A DNA stretch of 32,572 nucleotides from Nitrospinales bacterium. GTDB taxonomy: Bacteria > Nitrospinota_A > UBA7883 > JACRGQ01. Each line of letters starts with the position of its first letter. The stretch's first letter is position 1. The stretch is from positions 1-32,572 of the forward strand of contig JAHFEJ010000028.1 of the NCBI GenBank assembly GCA_023248535.1, read 5' to 3'. The position numbers and the translations under genes were made by a program. The notes under the pieces were generated by a model. The model was not told the origin of the DNA. It made no database searches and worked only from the letters and a program-made list of their open reading frames with translations. Of this stretch, positions 1 through 32,572 are shown in pieces.

Positions 1-117
1 GAGTCATCCAGCGCAGGGCTTACGGCCTGCGGGATGAGGAGTACCTCCGCCTTAAAATCCTTACCTGCATGCTGGAGGAATTATGACGATTCTACCCACT
101 CACTTGGGAGATGATCC
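1..117 (+). mobile_element. Right end of an insertion sequence, probably ISL3 family (continues left of the window)
   Basis: The window opens inside a transposase C-terminus (3-86). The following bases, about 88-117, look like a terminal inverted repeat: read inward from 117 they begin GGATCATCTCCCAAGTGAG and run to GGGTAGAATC, similar in layout to ISL3-type ends. The DUF262 reading frame on the minus strand runs into this segment and stops at 92-94, so its last eight or so codons come from the element. The bases outside the end (118-125, atttatta) are AT-rich, as expected of an 8-bp target site. The other end and its target duplication lie outside the window, so the element's limits are not proven. 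Confidence 0.6.
3..86 (+). CDS. IS transposase, C-terminal 27 residues only (partial)
   Basis: The frame starting at base 3 is open from the window edge to TGA at 84-86. It reads VIQRRAYGLRDEEYLRLKI and then LTCMLEEL. This run (R-R-A-Y-G-x-R-D-x-x-Y-L-R-L-K-I-L) resembles the extreme C-terminus of ISL3-family (IS204/IS1001/IS1096/IS1165) DDE transposases, which often end just inside the terminal repeat. The catalytic part lies outside the window. The family call rests on this short match and on the terminal repeat that follows. Confidence 0.6.
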   Translation, partial: VIQRRAYGLRDEEYLRLKILTCMLEEL

Positions 118-1078
118 ATTTATTAATGTCAGATTTATTTTTTAGAGCAGTTACGTTAAATTTTGAGCCGAGATTCGAAATAACAAACAAACAACGGATC
201 ACAAAGTCTTCATCTAACTCAAAATCATTTTTTGAATTGATCTCTTTTACAAATTTCGGGAATGTACTGGCGGACTCTTTCCAGTTGAGCTTTAACATGC
301 TAAAAATTAAATCAGACCGCTCCAGCTTAGTACCCCCAGTATTGACTCTTACAAACATCTCTAAAATATCTGCTTCGCTTTTCCGGCCAGGATTGTCTGA
401 AGGTAGATTTTCGTCAATTACCGATGCCCTTAAAATATTCTCCTGTTTGTAAAAAACATCATCAAACTTTTCGAGATTCATGGAAAGCCTATCCGAATCC
501 TCGTCAGTAAGAGTGAGTTTTTTGCTGATTTCTCTGGCAAGTTTCTTTTTATCATTAGGATCATACTTGAAAATATCCTGCACTTTTACATAAAACTCAG
601 GTTCATACTCATTATCTCTATCTTCATTTTGGAGCATCGCTTGCGTGGTCCAGTAATTATTCCACTCTCCAGATTCTTCATTTGAGACAAAATGGAATAA
701 ATATTTTGTTTCTGATACCGAATCGCTATCCTTACCGCTTAAAATGTTGAAATATAAATTTTTACCTTCGAGCGTTCCGTATAGGGCGATATAAAGAGAT
801 TGGAGCCGCTGCTGTCCATCAAGAACCAACTTAAGCTTATTTTTTTTAGTGTTATCTAGGAAAACATTTAAATTGTCGGCGTTGTAGTCAGCTTGAAATT
901 TTCGGTATTGGATATTCTCATATGTTTCCCAAATTAACGTGATTCCTATTGAGTACCCACGCATAATTGAATCCAATAGTTTTAGAATCTGTAACTCCTT
1001 CCACACGAACGAACGTTGCGTGGCAGGCAAGACTATTTCATTACTTTTTATTTGATTTAAAATAGATACAAGGCTCAT
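92..1078 (-). pseudogene. DUF262 (GmrS/ParB-like nuclease domain) protein, 3' end cut by the IS
   Basis: DUF262 is the N-terminal domain of GmrSD-type restriction systems and other defence proteins. It is a ParB/sulfiredoxin-like fold that uses nucleotide hydrolysis. Visible motifs are LPATQRSFVWK near the start and LVLDGQQRLQSLY (the DGQQR signature). The start is taken at 1078 because GGAGG lies just upstream (1083-1087); an in-frame ATG at 1093 has no such site. The frame ends in WIISQVSG, encoded by the IS end, so the native C-terminus is missing and no DUF1524 (HNH) domain is present. The gene is visibly more AT-rich than its right-hand neighbours, which suggests horizontal acquisition. 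It is probably a broken remnant, though a shortened protein could still be made. Confidence 0.7.
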
Positions 1079-1268
1079 ACTTCCTCCATCCATATTTGTT
1101 ATTTTTTTACATAAGGAATTTTACCACCAATCTGGATTATTAGTTAAACAAAGATCGCCAAAGACCAAGCGATTCCACCCAGCGCCCATATTTGTCTTTA
1201 ATGGTGGATGTGAGGGGAGTTTATTTTGCCTCATTCGCATCAGGCTCAGCGGCTCTGAAGCGGAACGT

Positions 1269-2573
1269 TCACGGCTTTTTAACCGATATTTTCGCCCCCA
1301 CGCATTCCTTTTGCTTATCCGGCTGCACCTGCCATGCCCAGCCTCCGGCGTTCTTTCCCAGGCAACGCCCCACGGGCGAGCCTTCCCCTTTAACCAACAG
1401 CAGATACATATCGCTGATGATGGAGGCGTTGTCGGCCACATACGAATGTCCGAGAAGGCTGGTATCGACCCGCTCGGCATCCACCAAGTCGATCCCCCTC
1501 ATCGGCTCGAGGGATGTCCCCTGCCCCGCGCGCGGATAGTTGCCGTGAACCTTGTTGGACAACGCCAGCGCGGCGTCCTTTGACGAGAAGTAGACCGTCA
1601 CATGCCCCGCCTGGCTTATTTTTGGCGCGATGTCCCGCATGAAGATGCCAGCGTCAATATCGGGCGCGGCCAAGATCACCTCGTTCAGCTTAAGCTTGGG
1701 GTTGGTTTGCCGCAACGACAGCAGCGCGCGGGAGAAGAGCCGGTTTCCCATGCTGTGGGCCACCACATGCAGCTTTTCCACTTTGGTTTTCTGCGCCAGC
1801 GTCTTCAGATACTCTTCCAGGTGGGGTATCGCCCACTCCATATTGTTTTCGTCGAACGTGTACTCCGCCGCCTGTCCGGCGGAGGGCCAGCTGAAGAACG
1901 CCGCCGCCCCCTCGAACTTGAGATCGTACGCGATCTGCGCGGTGCGCAGCGCGGCATCATCGAAGGTGTTCATGTAGCCGTGGACGAAAACCACGATCTC
2001 GCTCTTGGGCGATTTGGCCAGCCTCGCCCGCAGGTTTTCGGCGAACTGCCCGATGTCATTAAACGGTGCGATGTTCTGCAGGACGATATGTTTTGACGGA
2101 TCGGCGCTGAATTCCAGACGGTACCACTTGGGCAGTTCCATCTCGCCGGCCTTATGGGTCTTGGGAATGCTGACCTCGCAGATGCCGGTCTGAAGGCCTT
2201 CCCCCCTTTGGGGCCCATACCCTTTGTTGGGGTCTTTTGGGTCGAGGCGGTTCCTGTCGGTGCCGTAATAAACCGGCACGGTGACGAAATCCTTGTTTTC
2301 ATCCCCACCTTTTTTCAAAGGGGCGATTCTCACTGTTGATTCCGCCGCTGGAGCCGACCGCGTAGCAGCCTCTACTCCCCTTGCCTGAAGCGGCGCTGCT
2401 TCCCGTGGCTGCGATTGAGGGGCTGGGGCTGACCGCTCCCCCTTTGAAGCTTTATCAGCCGCTCCCCCTTTTTCCACATCCTGCACTTTGGCCGATTTTT
2501 CCTGCGCGGCGCAGGCGGCCAACGAAAGCGCCAATAACAATACCAATCCCGGCCAAGTGCAGCTTTTCTTCAT
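1269..2573 (-). CDS. Alpha/beta hydrolase lipoprotein, DUF900 family
   Basis: The 434-residue protein has a lipoprotein signal peptide (hydrophobic stretch, then LSLAAC with lipidated Cys at residue 21), a low-complexity Ala/Lys/Glu-rich linker to about residue 90, and a DUF900 hydrolase domain. It shows VPVYYGTDRN at the domain start, VVFVHGYMNTFDD (oxyanion region) and VVAHSMGNRLF, whose Ser at about residue 274 is the expected nucleophile. AAPDID further on resembles the acid-residue region. The family is predicted to hydrolyse esters or lipids; its substrate is unknown. Start: AAAGGAG lies seven bases before the ATG. It stands alone, transcribed towards the DUF262 remnant. The protein should be anchored in the envelope and face the periplasm. 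Confidence 0.85.
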   Translation of the reverse strand: MKKSCTWPGLVLLLALSLAACAAQEKSAKVQDVEKGGAADKASKGERSAPAPQSQPREAAPLQARGVEAATRSAPAAESTVRIAPLKKGGDENKDFVTVPVYYGTDRNRLDPKDPNKGYGPQRGEGLQTGICEVSIPKTHKAGEMELPKWYRLEFSADPSKHIVLQNIAPFNDIGQFAENLRARLAKSPKSEIVVFVHGYMNTFDDAALRTAQIAYDLKFEGAAAFFSWPSAGQAAEYTFDENNMEWAIPHLEEYLKTLAQKTKVEKLHVVAHSMGNRLFSRALLSLRQTNPKLKLNEVILAAPDIDAGIFMRDIAPKISQAGHVTVYFSSKDAALALSNKVHGNYPRAGQGTSLEPMRGIDLVDAERVDTSLLGHSYVADNASIISDMYLLLVKGEGSPVGRCLGKNAGGWAWQVQPDKQKECVGAKISVKKP

Positions 2574-2619
2574 TTTCCCGCTCCTTTACGTGGAAATGCT
2601 ATCACAAATCCGGGTTATT

Positions 2620-2696
2620 GGCCGGGCACGGCGGTGTGCTTCAACTCCCTTCCCATCACCCTCTATGAATACAAAAACCCCCTTTGGGAAAAAGGG
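2620..2696 (+). repeat. 77-bp direct repeat, copy A
   Basis: This copy matches 2802-2878 at 72 of 77 positions by eye with no gaps. It contains GCTTCAACTCCCTTC followed by ATGAATACAAAAACCCCCTT. The same words occur, inverted, at the 3' end and terminator of the tmRNA gene nearby. It lies in the 319-bp stretch between the hydrolase start and the tmRNA, where I see no convincing gene. Confidence 0.85.
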
Positions 2697-2713
2697 ATTG
2701 TATTGGGGAGTTG

Positions 2714-2753
2714 GCCGCTCACGCCCCGCCATCCGTGGCGGGGCGTGAGTGGC
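2714..2753. repeat. Hairpin between the two 77-bp repeats
   Basis: The left arm GCCGCTCACGCCCCGCCA (2714-2731) pairs with 2736-2753 with one G-T mismatch around a 4-base loop (TCCG). No T-run follows, so this is not a clear terminator. It may be part of the repeated unit or a separate palindromic element. Confidence 0.7.
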
Positions 2754-2801
2754 CCGGCGCACCGCCTAAGCTCGCATCACGCTCGCTTGCCCTCCCTCAC
2801 C

Positions 2802-2878
2802 GGTCAGGCACGGCGGTGTGCTTCAACTCCCTTCTCATCACCCACCATGAATACAAAAACCCCCTTTGGGAAAAAGGG
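2802..2878 (+). repeat. 77-bp direct repeat, copy B
   Basis: This is the second copy of the repeat at 2620-2696. Its right part forms the left arm of the long palindrome that ends inside the tmRNA gene. Relative to the tmRNA it is an inverted, diverged copy of the T-arm, acceptor and terminator sequence (TTCAACTCCC, CCACCATGAATAC). Confidence 0.85.
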
Positions 2879-2898
2879 GGTTTTTGTATTCATGGTGG
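2842..2898 (-). terminator. tmRNA terminator: long perfect palindrome reaching into the tmRNA 3' end
   Basis: The arms 2842-2867 and 2873-2898 are perfect reverse complements of 26 bases around a 5-base loop (2868-2872). In the tmRNA transcript (leftward) the structure holds CCCCC and GGGGG blocks followed by TTTTTG, so it can act as an intrinsic terminator. It is unusual because the first arm begins with the CCACCA that is the mature tmRNA 3' end, so the primary transcript can fold either the acceptor end or the full hairpin. Confidence 0.75.
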
Positions 2899-3260
2899 AG
2901 GCGAGGGGAGTTGAACCCCTGTCCGAAAACCATTGAACGTCAGGACTACATGCGTAGCCTTCGATTTATTGTCGCAAACGGCGCGCCCGAAGGCAGGCTC
3001 GGCCGTCCGCCATCAACGTTCCCCGCGTCGCGGGTTCATCTCATCCCTGCCCCCGTTGACCTGGCAGAAACCATCCGGAATTGTATAACATCCTTTGCGG
3101 CGCCTCCGGAGAGCTTCGCATCGGATGCTCACGGGTTATTAAGCCGCGAGAGCGTAATCGAAATTATTGGCGATTGTAATCGCTTAACGTTATTACGAGG
3201 ACGTAACCCTCGGCATGCCCTGTGCGATCGCCGTATTCCCGTCGAAACCGGTACGCCCCC
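2893..3260 (-). ncRNA. ssrA: Transfer-messenger RNA (tmRNA)
   Basis: This RNA rescues stalled ribosomes with SmpB and adds a degradation tag. On the minus strand the 5' end reads GGGGGCGTACCGGTTTCGAC (from 3260), the standard tmRNA start. The 3' end reads GGTTCAACTCCCCTCGCC and TCCACCA, ending at 2893 with an encoded CCA. The 5' GGGGGCG pairs with 3' CGCCTCC, giving the G3-U pair that specifies alanine charging. The tag frame at 3136-3171 reads ANNFDYALAA then TAATAA. Total length is 368 nt, typical of a one-piece tmRNA. No integrase gene is seen next to it, although ssrA 3' ends are common integration sites. Confidence 0.96.
3136..3171 (-). other. tmRNA tag-peptide reading frame (ANNFDYALAA)
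   Basis: From 3171 leftward the codons are GCC AAT AAT TTC GAT TAC GCT CTC GCG GCT TAA TAA. The C-terminal YALAA is the usual signal read by ClpXP and similar proteases. The resume codon is taken as GCC by alignment with the general A-N-x-x-x-Y-A-L-A-A pattern. Confidence 0.9.
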
Positions 3261-3279
3261 AGTTTCTTCTTCAACGAGC

Positions 3280-3285
3280 ATTATA
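3280..3285 (-). promoter_or_regulatory. Candidate -10 box for the tmRNA gene
   Basis: TATAAT lies on the minus strand 19 bases upstream of the mature tmRNA 5' end, leaving room for a short leader removed by RNase P. I see no good -35 hexamer at 17 bases. Confidence 0.5.
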
Positions 3286-3328
3286 CCGCATTCGTGCCCC
3301 AACCGGGGATTTATCGTGCTTACCGGGC

Positions 3329-3334
3329 TATAAT
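3329..3334 (+). promoter_or_regulatory. Candidate -10 box for the DUF302 gene
   Basis: A perfect TATAAT sits on the plus strand 66 bases before the DUF302 start codon and diverges from the tmRNA promoter. The -35 region is weak, so this is tentative. Confidence 0.4.
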
Positions 3335-3400
3335 TAATGAACCGAAACCGCCGAAAACGGCTCTATGAACAGCATACGACCGATTAATACAGGAGGTATT

Positions 3401-3796
3401 ATGAAGGAAACCGGCTACGGCCTGTCGCGCGGCCTTACCATAGGATTTGATGCGGCGGAAAAACGGATACGCGAAACGCTGAAAGAACAGGGATTCGGCA
3501 TCCTCACGGAGATCGACGTTCAGCGGACGCTCAAAGACAAGATCGGCGCGGAAATGAAACGCTACAAAATCCTCGGCGCGTGCAACCCGAAGTTCGCCCA
3601 GAAAGCGCTCGCCACCGAAACCGAGATCGGCCTGATGATGCCGTGCAACGTCATCGTGTACGAAGGGGATGACGGCGCGGTTCACGTTTCGGCCATCGAT
3701 CCGCTGGCGGCGATGGGGGCCATCGGCATCGATGCGCTCAAGCCGCACGCGGCGGAAGTGCGCGAAAAACTGAAGAACGCGATCCTCGCCGTTTAA
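3401..3796 (+). CDS. DUF302 domain protein
   Basis: The 131-residue soluble protein has no signal peptide. Most of its length matches the DUF302 pattern: an amphipathic region with RIRETLKEQGFGILTEIDV, the central YKILGACNPKFAQKAL and the GLMMPCNVIVYE strand. DUF302 proteins are small alpha/beta proteins of unknown function found near respiratory and metal-related genes. The start at 3401 is set by AGGAGG seven bases upstream; an in-frame ATG at 3365 has no ribosome site. Cys residues occur in GACNP and MPCNV. It appears to be a single-gene unit. Confidence 0.85.
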   Translation: MKETGYGLSRGLTIGFDAAEKRIRETLKEQGFGILTEIDVQRTLKDKIGAEMKRYKILGACNPKFAQKALATETEIGLMMPCNVIVYEGDDGAVHVSAIDPLAAMGAIGIDALKPHAAEVREKLKNAILAV

Positions 3797-3820
3797 TCCC
3801 TGATCCTCATGATGGAACAA

Positions 3821-3940
3821 ACCACGGAGACGCAGAGGCACAGAGAAAAACTTCCCCTTCATCCCCTTCTTGGAACGGAGTGGTGGATGTGAATCGGATT
3901 CAATGCCTTTCCCCGTCTGTGCCTCGTGTGTCTCTGTGGT
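3821..3940. repeat. Dispersed palindromic repeat, copy 1 (ACCACGGAGACGCAG type)
   Basis: The left arm 3821-3845 (ACCACGGAGACGCAGAGGCA and on) and right arm 3915-3940 (ending TCTCTGTGGT) are imperfect inverted repeats about 70 bases apart. Related sequences occur at 13215-13290 and 30691-30720. It lies between two convergent genes, so it may act as a bidirectional transcript end, but its wording is that of a dispersed repeat family. Confidence 0.75.
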
Positions 3941-3994
3941 TATTCTTCTTCCCAATGCATCTACTATTGGGATGACTGGTAAATAAACCGCCGC

Positions 3995-4474
3995 TTAGGG
4001 GTTCCTGAACACATCGTGGCAGTTTACGCATCCTTCGCCAATGGTGTTGGCCATCTTTTGCAGTTCCAGCATCGTGGCGATGGCGGCTTTTTCTTTCATC
4101 TCCGATGCGGTTGTGTGAACCTGCTCGTCAAAAACCGGGATGGTGTCTTTTATCATGTCGGCGTTCTTTTTAATGTAGGGCTTCAGTCCCCCTTTGGGCA
4201 TCGGGTGCGACGAGATGCCGGCGGCCCCCTGCTCCACCATGTAGCGGTTGTTGGTCATAATGCCCCACTGGATGCGGTTGAGGTTCGACGCCAGATCGTG
4301 CATCACCTGCATCAGGGTCAGGTCTTCGCGCCCCTTCTCCCCCGCTGCCGCTTCCTCATGCGAGTGCGCGTGCGGATCGGCCGGTTTGGCGGCGTGGCTG
4401 TGGCTGTGTTCAGCGGCAAAAGCGGTGGTTCCCATAATGATCAGCGCGGCGGCAAGCATCGGAAAAAATTTCAT
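3995..4474 (-). CDS. Cytochrome c'-like periplasmic protein
   Basis: The 159-residue protein has a signal peptide (KFFPMLAAALIIMGTTAFAA), a His-rich segment with repeated HSH/HAH (residues about 22-45), a helical body and a single heme motif near the C-terminus (GCVNCHDVFRNP). A C-terminal CxxCH after a four-helix body is the layout of class II cytochromes c (cytochrome c'/c-556). These bind gases or carry electrons in the periplasm. The start at 4474 is supported by GGAGG seven bases upstream; the longer frame from 4567 lacks one. The His-rich leader could bind metal ions, which is an inference. Confidence 0.8.
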   Translation of the reverse strand: MKFFPMLAAALIIMGTTAFAAEHSHSHAAKPADPHAHSHEEAAAGEKGREDLTLMQVMHDLASNLNRIQWGIMTNNRYMVEQGAAGISSHPMPKGGLKPYIKKNADMIKDTIPVFDEQVHTTASEMKEKAAIATMLELQKMANTIGEGCVNCHDVFRNP

Positions 4475-4681
4475 GTAAAGGCCTCCATATGTGTTGTTAT
4501 CCCGGTGCGTTGTTGTTCCGCGCATATATTTGCACAGGAAGTTGCGCGAGGATATGTCATTTGTCATGCGGGATTAACAGAGCCTTAACCAATTGGTCAA
4601 CTCACCTTAACATTGCATGATTACACTACACCCGTTGTTTGAATGGATACCCGCTGATTTCCAAATAAGGATCATTTTAAA

Positions 4682-6196
4682 ATGCCTGCAATTGCTGCGG
4701 TTGATATCGGCGCCAACGGGATGCGCATGATCGTCGGGAACATCGATAAAGACAACCGCCTTGATGCGATCGAGTGGTTTCGCGAACCCGTCCGCTTGGG
4801 GCAGGACGCGTTCGGTGCGGCGGGTGTGCTTTCGGAACAGGTCATTGACCGCGGTATCGAAACGCTCGGACGGTTCAGGGACATGATGGGAAAATACGGA
4901 GTGGTGCGGTCTAAAATCGTGGCCACCAGCGCGTTGCGCGAGGCGAAAAACCGGGATGTCTTCGTCGCCAGGGCCAGTAAAGAACTCGGGATGGACATCA
5001 TCATTATCGGCGCGGAAGAAGAAGCCCGGCTGATACATCTTGCCGTGCATGACAAGTTGCAGGCCAAAAAGAAAATGTCCCTTCTTGTCGACATCGGGGG
5101 CGGAAGCGTGGAAATTACGCTGGCTGCCGATGGGCAGGTACTTTCGACCGTCAGTTATGCGATAGGGACGGTGCGGCTTATGTGCGAACTGGGGGGGAAA
5201 AACCACGATGAGGGGGATTTCAACCAACTGGTGCACGAGTATGCGCGCTCCCTCCGCAAACAGCTTAAAAAAGAAATCGGCGAAAAGAAGATCGATCTTT
5301 GCGTCGGAACCGGCGGCAACATCGAATGTATGGGGGACTTGCGCCGGGAACTGCTTTCCAAAGATTCCAATTCCGTTATAAGCGTGGACGAGTTGAACGC
5401 CATAGTGAAAAAGCTTCGGGATTCTTCCTATTCGGAACGGGTGGGGCGCATGGGGCTTCGTCCCGACAGGGCGGACGTAATAGTTCCCGCCGCAATAGTC
5501 CTGCAACGGATCGTAAAACAGTCCGGCGCTTCTGAAATAACCGTTCCGCACGTCGGCTTGAAGGACGGCCTCTTGCTGGACATCCGGAATGGCCTCTATG
5601 GCGATAAGAACGATAGCGTCCACCGGGGACAGGTGCTTGCCTGGGCAAAACAGCTCGGCCGGAAATACGCCTTCGACGAACAGCACGCCGTAACCGTTTC
5701 CGCATTCAGCGTAAAACTGTTCGAAGCGACAAAGGAACTGCACGGCCTGAATGGCGACGCCCTCCTTCTCCTTGAAACCGCCGCCCTCCTCCACGATATC
5801 GGGCAATTCATCGACGTTTCCAAACACCACAAACACACCTATTACCTGCTTTCGGCTACCTCCATAATCGGGTTAAGCAGGCCCCAGATGGCGGTCGTGG
5901 CGAACATCGCCAGGTATCACCGGATGGCCTTCCCGAACGTGCGGCATGAGGGGTATGCCGCGCTGCCGATGAAAGACCGGGCCGTGACTTCGAAACTGGC
6001 GGCCATCCTGAGAATCGCCGACGCGATGGATATGGAACATGATTCGCAGGTAACCCATTTTAATCTGGAATTAAGCAAGTCCCGCTGCGCCATCCGGCTT
6101 AAAGGCAAAGGCGATCTCAAGCTGGAAAAATGGAAGCTGGCCAAAAAGGCCGGGCTGTTTGAAGAAGTTTTTAACATGAAAGTGGCCGTGGAATAA
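4682..6196 (+). CDS. Ppx/GppA-family phosphatase with C-terminal HD domain (exopolyphosphatase-like)
   Basis: Ppx/GppA proteins hydrolyse polyphosphate or the 5'-phosphate of pppGpp. The 504-residue protein starts with the ASKHA phosphate-1 motif (AVDIGANGMRMIVG), then TSALREAKN, IIGAEEEARLIHLA and VDIGGGSVEITL. After about residue 310 comes an HD-type region with ALLHDIGQFID near residue 370 and HHKHTYYLL. This is the long Ppx form, as in E. coli Ppx (513 residues). The usual Ser/Asn in the first loop (DIGSNS) is DIGANG here. It is the first gene of a tight operon: the next start is six bases after its stop. Polyphosphatase and pppGppase activity cannot be told apart by sequence alone. Confidence 0.85.
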   Translation: MPAIAAVDIGANGMRMIVGNIDKDNRLDAIEWFREPVRLGQDAFGAAGVLSEQVIDRGIETLGRFRDMMGKYGVVRSKIVATSALREAKNRDVFVARASKELGMDIIIIGAEEEARLIHLAVHDKLQAKKKMSLLVDIGGGSVEITLAADGQVLSTVSYAIGTVRLMCELGGKNHDEGDFNQLVHEYARSLRKQLKKEIGEKKIDLCVGTGGNIECMGDLRRELLSKDSNSVISVDELNAIVKKLRDSSYSERVGRMGLRPDRADVIVPAAIVLQRIVKQSGASEITVPHVGLKDGLLLDIRNGLYGDKNDSVHRGQVLAWAKQLGRKYAFDEQHAVTVSAFSVKLFEATKELHGLNGDALLLLETAALLHDIGQFIDVSKHHKHTYYLLSATSIIGLSRPQMAVVANIARYHRMAFPNVRHEGYAALPMKDRAVTSKLAAILRIADAMDMEHDSQVTHFNLELSKSRCAIRLKGKGDLKLEKWKLAKKAGLFEEVFNMKVAVE

Positions 6197-6201
6197 AAAT
6201 A

Positions 6202-6894
6202 ATGGAAAAGAAGAACCGGGCAAACAGCGAAATAACCGGCAAGCTGATAGCCGCCGAAGGACTGGACGGTTCGGGGAAATCCACCCAGATATATCTCATC
6301 AAACGGTGGCTGGAGCTTGAGGGGTATAAGGTGGCCTTTACCGAGTGGAACTCGTCGGCATTGGTCAAGGAAGCGACAAAGAAGGGGAAAAAACGCAAGA
6401 TGTTGACGCCGACAACCTTTTCGCTCATTCACAGCACCGATTTCGCCGACCGATACGAACGGCAGATTTTGCCCTTGTTGCAGGGCGGGTTCATCGTACT
6501 GGCCGACCGCTATGTATATACCGCGTTCGCGCGCGATGCCGTACGGGGTTGCAGCAGGGAATGGCTTCGCAAACTTTACGGATACGTGCGCCCGCCGGAC
6601 ATAACGTTCTTTTTCAAGATTCCGTTGGAAACCGCGTTCCACCGGATACTCGACGGCAGACCCCAACTCAAATACCACGAAGCGGGTTTGGACATGGGAC
6701 TTTCGGCCGACCCTTACGAAAGTTTCAGGCTGTTCCAGGGAAGGGTCTATGACGAATACCTGAGCATGGCGGATGAATTTAATTTCACCGCGGTGGATGG
6801 AAGCCAGCAGCCGAACGTGCAACAGGAAAATCTAAGGAACATTATCCAGCAAAGAATCGATCTTCCGAGGTACCGATGGAAAGACCACAGATAA
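6202..6894 (+). CDS. Thymidylate-kinase-like P-loop kinase (first paralogue)
   Basis: The 230-residue protein has the thymidylate kinase fold pattern: Walker A GLDGSGKST at residues 20-28 (intact Lys) and LADRYVYTAFARDAVRG near residues 100-116, in the place of the DRY motif. True dTMP kinases usually continue DRYxxSxxAYQ, with Gln helping bind the thymine base. Here that part is YTAFARD, so the substrate may differ. Its P-loop is set for phosphoryl transfer. It lies between the Ppx-like gene and a second paralogue, and its 3' end overlaps the next start by 19 bases, so translation is probably coupled. A polyphosphate-linked nucleotide kinase role is plausible from context but unproven. Confidence 0.75.
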   Translation: MEKKNRANSEITGKLIAAEGLDGSGKSTQIYLIKRWLELEGYKVAFTEWNSSALVKEATKKGKKRKMLTPTTFSLIHSTDFADRYERQILPLLQGGFIVLADRYVYTAFARDAVRGCSREWLRKLYGYVRPPDITFFFKIPLETAFHRILDGRPQLKYHEAGLDMGLSADPYESFRLFQGRVYDEYLSMADEFNFTAVDGSQQPNVQQENLRNIIQQRIDLPRYRWKDHR

Positions 6895-7664
6895 ACGTCA
6901 AGAATTTTTTCGGCTGTCAACTCCCGGGCGTTGATCCCTCCGCGTTGAAAGGGAAACTGATAGTGCTGGAAGGCGCGGACGGTTCGGGCCGCTCCACGCA
7001 GATAGAGATACTCAGGAACTGGCTGGAACGGACAGGCCATGCCTGCGTTACAGTCGGGCTTAAGCGCTCCATGCTCGTGGGCGAAGAACTGGAAAAGGCC
7101 AAGCAGGGGAATATCATGGGCCCGATAACCCGGAGCCTCTTTTACGCCACCGACTTCGCCGACCAGCTTGAAAACAAGATCATCCCCAGCCTGCGCGCCG
7201 GTTTCGTGGTATTGGCCGACCGGTACATTTATACCTTGATGGCGCGGGATATAATCCGCGGCGCCGATCCGGATTGGATAAGGAATATTTACGGCATAGC
7301 GCTGGTGCCGGATGCCGTTTTTTATATTCAGGTGCCGCCCAAAACGCTTGCGGAGCGGAACCTGCGCAAGAACCACATGCTGGATTATTGGGAATCGGGG
7401 ATGGATATCCGCCGGTCAGGCGACATGTTCGAATCCTTCATCCACTACCAGACCCAGGTGCAACGGACGTTCGGCTGGATGCATACGATATACGGGTTCA
7501 AGATAATAAACGGCAACCGGTTGGTGAAAACAATCGCGAACGAACTGCAGGCAAAGATAGAGGGGTTACTGTCGCCGCAAACCGTTTTGGCTGGCGGCGG
7601 CGGAACGGGCGATGGGGCTTACCCGGAACATATGGTTCTTACACAAAATCAGGAGAAAATATGA
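6876..7664 (+). CDS. Thymidylate-kinase-like protein with Walker A Lys replaced by Arg (second paralogue)
   Basis: This 262-residue protein is clearly related to the preceding gene product. It shares LADRYIYTLMARDIIRG, matching LADRYVYTAFARDAVRG in the first, and a central ATDFADQ/STDFADR block. Its P-loop reads EGADGSGRST (residues 32-41): codon CGC gives Arg39 where Walker A needs Lys. This usually abolishes or strongly lowers ATP hydrolysis, so it may be a regulatory or scaffold partner, perhaps in a heterodimer with its neighbour. An N-terminal extension of about 25 residues and a Gly-rich C-terminal tail are extra. Its TGA overlaps the next ATG (ATGA at 7661-7664). Confidence 0.75.
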   Translation: MERPQINVKNFFGCQLPGVDPSALKGKLIVLEGADGSGRSTQIEILRNWLERTGHACVTVGLKRSMLVGEELEKAKQGNIMGPITRSLFYATDFADQLENKIIPSLRAGFVVLADRYIYTLMARDIIRGADPDWIRNIYGIALVPDAVFYIQVPPKTLAERNLRKNHMLDYWESGMDIRRSGDMFESFIHYQTQVQRTFGWMHTIYGFKIINGNRLVKTIANELQAKIEGLLSPQTVLAGGGGTGDGAYPEHMVLTQNQEKI

Positions 7665-8080
7665 TAACAAGCGTACCGGAACAACAGGCGGCCCGGCCGG
7701 ACAAAAAAGACGGCGTAAAGGATAAAACTCCCGTACCCGTCAAATCGCAAGGCCTGCCCGCCAAGAGCGCATCCGTCAAGAAGGCCGCGAAGAAAAAACG
7801 CGAAGAGGAGGTATTGGATACGCTGACGCACCTGAGAACCGTCACGAAAGAGATAAGCAGGGCTTATATTGCCAATGTCGAACGCGACATCCTGGAGATT
7901 TCACACTTCATCGCCTCCACCGGTAAGAAAAAGGGAGGGCCGAAGGCAATTGACAAATCCACCCTGGATCGGATGGAAGAGATACTGCACGGGCTTTCCC
8001 TTAAACCCTCAAAAGGGCGCAGGAGCGACCTGAAAAAGATCGATAAGGCGGTGGGCTCAATCGCCCGCCTTATTTCTTAG
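7661..8080 (+). CDS. Small Lys-rich protein of unknown function, last gene of the ppx-kinase operon
   Basis: The 139-residue protein has no family I recognise. Residues 1-50 are low-complexity and basic (several KK/KKK runs, PAKSASVKKAAKKKREEE). Residues 50-90 look like an amphipathic helix (TLTHLRTVTKEISRAYIANV), and the C-terminal part is basic again. There is no signal peptide, membrane segment or Cys. The start overlaps the previous stop, with AGGAG eight bases upstream. The Lys-rich composition and the place behind a Ppx-like gene suggest a polyphosphate- or nucleic-acid-binding protein. That is inference only. Confidence 0.75.
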   Translation: MITSVPEQQAARPDKKDGVKDKTPVPVKSQGLPAKSASVKKAAKKKREEEVLDTLTHLRTVTKEISRAYIANVERDILEISHFIASTGKKKGGPKAIDKSTLDRMEEILHGLSLKPSKGRRSDLKKIDKAVGSIARLIS

Positions 8081-8092
8081 CCTGCCGGAAGT

Positions 8093-8138
8093 CCTTGAAA
8101 AAGGCGGGCGCTCAAGGAGAGTTCCGTCTTTTTCAAGG
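8093..8138 (+). terminator. Possible operon terminator (inverted repeat)
   Basis: CCTTGAAAAAG (8093-8103) and CTTTTTCAAGG (8128-8138) are perfect 11-base arms, 12 bases after the last gene of the ppx operon. The 24-base loop is long and no T-run follows the second arm, so the termination role is tentative. Confidence 0.4.
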
Positions 8139-8283
8139 CGCGGCGTCCTTCCTGGAATATCCGCTTGATTTAAACGAAATATAACCCGCCTGTAAGAATG
8201 CCTTAATCCCCGCCCGGTATGCTGGAACCGTAAAAAACGGAGATGCGGCCTGGACAATATGAAATTTGGCAAGGAGGAACGGT

Positions 8284-8835
8284 ATGGGCATCGAGTTTTG
8301 GGTCTTTGCGGCGGTGTCCATAGTGCTCACCACTTTAGTCATGGGGGCTATGGCGGCTATTGTGGGATATTCCCTGGGCAAAAGAGAGATTGAGGAGGTT
8401 GCCAAAATGATAAAATTTAATACAAGGAAAGCCGATAACATCGCCTTTCTGGCCCTTAAAGGGAACCTTTCTTTCGACGGCCTTTCCGGCGGCGAACTTT
8501 CCGAGATTGGCGACACGATCAAACGTGAGATTAATAATTTGGAAAGCTCGAAAGTCATCATAGACCTTTCAGGCGTAAGCAAGGTCGATTCCTCCGTAAT
8601 AGGTTTTCTGGTTCTCATTTATAAACGCGTCGTGTTGCGCAATGGCGCCATTGTATTTATCCATCCCGGCGATGAGGGCATCAGGAACAAGCTCCATGAG
8701 CTGGGCCTCACCAAGGTGTTTAGATTCCACGAAAGTGAGGACGTTGCCATAATGGCAATGCAATCGAAACAGGAACCCGGAATACCCCCAACCTTTTTTC
8801 TCAATGAATGTAGCCGCAACGCAACAATATCCTAA
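8284..8835 (+). CDS. Membrane-anchored STAS-domain protein (anti-sigma factor antagonist type)
   Basis: The 183-residue protein starts with one transmembrane segment (residues 4-32, WVFAAVSIVLTTLVMGAMAA). It is followed by a STAS domain (about 45-155) with VIIDLSGVSKVDSSVIGFL. The DSS at residues 102-104 matches the Ser that RsbW/SpoIIAB-type kinases phosphorylate in anti-anti-sigma factors. A membrane-bound STAS is uncommon compared with soluble RsbV/SpoIIAA. The start is chosen at 8284 because AAGGAGG precedes it; the in-frame ATG at 8266 lies before that site. The next gene, a c-di-GMP protein, begins 67 bases downstream, so co-transcription is likely. A receiver-HATPase protein at 23293-24279 could act on it (inference). 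Confidence 0.8.
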   Translation: MGIEFWVFAAVSIVLTTLVMGAMAAIVGYSLGKREIEEVAKMIKFNTRKADNIAFLALKGNLSFDGLSGGELSEIGDTIKREINNLESSKVIIDLSGVSKVDSSVIGFLVLIYKRVVLRNGAIVFIHPGDEGIRNKLHELGLTKVFRFHESEDVAIMAMQSKQEPGIPPTFFLNECSRNATIS

Positions 8836-8902
8836 CCACACTTTTATATGATGGGCACGGATTGTAATGATTAGGGTGGCTTAGATTGGATGGGAGGATA
8901 CC

Positions 8903-10804
8903 ATGAGCATGTTGAAGATGAGTTTCACAACCGCCGATGCCAATGTTCGTGTTATGGATGCGGAAGAATGGAAAAATGCAATTCAAGCCATCGAATTTGT
9001 TTTCCAGCCGATAGCGAACACGCTGACCTCCTCGTATATCGGCTATGAAGCCCTGCTAAGGGGATATGAACGGGCGGGGTTTAAAAGCATTGATGCCGTG
9101 TTCGATAGCGCCCATGCCCAAGACATGTTAATGAAAGTCACCCTGCTTTTGCTGGACAAAAAACTGGAAGCGTATGTCTCATCCGGATGTTTCTCATATG
9201 CGAAGCTGTTCGTGAATGTCGACAGCAGGATTCTGCCGCAAACGAGATATTTTATGTCGGCAATGGATGAAATGCTTACAAATCGCCAAATACCCAAATC
9301 CAGCATAGTTGTGGAAATTTCCGAAAGGTTCGAGATTAGCCATGAACTCGACTCCACCGTGTTTCATGAGATAAAGAATGGGGGAGTTGGAATCGCCCTT
9401 GATGATTATGGGGCCAATTTTTCCGGTCTCCGGCTTCTTTACCATTCGGAGCCGCACTATATAAAAGTAGACCGGTTTTTTATCTCGGGGATACATCATG
9501 ACATCAAGAAAAGGATATTTCTTTCCAGCTTGGTCAGTAAGGCGCATATGCTGGGAATGCTTATAATCGCCGAAGGGGTGGAAACCTGCGAGGAGTTTTA
9601 CCTCTGCAAGGAGCTTGGGTGCGATATGGTACAGGGATATCTTATCCAAAGACCCGGCAGGATTGCGCCTGGAATGAACCGGCGGTCTCCAAGCGTGGAA
9701 GGGCTCAACACAAGCGATAAACGCACCTATGGTTCCGACGGCAGGCTGATAACATCCCTTATGAACCATATCAGCCCGGTCATGTTAGCCAACGCAGATC
9801 TTGGCGCGGCAAGCGTGGATTCGATTTTCAATACCTTCCGCGAAAATAAATACCTGAATTTCATTCCGGTGATCAACGAAGCGGGCGAGCCTGCCGGGAT
9901 CATACTGGAGAGGGATATAAAGGAATTTGTATATTCCCAATACGGCCATTCCCTCCTGAAACATAAAGGGGTCGATATAAAACAGTTCGTCACCCGCTCC
10001 CCTGTTTTCGAAATAACCTCAAATGTGGAAAAGATACTTGAAGGGTTTTCCATGAACAAAGATGCCGAAGGGGTGCTGATTACAAAAAATGGAAAATACG
10101 CCGGTCTCCTGTATGCAAAATCCCTTCTGCGCATGCTTTACGAAAAAAATGTATCGACCGCCCGTGACCAGAATCCCTTGTCAAAGTTGCCAGGCAACAA
10201 CATTATCCATGACTATTTATCAAAGGCCATCAAATCAACGGATTATAGCCACATAATCTCATATTTCGATTTCAACAACTTCAAGCCGTTTAACGATACG
10301 CATGGATTCAGGAAAGGCGATAAGGCCATATTGCTATTTGCGGATTTGCTCAGGGAGCTTGCGGCGGAGGGCGTTTTTGTGGGGCATATCGGCGGGGACG
10401 ATTTCTTTGCCGGTTTCCGCGATGATGCGGAATGTTTCGCCAATGCATTCGATAAGATCAAGGGCGTTATCGCCCAATTCGCGGAGCAAGCCGCCGAGCT
10501 TTACACGCAGGATGAACGGGAAAAAGGTTGCATCACATCCGTGGACAGGGAGGGGAAATTGAAATTATTCCCCTTGCTTACCGTTTCTGCCGCCGTGCTG
10601 AATGTTCCCATCGGTGCGCGGATATATTCAATGGAGGATATTGGGGCCATCCTTGCCGACGTTAAAAAATCGGCTAAACATGCAGAGACTCATATGGCAT
10701 GGGTATCGCTTGGCACTGGCGTGGGCAACCATGATGTCATCGGAACCAAAGACGCATCCCGTATGGCCGGCGCTTCGCATAACGGAGCCGCTGCCGTAGA
10801 ATAA
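8903..10804 (+). CDS. EAL-CBS-GGDEF protein (c-di-GMP turnover)
   Basis: The 633-residue cytosolic protein has three parts. The EAL phosphodiesterase domain (about 25-260) keeps YEALLRGY (Glu49), the N of FVNVD, VVEISE, ALDDYG (Asp167-168), IKVDR, AEGVE and the final VQGYLI, so it looks active. A pair of CBS motifs follows (about 285-415). A GGDEF-type domain (about 430-600) has FDFNNFKPFND and HIGGDDFFAGF (residues 497-501), with GGDDF in place of GGDEF/GGEEF. No RxxD inhibitory site is visible before GGDDF. CBS pairs usually sense adenosyl nucleotides. GGGAGGA lies just before the ATG. The gene sits between the STAS protein and a carboxylate transporter. Confidence 0.88.
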   Translation: MSMLKMSFTTADANVRVMDAEEWKNAIQAIEFVFQPIANTLTSSYIGYEALLRGYERAGFKSIDAVFDSAHAQDMLMKVTLLLLDKKLEAYVSSGCFSYAKLFVNVDSRILPQTRYFMSAMDEMLTNRQIPKSSIVVEISERFEISHELDSTVFHEIKNGGVGIALDDYGANFSGLRLLYHSEPHYIKVDRFFISGIHHDIKKRIFLSSLVSKAHMLGMLIIAEGVETCEEFYLCKELGCDMVQGYLIQRPGRIAPGMNRRSPSVEGLNTSDKRTYGSDGRLITSLMNHISPVMLANADLGAASVDSIFNTFRENKYLNFIPVINEAGEPAGIILERDIKEFVYSQYGHSLLKHKGVDIKQFVTRSPVFEITSNVEKILEGFSMNKDAEGVLITKNGKYAGLLYAKSLLRMLYEKNVSTARDQNPLSKLPGNNIIHDYLSKAIKSTDYSHIISYFDFNNFKPFNDTHGFRKGDKAILLFADLLRELAAEGVFVGHIGGDDFFAGFRDDAECFANAFDKIKGVIAQFAEQAAELYTQDEREKGCITSVDREGKLKLFPLLTVSAAVLNVPIGARIYSMEDIGAILADVKKSAKHAETHMAWVSLGTGVGNHDVIGTKDASRMAGASHNGAAAVE

Positions 10805-10808
10805 CCGC

Positions 10809-12329
10809 ATGGATTATCCTGACACGCCGGTGGAGGGGATCAGCGAGCGGGAACAGGCCTTTGACCGGATGCGGCGCACCGTGTCGCTTTTCGCCGGCCC
10901 GGCGCTGCTCGCCGTCATTCTTCTGCTGCCGTTGCCGCAGCTTTCTCCTGAGGCGCACCGGCTGGCCGCCGTTCTGGGGCTGGTGATGGTCTACTGGGTG
11001 GGAGAGCCGATACCGATACCCGCCACCGCGTTGCTAGGGCCGGTACTCTGCGTGCTGCTGGGCATCGAAAGCGCAAAAGCGGTTTTCGCTCCGTTCGCGC
11101 ACCCGATCATCTTTCTTTTTATCGGCAGCTTCATGCTGGCCGAAGCGATGAAGACGCACCGGCTGGATTACCGCATCTCGGTCTGGGTGCTCTCGCGCAA
11201 ATGGGTGGGTGAAAGTTTCTTCCGTCTGTTCGTGGCGGTGGCGCTGCTCCCAACCGCGATCTCCATGTGGATAAGCGACAGCGCGACCACCGCGATGATC
11301 TTTCCGATAACCGCCGGCATCGCCGCCATCGTGAGCGGCGTGGCGAAGGGGGCGGGCAACCGGTTCAACATCGGCCTCTTTCTCGCCATAGCCTACGCCG
11401 CGCTGATCGGCGGCATCGGCACTCCTATCGGCACGCCGCCGAACCTTATCGGCATCGGAATGCTGGATAGGCTGGCGGGGATAAAGATCCCGTTTTTCGT
11501 CTGGATGCAGTTGGCGATACCGATAATGGCGGTGATGACCGCCGTCATGATCCTCTACATGTACTTCCGCTACCGCCCCCCGGCGGGCGGCATGGGGGGC
11601 CTTGCCCGATACATGGCGGAGAAAAAAGAGGAACTCGGCCCTTGGACCCGCGGGCAGAAAAACACCCTGCTGGCGTTTTTGCTGGCGGTGGCGCTTTGGC
11701 TCTTTCCCGGTGTGGTGGCCGCCACCGCCGGAACCGGTAACCGGCTCTACGTTTTTTTCGAGGCCCACCTGCACGAAGAGGTGGTCTCGCTCATCGCGGT
11801 GATGTTCCTTTTCCTCATGCCGGTCGACTGGGAGAGGCGCGAATTCACCATCGGCTGGGATGACGCGAAGCGGATCGACTGGGGAACCATCCTGCTGTTC
11901 GGCGGGGGGCTGTCGCTGGGCGGCCTGATGTTCAGCACCAAGCTGGCGGATGTGATGGGAAAGATGGTCATCGATGCCACCGGCGTGTCGTCGCTATGGG
12001 CCATCACGGCGGTGGCCACCGCGCTGGCGATCATGATAACCGAGGTAACCTCGAACACCGCCACGGCCAACATGCTGGCGCCGCTGTTCATCTCCATCGC
12101 GGCCACCGCCGGAGTGCCGATCGCGCCGCCGGTGATCGGCGTCTGCCTGGGGGCCAGCATGGCGTTCATACTGCCGGTCGGCACCCCGTCGAACGCGATC
12201 GTTTACGGCAGCGGCCGGGTGCCGATACGGGCGATGATAACGGCGGGCTTTTGGCTGGATATTATCGGCTTCTTCGTGATCATGGGCGGGCTGATGCTGC
12301 TGGCCCCCATGCTGGGCCTGGCGGGGTAA
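10809..12329 (+). CDS. SLC13/DASS-family sodium-coupled dicarboxylate or sulfate transporter
   Basis: The 506-residue polytopic inner-membrane protein has many hydrophobic segments. It carries the two related family motifs: MWISDSATTAMIFPI in the first half and EVTSNTATANMLAPL in the second (the SNT-type Na+/substrate sites), plus GTPIGTPPNLIGIG. The family imports succinate, malate, fumarate, citrate or sulfate with Na+. The exact substrate cannot be read from sequence. It starts four bases after the stop of the c-di-GMP gene with no clear ribosome site, which suggests translational coupling. GC content and codon use look higher than in the preceding gene. Confidence 0.88.
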   Translation: MDYPDTPVEGISEREQAFDRMRRTVSLFAGPALLAVILLLPLPQLSPEAHRLAAVLGLVMVYWVGEPIPIPATALLGPVLCVLLGIESAKAVFAPFAHPIIFLFIGSFMLAEAMKTHRLDYRISVWVLSRKWVGESFFRLFVAVALLPTAISMWISDSATTAMIFPITAGIAAIVSGVAKGAGNRFNIGLFLAIAYAALIGGIGTPIGTPPNLIGIGMLDRLAGIKIPFFVWMQLAIPIMAVMTAVMILYMYFRYRPPAGGMGGLARYMAEKKEELGPWTRGQKNTLLAFLLAVALWLFPGVVAATAGTGNRLYVFFEAHLHEEVVSLIAVMFLFLMPVDWERREFTIGWDDAKRIDWGTILLFGGGLSLGGLMFSTKLADVMGKMVIDATGVSSLWAITAVATALAIMITEVTSNTATANMLAPLFISIAATAGVPIAPPVIGVCLGASMAFILPVGTPSNAIVYGSGRVPIRAMITAGFWLDIIGFFVIMGGLMLLAPMLGLAG

Positions 12330-12424
12330 CAGCGCCGATAATCATTATTAGCCCGAATCACCATATCGCGGGTGGCTGCCACTTCCACAATGCAAGATGG
12401 TGTCAAAGCGCGGGTTTTAATAGA

Positions 12425-13168
12425 ATGGAAAGCGTGGGAAAAGAATTAGCCGTATGGCGGCGGGGTATTTTCGCGCTGCTGTTTCTTTGCGCCGCCCTGG
12501 TTTCCGCCTGCACCCCGCCGGAAAAAAAGCCCCTCTCCTTTGAAGAGCATCTTCGGATAATCAAAGGGGAAGCGCTTAAAGAGATGAAAACGCGGGCCGA
12601 TGGCGGCGACACCCAGTCGCAGATGGTGCTGGGCAATCTCTATTACCGCGGCGAAGAGGTGAAACAGGATTTGCCGATGGCCATCGAATGGTTCCTGAAA
12701 GCGGCGGCGGGGGGACACCCCGAGGCGCAGTACGCGATGGGGATGATCTATTACCGCGGCGAAGGGGTGGAGCGCGACCCGCGCCGCGCGGCGGGGTGGC
12801 TGAAAAAAGCGGCGGCGCAGGGACAGGTAAGGGCGCAGGCGCTGCTGGCCCACATCTACTACAACGGGGAAACCGGCGTGAAAGAGATGGCGCTGGCCAA
12901 GGAATATTTCCAGATGGCGGCCGATGCGGGCGACCCGGACGCGCAGCATTTTTTGGCCCGGATGTATGAACATGGTGACGGCGTTGCGCAAAGCCACAGC
13001 GCGGCCGCCTTGTGGTACTGCAACTCCGGCCTTGCGTGGGCGAAGCAGGGGCGGCGGGACGATGCGATGGCGAACATGGACGCCATCAAGCGGATTGCGC
13101 CAGAAGACGAACACCTGAAACTGCTGCGGGACGCCATCCACGCCACGCCGAAGAGGGAAAAAAAGTAG
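12425..13168 (+). CDS. Sel1-repeat (TPR-like) lipoprotein
   Basis: The 247-residue protein has a signal peptide with lipobox ALVSAC (lipidated Cys near residue 27). It has about four Sel1-like repeats of 36 residues, each of the form A-x-x-x-L-G-x-x-Y-Y-x-G-E/D-G-V (GNLYYRGEEV, GMIYYRGEGV, AHIYYNGETGV, ARMYEHGDGV). Sel1 repeats are alpha-solenoids for protein binding, often in envelope assembly or signalling. No specific partner is evident. The ATG at 12425 has a poor ribosome site; a GTG at 12434 in the same frame is an alternative start that keeps the signal peptide. Confidence 0.82.
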   Translation: MESVGKELAVWRRGIFALLFLCAALVSACTPPEKKPLSFEEHLRIIKGEALKEMKTRADGGDTQSQMVLGNLYYRGEEVKQDLPMAIEWFLKAAAGGHPEAQYAMGMIYYRGEGVERDPRRAAGWLKKAAAQGQVRAQALLAHIYYNGETGVKEMALAKEYFQMAADAGDPDAQHFLARMYEHGDGVAQSHSAAALWYCNSGLAWAKQGRRDDAMANMDAIKRIAPEDEHLKLLRDAIHATPKREKK

Positions 13169-13214
13169 CGCCCTATCCAGGGGTAAACCGCGCCGTCCGG
13201 CAAAAGGGGGACAA

Positions 13215-13290
13215 ACCACAGAGACACGGAGGAGAATCTGGGATGTTCTTACAGGAAATTACTAACTCTGCGCCTCTGTGTCTCGGTGGT
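13215..13290. repeat. Dispersed palindromic repeat, copy 2
   Basis: The arms ACCACAGAGACACGGAGG (13215-13232) and CTCTGTGTCTCGGTGGT (to 13290) are inverted and about 33 bases apart. The same words appear in copies at 3821-3940 and 30691-30720. It lies between two genes on the same strand. Confidence 0.75.
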
Positions 13291-13356
13291 TATATTCATC
13301 TTCAGGAATGTGAAGGCGGATTGCCTCGGCCGATAAAAGGATTTACAGTATTCCGC

Positions 13357-13959
13357 ATGAGACGCAGCGAACTCCTCGTCACCAACCGGCTGGAAGCCAT
13401 CACCATCCTGGAGCAGGCGCATGTGGGGCACCTCGGCCTTGTGCGGGATGACGGCTGGCCCCGCGTGGCGCCGCTGAACTTCGTTTTTCACGACGGGCGG
13501 ATTTACTTTCACGGCGCGGCGGACGGGGAAAAATACGGCATCCTGAAACAAGGCCCCAAGGTGGCGTTTTCGGCCGACATCCCCTACTCCATGATCCCCT
13601 CGTACTGGTTTTCATCCACCCTGGCATGTCCCGCCACGCAGCTTTTCAAATCGGTGCACATCCGCGGCATCGCCGAGGTGGTGGCGGACGTTAAAGAAAA
13701 GGCCGGGGCGCTTGCCATGATCATGAAAAAATACCAGCCGGAGGGGAAGCACGATCCGATAGACCCGCGCGACCCCGCCTACAGCGGGCATCTGGAAAAA
13801 ACCGCCGTGTTCCGCATCCGGATCGAGGAGATGGTGGTAAAGGAAAAATTCGGCCAGAACCTTTCGGCCGCCTCGCGCGAGGAACTGGCGCAGAAACTGG
13901 ATAAGCGGGGCCTGCCCATCGACCGCCGCTCCGCGCTGGAAATAAAGAAGACGCTGTAA
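13357..13959 (+). CDS. Pyridoxamine 5'-phosphate oxidase-like flavin-binding protein (NimA-type)
   Basis: The 200-residue protein is a split beta-barrel, FMN-binding protein: it begins with an ITILEQAHVGHLGLVRDDGW strand pair and shows PLNFVFHDGRIYFHGAADGEKY, typical of the PNPOx-like/5-nitroimidazole reductase (NimA) subgroup. Such proteins use FMN or heme; true PNPOx activity is unlikely. A Cys-containing segment (LACPAT) and the FKSVHIRGIAEVV strand follow. The open frame extends far upstream, but the NimA-type domain begins right after the ATG at 13357, and the upstream part runs over a dispersed repeat and another gene. Confidence 0.78.
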   Translation: MRRSELLVTNRLEAITILEQAHVGHLGLVRDDGWPRVAPLNFVFHDGRIYFHGAADGEKYGILKQGPKVAFSADIPYSMIPSYWFSSTLACPATQLFKSVHIRGIAEVVADVKEKAGALAMIMKKYQPEGKHDPIDPRDPAYSGHLEKTAVFRIRIEEMVVKEKFGQNLSAASREELAQKLDKRGLPIDRRSALEIKKTL

Positions 13960-13971
13960 CCACTTGCCTGG

Positions 13972-14667
13972 CTACCGGCTTTTTACCGCGTAAAATCCCG
14001 CCTGCATCCGCGAAAGCCAGAACAACTCCGCAATTGCGTAACCGCATTCGCGCAAAAGGCCCAAGTGCTCTTCCACCGTGATGGGGAAATATTCCTTATC
14101 AAACCGGCCGGCATGTTGTTCGACAATCTGTTTATCGCGCCCTTGGGAAAGCTGAAACTCTTTCCACATTCCAAGCGACACTTTTACCCCTTCATCGGAT
14201 GCGGGCCGGAAATTCTCGAAGGTCACATAGAGTCCGCCAGCCGACAGGATCCTAAAGCATGCTTCTGACGCTTCTTTGCGTTCCGTATTGTCAAGGTAAT
14301 GGTGGCACTGGATAGCCGTTATCACCGACGGCGGCGGAAGGTGAGCCCCATGCAGCCGCTGCGATGGCATGGGGGGCAGAATGTTGATGGCATCCCCGCT
14401 TCCCGCGAATCTCTCCCGCGCCTGCTCCAGCATTTGCGCTGACGGGTCGGTAAGGTAGAAGCGGGTACGTGGGAAATGCGGTAGCGCGCGATGGATCAGG
14501 CCGCCGGTGCCGCAACCAGTGTCAAGCCAAACAGCCGGTTCAGGGCATACCGTTTTTACCATGCATATGGTTTCCGAAAAGAATTGCTCATAAAAAGGGA
14601 CGGTCTTAAAAACATTGGCGTCGTAGTCCGCAGCCTTAAACGGTGTTGCGTTATCATTCTTTCCCAT
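13972..14667 (-). CDS. Class I SAM-dependent methyltransferase
   Basis: The 231-residue protein has motif I WLDTGCGTGGLIHRAL, motif II FYLTDPSAQMLEQA, the region PPSVITAIQCHHYL and LSAGGLYVTFENF. This is the standard Rossmann-like SAM-binding layout. The N-terminal segment DYDANVFKTVPFYEQFF resembles CmoA-like and other small-molecule methyltransferases. The substrate is unknown. It is divergent from the branched-chain aminotransferase gene, with about 110 bases between the starts. No strong ribosome site is seen before its ATG. Confidence 0.85.
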   Translation of the reverse strand: MGKNDNATPFKAADYDANVFKTVPFYEQFFSETICMVKTVCPEPAVWLDTGCGTGGLIHRALPHFPRTRFYLTDPSAQMLEQARERFAGSGDAINILPPMPSQRLHGAHLPPPSVITAIQCHHYLDNTERKEASEACFRILSAGGLYVTFENFRPASDEGVKVSLGMWKEFQLSQGRDKQIVEQHAGRFDKEYFPITVEEHLGLLRECGYAIAELFWLSRMQAGFYAVKSR

Positions 14668-14777
14668 GCGGTCAATCTAGCATTTATCCCTTCCCGGTTC
14701 ATGCCTTTCTCCCTTTTTTCCCTTCCCTCAGCTTTGCGGTAGAATATTCCCCTGATTGTTATGCAACGGAGAGAAAG

Positions 14778-15842
14778 ATGAACATCACGGTGACCAAGTC
14801 CCCCGCCAGCCGCCGCGCGCAGGCAAACCTTGAAAACGCGGCGTTTGGCGAAGTTTTTTCCGATCACATGTTCCAGATGGAATTCCGCAACGGCGGCTGG
14901 AGAGAGGCGAAGCTGCTGCCGTTCGGCCCGCTGCCGATGCTCCCATCGATTAGCGCGCTGCACTACGGGCAGATCGTGTTCGAGGGACTGAAGGCGTTCC
15001 GGCAGCAAAGCGGCGCGGTGGCGCTATTCCGCCCCGAAAAGTTTTACGAGCGGTTTGCCCGCTCCTGCCGCCGCCTCGCCATTCCCTCCATGAGCCGGGA
15101 ACAGTTTATCGGGGCGGTTACCTCGGTGGTGCGAGAAGACGAAGGCTGGGTGCCGCAAAAACGGGGGCACTCGCTTTATCTGCGCCCCTTTGTGTTTGCC
15201 TCGGAGAGCTTTTTGGGGGTGCGCGCCTCGCGCGAATACACCTTCATGGTGATCGCCTCGCCGGTGGGAAATTACTACAAAGAGGGAGTGAAGCCGGTGC
15301 GGCTGACCACCAGCGCCGATTACATCCGCGCCGCCAAAGGGGGGCTGGGGGATGTGAAAACCCCCGCCAACTACGCCGCATCGCTGCTGGCCGCCGAAGA
15401 GGCGCGCGACGAGGGTTTCGCGCAGGTGATCTGGCTGGATGCCGCCGAACACCGCTACCTGGAAGAGGCGGGGGCGATGAACATTTTTTGCGTTATCGGC
15501 GGCGAACTGGTAACCCCTCCGCTGGAAGGAACCATTCTTCCCGGCGTCACGCGCGACAGCGTGCTGGCCCTGGCGAAAGCGTGGGGCCTCAAAATAGCGG
15601 AGCGGCGCATCGCCATCGACGAACTTTTCGATGCGGGTGAAAAAGGAACGCTGCGCGAGGTGTTCGGTAGCGGCACCGCCGCGGTCATCTCGCCGGTGGG
15701 GGAAATCCGCCACCGCGGCGAAACGCTTTCGGTGAACGGCGGCAACATCGGGCCGCTGGCGCAACGGTTTTACGACGCCATCACCGCCATCCAGTACGGC
15801 GAGGCCGAAGATGCCTTCGCGTGGATGGAGAAGGTCGTTTAA
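14778..15842 (+). CDS. ilvE: Branched-chain amino acid aminotransferase
   Basis: This PLP enzyme swaps the amino group between glutamate and the 2-oxo acids of Val, Leu and Ile. The 354-residue length fits the larger (BCAT type II) form rather than the 310-residue E. coli IlvE. Evidence is GQIVFEGLKAFR near residue 65, YLRPFVFASE, and the PLP-Lys region GDVKTPANYAASLLAAEEA with Lys194. The class IV aminotransferase signature follows as YLEEAGAMNIFCVI, and PGVTRDSVLALA lies near the C-terminus. The start is set by GGAGAGAAAG directly before ATG 14778; the open frame to 14643 upstream lacks family sequence. It stands as a single gene. Confidence 0.92.
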   Translation: MNITVTKSPASRRAQANLENAAFGEVFSDHMFQMEFRNGGWREAKLLPFGPLPMLPSISALHYGQIVFEGLKAFRQQSGAVALFRPEKFYERFARSCRRLAIPSMSREQFIGAVTSVVREDEGWVPQKRGHSLYLRPFVFASESFLGVRASREYTFMVIASPVGNYYKEGVKPVRLTTSADYIRAAKGGLGDVKTPANYAASLLAAEEARDEGFAQVIWLDAAEHRYLEEAGAMNIFCVIGGELVTPPLEGTILPGVTRDSVLALAKAWGLKIAERRIAIDELFDAGEKGTLREVFGSGTAAVISPVGEIRHRGETLSVNGGNIGPLAQRFYDAITAIQYGEAEDAFAWMEKVV

Positions 15843-15934
15843 TTTTTTTAAAACGTATTGATGTAGAATTTATTGTATGGGGATGACCAGATGATTAAAC
15901 TACCGGCCATCCCCGTTTCTAAAGAAGATCAAGA

Positions 15935-15961
15935 CTTGAAGTCACATATCGTGACTTCAAG
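15935..15961. promoter_or_regulatory. Perfect palindrome just before the GlcD-type gene (candidate operator)
   Basis: CTTGAAGTCAC (15935-15945) and GTGACTTCAAG (15951-15961) are perfect 11-base arms around ATATC, 15 bases before the start codon. This could be a dimeric repressor site (GntR or similar) or an RNA hairpin masking the ribosome site. No regulator gene lies next to it. Confidence 0.5.
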
Positions 15962-15976
15962 AAGTCCGAGTTGAGA

Positions 15977-17344
15977 ATGGAACAATCCGTCATTAACGAG
16001 TTGCGGGCGGCCTGCGGCGACATGACCACGGAGCAGGAGGAGCTGCTCCTCTATTCATTTGACGCCACGAAGATAAAGCAGATGCCGGATTGCGTCCTCT
16101 TCCCCCGTTCCACCGCGGAGGTGGTGGCGGCGGTGAACATCTGCGCCCGGCACGGCATCCCCATCACTCCGCGCGGGGCCGGTACCGGCTATACCGGCGC
16201 GGCGGTTCCCATCCAGGGCGGGGTGGTGATGAACTTCGTAAAGATGAACCGCATCCTGAAGATCGACCTTGACGCGATGTACGCCGAGGTGGAGCCGGGG
16301 ATCGTGAACGCCGAGCTGGGAAGGGAGCTGGCCAAGCACGGCCTCTTTTACCCGCCCGACCCGGCAAGCCTGAAGAGCAGCACCATCGGCGGCAACGTGA
16401 TGACCGGCGCGGGAGGACCAGCCGCGGTGAAATACGGCGTTACGCGCGATTATGTGATGGGCCTCACGGCGGTATTCATGGACGGCAGCGTGGTGGAGAC
16501 CGGCATTAAATGCGCCAAAGGGGCGGTGGGATACGACCTCACGCGGCTGTTGGTCGGCAGCGAGGGGACGCTTGCCATCGTCACAAAGATACGCCTGAAG
16601 CTGGCGCCTCTGCCCAAAGCGGTTGTGACGGCCATGACGGTGTTCGATGACCGCCGCGCGGCGGTGAACGCCGTGACAGAGATACTCCGCGCCCGGCTGG
16701 CGCCGCGCACGCTGGAGTACATCGACCGCACCGCCATCCGCTGTGTGGAGGAATACCTGCATGCGGGCCTTCCCGTGGATGCCGGGGGGATGCTGCTGGT
16801 GGAAACGGACGGGGATTTCGATCCCGCCATGCGGGAGATGGAAGCGATCAAGGCGGTCTGCGAAAAGCTGGGCGCGCGTTCGTTTACCGTCGCGCGGGAT
16901 AACGCGGAGGCCCAATCCTTTTGGAAAGTGCGGCGCTCCATATCCGTATCGCTTAACCGGTTGCGCCCCACCAAAATAAACGAGGACGTTACCGTGCCGC
17001 GCAACCGGATAGGCGAGCTGATGGACCGGCTGGATGAACTCTCCCGCCGGACCGGGCTGCCGATCGTCAACTTCGGCCACGCGGGCGATGGCAACATCCA
17101 CGTGAACGTGATGACCGACGCATCTAACCAAAAAGAATATGACTTGGCCCTGAAGACGGTGGATGAAGTATTGCGGATAACGCTGGAACTGGACGGTACG
17201 CTTTCGGGCGAGCATGGGGTAGGATTGGTGAAAATGCCGTACATCGAAAAAGAATTGGGAAAATCCTGCGTGGAAATAAGTAAAAGATTGAAAAAAGCGT
17301 TCGATCCCGCCAACATCCTGAATCCGGGGAAGATTTTCCCCTGA
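15977..17344 (+). CDS. FAD-binding oxidase of the GlcD/D-lactate dehydrogenase type
   Basis: These flavoproteins oxidise 2-hydroxy acids such as glycolate or D-lactate and pass electrons to quinone or cytochromes. The 455-residue protein has the PCMH FAD-binding domain: PRGAGTGYTGAAVPIQGGVV, DPASLKSSTIGGNVMTGAGG and LLVGSEGTLAIVTKI. The C-terminal cap holds VNFGHAGDGNIHVNV and LSGEHGVG and ends LNPGKIFP. It lacks an iron-sulfur subunit next to it (no GlcE/GlcF here). A TTG at 15971 is an alternative start. A palindrome lies directly upstream. Substrate specificity cannot be fixed from sequence. Confidence 0.88.
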   Translation: MEQSVINELRAACGDMTTEQEELLLYSFDATKIKQMPDCVLFPRSTAEVVAAVNICARHGIPITPRGAGTGYTGAAVPIQGGVVMNFVKMNRILKIDLDAMYAEVEPGIVNAELGRELAKHGLFYPPDPASLKSSTIGGNVMTGAGGPAAVKYGVTRDYVMGLTAVFMDGSVVETGIKCAKGAVGYDLTRLLVGSEGTLAIVTKIRLKLAPLPKAVVTAMTVFDDRRAAVNAVTEILRARLAPRTLEYIDRTAIRCVEEYLHAGLPVDAGGMLLVETDGDFDPAMREMEAIKAVCEKLGARSFTVARDNAEAQSFWKVRRSISVSLNRLRPTKINEDVTVPRNRIGELMDRLDELSRRTGLPIVNFGHAGDGNIHVNVMTDASNQKEYDLALKTVDEVLRITLELDGTLSGEHGVGLVKMPYIEKELGKSCVEISKRLKKAFDPANILNPGKIFP

Positions 17345-17386
17345 ATTCTGGCGAAAACACCCCTTAAACGTTTTGTTGAAAAACTG

Positions 17387-17416
17387 TTTACATTTTCCCT
17401 TTCGCCATGATATAAA
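17387..17416 (+). promoter_or_regulatory. Candidate sigma-70 promoter for the Rieske/cytochrome b operon
   Basis: TTTACA (17387-17392) and TATAAA (17411-17416) are separated by 18 bases in an AT-rich gap, about 53 bases before the Rieske start codon. The match to TTGACA/TATAAT is good but not perfect. Confidence 0.5.
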
Positions 17417-17469
17417 AACCGGCACTTGCCATAAAGCCAAACGGAGAGGGAACATTGGGAGGAAGGGAA

Positions 17470-18039
17470 ATGGCTGACGAGAATTTGTCGCGCAGGCGAT
17501 TTTTTAATTTGGTCGGGTGGGGATCCATGCTCGCCTTCTTTGGCGGAGTTGGCGGCGCCGCCGCAAAATTCTTTTACCCCGGCGTTCTGTATGAACCCCG
17601 TTCCACCTTCAATGCCGGCAAGCCGGAAGAATATGTAGCCCCCAGCGGCAAAGAAAAAGTGGTGGTTGACGAACGCTGGAAAAAAAACCAGCGCGTCTGG
17701 ATACTCCGCAACGACAAAGGCATTTACGGCCTCGTCGGCGTGTGCACCCACCTTGGCTGCACGCCAAACTGGTTCCCCAGCGAAGGGCTGTTCAAGTGCC
17801 CCTGCCATGGATCCATTTTTAACGTTGAAGGCGAGCCGATCGGCGGGCCGGCCCCCGAACCGCTCTACCGCCCTAAGATTTCTTTGGCGCCGGACGGCTC
17901 GATGATCGTTACCACCGGGTTGCTCGGCATCCGCCGCGCCAACCTGCAAGCGGTTAAGAAATATGCCGATGTCTATTTCCACGACGATGAAAAGGCATAT
18001 ATCACCCAACCACCGTACTTTTTACCGTTGAAAGCATAA
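17470..18039 (+). CDS. Rieske [2Fe-2S] iron-sulfur subunit of a cytochrome bc-type complex
   Basis: The 189-residue protein has a twin-arginine-like N-terminus (LSRRRFFNLVG) and a membrane anchor (residues 16-37, GSMLAFFGGVGGAAAKFF). The Rieske fold carries both cluster-binding boxes, CTHLGC and CPCHGS, with two Cys and two His ligands. It accepts electrons from quinol at the Qo site of cytochrome b and passes them to cytochrome c. The C-terminal extension after the fold (about 35 residues) ends TQPPYFLPLKA. The start at 17470 follows GGGAGGAAGGG; a TTG at 17455 precedes this site. Cytochrome b follows 12 bases after the stop. Confidence 0.93.
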   Translation: MADENLSRRRFFNLVGWGSMLAFFGGVGGAAAKFFYPGVLYEPRSTFNAGKPEEYVAPSGKEKVVVDERWKKNQRVWILRNDKGIYGLVGVCTHLGCTPNWFPSEGLFKCPCHGSIFNVEGEPIGGPAPEPLYRPKISLAPDGSMIVTTGLLGIRRANLQAVKKYADVYFHDDEKAYITQPPYFLPLKA

Positions 18040-18051
18040 GGGCAGGCAACC

Positions 18052-18855
18052 ATGTCAGAACATCACCACCAGAAAAAAACCCCGGCTCAAAAGACGTTCG
18101 AGTTGCTTTCCGCCCTCTTAACCGACAACCCGATATACAAATCGATCTTCCGCACCGGCTACCCCAGCACGCTGCTTAAGCAAATGGCCGTCATGCGGTC
18201 CAGCTTCTACATGCATATTTTCCCCACCAAGGTTGGCGAACACGGCCTCCGGCTGCGCTACTCCTGGTGCATGGGGGGAATCACCTTTTTCCTGTTCCTG
18301 CTCCTCGCGCTCACCGGCATCCTGCTGATGTTCTACTATGTGCCGGAAGAGCACCGCGCCTTCAACGACATGAAAGACCTGCGTTTCATGGTGCCATTCG
18401 GGGTCATATTGCGTAATATGCACCGCTGGGCGGCGCATGCCATGGTGTTGGCCGTGATGCTGCACATGATGCGCGTTTTCTACACCGGCTCTTACAAAGC
18501 CCCCCGGCAACTCAACTGGGTGGTGGGCGTTCTTCTGCTGCTGTTCACCCTGCTCCTCTCGTTCACCGGCTACCTGTTGCCGTGGGATCAGCTGGGGTTC
18601 TGGGCCGTGACTGTGGGAACCAACATGGCATCCGCCTCGCCGCTAGTGGGATATGAAGGCCCTTTCCATGAATTGCTGGGCGTGCAGGTTGACAATGACA
18701 TCCGGTTCGCCATCATCGGCGGCACGCGCATCGGGCCGAACGCGCTGGTGCGCGCGTATGTGTGGCATTGCGTCGGCATCCCGCTGGTGGCGACGTTGCT
18801 GATGGTCTTCCACTTTTGGAGAATCCGCAAAGACGGTTTCTCGGGTCCTTTGTGA
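18052..18855 (+). CDS. Cytochrome b N-terminal subunit (cytochrome b6-like)
   Basis: The 267-residue integral membrane protein binds two b hemes across the inner membrane. It shows the paired His sites [20 protein letters not shown] and [20 protein letters not shown], four main transmembrane helices, and [19 protein letters not shown], typical of the Qo-side helix. The cytosolic N-terminus is long and His/Lys-rich ([10 protein letters not shown]). Only the b6-like half is encoded; the second half is a separate gene, as in b6f and in many bacterial bc complexes of anaerobic lineages. Confidence 0.92.
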
Positions 18856-18871
18856 GCGGGGGGAGGCAATG

Positions 18872-19678
18872 ATGGAACAGGAATTCAGGTCGGACAAATC
18901 CGGCTACATGCTCATGAACAAGCCGGGGTATCCCCGGGTGCCGTCGTGGCCCAACCTCGTGTGGGTCATTTTCCTTATGATGCTGTTCATAACGATCCTG
19001 CTGTGGGGCGTTTCTTTTCTGGCGTACGCGCCCCTGGAAGAAATGGCGGAGTGGGCCAAAACCCCCAACCCGGCGAAAGCGCCGTGGTACTTTATCGGCC
19101 TGCAGGAACTGCTGGTCTATTTCGATCCGTGGATCGCCGGCGTGATGTTGCCGAACCAGATACTGATCGGCCTCATACTGATTCCGTACGTCGACATCAC
19201 CCCGACCGAACAGGGGCATTACCGCTGGAGCCAACGCCGCTTCGCCGTGGCGTACTTTACCTTCGGCATCGCGTTCTGGGCCACCCTTATTTTCGTCGGC
19301 CAGCTGCTGCGCGGACCGAGCTGGCAAATCTACTGGCCGATCATCGACTACGATCTCACCGGCCATAGCTGGACCCGCGAAGGGATACCGCTAAAACAGG
19401 GAGGCCTCAAGCTTGCCTCGCTTTCCACCGGCACGGGCATGGCGCTGCTCATCGGTTTCTTCAGCATCGGCATGATCCTGCCCTTTATGGTGACCAAGCT
19501 CTTCCCGAAATCAAACGTGGTGCAGGGGCTGGACCGGTATTTAAAGGAGCTTGGTTATATCAAGTACTTTGTCGTGCAAAGCCACGTTTTGATGATGACG
19601 GCGACGGTGGTAAAAATCATTTTGCGGCTCGGCTTCAACATCAAGTACATCATCGAAACCCCGTGGTTTAAAATATAA
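18872..19678 (+). CDS. Cytochrome b C-terminal subunit (subunit IV-like)
   Basis: The 268-residue membrane protein follows the b6-like subunit. It contains the Qo-site equivalent PWYFIGLQELLVYF (the PEWY-loop position reads KAPWY), then LPNQILIGLILIPYVDI and further helices. It is longer than plant subunit IV (about 160 residues). The extra C-terminal part has two more hydrophobic segments, one near TGTGMALLIGFFSIGMILPF, and ends in a helix reaching IIETPWFKI. ATG 18872 is preferred to 18869 because the GGAGG spacing is five rather than two bases. Confidence 0.88.
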   Translation: MEQEFRSDKSGYMLMNKPGYPRVPSWPNLVWVIFLMMLFITILLWGVSFLAYAPLEEMAEWAKTPNPAKAPWYFIGLQELLVYFDPWIAGVMLPNQILIGLILIPYVDITPTEQGHYRWSQRRFAVAYFTFGIAFWATLIFVGQLLRGPSWQIYWPIIDYDLTGHSWTREGIPLKQGGLKLASLSTGTGMALLIGFFSIGMILPFMVTKLFPKSNVVQGLDRYLKELGYIKYFVVQSHVLMMTATVVKIILRLGFNIKYIIETPWFKI

Positions 19679-19689
19679 AGTAGGCAACC

Positions 19690-20943
19690 ATGATTGAAAA
19701 GATTGTCATAGCGATACTCGTTGTAAACGTACTCGGTTTCATCGTGCTGTGGACCCGGAACCAGAACATGCTATACGCCCTCTTCGCCACTTCGTTGCTG
19801 GCCCTGTTCGGGCTGACCGTCGCCAAGGAGTACTCGGCGGAATGGCGCCACTTCCAGCACGAATACATTGAAATGGCCGTTGGACTCGAAAAAAACCCCG
19901 AAACGGTTCAAACGCTCAAGCGCACCCCCATTAAGATTCTCCAGGTGTGGAACAACGAATTGGGGATCACCGACCGGTGCGTCTCATGCCATCTGGGATA
20001 CGACAACCCCGCCTTCAAAGACGCCCCGGAGCCGTTCCGGTACCATGCGGCGGCCCGCGAACACGATTTTAACAAGATTGGCTGCACGATCTGCCACCAA
20101 GGGCAGGGACACGCGACCGAGAAAACCGAAGCGCACGCACACCACATCGTGGCTTGGGATTTCCCGATGTGGCCGAACAACATGGTGCAGCTCTCCTGCC
20201 CGCAATGCCACGAAGAACTGTTCCGGCCCGGATACCGCCTGAAAGGAGCCGAGATGATCACCGCTTCACGCGACATCGTCGATGGCGTGAACGAACTGGG
20301 AGTAAAATGCACCTCCTGCCACACGATCCGCGGCGTGGGCGAAGTGCTGGGACCGGACCTGACCGAATTTGGGGAGAAAATCGGCCACGAATTCGACGGC
20401 ACCCATGTGATGAAATATGTCGAGGGCGAAAAAAACAAGTACAACTGGACGTTCCAGCACTTCAAGGATCCGGCGAAAATCACGCCCAACGATCCGGAGC
20501 TTAAGCTGGAAGAGACCGTTATGCCCAACTTCGGCTTCACCGATGAGCAGGCGCACGCCCTCGCGGTTTATGTTTTCAGCTTCCGCACACCGAAGCTGCC
20601 GGCCAAGTACCTCTACCACAACAGCCAACTGTATATGAAAAAGGGGGGAGAAACCGCCTCATTCATAAACGATTACGAGCGGCAATTCCCCGATCTCAAC
20701 TCCCTGCCGGTGGGCCAACGGCTCTTCATCAAATCGAAGTGCTGGTTCTGCCATACCATTGAAGGCAAGGGAGGCAAGATCGGGCCCGATCTCACCAAGG
20801 TTGGCGGCCGGTACGACAAGGAAAAGATGCTGGAATTCTGGAACAATCCGTCGAAGATGGCCAAGCACGGCCTTGGGGTGAAGTTTAATTTGGATGAAAG
20901 CCAGATGGAGCAGATTGCCGATTTCTTGCTGACGCTGAAATAA
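19690..20943 (+). CDS. Membrane-anchored pentaheme c-type cytochrome
   Basis: The 417-residue protein has two N-terminal hydrophobic segments (about 3-22 and 28-46) and then a periplasmic region with five CxxCH heme motifs at residues 97 (CVSCH), 132 (CTICH), 170 (CPQCH), 207 (CTSCH) and 351 (CWFCH). The last lies in a class I-like domain ending with MEQIADFLLTL. It probably takes the cytochrome c1 or f role in the complex, passing electrons from the Rieske protein to soluble or membrane acceptors. It follows the cytochrome b subunits by 11 bases. Confidence 0.9.
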   Translation: MIEKIVIAILVVNVLGFIVLWTRNQNMLYALFATSLLALFGLTVAKEYSAEWRHFQHEYIEMAVGLEKNPETVQTLKRTPIKILQVWNNELGITDRCVSCHLGYDNPAFKDAPEPFRYHAAAREHDFNKIGCTICHQGQGHATEKTEAHAHHIVAWDFPMWPNNMVQLSCPQCHEELFRPGYRLKGAEMITASRDIVDGVNELGVKCTSCHTIRGVGEVLGPDLTEFGEKIGHEFDGTHVMKYVEGEKNKYNWTFQHFKDPAKITPNDPELKLEETVMPNFGFTDEQAHALAVYVFSFRTPKLPAKYLYHNSQLYMKKGGETASFINDYERQFPDLNSLPVGQRLFIKSKCWFCHTIEGKGGKIGPDLTKVGGRYDKEKMLEFWNNPSKMAKHGLGVKFNLDESQMEQIADFLLTLK

Positions 20944-20953
20944 GTTGCCCAAA

Positions 20954-20998
20954 CGCCTGATTATCCGTACTATGGGAATAGGCACGACTAATCAGGCG
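20954..20998. repeat. Inverted repeat between the pentaheme and oxidoreductase genes
   Basis: CGCCTGATTA (20954-20963) and TAATCAGGCG (20989-20998) are perfect 10-base arms in the 76-bp gap. It may be an mRNA processing or attenuation structure that sets the ratio of membrane to soluble subunits, or an operator. No T-run follows, so it is not a clear terminator. Confidence 0.55.
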
Positions 20999-21019
20999 AG
21001 ATGTATGAAAGGTTGAATT

Positions 21020-22801
21020 ATGGCTTCGGAGACAAAGCGCGCATACGATTTCCTGTATGACCAGCGCTCCTATCAAGGGGTGCCGTGCCAGACCAACTGC
21101 CCGGTTCACACCGACGTTGAAGGCTACATAAAACACATCCATGAAGGGAATTTTGAGGCGGCGCACCGCCTGATACGCGAAACCAACCCCTTCCCGGCCG
21201 TCTGCGGCCGCGTATGCCAGCACTGGTGCGAGCGGGGATGCAACCGCCGCATGATAGACCAGTCGATTTCCATCATGTCGCTTAAGCGGTCCGCGACCGA
21301 CTATTCCAAAAATACGTTTAAGTTGCCGGAACAGCGCTACAATACGCTGGAACGGGTTGCGATCATCGGCGCCGGCCCCGCCGGCCTTACCACCGCGCAC
21401 GACCTGGCAAAGCTGGGCTACCGTCCCACCGTATTTGAAATGTTCCCGCATCCGGGGGGCATGATGCGCTACGGCATCCCGGCCTACCGGTTGCCGCGCG
21501 AGGTGATCGATTTCGAGGTGGAATATATCAAGCGGCTCGGCGTGGAGATCCGGTACAACACGATGGTGGGCCGCGACATCCACTTCCACGAGATGCAGGC
21601 TGAATTCAAGGCGATCCTCATCGCCGCGGGGGCGCACAAAGCCGTGCACCTGAAGGTGCCGGGCGAAAACCTGAAAGGGGTCTATCACGGCTGTACCTTC
21701 ATGCAGCTGGTGAACTTGGGCAAATCCCTGCCGCCAATGGCCGGCAAGACCGTGGCCGTCATTGGCGGCGGCTTCACCGCGATGGACGTTTCCCGCTCCA
21801 GCATCCGCCTCGGCGCCAAAAAAGTGTATATCGTCTACCGCCGCACACGGGCGGAAATCCCGGTTAACGAAAAGGAGATCACCGAGGCCGAGGATGAGGG
21901 GATCGAATTCCGCTACCTCGAGGCCCCCGTGGAGATCGTCTCCAATGACGGCGTCAACGTCAGCGGCATCAAGTTGATCAAATCGGAACTGGGCGAACCG
22001 GACGCCTCCGGCCGCCGCAAGCCGGTGCCGGTGGAAGGCTCGGAGTTTATCCTCGAGTGCGACTACGTCATGCCGGCCGTTTCCCAATCGCCCGACATGT
22101 CGTTCATCTCCCAAAAGTCCGGTTTGCGCCTCACCACCTGGGGATCGCTGGACGTGAACCAGAAGTTCGAGACCAATCTGCCGGGCATCTTCGCCACCGG
22201 CGATTACATCACCGGCACCCGCGACGTGATCAATGTCGTGGCGGACGGCCACCGCGCGGCGATCAGCATCGATTCCTACCTGCGCGGCGTCAGCGGCGAA
22301 TACAGCCGGACGGAAAACCTCCACCTCGAAGAGGATCAGACGCCGGTGAAATTGGCCTCCTACGACAACATCAGCCGCCACCACGCCGAATACATTCCCG
22401 TGAACCTGCGCCTCAACACCTTTGAAGAAGTGGAACGTACCTTCACGAAGGAAGAGGCGATACTTGAAGCGGCCCGTTGCTTCCAGTGCAGCCACACGTG
22501 GCGCTACAATTCCGATACCTGTATCCTCTGCAATAACTGCGTGGATGTCTGTCCGCAGAAATGCCTGGGCATGGCGGAATTGACCGAGCTGGAATTCAAC
22601 CGCCTTTTTAACGAGGATATCAGCCTTAAAGAGCAGGGTATCACCGGCATCGAGATCGACCGCGATCTGTGCATCCGCTGTACTTTCTGCGCCCAGGTCT
22701 GCCCGACCGATTCCATCGATTTCACCACATACAAAAAGACGGAAACCCGGGTGCCGGGAGCAGTAGGGCCGTTAAAAACCGAGGGGAAGGGAAAGAAGTA
22801 A
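21020..22801 (+). CDS. GltD-like FAD/NAD(P)-binding oxidoreductase with C-terminal double [4Fe-4S] ferredoxin domain
   Basis: The 593-residue soluble protein belongs to the glutamate synthase small-subunit-like family. Its N-terminal Cys cluster region (CQTNCPVHTDVEGYI to GRVCQHWCERGC, residues 23-74) binds [4Fe-4S]. FAD-binding RVAIIGAGPAGLTTAHDL is near residue 113, and the second Rossmann motif TVAVIGGGFTAMDVSRS follows. LPGIFATGDYITG closes the flavin domain. The C-terminus (about 500-570) has CILCNNCVDVCPQKC and CIRCTFCAQVCPTDSIDF, a two-cluster ferredoxin. No gltB large subunit is present. In this operon it may exchange electrons between NAD(P)H, ferredoxin and the quinol-oxidising complex; that role is inferred. 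Confidence 0.88.
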   Translation: MASETKRAYDFLYDQRSYQGVPCQTNCPVHTDVEGYIKHIHEGNFEAAHRLIRETNPFPAVCGRVCQHWCERGCNRRMIDQSISIMSLKRSATDYSKNTFKLPEQRYNTLERVAIIGAGPAGLTTAHDLAKLGYRPTVFEMFPHPGGMMRYGIPAYRLPREVIDFEVEYIKRLGVEIRYNTMVGRDIHFHEMQAEFKAILIAAGAHKAVHLKVPGENLKGVYHGCTFMQLVNLGKSLPPMAGKTVAVIGGGFTAMDVSRSSIRLGAKKVYIVYRRTRAEIPVNEKEITEAEDEGIEFRYLEAPVEIVSNDGVNVSGIKLIKSELGEPDASGRRKPVPVEGSEFILECDYVMPAVSQSPDMSFISQKSGLRLTTWGSLDVNQKFETNLPGIFATGDYITGTRDVINVVADGHRAAISIDSYLRGVSGEYSRTENLHLEEDQTPVKLASYDNISRHHAEYIPVNLRLNTFEEVERTFTKEEAILEAARCFQCSHTWRYNSDTCILCNNCVDVCPQKCLGMAELTELEFNRLFNEDISLKEQGITGIEIDRDLCIRCTFCAQVCPTDSIDFTTYKKTETRVPGAVGPLKTEGKGKK

Positions 22802-23191
22802 ATGCTGAAAGTCAAAGACCGCATGGCGCCAAAGCTGAACACCATTCCGGAGGGATCGTCCTCCCTGGATGCGGCCAAATACCTTGCCGACCGCCGGTAT
22901 TCCTCCATTTTCATAGCGCGCGGTGAACAGGTGGCCGGCATGCTCACCGATACCGATCTGGTGTGCAAAGTCATGGCGGCCGGAAAAGACCCCTCTAAAA
23001 CGAAGGTGGAGGAGATCATGACCACCACCCTGTTTTCCATCGATCTCAACGCGGCGCTCACCGAAGCGAACGACATGATGGACAAGCACCGCCTGCGCCA
23101 TCTTGCGGTCACCGAAAACGGCAAGATCATCAGCGTTATTTCAATCCGCGATCTCATTCATCCCGCGTACACCGACGGCGAGGGCTGGTAA
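22802..23191 (+). CDS. CBS-domain pair protein
   Basis: The 129-residue protein is essentially one Bateman module: two CBS motifs, the first with YLADRRYSSIFIARGEQVAG and the second with HRLRHLAVTENGKIISVI ending in SIRDLI. CBS pairs bind AMP, ATP or SAM and regulate partner proteins. Its ATG follows the oxidoreductase stop directly (TAAATG), so it is translationally coupled and probably senses energy state for this electron-transfer operon. A strong terminator follows. Confidence 0.88.
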   Translation: MLKVKDRMAPKLNTIPEGSSSLDAAKYLADRRYSSIFIARGEQVAGMLTDTDLVCKVMAAGKDPSKTKVEEIMTTTLFSIDLNAALTEANDMMDKHRLRHLAVTENGKIISVISIRDLIHPAYTDGEGW

Positions 23192-23211
23192 GGCTTTCGC
23201 CGTTTTCCGTA

Positions 23212-23260
23212 CCGTGGCTGGTTATTTCCTGGGGAGGGGGGCCAGCCACGGTTTTTTTTT
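23212..23260 (+). terminator. Intrinsic terminator of the bc-complex operon
   Basis: CCGTGGCTGG (23212-23221) and CCAGCCACGG (23242-23251) form a perfect 10-bp stem, followed at once by a run of nine T. The loop is 20 bases. It lies 20 bases after the CBS gene stop. Confidence 0.9.
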
Positions 23261-23292
23261 CGCTAAACCATCAGCCCCCGGGAAGTTGCTGG

Positions 23293-24279
23293 TTATGCTG
23301 GCGGCGGAACGTGCGGGGGGCCGAGGCGCTTTATCAGCGTTACGCGGGAGCCGCCGCTGCCGTAGAAAACCGAGTCAAAATAGCGCGAGGCAATCGCTAT
23401 GCCGCGGCCGCTGGGCCGCGTAAGCCGCTCCACCAGCTCATCTCTGCTGATGTGCATATAGTGTTCAAAATCGAAACCCCGCCCATCGTCTTCGATGGTA
23501 ACCGCCACTTTGTCCTGCAAAAGGCTGATGCAGACCTCAATACGGCCGCCATGCGTCTCCTGTTCGCGCTGTATCAGCTCTTCGGCGTAGCGGTCGGAGC
23601 GGATCAATTCCGCCTTGCGCTGTTCCCCCAGCCCGAGACAGCCGTGCTCGTGGGCGTTCATCAGGAATTCGTACAGCGCATAGACGAAGGCCTTGTCACG
23701 GTTTGAAAGATGCAACGGCGCCACCTTGTGAAACAGCCACGAATGCGCGCGCGTGATCTCGCCCAGCCGGGGTTCGATGATAATCCGGTCCAGGTTCCCC
23801 TCAAAAGCGGGGTTTTCCTTTGTTTCCTGATAAAAGCGGTGGCGGGCGAGCGCGCCGACCAGCACGTTCATCAGAAGATGTTCTTCCACCGGCTTCACCA
23901 GGTAATCCTGCACGCCGTGGTGCAGCGCATCCAGCGCCGTGAAGGGATCATTCACGGCAGAGCAAATGATAAAGGGGAGGAAGCGGTTTTCAAAGTTCAT
24001 TTTGGCCAATTCAACGCCGTTGACGCCCGGCATGAGAATGTCGGCAAGCACCACATCGATGGTGTTTCCCGCCGCATGGTAAAATTTCAGCGCCGCATCG
24101 CCATCCGCCGCCTCCAGCACGTTGAATCCGTTTTTGCGGAGGATCGTGGCCACCACCGTGCGCCAGATTTCGTCGTCCTCGGCCAACAGCACGGTGGCGC
24201 CGCGCCAGTGATCCGGCTTGATGAATAGCGGACCCGGTTCGGGCCTGGCGGCCGGGACCGCATTGCTGTTTGGTTTCAT
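23293..24279 (-). CDS. Response regulator with HATPase (RsbW-like) output domain
   Basis: The 328-residue protein begins with a receiver domain (about 28-145): acidic pair ED/D at 34-36, phosphorylatable Asp80 in VVLADILMPGVNG, and DYLVKP with Lys129. A linker of about 45 residues leads to a GHKL ATPase domain of anti-sigma kinase type. It shows ALYEFLMNAHEHG (N-box), VTIEDDGRGFDF (G1) and RPSGRGIAIASRYFD (G2). No HisKA dimerisation domain or H-box is present, so it is not a classic histidine kinase. It probably controls a STAS or sigma partner by phosphorylation. It follows the YciO-like gene by 16 bases. Confidence 0.85.
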   Translation of the reverse strand: MKPNSNAVPAARPEPGPLFIKPDHWRGATVLLAEDDEIWRTVVATILRKNGFNVLEAADGDAALKFYHAAGNTIDVVLADILMPGVNGVELAKMNFENRFLPFIICSAVNDPFTALDALHHGVQDYLVKPVEEHLLMNVLVGALARHRFYQETKENPAFEGNLDRIIIEPRLGEITRAHSWLFHKVAPLHLSNRDKAFVYALYEFLMNAHEHGCLGLGEQRKAELIRSDRYAEELIQREQETHGGRIEVCISLLQDKVAVTIEDDGRGFDFEHYMHISRDELVERLTRPSGRGIAIASRYFDSVFYGSGGSRVTLIKRLGPPHVPPPA

Positions 24280-24295
24280 GTCTCCTCCGGCGGCG

Positions 24296-24928
24296 CTACT
24301 CTTCGAGGTGGGCGAAATCGATGTAGGGCCTCAGCTCCTCGTAGCCCTTTCCCTTGCGGAGGACGACCGGATCGTCCTTGGTGAAATCGATGATGGTGGA
24401 AGGGGCGTTGTCCACCGGCCCGCCGTCGATGACCACCGCGACGGCCGCCAGAAAAGCGGGGGAAAGGTCGCCGATGGCGTTGATCGGCTGGTCGTTGGAA
24501 AGGTTGACCGAGGTGGTGATGATCGGCCCGCCGAATGCCTTCGCCAGCGCAAGCGGAATCTGGTGGTTCGGAATGCGGATGCCCACGGTGTGCTCGGTGC
24601 TCATCATCTTGCGCGGCACGCCGGAGCTGGACGGCAGCACGAAGGTGTACGGCCCCGGAAGCACCCGGCGCATCACCCGGTGGGCGGCATTGGATATTTT
24701 GGCGAAGTGGGCCGCATCGGCGATATCGTTCACGATGAAGCTGAACGGCTTGTTGCTGGGGCGTTTCTTGAGCTGGTTGAGTTTGTCCAGCGCTTTGCCA
24801 TTGCGCATGTCGCAACCGATGCCGTAGATGGTGTCAGTGGGATAAATGATCAGTTCGCCATCGCGCAAGGCCCCAAGGGTCGCGTCCAGCATCCGCTTTG
24901 AAAGGCCGTGAAATATTTCCGCCGCCAT
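24296..24928 (-). CDS. Sua5/YciO/YrdC-family protein (YciO-like)
   Basis: The 210-residue protein has the YrdC fold: LRDGELIIYPTDTIYGIGCD at residues 22-41, KRPSNKPFSFIV, LPGPYTFVLPSS, TVGIRIPNH and TTSVNLS, ending with a region like DDPVVLRKGKGYEEL. True TsaC/Sua5 makes threonylcarbamoyl-AMP for tRNA t6A. The wording of the middle motifs and the C-terminus looks closer to the YciO branch, whose activity on threonine/bicarbonate/ATP is weak or uncertain. Residues for L-Thr/ATP binding (K-R in KKRPSNKPF, S in TTSVNLS) are kept. Start supported by AAAGGAGG six bases upstream. Confidence 0.85.
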   Translation of the reverse strand: MAAEIFHGLSKRMLDATLGALRDGELIIYPTDTIYGIGCDMRNGKALDKLNQLKKRPSNKPFSFIVNDIADAAHFAKISNAAHRVMRRVLPGPYTFVLPSSSGVPRKMMSTEHTVGIRIPNHQIPLALAKAFGGPIITTSVNLSNDQPINAIGDLSPAFLAAVAVVIDGGPVDNAPSTIIDFTKDDPVVLRKGKGYEELRPYIDFAHLEE

Positions 24929-25053
24929 GCGCCGCCTCCTTTACAGAACAGCCGTCCCGGGACAATCCTTCTCTCCGACGAGTATACGCCATCCGGTTTT
25001 TCATAAACAGGGGGGAAAGCGCGGCGCCGTTTTTATATGGTACAAATGCCAAT

Positions 25054-25866
25054 ATGGATAATTTTTCGTCCGCCGCGTTCCGGCGCGCCGTCTACGCCCA
25101 TTTTGAAAAGGAAGGACGCGCGCTGCCGTGGCGCAAAAAAGTCACGCCCTACCGCACCTTCGTTTCCGAGATCATGTTGCAGCAGACGCAGGTGCCGCGC
25201 GTGGCGGAATTCTTTCCCCGTTTTATGAAGCGGTTCCCCAACTGGAAGCGGCTGGCTGAAGCCGGGCTTAAGGATGTACTGGCCGCCTGGCGGGGATTGG
25301 GCTATAACCGCCGCGCCCGATTTTTGCACGAGGCGGCCAGGCAGGTGGCCGCCCAATACAAGGGCAGATTGCCCGGCGATCCGGAAAAACTTCTAGCCCT
25401 CCCCGGCATTGGCAAGGCGACCGCCGCCAGCATCGCCGCGTTCGGGTTTAACAGGCCGGCGGTTTTCGTTGAAACCAACATACGCGCCGTTTTCATCCAT
25501 CATTTTTTTCCCGGCCGGAAAAACGTGACGGATGCCGAACTGTTGCCGCTGGTTGAACGGACGCTCGATAAAAAAAATCCGCGCCGCTGGTATTCGGCAT
25601 TGATGGATTACGGCACGGCGCTGAAACGGTTGCATGGCAATCCGGCGCGCCGCTCGGCGCACCATGTACGGCAATCAAAATTCGAGGGTAGCTCCCGGCA
25701 GGCGCGCGGCGCGTTGCTGCACCGCCTTGTGGCGTCAAAAAGGGGAATGACCGTTTCGGCGTTGGCTCAAATAACGTCGCTGAATGAAAAACGCACGGCG
25801 GCATTGCTGGCGGCCCTGGTCAGGGATGGCTTGGTTAAAGAACGGCGGGGCTATTTCCGGGTTTAA
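25054..25866 (+). CDS. MutY-like HhH-GPD DNA glycosylase without iron-sulfur cluster
   Basis: The 270-residue protein aligns with adenine glycosylase MutY: PWRKKVTPYRTFVSEIMLQQ (Glu39 equivalent to the catalytic Glu), GLGYNRRARFLHEAA and the helix-hairpin-helix LPGIGKATAASIAAFGF (residues 116-132). Two oddities are visible. The catalytic Asp region (LDGN in MutY) reads FVETN, giving Glu140. The four cluster Cys are missing; the protein has no Cys at all. After DYGTALKR comes NPARRSAHHVRQSKFEGSSR and a C-terminal winged-helix-like part. There is no NUDIX-like 8-oxoG recognition domain. No strong ribosome site precedes ATG 25054. Confidence 0.8.
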   Translation: MDNFSSAAFRRAVYAHFEKEGRALPWRKKVTPYRTFVSEIMLQQTQVPRVAEFFPRFMKRFPNWKRLAEAGLKDVLAAWRGLGYNRRARFLHEAARQVAAQYKGRLPGDPEKLLALPGIGKATAASIAAFGFNRPAVFVETNIRAVFIHHFFPGRKNVTDAELLPLVERTLDKKNPRRWYSALMDYGTALKRLHGNPARRSAHHVRQSKFEGSSRQARGALLHRLVASKRGMTVSALAQITSLNEKRTAALLAALVRDGLVKERRGYFRV

Positions 25867-26504
25867 TGCCGCTTGGCAAACCGCATCGCCGCAAATCCCG
25901 CCGAAGGTGAAAGCCCCTCTAAGGCTTTCACCGTTCCGGGCGGCTCTTCCCCCGGGCCGAAAAAAAGGGCCGATGCGGCCCGCTCGAAAACAAAACCGGC
26001 CGCTTCCGCCATTTCCCGAACCGCCGCCACGGTGTAATACCTCCCCCGTGAATAGACGGGATGCCCCTCTTCCGCCATCAGCGCATACGACGTTCCCCAT
26101 GCCCCCTCACGCGGCACAAAACCGATCACCAATGAACCGTCCGGCGTGAGTACCCGCGCCGCTTCGCGCAATGCGGCGGAGGGATCGGCCAAGAAACAGA
26201 GGGTCATCATTATTAAACAGCCTTCCAACGCGCTGGCTTTCACCGGCAATGCGGCGGCATCGGCGGCACAGACAGCCACGTTCCGGCCGCGCGCCGCGGC
26301 AAGCATTTTTGGCGCGGTGTCAAAGCCGATGCGGATGCCAAGGGCGGCGGCAAAGCGCCCAGTGCCCACCCCCAACTCCGCCCATTCGCCGCCCCCCGCC
26401 CCCACGCGCTGAAGCGCGGAAAGCTCAGCGGCATAAACAGCCTCTCCGCGGGGTGTGCCATACCATGCATCGTATTGCTCCGCGATCCTGTCGAATATCT
26501 CCAT
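25863..26504 (-). CDS. Class I SAM-dependent methyltransferase (UbiE/Methyltransf_11 type)
   Basis: The 213-residue protein starts IFDRIAEQYDAWYGTPRG, typical of UbiE/Methyltransf_11 members. It has motif I WAELGVGTGRFAAAL, IGFDTAPKMLAAA (motif II) and AARVLTPDGSLVIGFVPREG (motifs post-II/III). The substrate is unknown. It is convergent with the glycosylase gene and overlaps its stop by four bases. Confidence 0.85.
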   Translation of the reverse strand: MEIFDRIAEQYDAWYGTPRGEAVYAAELSALQRVGAGGGEWAELGVGTGRFAAALGIRIGFDTAPKMLAAARGRNVAVCAADAAALPVKASALEGCLIMMTLCFLADPSAALREAARVLTPDGSLVIGFVPREGAWGTSYALMAEEGHPVYSRGRYYTVAAVREMAEAAGFVFERAASALFFGPGEEPPGTVKALEGLSPSAGFAAMRFAKRH

Positions 26505-26619
26505 ACGTGCATTATAGTTCCACCGGCCCGTACAGCCATTATCCGTGCCGTCCGTTTTGGCGTACCTGAGTGCGGCGGATTGTGTTGCCAGATTTGGCGA
26601 AAACCCTCAAAATATGTAA

Positions 26620-27456
26620 ATGGAATACTTCCACGCCATTGAGCCGGGATCGGGCCGGGCTGCCGCACCCGCACCCGCGCTGTTTGTCTCGCACGGTTCG
26701 CCGGCGGCGGCGCTGGACCGGGATTCTTATTACGAATCGCTGGCCGCCTTCGCGAAAAAGCTTTCACCGGCGGCTATCATCGTTGTCTCAGCCCATTGGC
26801 TTACAAGCGGCGCGGTGGAAGTCACCGCCATTGAGGGAAACAGCGGCACCATCCACGATTTTTCCGGATTTCCGGACGAGTTGTACAGCAGGGAGTACCA
26901 TGCCCCCGGCAGTGTGACGCTGGCGCGGACCGCGGCGGATCTGCTGGCGGCTAAAAATATAACCGTGGCGCTCAATCATGCACGGGGGCTGGATCACGGC
27001 GCGTGGGTGCCGCTGACGATCATGTTTCCCGAAGCAAACGTGCCCGTGGTGCAGGTTTCCATTCCGTGGCCGTCCGCTCCTGAAATGCTTTTCACAATGG
27101 GCGAGGCATTGCGCCCCCTGCGGTCGCGGGGGGTGCTGCCCATCGGCAGTGGAGGGATGACGCACAACCTATCGCTGTTGGAATGGGAAAAGAAGCATGC
27201 CCCGGCGCCGAGGGAAGCGGCGGCGTTTGAAGAGTGGGTGGCGGCGAAACTGCAAGACCGCGACGCGGCGGAACTGTTTGAGTATATGGCGCTGGCCCCG
27301 CACGCGGCGGCGATGCATCCGACAGCGGAACATTTTTTGCCGCTGTTCTTCACGCTCGGTTGCGCGCGGGATGGCGACCGGCTGGAAACGGTTTTCGAGG
27401 GATTCCACTACGCCGCGCTATCCATGCGGACGTTCGCTTTCACCGCGGCGGATTAA
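26620..27456 (+). CDS. LigB/DODA-type extradiol ring-cleavage dioxygenase family protein
   Basis: The 278-residue protein matches the DODA-type class III dioxygenases, including E. coli YgiD. Metal-ligand candidates are His25 in LFVSHGSP and His59 in IVVSAHW. His126 is in LDHGAWVPLTIMFP, and the C-terminal His lies in GFHYAALSMRTF. Family members use Zn or Fe to open catechol rings such as DOPA; the natural substrate here is unknown. No other aromatic degradation genes are nearby. It is divergent from the methyltransferase gene across 115 bases. The start has a weak ribosome site. Confidence 0.85.
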   Translation: MEYFHAIEPGSGRAAAPAPALFVSHGSPAAALDRDSYYESLAAFAKKLSPAAIIVVSAHWLTSGAVEVTAIEGNSGTIHDFSGFPDELYSREYHAPGSVTLARTAADLLAAKNITVALNHARGLDHGAWVPLTIMFPEANVPVVQVSIPWPSAPEMLFTMGEALRPLRSRGVLPIGSGGMTHNLSLLEWEKKHAPAPREAAAFEEWVAAKLQDRDAAELFEYMALAPHAAAMHPTAEHFLPLFFTLGCARDGDRLETVFEGFHYAALSMRTFAFTAAD

Positions 27457-27472
27457 CAATGGGAACGCGCAT

Positions 27473-27994
27473 ATGACCGAACTCCGGCACGATAAATTCC
27501 GCATCCGGCATTTTGTTCCGGATGACCTGCCGGCACTCGTCCGCCACGCCGGCAACCGCAACGTGTGGCAAACGCTGCGGGATGATTTTCCGCATCCCTA
27601 CACCGAAGAGCATGCCGCCAGATGGATTGCCGCGGCAATCAACGCTACCCCCCGCACCCACTTCGCCATAGAAGTGAACGGCGAAACGGCTGGGGCGATC
27701 GGCTACCGCATCATGCCGGGCGGGTTCAGCGCGGAGATCGGCTACTGGCTGGGGGAGGATGTATGGGGACAGGGGATCGCCACCGCCGCGGTGGGCCTGA
27801 TGGTCGATCACATTTTTTCGCGGTTCAATGTTCCGTGCGTCATCGCCAATGTTTATGAATTCAACAACGCATCCATACGCGTTCTGCAAAAAACGGGATT
27901 CAGGCTGATAGGCTGGCAAACCGCCACCAAGGCGGGCAAGACCGTGCAGCAGACCATCTACTCGCGCGGGCGCGGGACGCGTGGAAACGCATAG
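27473..27994 (+). CDS. GNAT-family N-acetyltransferase (RimJ/RimL type)
   Basis: The 173-residue protein has the acetyl-CoA-binding motif A region EDVWGQGIATAAVGLMVDH, and an N-terminal KFRIRHFVPDDLPAL. The motif B-like part NNASIRVLQKTGFRLIG is typical of RimJ/RimL acetyltransferases that act on ribosomal proteins or small amines. It follows the dioxygenase gene by 16 bases on the same strand and may be co-transcribed. It ends five bases before the convergent XseA gene stop. Confidence 0.85.
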   Translation: MTELRHDKFRIRHFVPDDLPALVRHAGNRNVWQTLRDDFPHPYTEEHAARWIAAAINATPRTHFAIEVNGETAGAIGYRIMPGGFSAEIGYWLGEDVWGQGIATAAVGLMVDHIFSRFNVPCVIANVYEFNNASIRVLQKTGFRLIGWQTATKAGKTVQQTIYSRGRGTRGNA

Positions 27995-27999
27995 AGCTT

Positions 28000-29367
28000 C
28001 TAGACTGCAGCTTTTTCCACGGTGGCTTTTATGGCGCCTTTGTGCAGGAGGATTTCCAGCGGGTCGCCGGGCGAGACCAGCGCGGCGTCCTTGATCACCG
28101 TGCCGTCCGGCAGGCGGGCGATGGCGTAGCCGCGGTCGAGCACTTTCATCGGCGACAACATGTCGAGCTTGCCCCCGGCGGATGCGAGCATCTGCTTCTT
28201 GTGCGCCAGCAGCGTCAAAACCGTCCGTTCCATCTTTTCCCGCAAATGCGCCACATGCTCCATTTTGCGCCTGATCTGCTCGGAAGGGCGCAAAAGTTGC
28301 AAATGCTTCATCAGCGCCGAAAGGCGTTGGGCTTTTTCCAGCCGCCGCCGGTTGGCCGCGTTGGCGATCCGCAACAGGCATTCGTCCACGCGCCGCCGGT
28401 TCGGCTCGAACGCGCGCGCCGGATCGGTGAAGACGGGGCGGCGGATGATATCGGCCACCCGGCGTTTCTGTTCGCGCAGCAGCGCCACCATGTCGCCGTA
28501 CATTTTCCGCTGGAGCTGCTCCACCGTATAGCGGAGGTCGGCGGCGTTCGGCACCGCCAGTTCGGCGGCGGCGCTGGGGGTGCTGGCGCGCAGATCGGCC
28601 ACGAAATCGGCGATGGTGAAATCGATCTCGTGCCCCACCGCGCTGATGACCGGTATCCGGCTGCGGTAAATGGCGTCGGCGACGATCTCCTCGTTGAAGG
28701 TCCAGAGGCTTTCGGGGCTGCCGCCGCCGCGCCCGACGATGAGCAGATCGACGTGGCGGTACGCATTGAAATCGTCTATCGCCTGCGCCACCTGGTGCTT
28801 GGCCTGTTCCCCCTCCACCAGCACGGGCGCGAGGATCATCTTCACGCCGGGATTGCGGCGGCGGATGATGCGCGCGACATCCTTGAACGCCGCGCCGACC
28901 GCCGAGGTGACGATGCCGACGGTTTTGGGATACGGCGGCAGGGGCCGCTTGCGCCCCTCGTCGAAGTACCCCTTGGCGGCCAGCTTTTTTTTAAGCTGCT
29001 CGAATTTTATCTGAAGTGCGCCCAGCCCCGCCGGTTCCACCCGGTCGGCGACCATGTTGTATTTTCCGTAGGGGCCGTAGTTGCTCATCCGCCCGCGGCA
29101 GACGACCTTCATCCCCGCCTCCACACGGAACTGCACGCGCGCAAGCGACGTGCGCCACATCGTCACATCCAGCACATCCTTCTCCTCCTTCAACGTGAGG
29201 TAGAGGTGGCCGGAGGTGTGGTACGTCGCCTTGCTCACCTCCCCCTCCACCCAGACGGAGGGGAACGAGCCTTCGAGCAGCTCCTTGATGAGCCGCGTCA
29301 ACTCGGTGATGGAGTAAACCTTCTCCTTGCCGTCCGGCGCGCCGGTGGAGGCGAAATCGTACGCCAT
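28000..29367 (-). CDS. xseA: Exodeoxyribonuclease VII large subunit
   Basis: This 455-residue single-strand DNA exonuclease subunit acts in repair. It has the N-terminal OB-fold (VYSITELTRLIKELLEGSFP, VWVEGEVSKATYHTSGHLYL) and then the catalytic core PKTVGIVTSAVGAAFKDV. RGGGSPESLWTFNEE and SAVGHEIDFTIADF follow, then a long charged helical region (about 290-400) and the C-terminal strand domain LDRGYAIARLPDGTVI. Its ATG overlaps the ArgJ stop (TGATG), so translation is coupled. No small-subunit gene (xseB) follows: the next gene is convergent. The partner must be encoded elsewhere. Confidence 0.94.
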   Translation of the reverse strand: MAYDFASTGAPDGKEKVYSITELTRLIKELLEGSFPSVWVEGEVSKATYHTSGHLYLTLKEEKDVLDVTMWRTSLARVQFRVEAGMKVVCRGRMSNYGPYGKYNMVADRVEPAGLGALQIKFEQLKKKLAAKGYFDEGRKRPLPPYPKTVGIVTSAVGAAFKDVARIIRRRNPGVKMILAPVLVEGEQAKHQVAQAIDDFNAYRHVDLLIVGRGGGSPESLWTFNEEIVADAIYRSRIPVISAVGHEIDFTIADFVADLRASTPSAAAELAVPNAADLRYTVEQLQRKMYGDMVALLREQKRRVADIIRRPVFTDPARAFEPNRRRVDECLLRIANAANRRRLEKAQRLSALMKHLQLLRPSEQIRRKMEHVAHLREKMERTVLTLLAHKKQMLASAGGKLDMLSPMKVLDRGYAIARLPDGTVIKDAALVSPGDPLEILLHKGAIKATVEKAAV

Positions 29368-30542
29368 CAGGTGCGGTAATCCGCGTTGATAGTGACATAC
29401 TCGCGGCTGAGATCGCAGAAGATGTAAGACGTGGAGGCCCTGCCCCGGTTGAGCACCAGGCGCATCTGCACCTTCTTCTTTTTCATTTCGGCGGCCAGAA
29501 TCTCCTCGGAGGTCTTTGCGGGGAGGCCGTTTTTGTACGCGGGGTATTTGCCGAAATAGAGCTCCATTTTTTCCGGGTCCACCGGCACGCCGCTGTAGCC
29601 CGCCGCGCAGATGATGCGCCCCCAGTTCGGATCGCCCCCGTGCAGGGCGGTTTTCACCAGCAGGCTGCCGGCCACCGCGCGCGCCACCGCCAGCGCCTCG
29701 GCTTCAGTTTTCGCTTTTTCCACCTTGATCTCGGCGATGCGGGTGACCCCTTCGCCGTCGCCGACGATCATCTCGGAAAGCTTTGCGCAGACCTCGGTGA
29801 GGGCCGCCACGAATTTTTTGTAATCGGCGCTCCCCTTGGCCACCGGCCTGTTTGCCGCCGCGCCGTTGGCGAGCAGGATGAGGGTGTCGTTGGTGCTGGT
29901 GTCACCGTCGATGGTGAGCCGGTTAAAGGTGTGCCGCGCGGCTTCCACCAGCGCGGCCTGCAGCACCGGCTTGGCGATGGCGGCATCGGTGAGGGTGAAG
30001 GCCAGCATCGTCGCCATGTTCGGGTGTATCATCCCGGCTCCTTTGGCGCTGCCCCACACGGTAACGGTTTTGCCGCCGATCTTCGCCTGCGCGGAAGCCT
30101 CTTTCGGGCGGGTGTCGGTGGTCATGATGGCGCGGGTGAACGGGGCCGCGTCGTTCCCCAGCGATTGCGCCAGCTGCGGAACCGCGCCAAGGATTTTTTC
30201 CATCGGCAGGTGCAGGCCGATAACGCCGGTAGAGGCGATAAGCACCTCGCCGGTCTTGATGCCGAGGTTTTTGGCCACCGCCTCGATGGTGGCCTTGGCG
30301 TTCTTCATGCCGACCGCGCCGGTGGCGGCGTTTGCGTTGCCGCTGTTGACGATGACGGCGCGGTGCGCGCGGTTCTTCAGGTTGGCCTGGCTCAGCAGCA
30401 CCGGCGCCGCCTTCACGCGGTTGGTGGTGAACACGGCGGCGGCGGCGGCCAGCCTGTCGCTGATGATGAGGCCGACGTCCTCTTTATCCCACTTCTTTAT
30501 CTTTGCCTTGACGGCGGCGTAATAAAAACCCTTCGGCGTCAC
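29367..30542 (-). CDS. argJ: Bifunctional ornithine acetyltransferase / N-acetylglutamate synthase
   Basis: ArgJ recycles the acetyl group from N-acetylornithine to glutamate in the cyclic arginine pathway and can use acetyl-CoA to prime it. The 391-residue protein shows NSGNANAATG, the self-cleavage site KGAGMIHPNMATMLAFTL with Thr178 as the new N-terminal nucleophile, and DGDTSTNDTLILLANG. It ends with NRGRASTSYIFCDLS and EYVTINADYRT. It starts with GTG at 30542; an in-frame stop lies about 40 bases upstream and no better start exists. XseA follows in the same transcript, an unusual pair functionally. Confidence 0.94.
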   Translation of the reverse strand: MTPKGFYYAAVKAKIKKWDKEDVGLIISDRLAAAAAVFTTNRVKAAPVLLSQANLKNRAHRAVIVNSGNANAATGAVGMKNAKATIEAVAKNLGIKTGEVLIASTGVIGLHLPMEKILGAVPQLAQSLGNDAAPFTRAIMTTDTRPKEASAQAKIGGKTVTVWGSAKGAGMIHPNMATMLAFTLTDAAIAKPVLQAALVEAARHTFNRLTIDGDTSTNDTLILLANGAAANRPVAKGSADYKKFVAALTEVCAKLSEMIVGDGEGVTRIAEIKVEKAKTEAEALAVARAVAGSLLVKTALHGGDPNWGRIICAAGYSGVPVDPEKMELYFGKYPAYKNGLPAKTSEEILAAEMKKKKVQMRLVLNRGRASTSYIFCDLSREYVTINADYRT

Positions 30543-30690
30543 TTCTTTTGTATCTCCACAATGGTTAGCTTCTACTTATATGCGGAGAGGCCGCATTCTT
30601 CCAGCTAATTTTTACGCCTTATCGGCGTAGGAAATGAGCGCGCGGTTACAATGGTTTCAAAACAGTGAGATCGATAAGATTGTCAATTTC

Positions 30691-30720
30691 ACCACAGAGG
30701 CACGGAGTCACAGAGAAAAC
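30691..30720. repeat. Dispersed repeat, partial copy 3
   Basis: ACCACAGAGGCACGGAGTCA and the following CAGAGAAAAC match one arm of the palindromic repeats at 3821-3940 and 13215-13290. The second arm is not recognisable. The rest of the 274-bp gap before the antitoxin-like gene holds no other gene. Confidence 0.65.
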
Positions 30721-30816
30721 CTCCCCGTCATCCCCTCCTGCCCGCCACGGCGGATTCTGATCCGGTTTGGGTTTTTTTTCCGTGCCTTCGGCGAAGAAGG
30801 GGAAAGAATTGGGGAC

Positions 30817-31005
30817 TTATATGCCCAGCGACTCTTTCAGGTCTTTATGCGATGTCCATTTTTTATTTTTTCTTTTCACCTGAATGGCTGATTGGTAATC
30901 CTTTTTGTCTTCCCGCTCGATACCCTTCAGGCGAAGAAATTCGCTGTAGTCAAGGATGACGGCAACGGGCTTGCCACTTTCCTTAATAACCTGAGTTTTA
31001 ATCAC
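30817..31005 (-). CDS. Phd/YefM-like antitoxin, apparently orphan
   Basis: The 62-residue protein reads KESGKPVAVILDYSEFLRLK in its first half, the standard Phd/YefM wording, followed by a basic, helical C-terminus (KRKNKKWTSHKDLKESLGI) of the kind that wraps a toxin. Start codon GTG at 31005 with GGAGG six bases upstream. No RelE- or Doc-like toxin gene follows; the next segment is the dispersed repeat. The DUF2971 gene lies just upstream on the same strand (15 bases), so the two are probably co-transcribed. Confidence 0.7.
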   Translation of the reverse strand: MIKTQVIKESGKPVAVILDYSEFLRLKGIEREDKKDYQSAIQVKRKNKKWTSHKDLKESLGI

Positions 31006-31020
31006 GATACGCCTCCTTAT

Positions 31021-31866
31021 TTACCAATCCCTGAAGGGAATAGATGACCATCCACAACTGTTGGCTTTGGCACCATTAGAAGTTAGGAGCTTAAGAACGG
31101 CTTGAGAATCCAGAGGTCCATGAGGGCTTGGTCCAATTATTACCTTGGCAATAGGAAGCTCTTTCCCTTTCTCACCTAGTGAGAAAGGGTGATAAGGAAC
31201 AAGCATGGACTTACCCGATCGAAAAAATAACTCTGATTGTTTACTTCCATGAAAGGGGGCGACGAGGCGCCATTCACGTTCCTCTGCAAATGCCCGATTT
31301 TTGACTAATGGAGCGCTACACAAAAAAGGCAATAAACACTTCTCCGCGAATATATTTTCTGCCGAAGCTGTCGGATTTCCCTCAACTTCACTGGTAGCGC
31401 ATAAACATTCAATGCCAGCCTGAAAGCAAGATTTTATTAGTTCTTTTTGGGCTGGTTCATCATACCTGCATTGTTCCAAGAAAAAACTCTGTTCTTTCGC
31501 CAATTGCCTGAGTGCGGCAGTGTCAAAACCGATTGCATATCCGTTTCCTGCCTTGGTGTAGCTTCGCCATTGGCTCAGCAGATCGCCGTCCTCGGAAAAG
31601 GAACAGACATAAGATTCTGCTTGATACTTGAGACTATCGAGCCAAGAGTAGAACCCCTTGATGACGCTTTCCTTGTTCAACTTACGTTCATCATAGGGAA
31701 ATGTATCTAGAACCGTCTTTGCGACCTCAACGGCAGCAGTGAACTCGCTGGAGTCGTTAAGATAACGTATATTAGCCGCCCAGATTTCTCGCTTTTGGAT
31801 AATTCCCAAGAGCCCTTCTCTTGTAGTGTAGTGATAAAGAATGTCTGGTGGTTGGCAATTTTTCAT
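31021..31866 (-). CDS. DUF2971 domain protein
   Basis: The 281-residue protein begins with ILYHYTTREGLLGIIQKREI and WAANIRYLNDSSEF, then YVCSFSEDGDLLSQWRSY and GYAIGFDTAALRQL. EEREWRLVAPF follows near residue 210. These are the usual DUF2971 words. The family is of unknown function and frequent in accessory regions and defence-rich islands; an ADP-ribosyltransferase-like fold has been proposed for related families. The gene looks more AT-rich than the core genes. ATG at 31866 is the chosen start (AAGGAG about ten bases upstream); a TTG one codon earlier is also possible. Confidence 0.82.
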   Translation of the reverse strand: MKNCQPPDILYHYTTREGLLGIIQKREIWAANIRYLNDSSEFTAAVEVAKTVLDTFPYDERKLNKESVIKGFYSWLDSLKYQAESYVCSFSEDGDLLSQWRSYTKAGNGYAIGFDTAALRQLAKEQSFFLEQCRYDEPAQKELIKSCFQAGIECLCATSEVEGNPTASAENIFAEKCLLPFLCSAPLVKNRAFAEEREWRLVAPFHGSKQSELFFRSGKSMLVPYHPFSLGEKGKELPIAKVIIGPSPHGPLDSQAVLKLLTSNGAKANSCGWSSIPFRDW

Positions 31867-31889
31867 CAAAAGACAACTCCTTAAAATGG

Positions 31890-32180
31890 CTAGCGGGGGT
31901 TTTGCGCGGCGGCGCAAGCGGCTTTGACGGCGGCTTCCTGCGAGGGGTAGTTGAAATAACTCCCTCCCACCACCAGCCACCAGTTGTTCATATACCCCAG
32001 CTTGGGATCGACCGGACGCATCTGTTTCACCGTGACCATTGCGCCGTTATCGCATTTGATGACGTAATGTGTTTCATTGGGGCGGTCGATCTGGTTTGTC
32101 ACTTTCCACGCAAATGCGGCGGCCGGGGCGAAGAAAGCCCAAACGCCACATAGAATCAGTATCCGCCCTGCTCTATTCAT
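31890..32180 (-). CDS. Small secreted protein of unknown function
   Basis: The 96-residue protein has a signal peptide (residues 1-24, ILILCGVWAFFAPAAAFA, cleavage before W). The mature part of about 70 residues carries two Cys (KCDNGA, KAACAAA) that could form a disulfide, and Trp/Tyr-rich GYMNNWWLVVGGSYFNY. No family is recognised. Only a weak ribosome site (GGCAGG) precedes the ATG. It lies upstream of, and codirectional with, the DUF2971 gene. Confidence 0.65.
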   Translation of the reverse strand: MNRAGRILILCGVWAFFAPAAAFAWKVTNQIDRPNETHYVIKCDNGAMVTVKQMRPVDPKLGYMNNWWLVVGGSYFNYPSQEAAVKAACAAAQNPR

Positions 32181-32224
32181 CCTGCCGCCGATAGTACCGC
32201 AAAAACACCGAATACCAAAGGTAG

Positions 32225-32395
32225 CGGCGGCATTCCTGCCGCCGATTGGCTCCGGGTAGGTACAGGCTCTTAGCCTGTACATCGGCCCGTGGCCGACAGT
32301 TTTCTCCGCCGGAGAAAAGTACATGCTGAGAGCATGTACCCACCCAAGAAGAATGATCGGCCCAGGTGGGCCGATGACACGCAGGAATGCGTGTC
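32225..32395. repeat. String of seven different perfect hairpins
   Basis: Seven short inverted repeats lie one after another, each with a perfect stem and a loop of three or four bases: 32225-32244 (CGGCGGCA stem), 32260-32280 (GTACAGGCT, loop CTT), 32282-32296 (TCGGCC), 32300-32318 (TTTTCTCC), 32319-32339 (GTACATGCT, loop GAG), 32356-32375 (ATCGGCCC) and 32376-32395 (GACACGCA). The stems differ from one another, so it is not a CRISPR array. The stretch 32181-32490 has no credible gene. Confidence 0.9.
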
Positions 32396-32490
32396 CCACC
32401 ATTTGCGTGTCCCCCCATTAAGGAAGGGCGGAGCGGATTATTGATTCATGTACGGATAATGTCCTAACGCGGGTCAAAAGAAAGGGGGCT

Positions 32491-32572
32491 GTGCCGCAGG
32501 AAAGAACTGAGCAGGCCGGGCTTCCGTTGGAGGCGTTTACCATGCTTGCGCACAACCCCTGCCAGAGCCATA
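32491..32572 (+). CDS. Possible start of an unidentified gene running off the window
   Basis: From GTG 32491 the frame stays open to the window end and reads VPQERTEQAGLPLEAFTMLA then HNPCQSH. AAAGGGGG lies three bases upstream as a possible ribosome site. Only 27 residues are visible and no family is recognised, so this is weakly supported. Confidence 0.25.
   Translation, partial: MPQERTEQAGLPLEAFTMLAHNPCQSH

Follow-up and report, generated by a model that had tools for sequence, protein, structure and literature searches.

A paired thymidylate-kinase-like locus found in many bacterial phyla probably encodes a PPK3-type polyphosphate kinase with a catalytic and a regulatory subunit

Kinases of the PPK2 family act on polyphosphate and nucleotides. 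In Sulfolobus acidocaldarius, Hofmann et al. reportedly describe a family 3 polyphosphate kinase, PPK3, whose catalytic subunit is said to be encoded by saci_2019 and whose regulatory subunit by saci_2020. The two genes are reportedly annotated as thymidylate kinase and located downstream of ppx, and the complex is said to favour the formation of ATP from polyphosphate. Two other publications cite the work of this group on a distinct Sulfolobus polyphosphate kinase, a preprint and a paper (Hofmann et al., bioRxiv 10.1101/2024.08.28.610084, 2024; JBC 302:111283, 2026). A gene cluster of SixA, PPX, dTMP kinase and CHAD occurs in the archaeon Metallosphaera and its relatives (PMC10892726), CHAD being a polyphosphate-binding domain (PMC6537752). 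For the PPK2 of F. tularensis, a basic lid (Arg/Lys) has been proposed to bind polyphosphate, and the nearest solved structures outside the PPK2 family are 2PLR and 4NZY (PMC4748334, Table 4). Both of these entries are ST1543 of Sulfolobus tokodaii, a protein deposited as a dTMP kinase (PDB 2plr, 4nzy, 4rzx, 5h70).

We analyzed a window of 32,572 nucleotides, the whole of the stretch studied here (contig JAHFEJ010000028.1 of a Nitrospinales bacterium), and found a compact run of four genes at 4682-8080, all on the + strand, with the following features.

4682 to 6196, + strand: Ppx/GppA-family phosphatase with a C-terminal HD domain (Pfam), 504 aa, the first gene of the run
6202 to 6894, + strand: KIN1, a thymidylate-kinase-fold protein of 230 aa with intact Walker A Lys26, DRY and basic lid (R148/R153/K157); putatively catalytic (cPPK3-like)
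6876 to 7664, + strand: KIN2, a KIN1 paralogue of 262 aa with Walker A Lys changed to Arg (R39); putatively regulatory and catalytically impaired (rPPK3-like)
7661 to 8080, + strand: small Lys-rich protein of 139 aa belonging to no named family, with a disordered basic N-terminus, three predicted helices and the motif LKPSKGRRSDLKKID
8050 to 8069, + strand: terminator-like hairpin at the 3' end of the run, a weak call from a scan whose total was not above that of shuffles

The genes are tightly packed: a gap of 5 bases separates the Ppx/GppA-HD gene from KIN1, the KIN1 and KIN2 reading frames overlap by 19 bases, as the initial annotation of this DNA had reported, and the KIN2 stop and the start of the Lys-rich reading frame share a 4-base ATGA. 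The first protein matches the Pfam families Ppx-GppA (161 bits), Ppx-GppA_III (88 bits) and HD (33 bits). The Walker A sequences are GLDGSGKSTQ in KIN1 and GADGSGRSTQ in KIN2, and the change of Lys to Arg at residue 39 of the latter had been read correctly at the outset. The same annotation had also suggested that the set is not described as a unit. This is not borne out: PPK3 is reported to consist, likewise, of a catalytic and a regulatory subunit of the TMK family, encoded next to each other downstream of ppx by genes annotated as thymidylate kinases. In contrast to archaeal PPK3, the pair described here is bacterial and spread over many phyla, an invariant Lys/Arg Walker A pair is documented in the bacterial set, and a small LKPxKGRR protein, known here from bacterial loci alone, accompanies it.

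Automatic annotation has KIN1 and KIN2 as ordinary or duplicated thymidylate kinases. In line with this, both match Pfam Thymidylate_kin (KIN1 64.6 bits, KIN2 69.7 bits), both score just below the cut-off of 83.25 bits of the NCBIfam model TIGR00041 dTMP_kinase (80.9 and 73.9 bits), and their relative ST1543 carries the same assignment; the fold, P-loop, DRY motif and core helices are common to canonical Tmk and the pair. However, a Tmk that scores in full is encoded on a different contig of the window's genome (144.5 bits, where KIN1 and KIN2 reach 64-71), and 42 of the 45 pair genomes likewise had a separate high-scoring Tmk. Comparison with 11 canonical Tmk sequences, taken from bacteria of the same family, revealed that the dTMP-binding AYQ that follows DRY is replaced by ARD in KIN1, KIN2 and ST1543, and that EPTNG is replaced by EWNSS in KIN1. 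In a maximum-likelihood tree, the KIN1 and KIN2 groups were both split from Tmk at 100/100; KIN1 grouped with ST1543 at 96/95, ST1543 being a long branch whose exact place is unsure, and KIN2 formed a weaker group of its own (81/54). Given also the Lys-to-Arg change fixed in one of two paralogues and the polyphosphate genes that surround them (see below), we consider an ordinary thymidylate kinase function highly improbable.

ST1543 is the closest solved structure to KIN1 and KIN2 by sequence, and to KIN2 by fold as well. It has EWNSS, DF(A/S)DRYER, DRYxYTxxARDxxRG and the basic lid in common with KIN1, and differs from the pair in being a single archaeal protein with a deposited dTMP kinase function. 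Judged by ST1543 and by the reported subunit roles, KIN1 and KIN2 may be orthologous to Saci_2019 and Saci_2020, respectively. Resemblance to PPK2 was also seen: the conserved lid residues R148, R153 and K157 of KIN1 recall the lid Arg/Lys of that family (PF03976), which further has a P-loop kinase fold, the Walker A Lys and a DR motif in common with KIN1. PPK2 is nevertheless a separate family, and a search for PF03976 in KIN1, in KIN2 and in the whole genome of the window returned no match.

To describe the pair across bacteria, we scanned genome contigs with KIN2 and kept 80 loci from 384 stretches encoding relatives at any level; genes in GC-rich loci were called from conservation-ranked open reading frames, greedy longest-frame calling having produced antisense artefacts. 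The loci span about 14 phylum-level groups (Nitrospinota, Ignavibacteriota, Acidobacteriota, Geobacteraceae, Verrucomicrobiota, Planctomycetota, Zixibacteria, Edwardsbacteria, KSB1, Omnitrophota, Lindowbacteria, Chloroflexota, and the UBP2 and UBP4 lineages). KIN1 was directly upstream of KIN2 in 79 of the 80, and at the sole exception KIN2 starts 167 bases from the contig end. In the alignment, all 80 KIN1 sequences had Lys as the Walker A residue and all 80 KIN2 sequences had Arg, the window included; Verrucomicrobiota dominate the sample and the counts are thus not independent, but the Lys/Arg pattern spans every group sampled. The Geobacter order gave 19 copies with the same two residues, part of them in genomes that the sample already included. 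The Lys/Arg arrangement is not a matter of chance: all intact pairs that were looked at, in the 79 loci and in the 19 Geobacter-order copies, have it. The initial annotation had named recurrence among orthologues as one point on which its proposal turned, and second genes with a normal Lys and no kept order did not appear. One genome of the Geobacter order, G113, holds two complete copies of the pair (L113 and L129), each with its own small gene. Natural KIN1-KIN2 fusions, sought as evidence of a heterodimer, were not found, and plasmids, searched for close relatives or for an entry point from archaea, yielded distant matches only (identity up to about 32%), mostly annotated as dTMP kinases.

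The two proteins differ in their basic residues. In KIN1, Lys26, Arg84, Arg87, Arg111, Arg115, Arg148, Arg153 and Arg212 are present in 80/80 sequences and Lys157 in 79/80. At the equivalent positions (KIN1 numbering), KIN2 has Arg26, Gln84 and Asn87 in 80/80, mostly Asn at 153, and Asp or Asn at 157 in 80/80. A change of the P-loop Lys to Arg usually abolishes phosphoryl transfer, as established by P-loop enzymology. Conceivably, the P-loop Arg notwithstanding, KIN2 is an active kinase and has its own substrate, which would be a variant of a PPK3 assignment rather than a full alternative to it: the Arg is invariant, the fold is intact in an AlphaFold2 model (nearest structure ST1543, TM 0.89-0.93 normalised by target), and the Walker A Asp, DRY, Arg111, Arg115 and Arg148 are retained. 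We nonetheless find an active KIN2 unlikely, as it runs against that enzymology and against the loss of R84, R87, R153 and K157, residues conserved in 79-80 of the 80 KIN1 sequences. This loss of basic residues, together with the Sulfolobus precedent, suggests instead that KIN2 is a regulatory subunit.

Genes that recur around the loci encode PPX, ROK-family kinases, CHAD proteins, SixA-like phosphatases and Pho/Pst components. Among 47 loci with long flanks, Pfam searches found PPX at 24, ROK at 23, CHAD at 11 and SixA at 7, and 38 of the 47 had at least one PPX, CHAD, ROK, SixA or small-protein gene on the same strand. The ROK family includes polyphosphate glucokinases. At one Lindowbacteria locus (L080; genome G049, contig C259), a two-domain PPK2 adjoins KIN2, an arrangement seen in that genome only. 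In several Geobacteraceae loci (in L037 at 5436-5966), a helix-hairpin-helix protein with a Lys-rich, weakly phasin-like tail lies near the pair together with SixA.

These neighbors also bear on whether the pair could be a nucleotide kinase of other specificity (AMP, GMP or a signalling nucleotide) whose partner is a GppA-like pppGpp phosphatase rather than an exopolyphosphatase. The window's own phosphatase leaves room for this, for the NCBIfam Ppx and GppA equivalog models score it equally, both far under cut-off, and it fits neither over the other. However, the recurrent CHAD, SixA, PPX, ROK and PPK2 neighbors point to polyphosphate and not to (p)ppGpp, and KIN1 retains a PPK2-like basic lid; we therefore regard a kinase of this kind as very unlikely.

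Taken together, these results suggest that the run most probably encodes a bacterial PPK3-type polyphosphate kinase, with KIN1 as the catalytic and KIN2 as the regulatory subunit. What argues for the PPK3 assignment is the order of the pair, the invariant Lys/Arg, the loss of the dTMP determinant AYQ, the separate Tmk, the phylogenetic grouping with ST1543, the PPK2-like lid, the polyphosphate neighbors and the co-occurrence of the small protein described below. It also fits the archaeal SixA-PPX-dTMP kinase-CHAD cluster (PMC10892726) and the reported existence of a distinct Sulfolobus polyphosphate kinase. The assignment is weakened by the deposition of ST1543 as a dTMP kinase and its long branch, by the many pair genomes that also have PPK2 or PPK1, and by a sample that is mostly Verrucomicrobiota. 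The active kinase with a pseudokinase partner, linked to polyphosphate, that was proposed initially gains support from the conserved pair, the losses in KIN2 and the neighbors.

From these observations we infer an activity, a substrate, a hetero-oligomer and a role for the small protein, as follows. KIN1, an enzyme of the thymidylate kinase fold, would have given up dTMP in favour of polyphosphate and would move phosphate between this polymer and a nucleotide, ADP/ATP being the most likely. KIN2, which keeps the fold and has lost basic catalytic and lid residues, would have no catalytic role and would serve KIN1 as a regulatory or structural partner, the two most likely forming a hetero-oligomer. 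The Ppx homologue may hydrolyze the same polymer, and the small Lys-rich protein is probably an accessory that binds polyphosphate or serves as a scaffold.

A general replacement of PPK1 and PPK2 by the pair is ruled out, since PPK2 occurs, as a family apart, in 34/45 and PPK1 in 17/45 of the genomes with the pair. In the genome of the window (98% complete), searches for PPK1 and PPK2 found neither; both are absent also from 4 of the 45 pair genomes, these being mostly draft assemblies in which single absences carry little weight. In some genomes, this one included, the pair is the only candidate polyphosphate kinase that our searches of the sequence found.

The Lys-rich protein, listed in the initial annotation as a member of the set, indeed belongs to it and is more than a bystander. 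It is conserved as a family: Lys115, Lys118, Gly119, Arg120 and Asp123 are invariant in 18 aligned members, around the motif LKPxKGRRKDLKxID, and AlphaFold2 predicts three helices after the disordered basic N-terminus (mean pLDDT 81). Searches of Pfam and NCBIfam gave no match common to members or over a curated cut-off, profile and sequence searches of the PDB gave none at all, and a PDB fold search returned nothing under E 1.8; a literature search made without the use of its sequence found no description, and the protein is apparently undescribed. It was present in 27/45 pair genomes, and in 25 of the 27 it lay near the pair on the same contig. Of 24 genomes of the window's phylum, 3 have the pair, and these 3 are also the ones with the small gene. 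In the Geobacter order, the 18 genomes with the pair, out of 141, are exactly the 18 with the small gene, and one of them has two copies of each; ignoring kinship, this match of 18 in 141 has a chance probability of about 4e-23, though shared ancestry makes the true value less extreme. The small gene is missing from most Verrucomicrobiota loci, many of which carry a ROK gene directly after KIN2 instead. Judged by this co-occurrence, the small protein is a putative dedicated partner of the KIN1-KIN2 pair. More tentatively, and at rather less than even confidence, we suggest a three-part bacterial PPK3 in which KIN1 is catalytic, KIN2 is a pseudokinase and the small LKPxKGRR protein binds polyphosphate and directs or anchors its synthesis, the whole being the sole polyphosphate-making enzyme where PPK1 and PPK2 are absent, as here.

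In many bacterial phyla, an annotation as thymidylate kinase thus probably conceals polyphosphate kinases. This would extend PPK3 beyond archaea and would explain how polyphosphate could be made or used in bacteria that have neither PPK1 nor PPK2. The invariant Lys/Arg pair provides a simple sequence test for telling the catalytic from the regulatory subunit, and the small third protein offers itself as a target for experiments. Should the work on PPK3 already list bacterial members or the Walker A change, the pair would be known and only the small protein new.

Other genes of the window were recorded as well. Upstream of ppx lie a short protein with a weak cytochrome c' match and a CVNCH motif (3995-4567, - strand) and a DUF302 protein (3365-3796, + strand), and further out a stand-alone GmrSD N-terminal (DUF262-type) protein that is possibly defence-related (92-1093, - strand). 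Downstream of the four-gene run, a STAS-domain protein (8266-8835) is followed by an EAL-CBS-GGDEF protein of the c-di-GMP turnover type (8903-10804, + strand), and genes for cytochrome b, a multi-domain cytochrome c and a pyridine-nucleotide oxidoreductase with Fe-S domains are clustered at 18052-22801 (+ strand).
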